A stretch of 64,000 nt of DNA, taken from the NCBI GenBank assembly GCA_037389465.1, contig JAZARR010000069.1, positions 1,545,501 to 1,609,500 on the forward strand, given 5' to 3'. The notes under the pieces are model-generated. The model made no database searches. It was not told the DNA's origin and saw only the letters and a list, made by a program, of their open reading frames with translations. Below, one piece after another: positions 1 to 64,000 of the stretch (positions are counted from its first letter, which is position 1; every line of letters begins with the position of its first letter). The translations under genes were made by a program, and so were the position numbers. Source of the DNA: Baylisascaris procyonis (lineage: Eukaryota > Nematoda > Chromadorea > Rhabditida > Ascarididae).

Positions 1-2073
1 GTGCTCGCTAAGAACCTTCGCTCTTATTTCGACTTCTTCTACAAAGGCTTTTGCTTGTTTCATAATTCCATATCCAGGCAAGCGAATCGACATGCTGCAT
101 GTAGTAGGGAAAAGAATAAGAGGTAAGGCACAGAAACAGGTAAAGCGAAACTTTTGTAAAGAGTTTGGATCCATCCACTTTCCGGTCACCCAGCACTTGA
201 AGTAGTTCTTGAAGGTTTTTTTTTCCACCGAACATTTCAATAACAACGAAAGAGGCAACTGGAGTTCACATATACGACATTAGGCCCTCCGTTCATCCCA
301 CCTGCTAACTCACTTTGTTTTGCTTTGCCAAGGAGGCATAACGAATATACAGTCAACTGAAAACGCATTCTGTGTGCAGATCTATTTATTTCGGCCCCTA
401 TGAAGCGAGCGTTCTGCTGAGATGCGCGTATAATTTTACAACTCATTGCGATGCTCTCAAAAGGTGTGACAACAATATTTCCGGACTAGCGTAGCCCAAA
501 TTACGCCATACGACAGATACGGCAGCTAAGTAGCAAAATGTTCACGCCGGATGTTTGAATGAGCGACTCCGAATTGAGGCTAGTGAACTTCTCCTATAAT
601 AATAACAATGGTATCGTTGCGAATAACGAGTATATCTTCGCCTAGTTAAACGACCTACTCGATTTCCATTGCATGAAGCTTCACTTTTTGAAGTACGCAG
701 CGATCTCGTTAGCTCTGCTGAAGTAACGCCAACTTAAAATCCGAATATTCAGGAAGATGTGTTTAATGAGCTGTTGATTGAAATGGCGTGGTGGAATCGC
801 ATCAGCGTCCAACGTTTAAAGGCGCTCTGAGAAGCTTTAATTTCTTATCAAAATGCTCATCTAATAGTTGTTTATATGAGATCGACATTCCTGATGAGGC
901 AATCAAATCTAAGAGATTTTTGAATATTGTACTCGGTCGATAAATTAGACCCCTCATGTACCACTTTTTTATACAGTGTTGCTTAGAAACTTTTCTGCAT
1001 AAAAGATCCGGAAGCTTTTCTAGACCGAATTCACGAAATCTGCATAATCCGCTTCTCTTCTTTTCTTCTTTCTGTTGTGCTTTGTTTTATTAACATCACT
1101 AGTCGGCGGAAGAAAACACGCTTTCAGTGCTCATCATATTAGAGGCACTTTAAAGTTCAAAAAATCCCATGACATTACTTTAAAAATAGAGTGTGATAAA
1201 TCGTATTTCATAGCAATAGATTGTTGCTCAAAAGAGTGAAAGAAAATTGCTCGTTACAAAAAACTCGGCTGCAATTGACCGTCTCAGTTTTGAGGGTGTT
1301 TTTCTTTAATAAATTGAAAAAAAAAAAATTGCATTTCTCGAATTCACTCTATCAATAGCGAATAGTTTCGAGAAACAAAAATTTTCTTCGCATAAAAATT
1401 GTTGAAATTTCAGCAACCTAGGCGGCAAAAACAAAAAAAAAAACATGATGAAGACTCACTATTCACTACGGTTAATTTATACAAAAATTAATTCAAAAAT
1501 TCGTTATTATTGTAGTGATTATTACTCCAGGAAAATGCACTCTTCCAATTGCAATGTTACGTTGCAATTAGGTTGCATTATCCAAACACGCCTACTTATT
1601 CAATCTTTGTATAGTTTATTGTTACGCTTACGTAAAGGTGTACTCAAGCATTGAGCAATCTCATTTTACTACAAGATACCATGCCATTTGTAATCGTAAA
1701 AGCAGCTGATGTTGATATTACATAAATGATCACTTGGTTCGACAACATTTTAAATCAAGTTTCTTTTTTATTCCATACAGTGATATATCACCTATGCAAT
1801 CATCTGAAGTACTGATGCTTATATCCACGCGCTTAGTCCATCGATGACAAAACTTTCATCAGTGGCATTTTCAAGCAAAAAGTAGCACATATACGTGAAC
1901 GTGGAAAGACTTACGTGACAACGCATTTCAACAAACAAACTCCTCCACATATATTAGGATAGCTCAAGCGCATATTGGATTTAAGTATAAGTTATAAATT
2001 ATTATTCTTCAAAGAGTGCGTCTCAAAAATACGGTACAGGTTAATTAGCCAAAACAATGTGAACAATCATCAC
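1..2073. other. Left-edge stretch: GPCR intron or 3' side, no certain gene
   Basis: The next GPCR exon (phase 0, TM4) should lie here or beyond the window, but I could not find it. On the minus strand a 31-codon frame opens with an ATG at 93, just after a tgcag, and stays open to the window edge. It reads MSIRLPGYGIMK and then a charged, helix-like stretch. It may be an exon of a different gene; it has no family signature that I know. Confidence 0.3.
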
Positions 2074-5000
2074 CTGCACAAAACAATCGGCACCGGCAAC
2101 CAAAGTGAAGTAAACGGAGCATGTTTGTGCAGTCATACCCGCCGGATAAACGAGTGGTGAAAGTGCGCCAAATAGCACTGATAAATGCAACGAATAACGA
2201 CGAATACTGTCGACGCAGAAGAGAAAAATCGCAGTGCATATAACGGCACTATCGCTACATCCGAGCGCACACAAATAAAGATTCGTCGAGGAGCGCATCT
2301 CTGAATTGTTTAATGAAAAAAAAAATTTAATTCTGTTCAAAAACTCTTCAGCCTCCACTTATGAGGTCAAAAAAGGAGGAAAATACACCCCAATAATCCG
2401 TCCTCTACCCAGTTCGAACCCCTCTCACCCAATGAAGATAATCCCATCGGTGTGCTAAGACAATTGCTTCTCGCGAAAGTGGCACTCAAACATCATAAAA
2501 TTCGATAATCAATTCAGTGCTATGAAGATGTTTTTATTAGTAGCACAACGCGCAGTAAGCATGCGGCTGTTTTCATTGCGCATATAGCACACGATGTGCT
2601 TAGTAGCCTAATGCAGCTTATTTCATTTACCTGCTGCTTCCTATCAGAAAAAGATTCGGAGTGATTGGAGCTTTTCACGATTGGTTTATGATTATCTAGA
2701 AGATTCACCTGATTAATCACTTCGTATATGCAACTTAAATTCTCTTTTTTTTTCTACTTCTTCAGCTGATTGTCTTATATACCTCTTGATGTCATTCGCT
2801 GTCACTCTTTTTTTTCGTTATTTCCTTCTCACTACACAAATTGCTGCGTTATTTTTATCAAAACTTGCGTATATCTCACTAGCAGCAAAATTTGACATCG
2901 AATGTTCTTCTGTAAAATGCATTGCGCTGTCAAGTGGGACCATCAATGTCAAAAAGGTTTTGGACGTTTAAAAAGTTCTATTTTTCTTGAGCATAAAAAA
3001 TCGCTGCAATTAAGTGAGTGAAAACAGGCGACCAACGAAACAAATATTCACAATATATCTGCAAAGGTATTCGTATTTTGCAATTGCATTTTGCATTGCT
3101 TAACAATGTCTTACATTATATTTCGCGTAGTTTGTTTTGCATTCATTTAAGAGAAGAGCTTCATTTGCCGTTAATCTCTCATTGAAAAGCCCTCATACGC
3201 TGGTTTGGTGTTGTGGCGCTCAATTTTATGGATCGTTAGAAATATAACGTTCTGCAGATGCCACTGCAGCGCACAAGCTAATAAACAAATCACTTGATTT
3301 GTGTAAACATATATTTTTGCCTCTCAGGTGGATGCACATTTTTTTATGCGTGTAACGGTTATGACTTACTCGGATGCACCGATAGATTACTATGTAGGGG
3401 AATAAGGGATGAGGGAAGAAAGAAGCAAACGGAAGTCCATATGCTATGCACGGTGCCTTCTTTAGAAAAATGCGCTTTTCTAAGGAAATGCGACTCGAAT
3501 GATCACGTAAAATTTTCGATATTAGTAGATGCTTTTACATTCCCTACTATAATACAAATCGAAAAGCGAGCATAAAATGCTCTATGAGAGCTTATTAAAA
3601 TAGAAATGGACTATGGACGTTTATAAATCTTAATGAAGCAATCATTTGAAGAATTAAGTTCCACATTCCTCGAAAACTAACAAAGAATGTGTTACAATAA
3701 CACATTTCTTTGTTATGCTTAACTCTGGCTATGAATGTTGATCTTTCCTTTGTAAGATATCGTTTTTATATAAATATTAACTCACTTTCTCATTGCACAA
3801 TTGCAACTTTTTCCATAGAATTTGTGTTCCTATTTGCGCCCCTCTCCGAGTAAATAAACAAGTAGAAGGCAGCTACACGAATACAGTTCTACAGTAAAAT
3901 CGCCCTTATCTGGAAGGATAACACAGGTTCAGGACGTATTGCGTCCTTTTCAGCGTATTTCTTTAGAATTTTATTTGCGGACGCTTTATCACGTTTCAGC
4001 AAGCAAAGTTATTTCAGTTATGTCGGGGACACGTTTTCAGAGAGCATAAAAATGTTTGAAAAATTAAAAGACATATTTTTGCAAAAATTTTGCGTTTCTA
4101 AATTGAAAACAATTCATTTCTCAATCAATCACTCATCACTGCCACTCTCAAATATGACAAAAATCGATGCATTGGGTCTTTTTAGCCGAATAATGGATGA
4201 TGAAACTTTTCAAATAGTCATTGTTTCTGGAATAGAATCATTAAGGCTATATCTCTTTGGAAGGTCATTGCTTACTCCACTTCTTTTTATGTTTACCGAT
4301 TATGTGAAAACCCATTCGAAACTAGACGAACATCAATTTCCTCTACGGGATAACATTCGCTCTCGCTTCTCATAAACTGTGAAACCAAAATATGCATATG
4401 CATATCTCATTGACAGAATTCGATCATTCATTTACCATCATAAGAACCTCTCATCTGTGAGGGGAAGGGGCGGGGGGGTGGGGATCTTTTGTGAACACAT
4501 AACTGCAGTCTTAGCAAATCGCTTCGTCTAATAAATAAGAAGCAGCTGTCAATAAGCAGGATAGTGTATCTTGTAATCCCTATGAAAGTATTGCCATTAG
4601 TAGAAGATGCCCTGCATCTAAACGGCTGTTCAAAGGGGCGTTCTCAGCTCATATTCTTTCGTGCTTAAGCGTGCTTAAAGTTTTCAAAAAAGAATTTTCC
4701 GTCGTAAAAGAGATGACATCGGAATATTTGTTTAATTTAAAAAACCGCGAAGCTAAGCTTTACAAACAGCTTTTCATCAGACCGATATCTTTTCATATGA
4801 GGAAAAAGAGAAGATTGCAGAAGTGATCCAAAGTATCGATTAACCGATCTATGACAATAGTTCCTTGCAGTGGAATTCGCATAAAAGATTCAAGGAATGG
4901 TATAAGGAATTTTTTAAAGAACTAATAAAAGTGAAATATTTCGAGAAGTGTTGTTGTTTGTTCGCATTGTTTGGAGATGAAAGTCAACTATTTGCATATC

Positions 5001-5963
5001 GATATGGAATGCTTTATGCAATATGCAATTTTCGACAAAGGTCGTTGCAATGCACGGAAGAGACGGCAGATCTCAGATGGGGTTGGCGTGTGAGCTCAAC
5101 GGCAAATGCGGCATTGATCTCTTGGGAACAAAAAAGTGCTGCTTTCAAACACTACGCCCGTGACCGATGCATTTGTGGTCAACGCACAAATTGTCCAACA
5201 AAAATTCTTTTCATTCTTTGTAGAGATAGATGACTTTTGAGAGTCAATCCACTTGCCTATTTGCTAATTAAACGTTGACATTTCATGACATTGCATCTCT
5301 CTTATAGGCATATTCAGTGGCAAGTTGATTAAGCGACTTGAAATGAAGCCACAAAAAATGTTTCCATTATCAAGCTTTGCTTATTTGCTTATGTTGAAAA
5401 AACTGTCAGCAACCATTTCAGCCTATTCAGTTGTCAATAACTGATTTAGAGGTAATCTTAAGAAAAGAATTCAGGTCCATATAGTTAATTTGTTCGAACT
5501 TTTTCGTGCATAAAAGTATTCAAAAATGTGCCTCGTGTATTTGCTGAAACTCTCACGATATCAAACACTGCTGCCTTAAAGTTCATTTACATAATGTTTG
5601 GCAGAATGAACGCTCGTTGCGAGGTATTTAACGCCTACAACACCTATAGTGGACATTGAATCGTTACTGGCACAGCAATTGCCACTTACCATGTCGACTG
5701 TAGATGAAAGCACTTATGCCGTTTCCAATAAGGCCACAAAAACCGATAAGAGGAAGCATGAAACCGATAAGGAAAAGATTGAATATATTGTAGGTTGAAT
5801 CCGAAGCGAACATTTGGCACATTCCGCAATGCGGAAGACAATTCGAGAAGTTGGGCCACGAGATGATGTGATAAGAGAAGAGCATTTGTACCTTAGCGAA
5901 CGTCTCGTTCGAATGGGGGCACATTGCCGGCAATACCGGCTCGGCCACCTCATATTCGTCCAT
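2074..5963 (-). CDS. FMRFamide-type neuropeptide GPCR, 5' part (exons 1-2)
   Basis: Rhodopsin-family receptor predicted to bind an amidated neuropeptide at the plasma membrane. Exon 1 is 5963-5690 and exon 2 is 2300-2074, with a 3.4 kb intron between them. The donor (CATG|gtaagt) and acceptor (caattcag|AG) keep the frame (phase 1). The 167 residues give an extracellular N-terminus with two sequons (N19-E-T, N38-F-S), TM1 with the GN signature (GLIGNG, N81), then MRSSTNLYL and TM2 with its Asp (LGCSD, D108), and TM3 with MTAQTCSVYF. The MRSS.N / AQT.S.Y pattern matches the FMRFamide receptor family. The end of TM3 reads ADCFVQ, so the DRY arginine is missing. The start is the ATG at 5963, 13 bases after a tttcag; a short upstream ATG frame overlaps it. 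Exon 2 ends in phase 0. TM4-TM7 were not found in 1-2073. The family is fairly sure; the exact ortholog is not known. Confidence 0.8.
2301..5689 (-). other. Intron 1 of the GPCR gene
   Basis: A 3.4 kb intron with canonical gt...ag borders between TM1 and TM2. It contains AT-rich sequence, a perfect 16-base palindrome built on TGCATATGCA near 4390, and a short G-run near 4461-4486. The plus-strand open frames at 4052-4375 and 4865-5233 show no recognisable domain, and I treat them as chance. Confidence 0.6.
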
Positions 5964-5978
5964 CACTCATCGGCCTGA
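5964..5978 (-). promoter_or_regulatory. Possible trans-splice acceptor before the GPCR start
   Basis: On the minus strand the sequence gtatttcag ends a few bases before the ATG of the receptor. Such a site directly in front of a start codon is typical of nematode spliced-leader addition, but it could also be the acceptor of a cis-spliced 5' UTR intron. An out-of-frame ATG (6 codons) lies between the site and the chosen start and overlaps it. Confidence 0.4.
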
Positions 5979-8900
5979 AATACGATTCCGCTTTTACGCT
6001 ATGCACCTAACAATTAAATCAATCATAAACGATTTCTTTTGTTTACTCTTAATGCAGATGTGAAGAGTGTGGCTACACCTCAACGTTCGATCTTAATCGT
6101 TGATATTTCAACGAAAATAGCAGTTCGTCGTTGTTCGACAGCAGGAAACAGCTTGTATAATTTTATCACCGACTTATCACCGTTCCGAAGCATCGCCGAT
6201 TTTAGCGCTCAAGTTCGAGCTCTAAAACAGATGCGTTTCCTTAAACACTTATTCCAATATCCTCCCCTTCCCTCGTTTTCAGTTTTAACTTCTCCGGAGT
6301 CCTGGTGAATTGCTGACGTTGAAGAGGAATGCTTAGTTTTCGCCTCGAGTGCCAATGGAGAAGACATGTTTACGGTAAGGCTGATTACATATATTAAAGG
6401 AGTGCTTGACAAAAAAACCGGATACACTACATACCAATGATTGCATTTTTTTGCTCATCGTGAGATAAGAATAGCAGTGCATTGTGAGAGAGGATATTTT
6501 CTTGTTCTTCTTAAACGCACATCAACGCATGAAGCAATATAAAATTGACGCATAAATTGCGCATTTCAATGCGCTTTTTTACAATAGAAAATGTCAGCTA
6601 TTAAAACGTATATGAAAATATTTGTGAGTGTACTGCTTTCGGGCAGCAAGTCAACAAAATTTGAGGGGAAAAATTGTGAAAACATTATTCGCTGATATGG
6701 ACCGTCGTTTGATGAATGACATAAAGGTATTTAGATATGAAAACGAATTTGACAAATTAAATTGAGAAAATGAAAAACTTTATTCTAAGACAAGTAAGAC
6801 AGAGGGAAAAAGTGAATTTATGCTTGAGGATTTGTGAAACCTGCCAATCCCACAGGTTGATACATCATCACGCACAATAGTCATACCAGGCTTCTTGACA
6901 TCATTTCCCACTTGCATGTTTCTTATACGATATTCTAAAGAAGACGATCTGTACGCAACAATGAAAGAGGCAAATACGAAGGATGATTGATGGTGGAAAG
7001 GAAATTGGCAAAGGAACAATAAGAGAGTGGGCGAAAATTGCACTTCGATGGATGCGCTCGATCATGCAGAGATTGCTATGTGGCCGCAGGGTCAACTGCT
7101 CGTTGGCTATTGGCTCACACCATTCAGAGATGTGTTTTTGTCGATCTTTCAACAAAATCAGATCCGAGAAAAGGCAAAATCTCGATGACAGAAATGACAA
7201 GTAAGAGGCGCTCATTTAAGCAGATAGCTATCCTTCACAAAGGGCAAAGCACATGGCAAAAGAAATGATGGTTTTTGTTGCTTTCTATATTGTATATTCT
7301 AATGAATATTTTATGCATTACTTACATCTTAGATGCAACTTGGTAAATATGTATATGTATCTTTGGAAAGAATTTCCACTAACGCATAAATAGTAAAACA
7401 TAACGTTATTTTAGAAATGTTGTTTTTTAATAATTTCCTCTCTCTCTTTTAAGAAAGTGAAACCAAATTCATGATTTCTTTCTTTTTTTTTTTTTGAAAA
7501 TTCCTCACGTTCTAATAAAAGATAAAAATTAAAAGCGCACCAAAAACTCGCTAAAATCTTTCCGATTGTTGTCTTACTGGAATAAATAAGGCTGTAATGG
7601 ATTATGCCATCCGGCTGTAATAACGCTGCAACTGATCGTGCCATCAGGCTTCGATAAACAGTCAAACCTGAGCAACTATGTCAATCGAACATTTTTCAAC
7701 GGTATATTTCACTTTTGACAAAAGAAACTCGCCTTCTGAGAAAAGCAAAGAGAATAGCCTTTCGATATTGAGAAACCCGCAAAATATCAATAAATTTTCA
7801 AAACTCATTCTACTATTCTATTTCTTACGAAGAGAAAAATAATTCGCTATGGAAAATTTCCTGAAATTGTAAGTATTTAATGCTTATGCGTTCGTTGCCT
7901 CATTTCCAATCAGTAAGAAATTTTTCATATAAACTTCACTCGTATGAGTGCAATTTAATCTTTTGAAATAGATGGGGCAATTAAGTAGTAGTATTTGATG
8001 GATTTGACTAAAGAATAACCACAAACGAATCAAGTATCGAAATTAGAAAGTGCACAGCCAATGCAAATAACACAAAAAATCAGGAAAAAAGGCACAGTTG
8101 AAAGGCACACAGCACACTGTAAAAAAAAAAAAAAAACAAAAACAAAAAAACTGGCCATCCTCGATGCGATGTCCTCAATGCTAACGAACTGCTATAGATG
8201 CGGAAATAAAGTATCAGAAAACAAATAAGACATCAGTTCGAGAGTGAATGAAGTTTTAATAGGAAGGGCAGCAGCAGCAAATGGGAGGAGCTTTGTGAGG
8301 CTGTGCACTCAAAAATGGCGAAAGCTCCCATCGAATTGCTAGCTAGCTACCTAGAAGAATCTAGGCGGTGTATTGCTACGATACGCATAAACGAATAAAC
8401 GAACGGATGCTGAAAAATTTGCAGTACAAATATAACACTCTCACTTAAAGTGAATTTATGATGAAATAGTCGCAAAGAAATAAGACCATAGCTAGCGAAA
8501 TCGATTCTATGCCTAACAGAAAGAAAATATTACAGTACTCATGCTTTATTGCTCATGCTTAAATATTCCCTTTATTTGCGGCATGAAATCACAGCCCTGA
8601 GCTAATAGATGCGCCGGAAAACGAATTTAAAAGCTGACATATTTTTAAGTGAAAGTGTTATTGCGTTGACGACGGTGTGCATTATTTAATGAATTGTGTC
8701 CACTGTCCACTAAGCATTGTGCCTTTATTGATTTCTTTTTGACAACAACTTTTGTTTTGTGATCACCTTATCTTCGATAAATCATGTCTAATTATCGATG
8801 AATTTTTTAGTGAAAATTAATCAACTACTGCGACAGCGATGATAGAAATATGCAGTTGCACAAACAAAAAATAAACGATAAATAAACAGCGAGAATGATG

Positions 8901-10067
8901 ATGTATATTTATACATGTATTTATTAATATATGGTGTCATATGCCCTAGTGAAAGTAAATATTACTGCGATACTTTAAAAAAAGCAAATTTTAGCTAACA
9001 GCATATTTAATAAATTAATAAATCTGTTTTAATTTGGAAAGTTAGTGCTCGCTAATGATACCTGAACGAGGAACTGTGCGTTAAAGAGAAAAAATAGACT
9101 TTATCTAGGTGTGGATTAATTTTAATAGATTAATGTTCTATGTGTAGACCAAGATGCAAATTAGAAGGAGAAATTTAATTAATAAATAATTAAAATAGCC
9201 TAGATTAGTTATTAAACCTGTTAATAAATATTGAAAAAATTAACCCCTAATACGAATATACACAAAAAAAAACTATAAAATACTATAAAATGTATAAAAC
9301 GAAATCAATGCGTGAAACATGGCGTTGCTGCTCAACAGTTACAACTCCGCACAGAATAAGCGAATATAGATCGATTACACGCTTTCAGAATCGTTCGAGA
9401 GCTAAATGTCAATTGTTTTGTTTTTTTTTCATAAACGTGGATTCTGATTCGATTGAATAGAATCGACATTTGAAAGTAACAAAAAGCCGTTTCTCATCCA
9501 CAGTGAAAGGATCGGATGTGAGTACTCCAATATTGTACCGTACCGTTTTTTAAAAATTAATTCCTACACTTTGGAAAGTAATTCAGATCATATAGCACTT
9601 ACTTATAAAATTTTTCATGAAAAAAGTGTTTTACTTACATTTCATTTCTTTTTCATCTGCATATAAAGGGATATTCGAAAATCAAGCGCTAAATTATAAA
9701 AATGTAATGTACGAATAAAAATTATTTGAAGCATTCAACAAATAGAACTAGTACATGACTAAGTCGGTATATACCTGAGAGAATGTTTATGAAATAAAGA
9801 GGTCACAGCAATAAGCGACAAGCTAATAAGCACTTTCACATGATAGCGATCAGGAGAAGAAAACTTTTTTCGAGAATGGGAGTGAGCGAAACGTATCGAA
9901 TTTCGACAAACAACACCCCAACAATGAAAATCCGATTATCCAGAATGCCTTCAAATTTAGCACTTTCTAGCACTAACCCAGACTTTTTCTCAATTGGCCT
10001 TTCTATGCCAATTTCATTTATAGCAACCACTCTCTAACAAGCATTTTCCCTTTGTAATTCCTGCAAA
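5979..10067. other. No gene recognised
   Basis: AT-rich sequence with homopolymer A and T runs and no convincing exon. It could hold the promoter of the GPCR gene, which starts at 5963 and is transcribed leftwards, but I see no specific element. Confidence 0.5.
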
Positions 10068-10109
10068 AGTATAGCTGAAGCAATGAATCAACATTGCTTC
10101 AGCTATACT
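10068..10109. repeat. Perfect 18-bp inverted repeat (hairpin)
   Basis: The left arm 10068-10085 (AGTATAGCTGAAGCAATG) is the exact reverse complement of the right arm 10092-10109. They are separated by a six-base loop, AATCAA. The stem is too short and too perfect for a usual animal microRNA precursor. A remnant of a small inverted-repeat element is another possibility. Confidence 0.9.
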
Positions 10110-10288
10110 ACGATACTTAGACGTCGGATGGTTTCATGGGGATATGAATGGGATGAAAGGGAGAAGGGATTGCATTGCTATAATCAACTACTATTCCATC
10201 TTACCCTTTGAAACCACACTCCATGTCTTCCCATCCTCTGAAAATGCCCAAAGTGCAGACTATTTTTTTCATAAACAACGCTCGCTGC

Positions 10289-13838
<3,550 letters not shown>

Positions 13839-16800
13839 CGGCTTCTGAATTTGTTCACGAAGGAAGTTAGCGTTCGGTGACAGCGCAAGTAGGAACCATC
13901 CGAAAAGTGCAGTCGCTGCACGAATCGCGCTCAACCAACGCCAAATCACCAGCGGATTCACTCCGAATTCCGCCTAAAAAATGGGTCATCAGCATATCAG
14001 CAATAATATATACAACGTTGAAAGGAATACCTGAAGTAATCACTTCACCGTTAATTGCACGTCAATTAATCGATTCAGAAATTCAACGGCGGGCAGTGAA
14101 ATTAAACTTTGATTAATATTTCAGTGAAAGCGAGCAATGAATCGGGCTTACTGAGGTGTAAATAATGCCTATGGATCATACTCGCAAACCGAAGTCTTAT
14201 GGTTGCAGTTTCGGGTATAATTCATTTTGTAAACTAGTGGGTTGAACTCACATAAAATATCTCCACTCAGGAATTGTCAATTTAAATGATTCTCTATTTA
14301 AATAATTCTTTACTGACGAAATTTCTGAGCAGTTTTGATTCAAAAAAAGAACAACTTTTATGAGACTTATAAACGCATATTCAATGAATTCACTTGACAT
14401 TGTAAGGTACTTCTATAATAATCATAAATTGTGTGTCAACAGCGCCCTCGTTTATACGCTCTCCGAAAATTCACATCACGCTTAACTATGTTATGATTCA
14501 TGCTCCATCAATGGCGCTTGCTTCAGCACAACAAATATATAAATTATTCAGAGGCAATGCAATAGCAATGATTCAATGTCCTGAAATTTTGAACTATTTT
14601 AGAGCGCTTGCAATTGCATAAGCAGCAATAAATGAATGAAACTACGTCTCGCATGCTCTCGTCGTTCCACGATAGGTTTGCCAATGGATTTGCATGGATA
14701 GTGCCTTTCCTAATGCCCTCATTGATAATCCTCTCCTCGCACACTGAAGACAGTGATTCGATTTGGGTTGCCAGGTGAGCGATTTTACTTCACAAAACTC
14801 CGTATATCCGCTTAATACGTGCCGGTTTTCTTACGGAGATCCAGTAATGATCGCAACAGAAAATTTTGAAAGGAAGACGGTGAGTAACTCTTTTTTTAAG
14901 AACTACAAATTTTTTCAAAGAAAATATATTCTCTCTGCTCACTTCGAGTCTTAGCTCGACTGGCCTGTACCATCGTACTTGCAATCGCTATTTCGAATGT
15001 TTTTTCTTTACTGGGGCAGAATGTGATGATACCTACAAGTAACATTTGCGAAGAGAACGGAAAAGAAGTGCTTTGTTTGGTAGAACGTCGAACACGTCGA
15101 TTTTTGGTACACGTCGAACGATTCACTTGATGCAAAGTATACGAAAAATCGCAGACGATGATTTGAGGAGCGCAAGCGTAATTTATTAAATTCGCGAAAT
15201 CTGCAGTGATATTATTTGAAGAATTCAGAGAGGCTATAAGCTATGAGATAGACCGCAGAAATTCAATTTGTTTCATATTGACGAAAGAGTGCTAAAAGCA
15301 CGAATATCACTGCGAAATTTGTAAATGCCTATATTTTGTGCATGAGTGGAAGCTGAAGAGGCAGAAGACGAAAAAATCTCTATATAAGAAAAGGAAGAAG
15401 AAGCGATTCTTGAAAGCAACGAAAGAGATATATTCGAGTCGACTTCTCACGTTTACAAAAGTTATAATTTAAGTTGGGTGAAAAAGTTTGCAAGACTTGA
15501 AGCATACGGCAAACTTTCATCACGACTAGTTGGCAGTAGTGAAGGCATTGAGATAGAGTGCTCACGACGCTCTATCTCAATGACTAGATATTTGCATTGC
15601 ATTCAGCAGATGGTTAAATGTGAGCAGTGATCGATTCAGTAACGAGTTATGGTCTCAAAAGATGCACATGTGCAACGCGTGACCAACTGCATTTCACAGT
15701 TTGAGGTTATAGACCTCTTCAGTCAGCTTGAAAACTGCTGCAATGTGGTCGCAAGCGTGGGATACAAAAGCGTTAAAAACCCATAAAACTCAACCAGATG
15801 TTAGTTAAGTAGACGTTCTAGCAGTCTCTTCGCAAACCATAAGCCACATATCAAAAAGACAAGTTTGTAAACAGAAGTGAGAAAATAAGTTGCACTATGT
15901 CCATGTTCCAAATATTCTAGTAATGCTGAATTGATTAAAAATGAAGGAGATCCGGTAAATGGTCAGGTAAAGGCATGGGAAATATAGGCATAACACTTGA
16001 GTTGAAAATACATACTAGGTTACAATGCACCATGCTGGGCGAGCTGTCGGTAGCTTTAATTATTCTGTTTGATTTCGTCATAGCTTCCAATATGGCTAGA
16101 AAAGCAATATATGAGGCCAAGCGTCATACCAAAACAAAAGAGAAATACCAAAGAGACAAAGTGGCGATTAGCTCACTCAATGCGCAACCAAATTTAGATA
16201 TGCGGTATAGGTTTTCGAATATCTTCTGACGAGTAAGTGAGGATTTCAATTTGTATTTGCTGTGTTGGTGAATGGAATGCGAGTGATAGCACCATTCGGT
16301 GGTGTCTATTTACGACCTGTCATCTGCTTGTTATTGACGACCAAGCAATTGATGAAGCGTAAATTGAAATACGTTCATATTCACGTCTATTGCCTTTTCC
16401 TTTCTATCAAATCTATGTTGGTGAGAAATTTTGTTGCGAAGAAATCAAATAGAAACACAACACCAAATGAAACAATAGATATCTCTTGATGATTAAACGA
16501 ATAAAGAGCGCGATATGCATTTTTTGCAAAACACTTCACCAGAAACGCCGGTTGCACGGACATTTTAAAAGAAACAATGAAAAAGTTTGGCATCTTGAGG
16601 TCTACGAAAGCATTTTCTTCTTAGCCTAATGTCGTCAGACTGTAGAACTAATTTGCATAAACAAATTTTTAAGGCACATCGAAGTATCTGTAGTTCATGA
16701 TTAAGCGACTGGATTGGCCAAAACAGTGAATACATCATTGTGCATTCCTTAATATTTCTCGAAAACGAATATTGTAATAGTATCACTGGTTGGCTCTTTC

Positions 16801-18303
16801 ACTTATACAGATTTATTTAGGCATACGAACATTTCCGATGCTCATATTGCTTTGCATATCACATGATTGCCTCTCATTGAATCTCCATTGCATGTACCTA
16901 TGAATATCTTTGTTACGATTCTTTCATTTCAACTACTCTCTTACAATTCAACTTTAAGTGTATTTTAAAGCAAATCTCCTTATACCTTATATAACAAAAA
17001 ACATTTCACTATTGAACAGCAACGCTGAATGTACTGTTTAAGGATTATGACGAAAACTGTAAGTGGAGTCAGTAAATGAAACAGCTTCAGCGAATGAAAG
17101 GGTTATCGACGTTACATGTGCGCACACCTTCGTCCTCCGTTTTCCCTCTTCTCTCCCCCCCCCCCCCCCCGACCCCCTTCTACTAAATGAAATAAACTTT
17201 TATATGGATATCTTATTTTCCAAATTCTTGTATGGATTCACTCTGCTGATTGAAGAATCGTCATCAGACGGCGTCACAATTCAAAAGGCTTACTACCGCA
17301 ACGATGGTAAGAGGCCAGTCGAGGTATACAACTGATATTCCATTTTCAAGAGCTTAAATAAGCCTGTTAGAAGTAAATTTATTCCTGCGATATATATTCA
17401 TCGGCAACTGCTATGAAAAAAAATTTAATTACTATAAACGATTTTTAACTTCAACCGCTTCCAAATCATCGATTCATACCTCTTCTGGGATGAATATCAG
17501 ACGATTTTGGAAACTGTCAACTGAGAAGGTAAAATTTCCAACATAAATTTCTTCAGTCAAAAAAGTTAGGTAGTATTCTTTGCTGTTCAAACTACCCTTA
17601 AAATTTCACACTTCTATTATTAATGCATTCGTTTTGACGTTAAACGTGGTCGAAATGAGCCGAAAATTTGTGTCTTACATAGAAAACTAATGAAATTATC
17701 ATATGCGTAATCAACGCTGTTAGGATGTTTCACTTAGAATATTAGCGCATAGTTTCGATATCTTCTAGCGTTGAGATGTTACTCAGCGCCGACTGTGCAG
17801 AAATATTCGACGCTGTCATCATGCCGCTGTAAGCATTACGATTAAAAAACCTCCACACTGCTATTCCACAAACTTTTTTGTTACACTTTTCAGCAGTTTG
17901 TGTGCGTCATTTTAAGTACAATCCGCGCATATTATTTCAAATTTATTTATTTAACTCTATTTAGCCGTATAAAATTACACAATTACCGCACATTTCCCTC
18001 AAATTCTTTTATGTTTTATTTCGTTCTCTTTGGAAGTGTCAAATCTATTTCTTTTTCAAATCAAGTAGCTTGAATGAGCGAATTGCCTATTCACGACCGA
18101 TATTAATCCAGCATTTTCAACTTAGACTCATGACCTAAAATTGAACATTTGCTCTCAACATCAACTATTACCTGACAATTTTCAGTGGAAGGCATCGAGA
18201 AACATTCATCATAGATTGTTGATGACAATGTTAGAGCTAGGCCCGTTGTCCAGAAGAGAACACCCAAACATGCGCATTGAATATTGATTAATTTCTTCAC
18301 TGT
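13839..18303 (-). CDS. Putative multi-pass membrane protein (two exons, partial)
   Basis: Two minus-strand exons with good splice borders and matching phase. Exon A, 18303-18172 (44 codons), follows tttatgcag and ends CAG|gtaatag. It encodes TVKKLIN and then a hydrophobic segment (CACLGVLFWTTGLAL) and a short loop with two cysteines. Exon B, 13973-13839 (45 codons), follows attttttag and ends CCG|gtagg. It encodes EFGVNPLVIWRWL and then a second hydrophobic segment (FGWFLLALSPN). Both exons start and end in phase 0, so they can be joined directly. The F..NP start of exon B faintly recalls TMEM127, but that resemblance is too weak to name the gene. No start or stop exon was found. Other exons may lie in the 4 kb between them or on either side. 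Confidence 0.45.
15546..15582. repeat. 13-bp perfect inverted repeat
   Basis: CATTGAGATAGAG at 15546-15558 is exactly reverse-complementary to 15570-15582, across an 11-base spacer. It has no known function. Confidence 0.85.
17153..17177. repeat. C16 homopolymer run
   Basis: A run of about sixteen Cs followed by GACCCCC. It is one of at least ten G/C-strand-biased tracts scattered through the window, with G-quadruplex or i-motif potential. Confidence 0.9.
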
Positions 18304-21300
18304 CTGCATAAAACCACCGCCAAATTCCAAGCTGAAATATTTTCTCATTCCACTGTGACAATGAGACCAATTTTCCACAGTAATCATAGAAGCCAACTAA
18401 GTTATGCGCCGATGAGTGTTTATATTTTGCTTGCGTTGACGATTCCTGGTTGGAACTATCCGAGTCGTTTATCCTCTAAAAAGCTGATAATGACCGAAAA
18501 TATTCCAAAATTCTCCCTTTACGATATATTTCAGTGAACTCCTTAAATCAAATATATTCTATAACATTCGCAAATTGTACATGGAATCCATTTAAATATT
18601 CGAATTGTTTGAAAATTTGTTTTATAAGTCACAGTACTATTTAAATAATTTTTATTACTTTTTTATCGCATCTCTCAAGCTTTTGATGAAAAATCCTTGA
18701 ATCCCACTCCACTATCTGATGGAGCGGAAAAACATAGGGTACATTCGAGATTCGTAAAAGCTTTCCATTACCTAAGAAATACCCGAAATGAGACCTTATT
18801 TTGCTCTTCTTGAATATTCATATAAGTTGCAGGCTACTTGTACTAGTCTTCTTGGCATGTGTGCAATTTTATGCGCTCTTGCAAATCTATTTTCATAAGA
18901 CGTGTTGTGGCAACATTATGTCTCATTTATGTTGTATTTGGGAGTCTGTCTGTCTGTGTGTCTGTCAGACAGTTCCAGTTCGAAAGCGATTAATGGCGAA
19001 ATTTGGTGGCAAAATCTGTGTAACATTCACCAACTCTGAGAAGAACTGTGAAAACATAAATATGCCTAAAGCATTATACTACGCAGGCTGGTTCGTAAAA
19101 CATGCGCAGAAACATGCTAAAAGAGCTGGCACCTGGCACGAAACACGGATCTACAGTTCCACGTTTATATCTTAGCCGAAACCAGTCATATACCTCTGAT
19201 ACAGTTTATTCATCCCACTCGATCTGCTGTAAAAATCGAGCCCGATCGGTTCAAAACGTAACCTAACCAGTGTCGTTATGTGTGCTAAAACTGTGGCTGA
19301 TTGAAATGTTTATAATTCTTTTAGGATTTCGCGAATAAACTTGAAGGCAAGTGTGAGGTCACCTTAAGGTGTAGACTAGATCTATTGAAATTTGCAATTC
19401 TGGTTTCAGTTGTTCCCGAGTTGAAATTAGGGAACATATAGAAATAAAAGTAAGCATGCATACACAATACCTGATTATGCAAATAGGGAGATGGTATAAA
19501 ACGAGTCGGTGGGATCATCCCGAAGATTTATGGGATGATCGGATCGGTAAAAGATGAACACATTATTTTGTATGTTTTACTATTGATTGGCAAGTTATGA
19601 AACGTACCATTTTGCTGTTGCAAAAGTTGCTGCTGTCTGTTGCAAAAGCAGCAGCAACCAGGAAGATACGGAACAACATGTGATTTGCATGGGATTACAT
19701 TAGCAAGATGAGAAACACGAATTACTGTGAAAACTGATAGCGATGCAAGGAAAAATATACGAAGGTGTTGTTGGAACTGAAGGTAAATTTCAGTGCTAAG
19801 GATATGGCGCACATAACGCTTACGAACACGATGCGTGGAATGAAACTAAATGGTGTAAGATCAACCGTGCTTTCTTCTCACGCGAAGTGGGTGACCAGTA
19901 GTGCTCTCGTGGTTGATCATGTTGTCAAGCAAAACTGAATGTATATAGAGTGAATTTGTTTGTGTATGTTTTCAGTGCAGAAAATTTTCATGAATGCTGT
20001 CGTGTCTTTCCTGTGGTGGTGAAGTTCATCTACTGACAGCCGGGTATCGGATAGAGAAGCATCTCGGAATACTCCCCGTATGGCGTCCACTTCGGTTTGG
20101 GCTTGACCCTTTCTAGCTGGATAAAGGTGGCATTTTCGCATACTTACGTCCTGAGAAGCGATTCCCAACGTCATTTAGAAAAAAAAGCGCATCGTGCCCT
20201 TTCCTGTTGGACACTTCTTGTTCCACTTCTTATGATGCACTCATTACTTTGAATTCAGAATGCCGTACAACACCAATGAAGACTAAGTCACAAATTAAGT
20301 GCGCTGAACGATATAAGAAGAATACAAATCAATCATTCAGGTAAAAAAACCTCTTTGCTTAAACTTATCCATGAATCAAACAGTAATTGCAATATGTGCC
20401 AACAGAAAGCAATAAGACATGACAACCATCAGTTGTGAGTAAATAATGAATATTTCAGCCTATCTTTCTATCAATCTTCAGCAAGGGAGGTGTTAGTGTG
20501 ATGAAGCGAATGTTCCGTTAATGATTCAGAAAATGCTGTTTGACATTTCCGCTAAATAAACCTTCAATTACAAGACATTCTTTCTAGTGACAAACCGATT
20601 AACATATTTATTACACCTGCATTTTTTGAGGAGATGATAAACACCAGTTAAACCGTTTGAATAGGTGCAAAGACAAAAAGCAGTTAATTGAATATTTCAG
20701 TTTGATACACTTATCTAACGGGCCTTACACAATACATAATTGGTTGCTAAGAATTGCGTTAAGATTTCGAACTATTAATATGAATTGAGACAAAGCATTT
20801 CTAAACTTCTTTTGCATAGATGTGAGAACATGCAGACAAGTGCAGAGTTGAAACTGTTAGAACCGAAAAACTTCCGATGAACAACTTAAATCCCATTAGA
20901 CTAGAATCTGTGCATTAGATAAGTACAAGTAAGATTGGAGATTTTGCACACCACAAATGGGAGACTCACATCGATTCCCAAGCACAGTTACTTTCAAATA
21001 GCTGTGTTTGAAAGCGCAGTGATGAGAAGTGGCGTTTACATATTTGATAGCATTTGGCTAGCGTTTAGACGAAGTGAAACGAAAATCTGTCCGAAAAAGC
21101 AGTCAAATCTTAAAGAAAGGTGACATCTGAAAGCAGTACACATCCGATGGCAAAGTGAGCGGTTGAAGGCAAGGCTGTGATGTGAGCCGGGCCGAACTCT
21201 ATCCAAATAGAACAGCATATATTTGTGGATGCGTAAGGAATTACGTATGCATCCTCACATTTAGATGGTAGGCCAAGGGAAATGTGGTGCGCACTGGCAA

Positions 21301-24217
21301 TCACTTGGTCCATCGATCATTCTTCCGTCCCATTCATCAACCTGTCATGGCTATTTTCGCAGCTTTGAAAAAATACACAGAAACGAACGAGTTGTCACTC
21401 CTCTATTTTATTTTCATCCAATCATATCTATCATGCAGTGCTTCGATATTTTAGTCGTATAAATTGACACCTTATTGCATATGTTCGCAAAATTTCCTTT
21501 TAAAGTAACCCACTGAATTACTATTAATGCAAGATAAATGCAATACGCGATGCAATAATTTACTTCGATGATCGAATTCAGCGTGAGAATTTCAATTTAA
21601 GAATTTGAAGGTGCTCTTATATTGCTCATGAATGCATCAGTGAGAGTTTCAAATAAACTTAAATTAGGCAAATACTGCATGCAAAAAAAAAAAATAAAAC
21701 TAACTAAAAAGCGCGAAAAGCGCACAAATCTGCAGGAAAACAGCGATAAGGGAAAGTGCGCCAAAAAAATATGGAAATTTCAAAAGAACTCTGATAGGTT
21801 AGGCTCTTAGATCGAGAAATATGTGCGTGATATTCATGGATTTACTTAATTCATATTTTTGTTGGCGCTATCCTTAGTTTAGTATAAATGGGACTCGTTT
21901 GATGAGTACATGCATAAAATTATTCACAACGGAAACATCGATAGAAACAAACTTGGCATTCTCAATTAGCAATTATATGATTAAAAAATACCTATAAAAA
22001 CAGGCAGATGCTTGAGAAGGTGCGAAATCAAAAGAGGCATAAAAACAACGATGCGCATTAGTCCTCATGAAGCTTCTCAAAAGATGAAAATGAGAATTGC
22101 TTTTTGTCTTCGAATCAAGGTAACAATTGAAATTACTAAATAGCTTATAATTTGCTCACCGATCGAGTGCAGAAACTGTGCTAATCACAAAACACACATA
22201 AAATGTCGCATGTACTGGCATCGCTATCCATTCGTAGCCTTTGCTTAACGTTTCCTTAAAGAAATCTGAATTTCCTCATAAATTGGCAAATGACCACAAA
22301 TTTTTCATCGAGATTTACCAGGTCTTCCCACATTAAATTATTCTGTAAACCTTTCTATAATAATAAAAAGCATCTATACTTCCTATATGCAAGTGTGCAA
22401 CAAAGAAAGAATGAGCTCCTTTTAATTCTGACCGCCACAGTGTATAATAGAAAAAGTGCTACTCATATTATTGAAATAATTCTAGTAGACTTCTAACACA
22501 ATGCATCCACTGTAGAATCAATTGTAACCTGACAGTACTGTTTCACGTGAGTGTATCCGCTCCTCACTGCTCTCTCCTCCTTCCCTCCCCCTCTCCCCCC
22601 CCCCCCCTTCGCCCACCCACTCTCCAGAAACAAACGTTTGGACTGCTGATAAGCAATCAGATGCCCCTTAATTTCCAACCAGCCGAATACCTATTCCTTT
22701 GTAACCACATTCGATGAAACGAAATACCTGAACACTCAAGTAGACGTCAATGAAATTACTCAGTAGCCAACTTGATTATAAATTATGCTCATTCATTACA
22801 ACAAGTCCCCTATTAAAATGGTAAAGAAGATAAAGATTGAGGCAATAATCACTGAGAATTGCTAAAAAAAAAAACTACAAAAAAAGGCAAATTATTTAAA
22901 ATTCGCTCTCTCTGTAATGATTGATGACAATAAGAGTGGAAAGCTTATCAACTGATCAACGCACCACATTGGCGAAGACGAATGCGAATATTGCATGTGC
23001 TGTGGCTAAGCCAGAAAGAAATCCTGAAAGAGTTATAACAGTTGGGTATGTACTGAAAACGAAGTCACTGCAGTCACTTTGATTCCATAAATGTGGCTCA
23101 ACAATGCAAGTCTGTGATGCTCAATCCATTGAAGTTTTTCTCTTCTCGAAACAATTGTTGGCTAGGTGGGAAAATATGTAAGGAAAGGCTAAGGCTACGC
23201 TGTTACTTTTACAGATTATCATATGAAGCCTATCTCTTACAAAGATATTATGTTTCAATTTAACATTGTTTCAAGCAACTTGATATTAAAAGAAACAACG
23301 AAATAACGTCTAATGAGCTTTTCAAGCAATCGGTTGGTTGCTTCTCTAAATTCTTGGTCGGGAAATTTCGTTTTAAATTCCATGTGGGAGATTGTAAAGT
23401 GAAACAAATATGCGCATGTGAATTTCCTGACATGTTTAAGTGTATGTACCTCATTTTCTATAAACTAGACCTAGGAAATTCTTTGAGTTCACGACTTCAA
23501 ACTACAGGACAAATAGATAGGTGCATCAATGCAAATGCAAACTTACACAAACACAGTTTGGCCATGTGGTGTTTTTGCAACGAAGTAGTATATTTGCATT
23601 CGAACTGAGTTAAGTTTATTTATTTTTAATTGCAATCGCAATGGCTATTTGTTCTTCAATTTCTTATACTTTGTAATTTTACAAAGCAATAGCATTCGCA
23701 GAATGTCGTTGAACTTTTGCTCACATCTGGTAGTTTTGATTGGATCGCTTTCTGTGTATAGCGATTAATTAAACGATGAGGTGCCCATCGAGACTGCTAA
23801 TTTCAATAATACCGTTGATCCGTAGAATAGTACCTCTTTCTAATCATGCAACGCTTCCATTTGTAACAAAAAATATTGCAATTTTGTCTAATTTCGCATC
23901 TCTAAATAAAGATTAGTTAAGCAGTTGCACAAAGCCGAATATAACGAGAAAGACGAAACATCGAGCCGAATATGGCATGCACTATGAAACATTTGATACG
24001 CTCGATGATTTTGGCAATACTCATTATAAAAGACAAACGATGCATTAATAAAGAGACGCCATGTACGCTTATCTTAGTACACATTTGCATTGCCTCTTCA
24101 TAAAATCAAAAAGAGCAGCTTTTGAGTGAACTTCTCCCCTGATGGTTGATAAGGTGTTGATTTTTTTAGTGAAACAGAAGTGATACGATGAAATTAGAGG
24201 AGCTGATTTCCACACAC
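18304..24217. other. No gene recognised
   Basis: Mostly AT-rich. On the minus strand near 20174-20040 a frame starting MTLGIASQD is followed at once by gtaagt, and a coding-like frame follows after a possible acceptor. The implied intron would be only about 31 bases, so I do not call a gene. A C-rich run lies at about 22578-22611. Confidence 0.4.
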
Positions 24218-24361
24218 CTTGAAATATAAGAGAGAGGTTGTGGAAGAATGTTTGCACGGCGAGTGCCGCTTCTGTACTTTCGAATCGTACCACCTCACCT
24301 TCGTTCTTTCGTGCCGCGATCATTTGCTCGTATCGCTTACGATCCGTACGACGAAAAGTCT
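24218..24361 (-). CDS. Single putative exon, function unknown
   Basis: A minus-strand exon candidate between gtgctttag and CAAG|gtgtgt. It is 144 bases long and open in one frame, phase 1 at both ends. It encodes about 47 residues beginning TFRRTDRKRYEQMIA, then an acidic stretch and AALAVQTFFHNL. Its base composition is richer in G+C than its flanks. I do not recognise the family and could not connect it to another exon. The membrane-protein exons at 18303 and 13973 are on the same strand downstream, but the phases differ and no link is shown. Confidence 0.35.
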
Positions 24362-25917
24362 CTAAAGCACAACTTTCAATTTATTTAGCACCATAACGAA
24401 GCGATAAACCTATAGTGCGCTATCTGAAAAAGCCGTGTACACAAGTAGTAAAGCATCTTACATCACAAAATTTTCAAATCGATGCTTGCGTTTGGTATGA
24501 AGCACTCACAACGAAATAGGTCTGCTTTGTTATGGCAGTGGCCTTCTCTACATATTGTTGACGACGATATTTTCTCTATATGAAGCTCGTCTATTAAGGG
24601 CAATTGCTATTACAACAACAATTTTCATTGGACGTTAATATGAATTAGCAGTTTCAGAAAAGATGATTCGTTGGGTAAATTAGTTTCTTTAATAGCAAGG
24701 ATACTTCAGACGAAAATCCCTATCATCTTAATGGTAAGCATTTGCATCATTCTCTTTATAACATTAAAAAATGTGAACATACGGTTGTATTGTACGAAGA
24801 CATCATGGATTGGCTGACTGAATGTATTGGTCGCTGCATTCTGAGTATGTCGCAAAGAGGTTGAATTCGCTGCCATTTCCGCTACCTCTGGCTTCTCTTT
24901 GTCAGACGCCTTTTGTTGTGATTCACTAAAGAACACCAAAACATGCGTATTTGCCTCCCGCGATTTTGACAGCAACATTAATGCTCTAGAATTATACAAG
25001 GATTTTAGTTTGCGCTTTTAAGGAAAACTCAAGCGTATCTGTATGCATCTGCCAGGTCGAAGGTGACAAGAGATGGTGGTGATGAATGTGTGAGTTTGAC
25101 TTCCTGCATGTAATCAGCCATTTTTGATACTCCATAGCCGTAGAGTAGGCCACTACACTTGGAGTTGCAGCAACAGTTGTCATAACAGGGAAGATATTTG
25201 TTGCATAGTAAAATATGCTGACGTTAACTGTCAGGACAGCCGAGTGTGCCATCTGGGAAAGAAGAGACTCTTTTTCTTCTAAGACGGTTTCCCGCTTTGA
25301 AAAAAGGCAAAAATATGTGCAAAAAAAGAACTGAATAGTTCAAAGAATTCGTTTAGCGCAGTAAATCAATTCTTTTCGGCTTACTTAAGGCACGAGAATA
25401 ATTATTAGTGAGGGTTGTGAAACTTCTTTTGCTTGGATGGATTTGACAGAAATGAATTTCGGTTGATGGCTGTACTAATAAGCCGAGAGACTTTCAAGAA
25501 AGAAATCAAGTCGACTTTTCTCTACGGAAAGAAGGCAGGAGTCGTTCTCAGATCTCAAACATTATACGTTAAGAGATTTCTTGAAATCAACCCATTTTTG
25601 ATCTTTTTTTTTCGATAGTATATCTAAATGACGTGGAAAAAGAGTTAGAGTGAAAATTAAGGGGGCTATTCTTACATAAAAACCAATCCATCACTGTATG
25701 CGTTCATGCGTAACGTCACATTTATAACAAATTCGACACACACTGCCCCATCCGATACGCAACTGGGCAATTACTTATGTTACTTAAGGAAGAGTTTAGA
25801 ATTTAGAAAGCTAACCGCCTATACGAACGGTTCGAAGAATTCATCAATTCTTGGAAAATACTGGACTCGCTGAACGAATATGCGTGACGGCCGTCGAGGA
25901 ATCCCTTGTAGATTGCT
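24362..25917. other. No gene recognised; minus-strand open frames
   Basis: Minus-strand frames at 25252-25000 (hydrophobic, beginning MAHSAVLTVN directly after tttcccag) and 24999-24706 (ending before gtatgttc) have some exon-like borders. I could not assemble a consistent model or recognise a domain. Confidence 0.3.
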
Positions 25918-26283
25918 ATGTTTCTTGTGCTAATAAAACGTTGTTTCTACTGTTGTTTCTTGTTGTTCGTAACTCTCGGAATTGGTACTATGTTGCATGT
26001 CGTCTGCGTATTCGATTACTTCTTCGGCAGACGAGAAACAGAAACACCAGAAACAGAAAAGGAGAAACAACACCAGACACCAGAAACAGAAAAGGCAAGT
26101 ATGAGAGGACGGGAAGGGATAGAAAATGCGGAATCCCGGCAGCAATGGGTTTTCTGTGACCACCGTGTGGATTACACAGGTCTGCATAAATGCTGTGTCG
26201 CAGAGCTTGAAACGTTACGAGTGTTTTCGTTCATTCGAGACATGCTTCCATTTCACATCAAGGGTTTCCGTTATGTTTTTTGA
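25918..26283 (+). CDS. Possible small membrane protein or exon, unknown
   Basis: A 121-codon open frame. The N-terminus is strongly hydrophobic (MFLVLIKRCFYCCFLL onward, about 30 residues, like a signal anchor). A charged region built on a short internal repeat, ETPETEKE/QTPETEK, follows, then a cysteine-containing tail. The repeat arises from a duplicated 18-base DNA unit, ACCAGAAACAGAAAAGGx, around 26047-26096. No family is recognised. The following 26126-26785 frame overlaps it in another phase. It may be chance; I keep it because the hydrophobic-then-acidic layout is protein-like. Confidence 0.22.
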   Translation: MFLVLIKRCFYCCFLLFVTLGIGTMLHVVCVFDYFFGRRETETPETEKEKQHQTPETEKASMRGREGIENAESRQQWVFCDHRVDYTGLHKCCVAELETLRVFSFIRDMLPFHIKGFRYVF

Positions 26284-29204
26284 CTATGTCCATATAATCT
26301 TGATATCACCTTTCACGATAAACAGTGGCTTTTGTAATGACACATATGCGCCACGTCGTCTTTCAGCGTTTCTCATTCCAACATACTGCATCACGCAGCT
26401 TCCTCGTGTTTTGTCACTTTATGGAAAATTTTTGAAGTTGCACCGCAAAATTGGCGCTTCTAACATCCCTCACAGAGATGGCGAAAACTACTGCGGCCCT
26501 CACGGGCGAGAGATTGGTTACAGGAAATTCTCCGCGAGGGCAGAGGATTTTTTGTTCATGGCGAACGCTGCAACGAAGGCTCACGTGGTCCAGAATTTAT
26601 TATTCATCTTAATGCAAGGGCCTTCGCGAAGGATGGAGGGCGGTGAATTCCGATCACTAAATGCAAGCTCGAGATGCCCAAAGCCAACTTGTAGGATCAG
26701 CGAGCGCTTACCTGTTTTCAGGTTCTCAGCATCATCCGATGTACAAGATGACTTTATTAACGCAAGCATCACGTTATCACAGTGATAAAATAAAAATTAC
26801 TCCACCATCTTCACCATTTAAATGGATTCAATCGGCACACTTCTCATTATCACCACTTTCAAGAACTCTTAAAACTGAAAATCGATTAAATCTGTCAAAA
26901 TTTTTTTTGTTGCATCGTTATCGAATGCAAAAAAAGTTGTTTCCAAACAGCATGAAAATGTTGGTCAGATTTTTTTTTTTTTTTTGTCATCACAGCTGCT
27001 CAAATTTCATCACGGATTTCGGAATACTTTACAGTGTTTTCAGAAATCTAAAATTTTAAGCGCAAATAAAGCAACTTCTATCCAGAATTGCTAGACCGTT
27101 TCTTCGATGAAAGCACCCCTCTCCTCTTCTTCACCCCGCACCCCGTTCCTCCCATTGTGGTTTATGGCAAACCATAACATGGAGCTTACTATATGAAAGA
27201 AGGTTCTACTCAGTTTAATTCGGTATCTTGACGTGCGAATGCATTTGTTGCACACAGAGAAATCGGCTGTTAAATGCTTCTTTTAGCATTCCCTAGGGAG
27301 TAATATCGATAGCAGTCATCATGGTGAAGTGCAGGAATGTGAGTCAGAAAACAGTCACCTCAGAATGTCCGGTGAGCGAAGGCTACTACAGCTTAGCGGA
27401 CAAGCCATCGTTCTCGCCGAGAAGGTTCCCCCTCCCTCTCCCTCCCTCCCCCATCTCTCCCACCTCGCAGTATCCGTGACATTATAGACATGGCCGATTG
27501 CTTGAAGCTGAGAATAGAAGAGGATAGGAAGTATTGCGCAAACCTTTCACCGTTGACAATCGTAGCAGACATCTCGTTGCTTCACTAATTTCTGCAATTC
27601 CGCTTCTGTGCTCTTCTAAAAAACGTAGATTGCTGAGTTTTATTTTCATAATAGTAGCTATTAAATCGTCGAAAGAAATTTTTCGAGAATCGAAACAACG
27701 TATAAAATAGATGCATCCACTATTAGGCTTTCGATCAGAAACATTTCCTTTCGTACGCTAGGAATCACAGTACGGTGACCATAAAGGGTCTACTGAGAAG
27801 CTCTTTTTTCATTCCCATTGATCAAGATCGGGTCTCCGTAAAATCGGCGATTTTCAGGGTTGCTGTGGTAATGCTGGATTGAAAAAAAAAACACTGGAAA
27901 GAAATGAAAGTTTTGACAATAGAAAGTGAAATAAACTCGGGGGAATAAGTTTTAAATGCAGAAAATGCCATGCCTTCGATATAGGATTGCCGCAAATTCT
28001 TGTGGAGAACTAGCGCCATCAAAAAATGCTGATCCCTGAATGTTTAATTGCATTATTTAGAACATTTCGACGAAAATGAATGATGAAGGTGACCGATATT
28101 TCAATAAGCGAGCGATAGATTCAATAACAAATAATATGGCAGCAAAGGTCTACTGACAGCTACGAAAACGTAAAGAGAGAAATTGCGGAGTTTTAAAGGT
28201 TTTTTAAGCAATAACTTAACGAAGACCATTTCAGTCAATATTTGAAATGTAAATAGTCAGTAGGTTTATCGATAGAACGAGATGAAACGTACAAGTGAGG
28301 AAACGAACAGGACGACGCAACAACGAGAATGTCAGTGTTTCCATGGTGACGCCAAGCTAGCACATCAAAAGAGGAATGGGGCTACCAAATGAGCTGCCTT
28401 TAAGCTTTTATTTTCTACTCGAAGCAACTAATGTCCAAGCAATTTTATCCATTATAAACGTTAAATGAGCGATGCATTAACAGCGTCAGATACAAACATT
28501 TCAATAACTATTGAATCTCAAGCATAAACCCTCCGACCAAAACAAGACTCCCCCGACCAAACTTCATGCATTGATATGGGAACCGTAATATGTCCCTTCA
28601 CTCGATTACACGGATTATTCATCCCTAGCATATGTTCCCTCTTGATTGTATGTTCACTCAAAATTTGGAGAGTGCAAATATCCTCCCCGATCGCGTATCC
28701 GCTCACAGTTATTCCCCTTCCTATCCATTTTCGATTGAATAACGGCAGAGTGGCTGCCAGTATTCATTTTTGACCTTCACCTATTACTTTCTCAAGTTCT
28801 TCGACTTACGGCGAAAATTAGGGACACTGCCTGTAGCCTGAAAACCACTTTATCAAGAGCAAGTGAATGTGGATGGTATGTTCGGACCAAAAGATTTTGT
28901 GCAGCGCTGGCGACTTCATCCTTAAGCCGTAAAGCGCAATACTCTTTCCTTCCCTCTCCCTTACCCCCTCGGAAAGTCTAGATGCGATCAATATTGACTT
29001 TGTCATGGCACTGCTGGTTAAAGATTTCCTTCGCAACTTGAATTTTTTACAACTGGTTAAGGGAAACAGTGAAACCAGGCTTTCTAAATCGGTCAAGAAT
29101 TTTCGGCAAAAATTATGCGCAAGTTTAAACCATTTATGACTGTTTGGGGAAAAATCAGACCGTTAAAATATTCTCGCACTTTGGGACGTTAGAATAAAAC
29201 AAAA
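26284..29204. other. No certain gene
   Basis: A plus-strand acceptor (cctgttttcag) at about 26722 leads into an open Ser/Pro/Lys-rich frame. The same position on the minus strand shows a strong donor, AACAG|gtaagcg. One of the two could be a real exon end, but neither can be tied to a gene. A C-rich tract lies at about 27424-27463. Confidence 0.3.
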
Positions 29205-29545
29205 TGAAGCAAAAAAAAAAAAAAAAAAACTGCTGTTCTCAAGGCGGTGAGCAGGCGTCCCCTCGAGAGTAGAGGTCATCCTCCCTATTGCCATCCGGTG
29301 ATGACCATCTGTCATGATAAGCCAGCTTCGACGGGGTCTCCGATGCAGTTTTGTAGTTTCGTAATCGCTTTTTTCCTCGTCGGTGCTGCGTACGAGTTGA
29401 TATAATGTCAGTGCAGTTGACCTACGATAACTTGCACAGGCAATGTGCGGTATAGAACGAGCAGGTGTAGTGTAGGCGATTTACGGCCGACGGTTAGGAG
29501 ATATTCGGTTGTGATGTGAACCACCTTGTAACAAACAAACAAACG
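29205..29545. repeat. Probable dispersed repeat with A-run and aaac repeats
   Basis: A block with clearly higher G+C than its surroundings, bounded on the left by an A18 run and on the right by (aaac)n and a 'catttattcgcaattcg' motif. It has no open frame of note. The layout resembles the end of a non-LTR element or SINE, but no second copy is present in the window to prove it. Confidence 0.45.
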
Positions 29546-30469
29546 AAACATTTATTCGCAATTCGTAATAGAAGAAAAATAATTTGAACAATACCAGAAG
29601 GAAAATATCGGAAATATCAGCCATCAACACGCCAGATCGAGCAATAAGTCATCTAATACAATATAAAGCGAAAAATGTGACTAAAAACGACAAAAAGGAA
29701 AATTAGTGTGATAGAACAAAACGATTCAAAAGTCAGCTCGAGTTTTTTTAAAATAAAATTTAAAATCAATAGACTCAGGCAAAACAGTTTGTTTCCTTCT
29801 TCCAAAAAGATTTTAGTGGAGGGAAGATTCAACAACTTCAAGCAATAAATCCATACATTCACAACTTCATTGGGTAAAACATTTATAGATCTTTAAACTG
29901 ACTTCAAACTGACGATAATATCTGAGTTGAATTCAGGCGGAGGCTTCAATGAGAACGACTTCCCTTGTGCAAACTTCTTTACTTCCATTTCATGTAAAAA
30001 ACTTCTGTTAAAACAATAAGGTCGTGAATTCAATGCACAATTGTCTACTTATTTTTGCTTCTTCTAGTGTGATCATTCCGATATGTTCATCGTTCGAATC
30101 AGACGATATGTCATGTATGAAGTCACGCTTAGTTGTATTGGTGCTATGCAAATTTATAGCTTCACAACTTATTCTTAGCTAGTGCCATAACGTTTTTGAA
30201 GCTTTTTATTTGTCTATAAGGATAAACAGCAAAGCTTCAGCTATTATTGTGGGATGCGTTACGGGTTCTCTACTCCATACTCATATATGAATACACCCAA
30301 CAGTTTTTTTTTTTTTTTTTGCTCAAAATTTGATAGGAGGCTCATTTTCATAGTCAGGAATTTCAGTTTGGTGCATATAGATTGGGTGACCGCTATTATC
30401 AAAGCCACACCATCACATTCGGAAGCATCTGCAGATTCTGCTCTCTGAAGTACCCACATCAATTCGTAT

Positions 30470-31690
30470 AGAAAGCGATTCGAATTTCTATATACTTGAC
30501 GACGTTTTCATGAATGAACCACTTTGCGGCTATGATGTTCGTATTATTGAACCGCTATTTGGTAGTGACCGTTCCATGCATGATGGAGCTATGAAGGAAT
30601 ACATAAAAATGAAAGAAAAGAGCGATTTTCAACTCACTAAAAAATATTTTACACTCCAAAAATCCTCTGCCATAAAATTTTAGCATTATTTCGTTAACAA
30701 AACGAAGGTTAAATCTCGCATTTCGATAATTCAATTGATCAGGACGAAGAAACGATATTCAATAATTTTTTTACTCCAATGATAAACAAGAAAGATGTGA
30801 GGCATTCATTCGACAGCCACCTCTTCAATCAGAAATCAGTTACCTAGCTCTTGATGTTACTTATGTATAGCACGTACCTCTCAAAATAAATTCCCCCAAA
30901 CATCTTCGACTGTTCACCTCATATTATGCGTCGCCGACGTGTGGCTGCTCGTTCGAGAAAACCTTTCCTTAGCTTCAAAAAGAGTATTAGGATTGGTATT
31001 ATTCCTGAAATCCGGAATAAAGCCATCATCATTTCTTCTTGTAAAAAGGAGCGTAAGGATAGTGTCAGAAATTACAGGTCCAATTAGCTCAATTCGTATA
31101 GCCTTTTGAATATCAGAGAGCTAATTCTTTTTGATAGACGACGCTATTGTTTCAACAATGAAATTTGAAGCGAAAACTAAGATTTATTTTTTACACAGTC
31201 AATTAACGATCGCTATTTACAACCATAAATGAACATGAAGCGCTTGAGAATGATTGTATTGCCAAAGGTTGTTTGCTCTGATTTTCAGGAAGTATTTGAT
31301 AGCTTACTCACATAAACCCCAAGCTTTTTCGAATAGAAGGGACATTCCCAGTAGCTTTTTAGCTCTGACTGCTGCTTGCCTATCCAACCATTTCCAGGAA
31401 AGGTGAGCAACACTATCAATTTCATATTTCGCTGCTTAAAAACTCAAAATGCTTGGTTTCTAATTAAAATCTACCATACATTTGTGATATCTCAGCTACA
31501 TTACGGTTGCTTTTTTTATACTTCCTACGGTGCAAAGGTGGCTAGATTAGTTGAACTAGTTCAGTGAAACTTTACAGAGAGATATCTAAGGTAAACCGGA
31601 ACGACCAGGCGAATAAAAATTGGTAGGTTTTGGATTTGATTCACTCCAATATAGGCGTTCAAAACAAGATTTGTTCTCTAAGTAAGTAGC
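30470..31690 (+). mobile_element. Decayed non-LTR retrotransposon (CR1/Jockey-like ORF2 remnant)
   Basis: Pieces of an endonuclease/reverse transcriptase polyprotein lie in order on the plus strand, broken by stops and frame changes. Near 30500-30590 there is a segment like the end of the endonuclease (DVRIIEPLFGSD). Near 31000-31085 there is an RT entry motif (SCKKERKD..RNYR, compare KKGD...NYRPISL). Near 31290 is DFQEVFDSLL, comparable to the DFSKAFDSV of the palm. Near 31370 is CLSNHFQ (YLSNR block). At 31420-31530 is the RT C-terminal block, KTQNAWFLIKIYHTFV. At about 31640-31670 is SLQYRRSKQDL, comparable to the SLEYRR end block. The RT active-site YADD was not found. It is inactive. The clade assignment is tentative. 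Confidence 0.65.
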
Positions 31691-32412
31691 CACTGTTGAG
31701 TTTTCTACAAATAAACGATACTACAATAGCAGACGGGTTCGAAAACTTTGTTGAGTTCTCCAAGCCTTTCATATTTCTGCTACTCACGTAGCTGTTACTA
31801 ATCACTTTAAAGCTTCTACTGCAGCATTTTAGAATTAATATGAGGAAAAACTTTACTCGTAAAGTCATAGCAACAATCGAACGACCTTTTATCGTTTGCC
31901 ATTGTCTGGATCGTAAGCGAACTCCGGCAGTCGTGTTGACAGCGAGTTTGTGATAAACTCAGCAGTCGTTGCAGAAGGAGCAGTGGGTCCAACAGCGGTC
32001 AGCATCCGCTCCACTCACTCCAATAGCACCTGCTGCTGCCGATCCGCCAACTCCAAGACGGCTGCGAGGGTTCGCTGCTGTGTTGCGCCTAAGCGTCGAG
32101 TATGGCTCTAAGAGCATCGCTGTAGACCGTTGCTGACGATCCCCTGTCACCACCCATTGCTGTCTATAATTGCTACTCGAATACTAATCACCACTTGTTA
32201 CGTCTCTAACTTGCAGACGATGGACAGGTGAGCTGACGATTGGGAGTTTGCCGAACATCGTGCACTGAACTGATTGACTAAACTTGTCAAATGCGTCGAA
32301 ATGTTGGGAGAACCATCAAGATACCGGAGCCAACGCACATAACAACAAACGGGTTTGAAACACGCAGTGAGACAACCAAAGAAAAAGCGCAGTATAATAG
32401 GGCAGAGAAGAA

Positions 32413-32458
32413 CAGATATCACTGAGTTCGATGTATGCAGATATCACTGAGTTCAATG
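32413..32458. repeat. 25-bp tandem duplication
   Basis: CAGATATCACTGAGTTC followed by G/A-ATG occurs at 32413 and again at 32438, with one mismatch. It is directly followed by a trinucleotide-rich tract. Confidence 0.85.
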
Positions 32459-32669
32459 CAGTCACAGCGCGGTCGTTCCTCGCAACACTAACAATAATAA
32501 TAACAGTAACAATAATGATAATATTAGCAGTAATAGTGCTGATAATTTAGCAGTAGTAAATGATAATAATAGCAGTAATAATAAAAATAACACTAGTAGG
32601 AGAATAAAGATACAACCATAGAGAGTGATAATGACAGCTATAGTAGCAAGTTGACGTATGGTAAAAAAC

Positions 32670-32692
32670 TGAAGCACCCATATGGTGCTTCA
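32670..32692. repeat. 9-bp hairpin TGAAGCACC / GGTGCTTCA
   Basis: Perfect arms of nine bases around a five-base loop, CATAT. No run of T follows it, and it has no assigned function. Confidence 0.8.
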
Positions 32693-35600
32693 AAAATTGC
32701 GACCTTTTCTATTGGCTGAGTTTGGTCTTCAGTAGAGAGTTTGGAAGGGAATAGTGCTGTAAAACATAGAAGTGAAAGTTTTGCTAACCTTGAAACGTTT
32801 ATTGGATTTCAATAGACAGCGCAGTAACTCTGATGCCGTGTCGCATGAGTGGCTGTACTTTTTATTTTTAACAAACTTGAGGGGAATGCGGCTGCATTGT
32901 TTGTTGGAAGTGTGTAAGTGTTGATGTTGCATTGTCTTCACATCCTCGATATCGTGGAGGATGAGCCAAATGCCAGTCGGTTGCCAGTATTCCATTTAAG
33001 TTGATGTTATTTTATTGTTAAGGTGATAAGGATTAGTGTCGATTCATCAAAGTTGTTAGTGGTGGAGTGTTATCGTTACATCCTTTAGCACCTGACCGAG
33101 AAGAAAATATTGGGCGATACTCCGGACGATCTTATCGACCTTAGCTAAGAACTTTGCCTTCTCCTCCTATAGTTGCAAAACTTGCTCACTTGTACAGTTC
33201 TACGATTGCCGTATTCAACGTAGAGGGCACCTGTGGACGGTGCCACGCACGTAACCGTGCCTAATCCCAGCCATACATCGGCAAGCGCAGCTTGAGCCAC
33301 GCAGGAGAAAAAATTTGGCAAGCCTAGTCACCCTAATCAAAACGATAGCAGCAGTGAGTGGACAGTACCACACGGATCGCCCAGTTGGAGTTACATTTGC
33401 ATGCATAGCCACCCTTTCCCACGTGCGTAGAGGGCCCATTTTTCTCACTGCGACTGAGACGTGCTGAAGGCAATACTGTGACCATACGCGCCGCTCGGCG
33501 AACTTCCTTTATTCCCTATCTATTTCCTCCTCCTTCGATTCACTTCTTTCTATTGAGTTGGCAATTCGTTGTTCATCCAGTAATGTGGAGAAGGACAATG
33601 ACCATTGTAGATGAAAGGTGTAAATCAGATTATTAGATGACATGGTAGGAATGCAGCATCATAATTTCTACGCTTTCACTGTTTTATTTCCGGTTTCAGG
33701 TGAGCACACTGGATGTAGATAAAACGAAAGCGGAAGTTGGTGTTTCGTTATAGTCGCATTCAAAAAGTTGTATTTCAATATGATAACAACAGTAATTTGC
33801 AGCTATCTGTCTCTAAGGTCCAGCATTTCCATGATACTGACCTCAATATCGCTGATTTATTTGAAGCATTTGCGAGAGAAGCTTGGAAAACGTTCAGCGG
33901 TTTAGATAGTACGATACATGTTTTTCACTCTTTAAATGGCTAGGTTGGGTCTGTGGACACTTGGAAAGTAGTTCGGATTTGTCCATCTCATTAAGTAATG
34001 TAATTTCCAACATGTATAACATCTGATAGTCAAGTGTCCCACTTTCATTAATATTCATTTGTTGGTTTCCACAAAATTTACGCTAGTAAATTTGTGAAGG
34101 GAAAATCTAACGTTAAAGTGCTTGGAGTCGCTGATGACCCGTAATATGTAATAGTAACACGAGCATAGGCTCCTTTTTTGTTGCCTTTTACGATGTTTTT
34201 TCTTCGATGTACACTCATTTTTCTTGTTCTTCTCGTAAAGATTGCCGTTAGCTTTACTTGCAAATTATTCATCTTATTTATGTTATGTGCGTTTTTTTAC
34301 GACCGTCATCGGGGAGGGGGGGAAGGCGGAGGGAGGGGAGGGAGGAGGTGAGTGACTTTATCGTTTTTTTTTTTTTTTAAATAATAAAATGTCCACTTGA
34401 AGTGTTGAATTATACAAGAATTTCCAGTACCTTATTAGCGTGCTTGATGATATTTTAGTATAATCTGATGCATCTGAATTTTTGTCTGTAAGTAGAACAC
34501 CAGTCGTTATCGTTGATACGATTAGCTTTATCTTGGTAGGGGATATCTCATAGATTACATATCCTCTCGATCTTCGAAGAGTATAATGTTTCCATTAGAA
34601 AACTTTAAATTATTCGACGAATTTTTCCCTTAAAAGAATTATGCAACAGTGAATTTTATTTAAACTTAACACATAATTCAACTGCTCATGAAGTTTTTCC
34701 TTAAAGCGCCAACGCTTCATTGCGTTATAAGCGTTTTATTAAGCTCGTTCATGTCCTAAGATGCTGACGAAAATCATAGACAAAGATTCTTTCTTGAAGA
34801 TTCACATATTCGTAATACACTACTTCTCGAAGATGTTGACAGCCGTTTAAGATAACATTCTTTGCTAAAAAATTGATATGCGTTAATTTGAGCCTAAGTG
34901 ACAGTCGTTAATGAGTTTGCAGTTAAGGTGTTGAAGAAATTTGTCTGTCTCTTTATCCTATTCACTATCTATATAATTATTTTCATGTGTTAGATTTCAA
35001 AACTTTCATTTACTAGATTTATAATGTTTCTCGTCATATTTTGTAAAGTGGGATATTTAAAAACTTAAGTTTGCAATGACGCCATATTGCATTCCCGCCC
35101 ACTTCATTTTACTCTTCTTTTTTTTTAACTGTTGAAAACCTACTTCATCGTTGATCTGCTGTGCATTGATAGGAAAGACTGTTTGCTCTAGACTGTTTCC
35201 GAATGTCATTTTCTATCAATTTGCTCTCACTCATTATATTCCGTAAACAACTTGGACATAATTACAGGTCGTGAGGAGCCGCTTGAAGTAGTTTGCTTAG
35301 ATTTTATTGGATGAAATTGCAAAGGCGCAAATCGATTTGGTTACTTCGATAAACTTCCTTTTATTTAAAAAAAAAAAGGTTTCACCATCGGCATCGTCGC
35401 AAGGAGGTCGTAGATTATGTAGTTGAAAACATATGAGGGATGCGGGTTTGAATAATCTGCACGTCACAGTTATAAATTTTTCAACTTTTTGCTACCCATG
35501 CTATGTGCCCAGCTTTCTCTTCCCTTCCCCCTGTCAGTCCTTCCACCCGGATTTCGATGATTCTGAAAGCAGCGAACAGCCGTTGGATTCTCTTTTGTCT

Positions 35601-36045
35601 CAAAATATAGTTTACAAATTTGCAACGTAGAAGTGCACGAATTCATAGCTGCAATATAGTGAACTACAATTGATGCTTCTTATAGCTGATCTACAGAGGT
35701 TCTTCATTGGCACTCCGTTATGTTTGGTAAAGGCTGTAGTCAGCTCAAACCGACGAGCTTTTCAATTCTCATGTCTTTCTTTATTGTTTATGGTTAAGCA
35801 CGTTTTATAGGTTTTCCCACTTTGCGGCGTCAAAATAAATAAGTAAATAATTCCATTGTTCGGATTAAGTGCGTTTACATATGTTTTATTTACGCCGGAA
35901 TGGAATTATTATTGATTAACGAATGCAATGAATATTTCGTTTCTTTGCAATGCAATCGAAGTGCTTCTTTCTTTAAATTATCATATTTTGCATGAATATG
36001 AATGTTTATTCACAAAAGTGTTGAACGCAATCGATATTGAATTTT

Positions 36046-36076
36046 CCCCAATTTTTAGGGGGGAGTGGAATTGCTG
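36046..36076 (+). promoter_or_regulatory. Possible spliced-leader acceptor and 5' leader of the TRABID-like gene
   Basis: The sequence ttccccaatttttag ends at 36058, eighteen bases before the ATG at 36077. A pyrimidine-AG site so close to the start codon is what nematode spliced-leader trans-splicing uses. An upstream 5' UTR intron would look the same. Confidence 0.5.
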
Positions 36077-37648
36077 ATGACATCGGAAGAAGAAAGGAAA
36101 TGGAGCTGCCAACAGTGCACATACGCCAACTATGCGTCGGCTACTGTTTGCACAATGTGTCGTACACCTCGTCATACCGTTTTCATAACCGAACCGCCTG
36201 GTACGTCGAATGCGACTTGTGCTTCGGTCGATCCAAACACATCTAGATGGCCATGTCCAAGTTGCACGTTTATGAACGTTCTCCAGGCTGGCTATTGCAG
36301 CATTTGTTTGACTAAAAGACCTCAAGCATACGAAACCGAATTACGCCAACTTACAAAAGGTACGAAAATTTTATTTGCAGTTTCTTTTTCTTTTTCTTCC
36401 TTTTGCTTCTTGTAAATTCAGTTCTTAAACTTATAATGGAACAGTGTTTTTGTAAGGTAAATAGACTATATCCCGAAGGACGATGCTCATAGAGCCGAAA
36501 GCGTCGGCAATCTCAGGGCGGAAACATTCTTCACTGTAGCGTTTCGTGCCTCAAGCCCTTTTTATGTGTTGGTCACTATATCCTTCTCACATTTCCCCGA
36601 TGCTCCCTGTTATGTACCTGAGATACAGGCAAGTCGTTTTCCTCCATCTCCGTTCGAAATTTACAAAATTGGCTAAATGCTGAGTAGAATCTACCCTACC
36701 TCTCTCAATCACTAACTGTTATCGATCGGAATTGTTGCCGAAGCATAAGCTTATCAAGGTGAAAACTTCTTATTGCAGCGGGTGAATCAGAAGTGGTTGA
36801 TATGGAGCACATTGATAAGATGAATAAAGCACTGCGCAAATGGTCGTGCACTCAATGCACTTACAAAAACTGGCCCACCGTTAAAATGTGCACGATGTGC
36901 CGAGCATTGAGGACGAACAGACATGACCAGCCCAGCGACGATACTTCTGGTAAGTTAGTTGTGCTTATTATATACCGCAATGCTATTTTAAGCCGCATTT
37001 CGCATTACGGATCCTTAATTTGGTAGCAGTAAATATTAGCTATGCACTCGGTTCCCTCCCTTCACCCCCCCCCTCCCCCCGTCTCCTCGCTTGCTCATGT
37101 TAGTCTCAGAAATCAAGCTTTTTTTTGAAGCAAAAACTTTAAAATGCTGGATATAAATTTTGGAAAGTTTGGAGTGCGCATTTAGATGAGCATAAGAGGA
37201 GAAGGATGGGGAATAAAATAGGCAGTAAATGATAAATATGGGTGGAGATCTTACATCTATCTACAATGATGACTCTTCACGATCGTAATTTTTTCGGCAC
37301 CAGAGATCTAAGCGAATAAGTGCACTAGCTGTGTGGAGATGAATAAACAACAAATATGATCTCGTACAGGTGGTTTACAACTGGTAGTATCAAATACCTA
37401 AGTAAACAAGGCAGTTGTCATGAAGTCCGAACGATGGCTTCATGAAAGCAAGTACAGAACCAAGCGAACAGCTTATTTAAAAAGAAAGATTACTTGCAAT
37501 GTAACAGTAATATGATATTAGTGAGGTTATTGGTACGAATGATATTAAAGCAAATGGAACTTTATGGATAAGACAGGCAAAATACTTTTTGATAGTAAGA
37601 GGTAGGTGCGACTTTAGCAGTCGCAGTAAAAACAGTAATAATAATAAT

Positions 37649-37698
<50 letters not shown>

Positions 37699-40600
37699 TT
37701 AATGCGTCTGAAACGTTCCGTCATGAGCCACCTAAATTTGCGCATTTCCTAATCTCTTCAGTTAGTCACACCTTTTAATGCTTATTTCTTATTCCACGCT
37801 TTGGAAATTCCACTTCAAAAATCGTTCTATTTTCTTGCTACGCACAATGATGGGAAGCTATTTAAAACAAGATACACATCATATGGAGTCAATGAAATGC
37901 CTCTGTTGCGTTGAAGTAGGTTTCTATGGAGACCACTCCGCTGATTGCAGTGATTGTGATTGCGGTTAGATTAGTATATGGGCCAGCATTGGGAATATTA
38001 CGGAGGACAAAGCCATATGCCTTCTGCTAGTCATAGCTGTTATTGACTCTTTAGATCATAAAATAGAATAAATTTAGTGTAGAAGATTGCTTTTTTTTTT
38101 CTGGGAATCATAGCAAGCTGTGATGAAACATAATAAAGTGATATTTGTCTATAAAAGAGTCGAGCTGCAATAAGTTTGGGAAACTCTATCCTCCCGCCTT
38201 GATCCTTATTCCCGAACAGTTTACGACCACAAAAGAAACTTAAACATGAAAAGTAGCAATGCAGCTATCAGTGCATATTTGGATTATAAGGTGTGATATA
38301 CTTTTGTATTTCAATATTAAAAATTAGCTAATAGCTACGAATTTGTTAAAAGTGCGACACATGTAGGCTAAGCGCTTCTCAGCTGACGTTTTTATGCGCA
38401 AAAGAGAGCAGTGATTTTTCGAGAAATACTCGAGACTGTATTCGAATTTTGGGACAGGAATAAGCCCATTCGATCAATGCCCTCAAAAGGGAAGCTTTTA
38501 TTTTGTGCCATCCGAAGCTCATCTCCGAAGTTACAGAAGAATGGTGAAGTCATTCAATCATCAGGAAATGCAGCGTATGGGATTACAGATGGAAATCCGG
38601 AAGTTGAAGAAAATCTGATATTCTGAAAAAGCATAGGTAACCGTTGAAACCTTGAAAAGGACAAGGCCAAATAAAATCCACCATTTTATGCGAATCCCAT
38701 CACCCCACTCACAAACAAACTAACGAAGGAAGTATGTGAGGGTGGACGAATTAAATATCAGTGCGCAATAATTTTGGAGTGTTTGTTTAGTCAGCAGATC
38801 ATTAGGCTCGTCACTTTTGAAGGAACATAGGGAGATGCATATGTGATTATTTACTAGTTGAAGTACGTTTTTAGTTCTTAGTTTCCTGAGTTCTTAGTTC
38901 TTATGAATCTAGTCATTGAGCGAATTGCTACAGAGAGTACAAATTCGCTGTCAGACATAGTTGGTCGCTTCCATCTCCTCTCCTTTCGCCTACGAAGGAA
39001 AAGTAGAGCCTTAGTTATGTATAGGTTTGTAATCGTTGACCAAAATTTTCTTCAAGTAGTTGTTTTCAGTTAAACCCCAATCGAATATGTAAATGCAATC
39101 TCGCAACTCAAAAATGTTTTTTCTTGTTTCTTTTATTTTAGTTTTTTGTTTTGTTTTTTGGATTCCGATTTCGAAATTTCCCAAATTCTTTCTTCACAAC
39201 TCAAAATTTTCGAAATGAAAAAATACTTTTGAAAATTACTCCGAAAATATAAATGTATCGTATTTTTACTTCTTTTTTACACGTTGAAACCGAAGCGGGA
39301 TGCGTTGTTTGCGCATATACTGATGAAGAGTCGTGCAATGTTTTCTCATGCTAGGCGGAATTGCAGTCGTTAGATAAATATTCTCGGCACTGCTGTGAAA
39401 AAATTGCCGTTTAAAAATTTATAGCTTGAGTTTATTATTTCGGCACATTTTATGCGAGTGCTGTCCGCTTTCTTTTAGGGACAGCATGTGGTTGGAGTGG
39501 TTCGCCTGGAGCGAACAATGCCGATAATGTGGGTATGCGTCCTCTGTCGAGAGTTGATTCACATCTATCGGAGAAGATTGCCCCCTGGCAAAGTAGCGAG
39601 AGTGGTGGGCATGTTTGCTCTGTTATCTTTTCTCTAAGTATTTTGTGCTCCTTTAAGAGTTTACTATGTTGCTGCTTTCAAGAACTAATTGTTAGTTTAT
39701 AAGAGCAGTACTATTCAAGACGATTGCTACGATGAGAGTAGTGTTAGTTTTTGAGTTCGATGCTTCATGCAGCAGTTGCATCGTTGCGTTTCTGTGGTCA
39801 TCATCAGCGTTTATGTGAAAGTAGAGTTGCGATGAAACGGATATCTTTTGCTCTTCGTAGAGAGGGATCGCAACTTCCGATCGTTTTTGTATCCGCCTAA
39901 GACGGCCTTCATAGCAGACAGTGTGTTCTCATTCTAAAGAAGTATTTATTATTTGTTGAAGTGGAAATTGTAGGAGGAGGTGGTCGCATAAGCACAGATG
40001 GGATATTCCAAGTGCGCAGTGGAACGGAATCTCCTTTAATGACAGCCAAAACGATGGTGCCTTCGGATGAGAACGTTTCGCTTCTTGAGCGATACATTCT
40101 TCATCTTCAACAGAGTGTTAGTCTTATGTTATTCATCTCATATTAGACGAGTTAGATGAGTCCTCATTAAAAGCGCTAGAAGAATTCGGTGTTGAAGAGT
40201 TGACAATACCTAATAAATGATCCGTCATGTTCTGCTTGAGTGCTTGTACCATTAGTTTCAATGTTAAAAGATGTTTGAATGGATATGATTTCAACGTGAA
40301 AACATGCGCGTCATAACTTTCGCTATTGTGACTTTGCATTGTTGCAATCATTTTCATTCTTTATGGGAGAGAAAATAAAAAATATCGTTGAGCAAGCGAA
40401 AAACATTCTTCGAATATTACTTTCTAGCGATATTACAGTTGTTTCAAAATTTTAGAGTGCTATAAAAGTTGGAACAAAAAATTTCTGTATTTTGATTTTC
40501 CTCACATTTCTTAGAGGTAGTGCAGATTGTTAGTGTGAGTCGAACATTTGCAGGTGGTCGATAGCGTGACTGAGTCGCTAACGCGCATGATCAGCAGGAA

Positions 40601-43600
40601 TCGATGTTCTGTTTGCTTTACAATTAGGTATTTGGCATAGGGGACGGCAAAGAGTGGAGAGGGACCACTGTTGCGCGGCACTGATCATCGGTTTGTATAA
40701 TTCCGTTGGTAGGTATTGATTCAGGTGGCAGTGAGTGGTGGTGAGCGGTCCTTTGATGAAAAGCGACCGTAAAACATCCCCTGAATGGATTTCACCTCTC
40801 CCGCAGTGCTATTTGTGTCAAAGTAGGCTGAGAGTAATTATTAGTGAAGAAGCGTTTAGGCAGACACGGGTTGTTGCGCATTCCTGCAAGTAGTCGCCGA
40901 AGTGATGCGTGCTGACAGTAGCGGTGAAGATAAGGCGCTTCAGTACATATATCAATATGGAGAGGGTAACCGGAAGATCACGTCTTTCGAGGTATGTCTT
41001 CAAAAGTTTCGATGGAGTTTAAACTTTGCTGCGATATTATTAGTCATTTTCTTTTTTAACAGAATTCATGTATCAACATTTTGTTTAATATATAGGTATA
41101 GCATTGAATGTTGGAATATACAGCACGTCGAAGAAATATTGCTTCTCCATCTCGATATGGGGAATTGATGATTTTTGCCGTATTCGATTTTGCTTTTAGA
41201 CATCGAGCTGTTTCATTTCTTAGCGTGAAGTAGTTAAGATTATTTTGTTCTGAGGGTTTTTGAAGGAAGAAGTGTTTTTAATCAATCAAATTTGACGTGT
41301 TCTTTTCTAGACAATATAAATATGGGCACTTGATGCTGATCGGCAAACCAATTATTGTAAGAATGGGAGGGTGATTGGTTGTATGGCTGGGTCGGTGGGT
41401 GAACACGGGTTATGTGGGGGCGAAAACGATCCCGAGGGCATCCAATCTTCGGGAGCTTCTGAAAGGAGGGCACTTTAGCGAGGTTTAAAATAGTAGAATG
41501 TGGCCACCGGGCTTCAAGAATTTCAAAGGGGAGAGGTACGGTCGGGTCCTCTAAAGTTGGGTTTTGCCGCCCGTGGTGGAGAATCTTCACCTTGTTTATC
41601 TGCAGTTCCTACCCTACCCAATTAAGCAAATCTCAAAAACTTAAAAGCCAAAATTAGGTACTTGCAATCGTTCTTTGCAAGCTTACGTTGAATTGAAGGG
41701 TGCTTTGCTGAACGGGTTGGACGATAACGGTGAGCAGTGCCTTTACAATCACACATTGCTGGAATTGTTACGTGAGCGTCACCGTGACTTGGTCTCTACA
41801 CTTCCCAGATTCTTCACCGACTCTATCTGCGTTGACGTCGACTTCCCCGGGCTCGGTTGGAGCTTTTTTATTTTGCTGCTTTTCGCGACCATTTTCACAG
41901 ACCTTTGCAATGATCACAGTGGTATGTGAATGCCAAGATTCGGTCCATGATGTAAGATCACTTTTGAATGAGAAGTGAAGACGAGGTGGAATTTTCTCAA
42001 GAGAAATGACTTGTGGCCAAAGAGGTGTCTGTTGATTTCCTTCGACCCAGTGAGCCGTCGGTTGTGGCGATTCTTCTAGCTAGTTTGTCTGTCGAATGAG
42101 CACTACTACAACGTCATTTATGCAAGCGACTTATCGTCCTCCTCCTTCCGCTGTAACCAATCTTGTGCATTATGGCGCTTTTTGTAATTAATATTTTCTT
42201 CGATGCTTATTACATCTAACATACTGAAAATGTAATATTTCATCACAGGTGTGTGTAATTTTGAACGATTGAGGCATAGAGGGCATAAATAATATGCGAC
42301 TTTTGTATCCTGCCTGTTGAAAACCACTGAGAGCATCTATTATTTGGTAAATCCGCATCATGCACAGAGTACACGATAGTCCATTTTTTCTGGCCACTTC
42401 ACTAGCCCTTGTTGCAGTTGAGAATTAGGCAGACTTTTTCATATTTACGTGAGGGTTTTTCAGCAACCCTGATATGAAAAGAAAAATAAGATCGATGAAT
42501 GGTGCCAGCACGGAGGAAACAATGCTCTATAAAAGGCGTATGTACACTGTGTAACCTCTATGACGTTAGTGAACAGTGGAAAATCCGTGAGCGTTGCGCT
42601 GTTAGTGGATGCAGTAATAACGATACCAACGGCTGTTTTCGTTAGAAGATCATTTATCAGCAATCCCCGTGCACTGTTTGAGAACATCATAGCTTCCATG
42701 AAAGTTCAAAAATCCATTCAGTGACCCCATTTCCGATCTATTCCGTTTGCTGATGCAAAGATGTAGGAAAACGTTTTTAGATTTCAATTTTGTTGATGTT
42801 TTATTGCAGAGACGCTTATTGAAGTTTTTCCTTTCTTCATTTAGAGAGTGTTGCTTTCTTTGCAGTCAACACTGAAACTTCGGCAAATATATATAAGAGC
42901 CTTCGCTCGAAAATACGAGATGACTTCGATATGCGGCGTATAGCGAACGTGGGTGAACATTTCACTCTTCCAATTGGTATAGTTCTTTCGATATATCGTT
43001 TATTTTATCTATTTTTTAGCACATGTGGCACACTAAATGTGCCGTCGCTATTCGTTGCACTGACGAGTTTCTCTCACCGAGTCCGTGTCTTGCGTAATTC
43101 TTACCTAAATTTAAGCAGACGAGTTGAGGATTTCGGTGTTACCTTGTATGCGCTTGCTGGTTGTTGTTTCTCTGCGTTGTTTTTAGCGTGTATGCATCCA
43201 GATCTCCTAGTGGTTCTGTCTGCTAGTCGTAAAATTTCTGTGTGATCCATCTACAACGAGTGCTTTAAAGGTAATTAGGAATTCGATGCAAACAAGAGCC
43301 ATCTTCTTTAACACTATCAACATACTAAGTGGAATATTGTAGTGGAGCTGAAGGGTGTAATTCAGCACACAAGCATGTGCAAATTTGAGTATACTCATTT
43401 TGATTTCAACAGAGTAAGCATCACTTTGAACTCACTCCTAATGATTGGGGGAGGGGGGGTGGGAGGAAAGGAGTTGAGAGGAGGGAAAAGAGGGATGCAC
43501 GACATCTACGGTCACCTTCATCCCGCTTCTCCTCCTCCTTCCCCTCTCCTCCTCGTTTATGTTCCTGCAATCGACAGCTGCGAGCAACCAGGGGTCTACG

Positions 43601-46600
43601 ACCATCGATTCACATCAACCTTTCAATTTTAGCGGTCACGTCTGTCACTGATTCGCTTTATATTTGTGTACTTGTTTTTGGCACTATTCAACTTTGCGAA
43701 TATTTCCCACATGCAAAAGTGATCCGACAGTATATACAACGATTCAAAACGTGCATAATGCTATCGTGTGTCTGCCTTGAAATTAGAGTCCATTGATCTA
43801 TCAGTCATTTTGTTTTTCGAGTATCAAACAATGCTTAGAATCAGTTCACATACACGAACACTGTAGGTACCGGCGGCATGCATATGAACGCTATAGGTGC
43901 TTGATAATAGGCATGTTCAGATAAATAGGAATGCTCACAAAAAGGACACATTCGTAGCTGAGCCGTCGTTTCCACCCATCCTCGTGGCTCATTGCATTTT
44001 TAGGGTAACACGTAAGTGAATATCTCTAAAAGGATGAGTTCTTTGCAGATGTGTATAATATGAAGCCATGGCTAGCAGGGGGAGAGGCCGATCTTCGTGT
44101 CTTCATGGATTTTGACGAACGACGTATGCTTTAAGCGTATTTATAAGCGTAAACTTTTTAAATCACTGCGCTTTCCAATCTTCTTAGTAGTACAGGCGTA
44201 TCTTTCATCATTAAGCACTAAGTGAAAGGCGATTTGATTTTCACTGAGTGATCCTTACAACACAGTGTGCATTGACTAACGATCTAGAAGTTTGTCCATG
44301 CTGCTGCCATAATGAATCCACGGGGCTCATATATTCTAAAAGTTGTGCTTGAGGCTGCAGAAAAGTGGAGCCGATATCAAGCAGAACAGGATGATTATGT
44401 GAAAGTTCCACTGCATGCTGCAATTTTTCTATTTTCGGGCATAGTTATTCCAGCTCATTGTTCCAGCAAACATCGGCTTTAGCTGACCAAAAATGTTATT
44501 CCGACAGCATGTAGTTCACATGCTAGCTTTCCAGTAGTTTCATGTGGAGTGTTAGAGCTTCATGAACTGATGAAATTGAGAAAGCTTATTTATTTATTTA
44601 TTTATTTATTTTGAAGAAATCTTGAAGACGATTTGCTTTGGCGACACGCTCAATATGGATAGCCTTCTTGGCCGTAACCTCTACGCGCCTATTCTTCTTC
44701 GCAACCGCGGTGGAGGCCACAGCCTTGTCGATGCAGTCTCACAGGTTGGACTTTGTATAACTCACTAGAATTGTATAGTGTGCAAGGAAATTGCGAGCAG
44801 AATCTCCATCCCTCATTTTCTGAAATTATTGCCTCATCGAAGGCTACTGTAATCTTTTGCTCCGAAAATCCCCGTTGCTAGTTTTTTTAATGCTGTATAG
44901 TTGTGGAAGGAACCTAGACACTGCGGCCGAGAACTATATCGTCTTTCTGTCTTTTTTTTTGCGAACTTAGCACCTTGATTTTCCCATCTGCTCCCTCTTC
45001 CTTCCTCCTCCCATCTCCAGCGCTGTTTCTCATAATCTTTGCCCGGGCAAAAAATTCCGTTCTTTGTAGGATACTACAGCCTATAGCTTCTCCCTGTCTG
45101 TTCTCCGTATTTTCCTGTTTTAACCATTTCTCCAGCGGGTGACTTCTCGATTTCACTTTCTACGAATTAGGATAAGTCCTGTCACGATTAACTTAAGGTA
45201 GATTGCCTCGCTCTAATGGCATCGAACGATGCGTTGTTATATTGGAGTAGATAGCGCGTAATCGTTTTTGCATGAAAAGGAGGTGCATAGGCGCTAACAA
45301 TAAGAGGTGCTAGATGTGGTGACTTTTTAAATGTTTATTTTCATTTGAAAGTATCCACGGTAAATTGATCCAAGCGGAGAAGAAATGAGTGATTAACTAA
45401 CGTTGGCCAATGTATGATAGCTTACAATATTCTCATACTGTTCTGATCGTAATGCTATTCGATAGTTCTGCAGGCAATGTGGGGTGTGCTGGACAAGAAC
45501 AATCTCTTGCGTGGAGCAATCTATCAAACGCTGTATATGAAGGAAGCAATGTATGTCTTGTATTTATTACTTCCTCGTAAGACATCGAGATTACCTTGCA
45601 GTTGTAAGTTTTGTGAGGTTTTAAGGGGAGGAGGTTCTATTCGAAAACGTGAGGTAATTATAAATGCGGGATTAATTTTCTTCGCAAGATTTTGATAGGC
45701 TACAGTGTGAATATGTATGTATAGAAGTAAGTCATTTCTTGTCTGGCGTGATAAGGGGGTGATAGGTTTATCGAGGCGACGATTTTTCCCCAATGTTGTA
45801 AGGAGACGATCGGCTAGTAGTTTACGGTACTTTTTTGATTTTACTGTCCGCAAACTCTCCGTTTCGAAGCGATCTTTCAAGGATGTCGGACGTAAAGGCG
45901 CTTGCTTAAAAACTACTGCTATAATCAGCTACGATTCAAAATTTTTGCTGCTAGAGCAACGACTAGCGAGTCGCCGAATTTATCTCACTGTACGGAACGG
46001 ATTAGGAACGAGGCATATTCGTATATGATTTTTGAAAAGTAAGCGGCCGAATTTTGAGATGGAGTTAAGCTGTAGTAAAGCTTGAACGTTGGTATGTCTT
46101 CTAGATTTTTGAGACTCTTAGGTGGCATTTTCTTGGACTATGCAAAAGCAGACTGTTTCCACTCGACACATTCGACTTGTTTCGTTGTTCATTCCAAATG
46201 ATCAGCATCGCATCCTTCAAGTGCATTCGTTTGCACGGGAATTGAGATTTAATAGTTCCCTTAACCGGGGTCTTATTGAAAAAGCAAGATATCTTAAGTT
46301 TGCATACTTAGTCGTATTTCTTTGAACAGAGTTTGGAAGGTAAGTTTGCTCAGGTTTTTAGGAAACGCTGAGAGTGAGGCTATTTTATGGATTTTTTAAG
46401 GAAGCAGTTTGATAGACTTGCTTTAGTTGTTAGAAAGTCACTATGTTCAGTTGATTTACTAGTTTTCTATGTTACATACGACGAGATGGTTATCTCTAGC
46501 GTTTGAGGTAATGCAGCATTACGATGTTATTGCATGAATGCGATCATGGCGGAACGAGGTGAACAACGAGAATTGAGTGCAACCAACGGCAGCAGCTTGT

Positions 46601-49600
46601 CCAAATAATTTGTGCTGCCGATAAAATGCTTACAGGGGTTTTCTGAAAATCGGGGGAAAGGTGGGGACACAGAACTTTTGTTTAAATCTCCGCGCTTTGT
46701 GTTCACGCCCGCTTACTTTCATTTTTTATTCGGTGCTTGCCTCGTTGCTGAAATTTCATGCAAATATGCTTTGAATTAAGCGATATTTTAGAAAAAACAT
46801 CGAGTCGATAAGACGCCAATCATCGTTTTATCTCTGCTCCATAAAATCGTTACCATTATTTACTATCAAAAAGAACGATAAACCCTTCAACTAATGCAGT
46901 GTAACATTACCGCATTCCGTTTGATTGTGAGGAACAAATATGATTCGGTGTTGCACTTGAAGCTCTGAATTTATCCATTTCAGTGGAACGGATATATTCG
47001 GCGAGGATTTCTCTATCTATGAGTTATTTGTGGCTGAATGACGATCGTTGTGCGCTATTGACTATTTCTAGGTGAATTGATAGAATCAGCAGGGTATCGG
47101 AGCAGCTGAATATATTATGTTTCCAGAGATATGCAGTAATCTGCTTTCTTCGGCGACTAGCTTGACGCGTAAGGAAAAGACGCAGTAATCGCCGGTACTA
47201 ATTAAGAAGCGCCTCAAATTTTTGTAGGTTTCGAAGTCGTTGGGCGACATCACTGTTGAAAATGGATATGAAGTTTGATGTTTGGGTGATGCAGCGTTAT
47301 TGGGCAAATATAATGGATTGCCATGAACCGGGAACTCCTCTTGAACAGGTCTTTTGCTCGCTTTCTCCGTTTTTTTTTTTTTTTTTTGCGACTTCACTAG
47401 CCCCACTGTGGTCGTTTAAACATTGGCCTTGCCTCTTCCCCCACCTCCACATTTTTCTGCTGTTATGAAACATTGTTTTTGGTCTTCCACAATAGCCGGG
47501 GTTGAGCTCGAAAATTATCGGAGGTCGTCGAACAAGAGCTTTGATCCGAAAATTGTTGTTGTTCTCGGCATACGAATTCGGAGCCTTCTAGTTTTCAGAA
47601 ACCCTGCGAAAAAGTGAAGATCGAACTTGTTTTCAAGGCATCCTAAGTGCTAAAAACTACAAGAGAAATGAATGAGTTAAAAGTTCATACCGGGCAGATT
47701 AACCTCACTTCGTGAACATTATGAAGAACGTTCGTCTTCCAGATTCATGTTCTGGTGCTGGCGCAAGTACTGAATCGTCCAATTATAGTGATGCCAGTCG
47801 AGTCAGCCAAACTGGCATCATACATGACGCGAGCACCGCTAAGATCTGTGAAGCATCCCATGGAGGGTTTCTACCCACAATTACCTGCTGTTAACAGCTA
47901 TCGTTGCTGTGCACCACTCTTTTTGGCCTTCTCCAATGGGAATTTCTACGCGATGATACTGCCTCCGCCTTCAACCAGTCCAGCGCTGAGTAAATAATTT
48001 TCTCTGACTTTCTGAGGTTTCATCTGTTTTGCTCAGTGACTTGTTAATTGCTTTAGATGAGATAGCTTGGATGTAATTTGGTAATGTAATTGTAATTTTG
48101 TTGATTTTAACTGCGCTTTCGACCATATTATTAGAAATATTTGCGAACAGCAGTGCTGTATTGCTTGATTGTGGTTAAATGTCATCTGAATGGTTGGCAT
48201 CAAGTTATTTTGCACTTCACTTATCATTAAAAACATTATGCAGTATCATTGCAGCATGAACTTCACTTATCTTAAGTACCTTACTTTATTTACTCATTCG
48301 ATGAGTTCATTTTGAATCGGTCAGCGCATTCTTATATAAGTCGCCTAGTTGTAAATTGTTTCTTCATCGTTAATTCGATCGATTTTCTTTAGTGGAACCT
48401 TACAGCCAGTTCAGTTGGGAAATACGCTGATTGAATTAGATGCAGTGCTTACTGAGCAAGAAAGAATAAAGCTCTATGTATGTATCCTACTTTGATATGT
48501 GTTGTTTATTAATAATCGTATTTATGATTGTATTTGTTGCCTATAACGCAGGGCCTGCTAGATGATTGAACCTGATCGTTAAAACAGCTCTAAAGTGTTT
48601 TGAAGGTCTATTGTAAGCAGTGTTAAGGTTCTATGGATACGGAGTGCCCACCAGCGACACAAATTTATCGTCATGCTCGCTGCCCTCCGATCGAGTTGGC
48701 TCATTACGTGCAGTTTGCGCTGGATGGAGATGAAGCGGACAGGATGGTTAGAGAGAGTATGATGTTCGACATCGATGAACATGGCACGCGCTGGTTTTAT
48801 CATTCTATGTGCACCATTCCACACACAGCCTCCGATCAGAGCTTTCTTCTATGGAGTAAGTTCATCTTGAAGTGTTGTTTCAAATCGTTGTAATAATCCA
48901 ACTTTATAGGGTACAAATGCCGCAGATGTTGGGATTGCTTGGCGAGTTTTTGTTCGCACACTTTTTAAACTTTTATATGATTTCTTAAGTCCATCACCGT
49001 CACTTTTCTGCATGAACCTTCTGAGGACAAGTTATGCATATTTAAATTTCTTTGTTTAATTACGTGAGATGAGGATGGGAAACGCTTAGTTACAGGTTGA
49101 GAGATTGATATTTTTTTCACTTGTTCCTTGCATTCAGTACGAAGCGAACTCATATGTACTGCCATCTGTCCTCCATTGCGCTTTTGATCTTTAGCTGAGG
49201 TTGCGAGCTTATAGGTTCAAGTGGTTGCGAGCATCGTTTTCGAAGTAAATTGATAATTGCACGTTTCAAAGACACGTGATACTTGCGGATGATATATTGA
49301 TCAAGCAGCTAGATATGCTGTTCAGCAGCTAGCCTCATAAGTGAAGTTTTTTTCTTCTTTTTAGGAGCGTAGTCCTAAGTTTGTCCACTTCTTTCGCTTG
49401 AAGAAAGAATCTCACCTTTCTTCGTAAAATTGACGCGAGTAAGGGTGTTCCGGTGCTTTTAAGGTATGCAACATCAGCGCCGAACATGAGTGGCAGCTCT
49501 AAAAATCAGGCAAAAATACGGGGCTGGTGGGATATTTTCTAGCACTAGTTGATTGCTAAAAATACCTAAAATCTCTGGGCAAATGAAGAGGAGGAGGCAG

Positions 49601-52169
49601 GGGGGGAAGGGGGAACTTTGCGGCACAATGTGACCTGCATAACGGCTTGTAAATAAACTGCCAAGCACTCCATGTCGATAAATATCTTTCGGTTCTACTT
49701 GTTGTGTGCAACCTAAGACCTCGGAAAGTCTTTCGGGATTTCTGATTGTATATGGTGGTCACAGTTCAGACCAGTATCTGCTGCATTCACCCATCATTTG
49801 TACTGTTTAGTATGTCAGCGGCAGTCCATTTTAGCGACTAACAACAGCGACGTCGCGCTTGATACACCGTTTTGCACTAGCAGTTATCTAGACGCTGAAC
49901 AGTACGTCATCCACTTTGGAGGCGCTTTTTCTAGGTGTCAGCATCTTCCGGAGGTTTCCGTTTTCTGGATTCGTTCCGGTGTTTTCCTCGTTTCTGCTCC
50001 TGTGCTAAGAATTCTTCGGGGGACCTTCAGGATCCACGGCAAAGTTTCTGTAACCGATTTTCCCTCGCTTGGCATTAACTCATTTATTGGACCGTAGGAT
50101 AGGAAAAATGAGGTGTATGGCTGCCATAATCCTGCAGCCTTTAGTTTGAAGAATTTTTTACACTTTGCGCTAACTGATTAATATTTTCGACCATGAATTT
50201 ATCTATGGAACATCGCGCCTCAACGGTTAGGCGGCAGGGACATATGATGTTCACCATAGCACTTACTTTAACTTCTGTTTGATGCAGGAGACTTTTGATT
50301 GCAGCCATCAAGCTCAAGGAGGGACTTGATTAAATCTATGGAACATTTTAAAACTCATTGGGAATGACGAAATAGAAGTAATGTTTCGATTACCGGTGGG
50401 ACATGCTTTTTGCTAGATGCTGTCGGGTCTTCGAAATACACTAATACTAGTTTTCTGGCGTGAAAATAAAGAAAGGGTTTTCATTGAAAGAGGCTGGCAG
50501 ATGGGGTACTCTGATGGGATATTCCGCGGTGTTTTCGTCGTTTCCTTTAAATGTTCCGGGGTGTTTTCGTTTTATAGCTTTTGATGAAGTTGTTATTAAA
50601 CTCACGTTGAAGAAGTCCTTTGCATTACTGTTAGCGGCAACAAGTAGCGCACAATTGCTCTCGGTATGTATATAGTGTAGATTGATGGAGGTGAAAAGCT
50701 TATTTATAATGCAAGAGGAAAGACGAATATCACCGATGTGAAAACGTGTGGGCGAGATGATGATTGGTGTGGATTGTTTCACACAGATATGTTAGTTTAT
50801 TTATTGCAGAAGAGTGGATGGCCAGTCATTTCCCGAAGAGTTTTCGTCCTAATTCAGAGGTAATTCTCCAAGTGATTATATTTATTTTTGCTTACAGCGA
50901 ACTGTAATGTGCTACGTCGAATATTTAAGATATTGGCATCTCTTTCATTCACTTCTGAGGAGGGGAATCGATTGCCTTTAAGGTTTTCCCACCACGCAAT
51001 GTATATGCGACAAATTTGCAAAGGTGTTGTTAGTCATAAACGCGAGTAACAACTCTGTGATGTTGAAAATATATCATTTTTATTAAGCTGACGTGTAAAG
51101 GTACAGCACCCTCGACGGTATGAGTAGGACGCAAGTAATGGTATTGTTAGTCCAGGGATACGGGTGGCGCGCAGGTAAAGGTGCTGTCAACTTGCGACAC
51201 GAATGACAGGTAGATAAAGGTGCTGTAGGTGGATTTCATCAGTGAGCGAAATTTTCTTCGCAAATAGCTTTACATAAAATTTTGCTTGAAGACGGCAAGG
51301 TTGCATGTTTTGTGATGAGAGTTCTGAGTTTTTCGATTCGATTTTGTCGATTCCCTCATTTGAACCCCCCTTCCCAGTGCCATTATTTCTACATCACTTA
51401 TGTGAAATGTAATCAAAGGTATCATGAAATCTATAGTCAGTAATGGGATCATTGCGATTACTATACCAACCTATCAGTTCCCATAATCCACCGTTGAATG
51501 GGGCACTCCTTACCTCCTGATAGTAAAATAATAAGAGGACATTTTTGCTGAGTGAAGGAAGGAATCGGAACGCGATTATGCATACCGCGAAAGAAAAGCT
51601 GCAACAGTTTCAATTCATTTTCGCTGTCTGGAAAATATCCCAACTTATTATTTCCAAATATGCTGCACAAGTTTTGAGGAAGTTTTTCTCGGACTGCAGG
51701 CGTCGTGATGAGGCTACCTTCTCTACTGGGATGTTGGCTGAAGAAAGTCGATATCACTATCGATGCCCAGGTATTGTGGGCAGTTTTTCCAAATTGAGGC
51801 ACTCTTTTCAGTGAACTCGTGCAATAATTCAGTTGCCTAAAAATGCTGTAATTCTTTTTTGTGAAGCAATCAGCTATCGGATTTGATCGCTGGGTGAAAA
51901 TGAAAGCAGTATCGAATTGTTTCTTGCCAAGGTAGTTGCGCAAACGCAAACAATTTTAGCTTTGCAATCAAATTGAAGAGAAATGTTTACAAAGGAAGTC
52001 ATGTGATCCTGGTATAGTATTACTGCTCCTGTCTACTGCGTTGTGGTATTATCTGATTGGCTTAGATCGGTTTATTATGAAATGTTGGTAGATGTTGCAT
52101 ATTCCTTTTTTGCTTTTTTAGGAGAAAGGAGACGGTGGTAAATCTTCAGCTAATGCATCATTCGAGTAG
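36077..52169 (+). CDS. TRABID/ZRANB1-type OTU protein with inactive catalytic site
   Basis: Exons: 36077-36359, 36779-36949, 39479-39604, 39974-40116 (or from 39962), 40860-40991, 41699-41921, 42845-42976, 44049-44123, 44617-44744, 45474-45550, 47228-47348, 47743-47989, 48057-48072 (microexon), 48393-48477, 49408-49489, 50810-50859, 52122-52169. All phases agree; the sum is 2139 bases, 712 residues (human TRABID 708). NZF zinc fingers: C11/C14/C25/C28, C60/C63/C74/C77, C118/C121/C132/C135, each with the T-Y/F ubiquitin-contact pair. After a Gly/Ser linker the AnkUBD starts near residue 240 (TSFEGALLN aligns with TADEVRLLN) and runs to FTLPIDVYN. The OTU domain follows: LYAPILLRNR, AMWGVLDKNN, PGTPLEQ, VLNRPIIV, SNGNFYAM. 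The C-terminus is EWMASHFPKSFRPNSE plus an acidic tail. TRABID cuts K29/K33/K63 ubiquitin chains in vertebrates. Here the catalytic Cys is Ser464 and the catalytic His is Asn604, so peptidase activity is not expected. The weakest junctions are exons 4, 6, 14 and the microexon. Confidence 0.9.
37636..37694. repeat. (AAT)n trinucleotide microsatellite
   Basis: About eighteen AAT units with one interruption, in intron 2 of the TRABID-like gene. Minor imperfections are seen only at the ends and in the third unit. Confidence 0.95.
41300..41600. repeat. GC-rich block inside an intron, probable insertion
   Basis: Within TRABID intron 5 a roughly 300-base block has markedly higher G+C than the flanks and is open for 102 codons on the minus strand. 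That frame is rich in Pro and Thr and has no known domain. It looks like an inserted repeat or transposon piece. Its ends could not be defined because no second copy is visible. Confidence 0.4.
44586..44612. repeat. (TTTA)n run forming the tract before exon 9
   Basis: Six to seven TTTA/TATT units end four bases before the acceptor ttgaag|AA of the TRABID exon that carries the former catalytic Cys position. It seems to act as that acceptor's pyrimidine-rich tract, so length changes in it could affect splicing. Confidence 0.85.
51095..51232. repeat. Degenerate 40-bp minisatellite, about 3.5 units
   Basis: Units starting GTAAAGGT / GTAATGGT / GTAAAGGT / ATAAAGGT begin at 51095, 51135, 51175 and 51214. 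This is an almost exact 40-base period in the last intron of the TRABID-like gene. The first part of each unit (taaaggtNctgt) is the best conserved. Confidence 0.75.
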
Positions 52170-53566
52170 CAATATCGACGGCATTAGGCACTCATGCTAT
52201 TATGTTGTTGTTGCTATAAATGGTCATAGTCCCTAACCTCGTTTTGTTCACTCGTTATTAATGGGACTAAGAAGAGTGATTTTGCGACGGAGATTAGCAA
52301 TTCTCATCAACAGTGTGGGTCAATTGCTTATCCTTCTTAAGTTGGGAATCTAAACTCAATCTGTTTTTATGGTCACAATGATAGCTGCGTTTTTGTTTAT
52401 TGATGACGTTCACTCACTGCGTCCTATCGTTTAATTATTCACCTTGCCTAATCATCGAGGAGGACGTTTTAACTGCTAACGAGAATGTGATTTTGTTCTC
52501 TCTTTCCTCTCCCCCCTCTCGCCTGCTAAAAAGCGGCAATTCTTGAATCTTGCTGAATTAGCTTCTTCCGTTCTTCTCCAAATTTTTTCGTCCGTCGCAA
52601 ACACCTTCCGTTCCCACCTTGTTCAGTGCCCTCTTCTATGTGTTCCTTTCCCTTTCTCCTGATGATTCTATGTTTTTGTTGTATTCTTCGGGATTTATGT
52701 TTAACCTAGTTCTTTCTGGAATTGTGTTTTGCTTCCTTTCATATAACGTTATGTGCATTTCATTTGCGTTCACTAACGTTTCAATAAGAAACGCTTTATT
52801 AAGAATGAAAAGTTGAACCAATTATAATTAGCCAGATGTATGAAAGCCGAGTTGAATTTCGGCCACTTTGAGAGAGGAGAGGAGGGGAGGGGAGGGGAAT
52901 GAGTGAGTCTTTAATTCCCCTCTCGATTTAGATAGGAATGTGATGAATGCTTCCTGTTGTTATTGAGTGCATGTATGATTTTGTAGAAAATTCAGAAAAA
53001 GTCTCTCTTCAGATGCACGATGGAAGAAAAGTTTGTGATCAACGTTTGAGGATGGAAGAAAAGATGTCGAATATCTAGTGTGCTTTATTCATTTTATTCC
53101 ATTGGTTGATTGGGCATTGCATAAGATCGTTATTTTTAAGGAATGGCATACGCTATTCGTGCGTGATCGTTGCCTTGTGAACGTTTTTTACCAAAGTCTT
53201 TCCAGTGTTGTCAACATACGGTGAACATGCTCTAGGAAAGCTGAATTTTATTGTATGTGGAAGTTGGTAATTGTCTTACGACAAGCTTTTTTTCAATTCG
53301 TGCACTATATGAAAATTCGATGTTTTAACGCATAAAATGTTTGCTTACTTTCGATGTGGTGTGGAGTTTCAATATTTAAGTCGTATAAAATTTTAAGTTT
53401 ATTAGTGGGTCGTCTAATCGCAGTAGAGATACCACTTGAGGTTGCGCTCTTCGCTTTTAATTGCTATTTTTTGATGTGCAGAAAATGCAGATGCCTATAC
53501 TAATTGCTGTGGAAAATGTTTACAACACTTATTCATTCACAGTGAACATATTGCGCTTTGCTGCGA
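52170..53566. other. 3' flank of the TRABID-like gene, no gene recognised
   Basis: It should contain the 3' UTR. I saw no AATAAA in the first few hundred bases after the stop at 52167-52169. A GA-rich tract lies at about 52876-52900. The hydrophobic plus-strand frame at 52619-52816 has no supporting splice sites. Confidence 0.5.
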
Positions 53567-53819
53567 TTAGTGCTGCCTTTCCATCATTTTTGTAATTAAT
53601 AGTACGTATTGTTGTTGCCCGATTAGCGAATCCAGAAATCGTTTGAATATTCTTGCAAAAGAAGCAAAATCACAGAAACAGCCGCCGACTTTTGGATTGT
53701 CGTCAGTGGCTGTGGGACCACCCATCGATCGGCCGCTGCCAATAGAAAACAGCGACATATAATATTGGTGGCCACCAGGGTCGGATGTACTGGGATTGCA
53801 CTTCATGGTTCTGTTATGT

Positions 53820-54988
53820 TCACGATCCTTCTGAAATCAGGACTAGCAAGGACTGGGTCCGTTCCCCCGCCCTCCGAGCCAAGAGAAGTGTTGACAGCGG
53901 TGGACAGGGGGCATATTCCATCGGTGCCCACCGGTGAATTATTACGACAACCTGCAGCGGTGTGAAAATAGTAAGACGAACAGTCTCCTCGGTAGCTTGC
54001 TAAAGCATCATGTCCGTTCCACAATGTTTCGGTTTTAGGTCCAAAATTCTGTGACCAGAACAGTTGGTCCGGGACCGGAATACTGATGTAACCCTAAAGA
54101 AGACATATAATTAGGGAAAGAGTTCTACACAGTTTCTCTACCTTGCGACAGGTGCCAAGGCATTTGTCGGTCACGAGAAATGGTGCTTAAGCTCATAATG
54201 CCAACTGGAAGAACGACAGGGTGCGGGAATCGTGCATTACTTAGGTACGAATGCAATTTCATCCGTTTATTTTCGGTCCCGTTAAATATGGTAAGAGCCA
54301 TCGTCCTCGCGAGCTAAAGAATGCTACGTTGATTAATTCTCCGGTCAATGTTGGGAGGTTTCTGTTCGACACTTCAACTGCTACTGTGCTGTAAGGATAA
54401 ATCAATCAATTACGCACGTTCATCGTTCTGACCTGCGGACAGCGCAGCACCATCAACGGTGGAAAACGACCACACCAGCGACAACTAACAACAAGTCATT
54501 AAACAGTGACCAATGGGCTGATGCTTCGCCAACACCAATTTGGCTTCAACACGATCCGAGAACATTCCCATCTAAATGCTTTGCTAGGCACGCAATAGTT
54601 GCGTTCAACACAATCCAGCTGCAAATCACTGTAGTCCACATCAGTTCTTATCGTGGGTAGCTGCCTTCATAAACCGTTTGGACTTTTAAAAGAAATCACA
54701 TCAACAAGGGTACACTGCGTTGTATTCACTAAGTTCTTCATAACACAATGGTACCGGGTGCAGCACGCTCTGAAGAACCAGATAAATTTTGCGACGCTTT
54801 TTTTCCAACATATGCTTTTAGGGGAATAAACGAGGCATATAGAAGACGCCGGAAATTTTCTTTGCTAAAAGAAAACTCAAACATGTTCATCAGGTGACTT
54901 GCCGCCTTATTTTTTCTTGTCGTACTCATTTGCAGTATCGAAGGCGTCATCAAAAAGACTTCCCGGTTGAATACACCAAGAACAGTTC
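53820..54988 (-). CDS. Possible cysteine-rich protein gene, unidentified, model incomplete
   Basis: A GC-richer patch with consecutive minus-strand exon candidates. Mutually phase-compatible pieces: 54988-54926 (NCSWCIQPGSLFDDAF), from 54769 (ACCTRYHCVMKNL, QCTLVD), 54660-54511 (50 codons; LDCVERNYC, WECSRI, PNWCW), 54484-54414 (LSLVWSFSTVDG), then from 54388 (TVAVEVSNRNLPT), which reaches a stop near 54256. Further on, 54109-53805 is open for about 100 codons after tcttctttag (GYISIPVPDQLFW, YRGDCSSYYFHTAAGC) and ends in a stop, but its frame cannot be joined cleanly to the preceding exon. The many cysteines and lack of a membrane segment suggest an extracellular protein. I do not recognise the family. 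A decayed gene is an equally good reading. The plus strand is also partly open at 53765-53965, so even the strand is not certain. Confidence 0.35.
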
Positions 54989-57900
54989 CTAAAACTTAAG
55001 GCAACAGGCAATCAGCGAAGTAAACTAAGTGTTCAACTGCGTAGTTTGTTCGTCACTTTCTACCTTCCCAAAAGCGAACGGTCTCCTTGTCACCAGCTTC
55101 CCACCCTAACAAAAGAATATTAGTTTCAGCTCATGACGTGCCATCGAAATGCTTTTTGTATGGGATACCTTCCCCACTGTTAAAAATATTAACTGAATCA
55201 AATGCTGCTTTTCAGGTTGCCTCTCGTAAGAGAACATCTATTGAGTGAAAGTGGGGAAAACGTATTCCGCAAAACATAACAGAATTATGCTCGTTTTATC
55301 TGTTTTCTAATTTTTAGCAAAATGAAATTTTAAAATGATTGTGAGTTTAACTAATAAATTGTAATTCTTCTCCTGAACAAATGATGAACACATTCCCAAT
55401 GAAACAAGAAAAACATTTCACAAAAGAAACCGTTCGTTAATTCTATTACAAGTAAAAGTTATGCCTAAAAGCAACATCTCGACATACTTATATTTGAAGC
55501 GGAAATGAAACGAAAATAATTTTCACTTGATAGGATGAGCAACCACTAATTGAGGTACTATCCGCCTACAGAAACACTTGACGAAACGTTATACAAGAAT
55601 AGCTGTCAAATAAATTCACGATCGCAATTATTCCCTTACTTTTGCTTCAATTGCTTTATAGACAGATTCAATTCTTGAAGTTTAGACATTGCGTGAAAAG
55701 TAAAAATTTATTCGTTTTCACTGCACTTTTGCATCAAAAGTATTTCGAAAATGCGCATTTCTATTGCAGTAGAGTGATGCATTATTGGCAACTCCCAATA
55801 GCTCATTCGTTGCGCAGATGCATATCGCTTTTTTTACTTCTTTCAATCGGTTGTATTTTATTTATATATAATATTCATTAAGCGTTTTATTTCGAAGGAA
55901 ATGAATGCAAGAAATCATCTCTTCAAAGAAAAAATACCACACAAAAAAAGGAGAGTAAATTTTAGACGAGCTACAAATGAGGAGATGACATTTAAAGCTG
56001 ATTGACGATGAGAAATTAGATTGATAATGCACAACATTATTGTTGTGACTTGAAGCATCATCAAAAATGGAACACAAATAACGGCAAATCGCTTGTTTAG
56101 TTTGGTGATAGCAGCTGCATACCAAATAAACAAATAGCAACACAACGAAAATAAATAAATTTTTTTTTTTGTTCTGCCAATAAATCTCGGCCAAATAATT
56201 TTCTAACCTGTCGATATGGCGCTCTTCCTCTCCTGAGCTGGAGGGTCCTTTCCGAAAATTTTAGACTGTTTTTGAAAAATATTATGGGCAGTGCGATGAG
56301 ATCTTTTTTTAAAAAAAATATTATGCTGGTAAAAAACAAGAAAAAAAGACCGACATTGGACTATGTGCTTGAGGGAACAATCCACACAGGTATATCTAAA
56401 CAATCATCATAAAACGGAAAGAAGCACTTCGCAAATGCAATAAAAACATATTTGTGTTATCTAAGAAGAAGAGTTGCTGGAATTAACAAAAAGTAAAGAA
56501 CAGCAACGCGAGCATACCGACCACGTCGATTATCTGCATTGAACAAGACATTTAAAAAATGTCAGCTCAAGAGCAATATAGATCTATAGCTGACGAAGTG
56601 CGCAAATATGTGAACGCATCTGATATAAGAACGTCATGCGATGCATTAGAAAAGAAACATTAGCACAGCATGAACATTCAAGAGTAATATGTATGGAAAG
56701 AAGGAACAACAGGATTTTGATGCGTTGAAGAAATGCAAAACGATGAAGAAATCATTCAAAGACTAGGAATTGCGTTTGGTGCGTGCGACAACGAACAAAA
56801 ATGTGCATCGAGTTGAGCCCAATTATGCATGAGGAAGATGCACACTCAAATCGAAACGATGCTCTCACAACAAAACAAATCCCTAAAACACAACGAATGC
56901 AGGCTGATATCTTAATAACAATTCCCAACGGCGCAGACGGATCATGCCTGGAAAGGTGTAATTACATAAACGCGACTTGCCGAATCACATCTCCACTCCT
57001 CGCTGTACACTTTAATATATTTTTGTTGCATCTATACTGTCCATCCCTGCAACTTGTTTACCCGGATGCTCTCTTGTATCTTCGCAGCCCGAGTCCGGTT
57101 CCACTTAATAGTCTAAAAAATTAGTCACTCTCGTAACTCGTAACTCTGCAAGCCAACCATTGCAGCATTCTTGCTGCCAGAATACTATCCAGAGAGACGC
57201 ATGATGCTAGATGCAATCCAACGGCAATATCTCACATTTAGGTTGTTGATGAAACATTGCACCCGCCACAATGGACGCTTTCGATATCGTTACGCACCCC
57301 TTCTGTGCCCTTTCAGGCGCGACATTCTAAAAAGAAATTGCATGTTTTTTCTAAAAGTTGCATTCTCTCACTTGAATGTCAGGCTTGCAACTGACTTCTA
57401 TCAACAAAAATTAAAAAAAAAAAAAAGCTGTCGCTTCCGTTCTTTGATCGACTTGCTAGGAGTTTGTAGATTGTTCAAGCATCAAATAGACGATCATGCT
57501 AACTTTCAATATTCCTTCTGGGGAATGAGAAGTGACAGCCGGTTGGCAATTTCGCCGGACGTTACGAAAAGCAAGAACGACAAGAACATCCTTAATTTCG
57601 ATGAGAAAAAAGCAATTCTCAACACGCAGCTCTACCTAAATTTATTTTAATGACACTGAGGCATAAACATCAATCGCTCGATTATCTAAACTTAAAATCT
57701 GTATGTTCTCATCAGTTTCCATCGAAACAAGATTTTTGCTTGCCATTCAATCCATGAAACCATTATTTCAGATATATCTAAGCAATGTAAAGGACAATCG
57801 TATCTAAACTCAGTTCCAGATGTCTTTAAGATGAAACTATTAGAAACAGAAAAGGGCACTAAATAATTGATTTGATACACGATTTTGCGTTCAGGAATAT

Positions 57901-59630
57901 TCACGCCAGGGCATAGGCAAGCTAAAAATTACTGCCACTAGGTCAGCAAAAATCGAACTACGAAAACACACTACTTGGTAATGATGAAGTAATAAGCTGA
58001 TATGGTTCGATAAGGCGGAATTTTTACATAGTTTGAGTTGCTCTGAAGGCAATGAATCCAGGACACCTGACTTTAACCTCTAAGACGGATCACAGTGATC
58101 CACTAACTGAAAAGTGCTAAGAGCGACTGAGTCAGTCTCTACAGCCTTAAACTGAGCCAATATAAGCTGAAAATCATACTCACGAAATTCTGCGCCGACA
58201 GATTACAGTTCCATCTACCAATTTATGAGCTTATGAGACTAATAGTGCCGAATTATTTTACAAGATGTGTCGATCGATACTGGGGGCATTATTCTGGATC
58301 TGACGATCGAAAAACACTGAATATTATGTCGAAGCTTTCAAGGACCAGAAGCGATGGTTCTCAAAGTTTGTTTCTGGACTTCTTCGATGTTGCTAAGGAA
58401 AACGCTAATAACAGAGAGACAAACAAAGACACACAAAGCTCTACTATAATGCATTTGCATTGCAATGGAAGGCGCTTTAAAAACTGAGTAAGTTAAAAAG
58501 CAAACCAATGAATTTATGCCGCAGTTGGTGAGCGGGATTGATACGGTCTATAGAGAGCAACATATCACTGAGTGGGATGAAATAATGAAAGACACATGGG
58601 CAGCACGTTGCAACGCTGATCTATCACACCTGAAAACCGATTACACTGCCATAAAAAGCTCCTAAATAACTGAAAAATCTCCTTTACGTTTTTTGATGCA
58701 ACTAAGAAACTAATGAATAACTTGGTCATCGAGATCACTCGTTTATTCAAACCCTCAAACCCTAATTCAGTGTGAATCTGAGAAGTGCTTCCGCCGTACC
58801 ATACGCCACAGGATTTTGACAGAGCTTCAGATAATGATCAAATTCCAGTATGCATATCAATGCTTAAAGGTAAGCGTTCAAATAATTTCACTCCCTCCTC
58901 CTCCTGTCCTCCCCTCTCTCTCCCTCACAAAAAAACCTTTCATAAAAAGAATTCACGAAAACATGGCTCAATAACTCATAACACCAACCGCCGCGGTACA
59001 AATCGATAAACTAATAATTACCGATGTGCACTATGCGTATTCTATACTAAATTAGCACCCACATTAACTTTGTTGCCAAGCTGACTGACAAACACATGAA
59101 ATGAACATGAACTATTCCTGCAGCTGGAGTTCTCCCACTAATTTATGCCCACCATTCTGTAAGCGCTTTTATTATTTTATCTTGGAAATACCTGTTGCTG
59201 CTAGGCGTACACTTTCTTCTAAATTAGCTACCTTTTGGGAGCACCTAGAGGCGCGCAAAGAGGCAGTTCGGATCATCTACAGTCAATCAATCCTTGTTCT
59301 TCATGACCACTGCCCATTACAACCTCTCTTTCCAAGCGTGGCGAAGCAGTTGGGGAAGTCGATCACCGCCGCAATGTGGGACGTTCTTTTTTTTTAGCTG
59401 CCCCTTTGTAGTTAGCGCAGCCCTTTCGCTTGGTGCGAACATTTTTGATGAAATTCAATGACTTCAGACCACTTTATATTACCAGCCTACGCTGAACAAA
59501 GATATGCGGAGACTATTTTTTCCTTAACGCTCCAGAGACCTTTTTTAACTTGAGCTGCCCATGGTCTGCAACTTCTCTCTTATTTTCGACACCTTCCTCT
59601 AAATTTGCCATCGGGGAAGGGAGCTCTGGG
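54989..59630. other. No gene recognised
   Basis: AT-rich sequence. The minus-strand piece at 55115-55070, between ttttgttag and GGGAAG|gtagaa, could be a 42-base exon (WEAGDKETVRFWE), but its phase does not fit the next candidate. The 159-codon plus-strand frame at 57171-57650 runs through an A12 tract and has no domain that I know. Confidence 0.4.
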
Positions 59631-59639
59631 ATTGTTAAC

Positions 59640-60640
59640 ATCAATTACCGTTCCCACGACTGCTCCAGGTATACGGCCCGGGGAGCACCCAATGGATGAC
59701 CCTCGCTAACTGAACTCATCGAAGGTGACCCCCGCTAATCGACTCATTGAGGGTATCTTCCATTGAACCAATGCTGACGGCAGGAAAACCGGGTTCCTCA
59801 ATGAGTATAGCGGCCCAACACCGCCTTCCGTTAGGCTGTCCCGGAGACAACACTTCTTTTTCCGTTGCCTATTGACTTCCTAGCAGGTGGATTCCTGAAG
59901 GCCCAGCCTCCGATTGAGGGGAGGAGGCGCCACCTTCGTTCCGGCTAGGGACACCATGACCAGTTGGAGGGTCCCCTCCTCGCTCGCTCCCATCCTTTCC
60001 TCTCAGAGCAATTTGTGGCGGTTTGAGGTTTAAAGTATCGCCTTGGTTGAGGTGGCGGGTTAATTTAGCGCTTAAAATTGGGTAATTTAGACATCATGCT
60101 TCCAGATACACGCTGTGTGAATTCTCAAGGCAACGGTTTTTCCGAAGGCCAGAACCATCAAAATTTGGGAGGCTATCCTCGTTCAATCACGCTCTATGCT
60201 CGCTAAAAATCGACAACTGGAGCAAACAGTATAACACGTTAGGACTCCTACTATCCTTTTTCTGAGCCTCTAGGGCTCTTGATCTCACATTCGATGGCTG
60301 AGCCTTAATGCATAAACACGACGTATGAGCGCAGGCTTCTACCACGGTTATCGGAAACAGCATCACAGTGTCGACCCTCAACCGAACCATACTGACCTCT
60401 TTCAGTAGTCGAGTGACAGTTAGAGCAAACCAGTGCCTTCTTCTATTATGTTTCAATCAACTCAAAACTAGGAATCACCGTCTTCGAAGGCACATTGGAA
60501 ACCAAAAAAGATCGGTGGGCGAAGGTCAATTAGTGACCACAGCAGCAATTTCCCACTTGGCCCTTCCATCGATCGCCACATGCAGGCTGAATCCGTTGGA
60601 ACTGGGAAGGTGGCCCAAGTACATAGCGAGGTTATAAAAC
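59640..60640. repeat. GC-rich dispersed-repeat-like block
   Basis: About 1 kb with G+C far above the flanks and short open frames on both strands. A direct repeat of 'ccccgctaa..gactcat.gagggt' type occurs near 59700-59755. It resembles the 5' leader of a nematode non-LTR element. No reverse-transcriptase motif is present inside it, so the class remains a guess. Confidence 0.35.
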
Positions 60641-61312
60641 CATCACTTCGCCGATCATCTATAGTAACTCAATAAGTACGAGCAACTGCCTCAACTCTAT
60701 TCTATTGTTGGCACTTTCGACAAGTGTAATGCAGCTGAAAACTTTTTAAGTCAGATGGCCTTTTTAGTTCATCTTGTTGCCAGGCCAGTTAGTGAACTGA
60801 TGAAGCGTGTATGAATTTTTCAGCGCTTAGCTACAAAGTTTGATGGCGTCGTTGATAATGCATAATCACGAAGTTGTTAAGTTGTTAGATTACTTGAGCT
60901 GTTATGGTAATCTTGATTTGTGCAAAATTTTCACTCGTTTATTTATTAGAAGGAAAGAATGAAGGATAAGAGGATAGAGATAAAGGATGACTTTGTTTAG
61001 TTTACTACTCACCTGCTCGGCACGTTAATTTTCTCCTCGAACGTATTTCTGGAAAGCATCACAATACTCACCACTTGTCGGAGAGTCGAATTACCCCTCT
61101 GTTGGCATTCCGCATCCCCTACCAACTATCAAATGAAACCCTCAAGATGCTTCAGTCAGCCTCATGTATCCATCTTTTCCCCTTTTTAAACGGTTTTCGG
61201 CACAGTGCTCTTGCGCTCTCACCTTTACGACCCCCTTATTCATTCAAATGCCCTTAATTATCCAATTGCTCATTCAAATTATTTCAAACACCTAATGCCA
61301 CTTAAAAACAAC

Positions 61313-64000
<2,688 letters not shown>

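Follow-up and report, generated by a model that had tools for sequence, protein, structure and literature searches.

A TRABID-like protein of Baylisascaris procyonis with Ser and Asn at the catalytic Cys and His positions, a predicted pseudo-deubiquitinase

Introduction

The deubiquitinase TRABID has a catalytic triad of Cys443, His585 and Asp404, the last of which is named as a member in the accessible part of one report (PMC10723793). According to the available portions of three studies, the human C443S protein, in which the catalytic Cys is changed to Ser, did not hydrolyze the chains tested, co-precipitated polyubiquitin and gathered in ubiquitin-rich puncta, for which NZF1 was needed (PMC10723793, PMC4386031, PMC7948964). 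Hydrolysis was reported absent for both K29 and K63 di-ubiquitin (PMC10723793), and inactive TRABID is a laboratory tool for trapping ubiquitinated targets (PMC7948964). For human NZF1, T14, Y15, N17, W18, S20, T25 and M26 are the residues reported at the sites for distal and proximal ubiquitin; in the same study, W18A abolished binding of K33 diubiquitin in pull-downs, and human NZF2 and NZF3 had no linkage preference (PMC4386031).

Pseudo-OTUs are already known. Drosophila Otu, which carries Ser at the Cys position, was found to be inactive by one group (PMC4654579), whereas another reported activity in a Ub-Rhodamine assay (PMC12263153, as far as its available text goes); Ser alone is therefore no proof of inactivity. 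Among the matches listed in our literature search, the scope of which lay mostly outside subscription journals, no paper described a naturally dead TRABID. Such a protein would allow the binding functions of TRABID to be told apart from chain cleavage and would reveal the effect of the laboratory trap in an animal.

Results

A TRABID/ZRANB1-like gene was modeled at positions 36077-48569 of the forward strand of the window, i.e., the whole 64 kb stretch of DNA that was analyzed. The exon model built here comprises 15 phase-consistent exons and 617 codons (Table 1). The 17 exons and 712 codons given in an initial annotation could not be reproduced, and the two catalytic-site residues numbered 464 and 604 there are S423 and N563 in our model; since the offset is constant at 41, the earlier model has 41 extra residues upstream. 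Its span of 44617..47989 was recovered as exons 9 to 12, joined in phase. The start codon lies 18 bases 3' of a possible acceptor, AATTTTTAG, and both this possible trans-splice acceptor and the splice sites look nematode-like. Exon 6, whose acceptor and donor are weak, was picked partly for its fit to phase and length. No stop or frameshift occurs within the exons aligning with human TRABID (3zrh), and GC content is 0.48 in exons versus 0.39 in introns. Frame 0 contains 1 stop, the terminal one, compared to 33 and 41 stops in the two alternative frames and a mean of 32 in shuffles, although these counts are not independent evidence of an open frame because the exons were selected as open. Neither Rfam nor tRNA scanning of the window gave any match.

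Table 1. Coordinates of the gene model and of Cys-loop-like pattern matches in the window.
Feature	Position	Strand	Basis
Possible 3' splice (or trans-splice) acceptor, AATTTTTAG	36050..36058	+	putative role, from sequence
Exon 1: start codon, NZF fingers 1 and 2	36077..36359	+	PF00641
Exon 2: NZF finger 3	36779..36949	+	matches solved human TRABID NZF entries 5af6 and 4s1z
Exon 3: linker	39479..39604	+	phase-consistent GT-AG exon, without homology
Exon 4: linker, beginning of ankyrin-like region	39974..40114	+	by-eye placement
Exon 5: ankyrin-like region	40894..40991	+	by-eye placement against the human sequence
Exon 6: ankyrin-like region	41699..41855	+	later part aligns with 3zrh
Exon 7: ankyrin-to-OTU connection, FTLP motif	42866..42976	+	gene model and alignment to 3zrh
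Exon 8: helix with Asp383 (GAT 44108-44110)	44049..44123	+	probable TRABID Asp404 equivalent, matched by eye
Exon 9: Cys loop, Ser423 (AGC 44721-44723) for catalytic Cys443	44617..44744	+	alignments
Exon 10: OTU helix AMWGVLDKNNLLRGAIYQTLY	45474..45550	+	gene model and alignment
Exon 11: OTU core, ending in PGTPLEQ	47228..47348	+	gene model and alignment
Exon 12: OTU core and His strand, Asn563 (AAT 47941-47943) for catalytic His585	47743..47989	+	alignments
Exon 13: 16-base microexon	48057..48072	+	putative, phase alone
Exon 14: C-terminal OTU strands, GTLQPVQLGNTLIELDAVLTEQERIKLY	48393..48477	+	resembles the human C-terminus
Exon 15: GLLDD and stop	48552..48569	+	putative last exon
Cys-loop-like match	53266	+	pattern scan
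Cys-loop-like match	27359	-	pattern scan
Cys-loop-like match	61611	+	pattern scan
Cys-loop-like match	10049	-	pattern scan

The three NZF fingers proposed initially were confirmed by PF00641, which matched 3 stretches; the whole protein scored 46.9 bits (cut-off 27), while finger 3 by itself stays under the cut-off (18.1 versus 27 bits). All 4 zinc cysteines are kept in each finger. With respect to the 7 NZF1 residues reported to contact K29/K33 chains, a gapless comparison revealed that fingers 1 and 3 each keep 6/7 (the changes being W18Y and S20T, respectively) and finger 2 keeps 2/7; of the same residues, human NZF2 keeps 5 and human NZF3 keeps 4. For the putative ankyrin-like region, the phmmer alignment to 3zrh starts, at low confidence, at residue 292, inside the domain, and the first part was matched by eye; the modeled protein gave no ankyrin Pfam match.

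The best PDB match of the protein is human TRABID (E 3.5e-18), a homology beyond chance. Among A20-type enzymes with solved structures, to which the comparison was confined, the OTU domain is nearest to TRABID by bits (68.4, compared to 51.1 for Cezanne and 40.2 for A20), while the identities over the OTU core are close, at 36% for TRABID (57/157 residues), 34% for Cezanne and 37% for A20. The Pfam OTU match exceeds its cut-off; it extends as far as residue 523 and does not reach the His strand. The C-terminus appears to be approximately 55 residues shorter than that of human TRABID.

Both catalytic replacements proposed in the initial annotation were borne out. In the Cys loop, NRGGGHSLVDAV, a Ser (codon AGC) takes the place of Cys443, and in the His strand, SNGNFYAM, an Asn (codon AAT) takes that of His585; Ser and Asn fall under the catalytic Cys and His in all 3 alignments, i.e., with TRABID (3zrh), Cezanne (5lrw) and A20 (2vfj). 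The residue preceding the Cys is changed as well, being H here, D in TRABID and N in Cezanne and A20. At the third triad position, which the initial account did not include, Asp383 appears in a by-eye alignment to preserve Asp404. Instead of the triad Cys443/His585/Asp404, the protein thus has Ser, Asn and probably Asp, and judged from these residues it would be TRABID-like but not an active TRABID. In the gene model, the Cys closest to Ser423 is residue 394 and the His closest to Asn563 is residue 534. Of 43 columns that are identical in TRABID, Cezanne and A20, the only sequences aligned for this count, 28 are kept and 15 differ; the loss of Cys and His is therefore unremarkable by column counts alone, and its weight lies in the catalytic role of these residues. 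A recognizable fold lacking essential catalytic residues, which characterizes a pseudo-deubiquitinase, is what we found at the sequence level.

No alternative exon for the Cys or His loop was found on either strand of the window. Scanning both strands of the whole window for a Cys-loop pattern gave 4 matches, all outside the gene (Table 1), and for a His-type pattern none. The best-looking match, NRWAGHC at 61611, 13 kb downstream of the gene, was taken as chance: its frame reaches a stop 13 residues past the Cys with no OTU-like sequence, and the only two tblastn matches of the model within 60501-64000 (E 0.17 and 2.2) lie elsewhere than at 61611. A looser G-x-C scan of introns 8 and 9 returned 4 matches, all in intron 9 and none followed by OTU-like sequence; one of these arises by read-through of the exon 9 donor. 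For the His loop, a relaxed pattern had no match in introns 11, 12 and 13. When the model was compared to the window by tblastn, 13/15 of its own exons were recovered, exons 13 and 15 being very short, and no second gene copy was found in the 64 kb; the further matches were 4 cross-matches between NZF fingers and 6 weak ones (E 0.57 to 6.2), which were taken as chance. Pattern searches for relatives in virus and prokaryote contig collections, where little was expected, gave 1 and 7 matches, respectively, 0 of which were confirmed by tblastn.

Discussion

We consider it probable, by a moderate measure, that the product of the gene is a pseudo-deubiquitinase of the TRABID type, binding and shielding ubiquitin chains without cleaving them. 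From the initial proposal of such a protein, the TRABID-like architecture, the loss of Cys and His, the open frame and the three NZF fingers stand, whereas a role in reading chains is one that it may have. The best reading draws on the likeness to laboratory C443S TRABID. If the gene is used at all, its OTU domain would no longer be able to cleave ubiquitin, while the NZF fingers together with the putative ankyrin-like ubiquitin-binding region could grip K29/K33-type (or related) chains attached to target proteins. Ubiquitin or partner proteins may still dock on the inactive OTU fold, and this docking would leave chains shielded or clustered, not removed. Points that weigh against this reading are the W18Y and S20T changes in fingers 1 and 3, the absence of a linkage preference in human NZF2 and NZF3 despite their sharing 5 and 4 of the seven contact residues, the sub-threshold Pfam score of finger 3, the end of the Pfam OTU match ahead of the His strand, the seemingly shorter C-terminus and the reported activity of the Ser-type Drosophila Otu.

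An unlikely but realistic alternative is a diverged duplicate, with the enzymatic work done by an intact TRABID at another locus and the copy described here being a competitor or on its way out. In flies, the OTUD4 family is reported to include Ser-type OTU copies that followed duplication (PMC4654579), and the changes at other invariant positions (15/43) would fit such a history; the lack of a second copy in the window speaks against it but says little about the remaining genome. We regard as improbable a young pseudogene or an unexpressed relic that still looks intact. The two catalytic losses, the weak acceptors of exons 6 and 9, the differing exon numbers of the earlier and present models and the placement of exon 13 by phase alone would agree with decay, but the exons aligned with 3zrh are free of stops and frameshifts, the OTU core is conserved and four zinc cysteines persist in 3/3 fingers. 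The open frame, being partly a product of exon choice, is weak evidence in this respect, and so is the earlier argument that two independent losses speak against a young pseudogene, because a second loss is no longer selected against once the first has happened.

Retained enzymatic activity, relying on a Ser nucleophile and a changed general base, appears very improbable to us. Deubiquitinase activity has been reported for Drosophila Otu (PMC12263153), and USP53 and USP54, annotated as pseudoenzymes, are active according to the available part of another report (PMC12037411); Asp383, moreover, seems to be kept. However, the His is lost here too, unlike in Drosophila Otu and CG3251, both of which were found inactive (PMC4654579), the human C443S protein reportedly hydrolyzed neither K29 nor K63 di-ubiquitin (PMC10723793), and no Cys lies closer to Ser423 than residue 394 and no His closer to Asn563 than residue 534. 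An error of assembly or base calling affecting both codons is hardly conceivable: although the analysis covers a single genome, the codons lie in two separate exons 3.2 kb apart, and the neighboring changes (GDC to GHS, RGHFSA to NGNFYA) agree with divergence better than with one isolated error.

For the chain-binding pseudo-deubiquitinase, a wider reading can be offered tentatively, namely that a whole animal lineage has converted TRABID from an eraser of K29/K33 chains to a dedicated chain reader or protector, leaving atypical ubiquitin signaling without this eraser. In this reading, two fingers keep their chain-contact residues while the enzyme would be dead.

With TRABID/ZRANB1 (human; CG9448/Trabid in Drosophila), the protein shares an N-terminal set of three NZF fingers, an A20-type OTU domain and probably an ankyrin-like region; it differs in having Ser and Asn instead of Cys443 and His585, in an OTU core identity of 36%, and apparently in a C-terminus shorter than the human one. 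Human FAM105A belongs to another family and is not known to have NZF fingers. It resembles the present protein in combining an OTU fold with the lack of an intact catalytic triad (PMC4654579). The Ser-type OTUD4-family proteins CG3251 and Otu of Drosophila likewise have a natural Cys-to-Ser change in their OTU domain, but they belong to another OTU subfamily and keep Asp and His (PMC4654579). Finally, RIC-7 of the worm C. elegans has an OTU-like domain, which proved largely dispensable for the known role of the protein; this domain is Otulin-like by predicted structure, and the accessible portion of the report mentions no NZF or ankyrin region (PMC10369933).

Both catalytic residues are replaced in a TRABID-like OTU domain

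The catalytic triad of TRABID consists of C443, H585, and D404 (PMC10723793, excerpt), and alignment to solved structures places a serine and an asparagine at the C443 and H585 positions of the TRABID-like protein, respectively. The catalytic codons, coordinates, and Cys/His loops proposed in the initial annotation were correct on re-reading. The residue preceding the catalytic Cys position is His, compared to Asp in human TRABID, and D404 probably corresponds to Asp383, which was matched by eye, the HMMER alignment being of low confidence there. By alignment, the positions of the human patient changes, R438 and A451 (PMC10723793, excerpt), are unaltered (Arg and Ala). Among the columns invariant across TRABID, Cezanne, and A20, 28/43 are retained and 15/43 altered, the latter including both catalytic residues as well as several mild swaps (e.g., L to I and Y to F). 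The fold is thus conserved, yet divergence extends beyond the active site.

Positions of the TRABID-like gene and other features in the window
Feature	Position	Strand	Remark
TRABID-like gene	36077-48569	+	15 exons
AATTTTTAG	36050-36058	+	18 bases between it and the TRABID-like start codon
Asp383 (D404)	44108-44110	+	GAT
Ser423 (C443)	44721-44723	+	AGC
Asn563 (H585)	47941-47943	+	AAT
Open stretch with MDTECPPATQIYRHARCPPIELAHYVQFALDGDEADRM	48627-48893	+	directly after the inferred TRABID-like stop
NRWAGHC, OTU Cys-loop-like heptapeptide	61611	+	13 kb downstream of the TRABID-like gene
Hydrophobic stretch LIGFMLPLIGFCGLIGNGISAFIY	5667-5966	-	
Kinase-tail-like frame	63094-63189	-	11-residue reading; chance tblastn match

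The OTU domain is recognized by PF02338 (residues 419-523; 30.7 bits, cut-off 23.3), with the match ending before the His strand, while PF00641 identifies NZF fingers in 3 stretches (46.9 bits over the whole protein, cut-off 27; finger 3 alone, 18.1 bits). Human TRABID (3zrh; 68.4 bits, E 3.5e-18) is the top solved structure by sequence, followed by Cezanne (51.1 bits) and A20 (40.2 bits). As OTU-core identities are similar (57/157, 50/149, and 55/150, respectively), the assignment to TRABID is based on the score and the three fingers, of which finger 3 is matched by the TRABID NZF structures 5af6 and 4s1z.

Gene model and search for intact alternatives

The gene model comprises 617 codons with a single, terminal stop, and all 14 introns have GT-AG ends with consistent phase. 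The 17 exons and 712 codons annotated initially could not be reproduced; the offset of 41 residues at both catalytic positions points to extra upstream residues in that model. It had also been argued that two losses speak against a young pseudogene: both losses hold, but the argument itself is weak. A nematode source for the sequence is plausible. The placement of AATTTTTAG would fit the expectation for a spliced-leader trans-splice acceptor. The MDTECPPATQIYRHARCPPIELAHYVQFALDGDEADRM stretch, which lacks a match in Pfam or PDB, probably belongs either to the neighbouring downstream gene or to an additional 3' exon that would extend the TRABID-like protein.

No alternative Cys-loop or His-loop exon was found in the introns concerned, and no second TRABID-like copy was found in the 64-kb window. 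NRWAGHC was rejected as an alternative Cys loop and taken as a chance occurrence, because its frame is closed by a stop codon and no OTU sequence lies beside it. Past residue 380, the model contains Cys at 394, 487, 551, and 552, and His at 422, 488, 498, and 534.

Elsewhere, LIGFMLPLIGFCGLIGNGISAFIY, which alone has no Pfam match, is reminiscent of helix 1 in peptide-type GPCRs, and the kinase-tail-like frame resembles the C-terminus of AGC-type kinases, for instance LATS/Warts.

Chain-contact residues and comparison with known enzymes

TRABID NZF1 contacts distal ubiquitin via T14, Y15, and M26 and proximal ubiquitin via Y15, N17, W18, S20, and T25 (PMC4386031, excerpt). In a gapless comparison of positions 14, 15, 17, 18, 20, 25, and 26 with the human sequence, finger 1 (T, Y, N, Y, S, T, M) and finger 3 (T, Y, N, W, T, T, M) each retain 6/7 NZF1 residues, and finger 2 (T, F, N, V, Q, S, I) retains 2/7. 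Since human NZF2 and NZF3 already reach 5/7 and 4/7 by the identical count, 6/7 is suggestive of specificity, short of proof. Finger 1 carries W18Y; in human NZF1, W18A abolished K33 diubiquitin binding in pull-downs (PMC4386031, excerpt).

As read from this one gene in one genome, the double catalytic loss with retained chain-contact residues is clean. Natural pseudo-OTUs have been published (PMC4654579, excerpt); no report of a naturally dead TRABID was found among the matches listed in open-licence literature. By analogy, we consider it rather probable that the TRABID-like protein would bind ubiquitin chains and protect or cluster them. According to excerpts of PMC10723793, PMC4386031, and PMC7948964, human C443S TRABID leaves K29 and K63 di-ubiquitin uncut. 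It brings down polyubiquitin in co-precipitation and, in an NZF1-dependent manner, accumulates in puncta rich in ubiquitin. The Cys-to-Ser change is common to both proteins, but is natural in the TRABID-like protein and accompanied there by loss of the His. Drosophila Otu, likewise a Ser-type OTU, is described as inactive (PMC4654579, excerpt) and as active (PMC12263153, excerpt); it possesses the catalytic His (PMC4654579, excerpt), whereas the TRABID-like protein lacks it.
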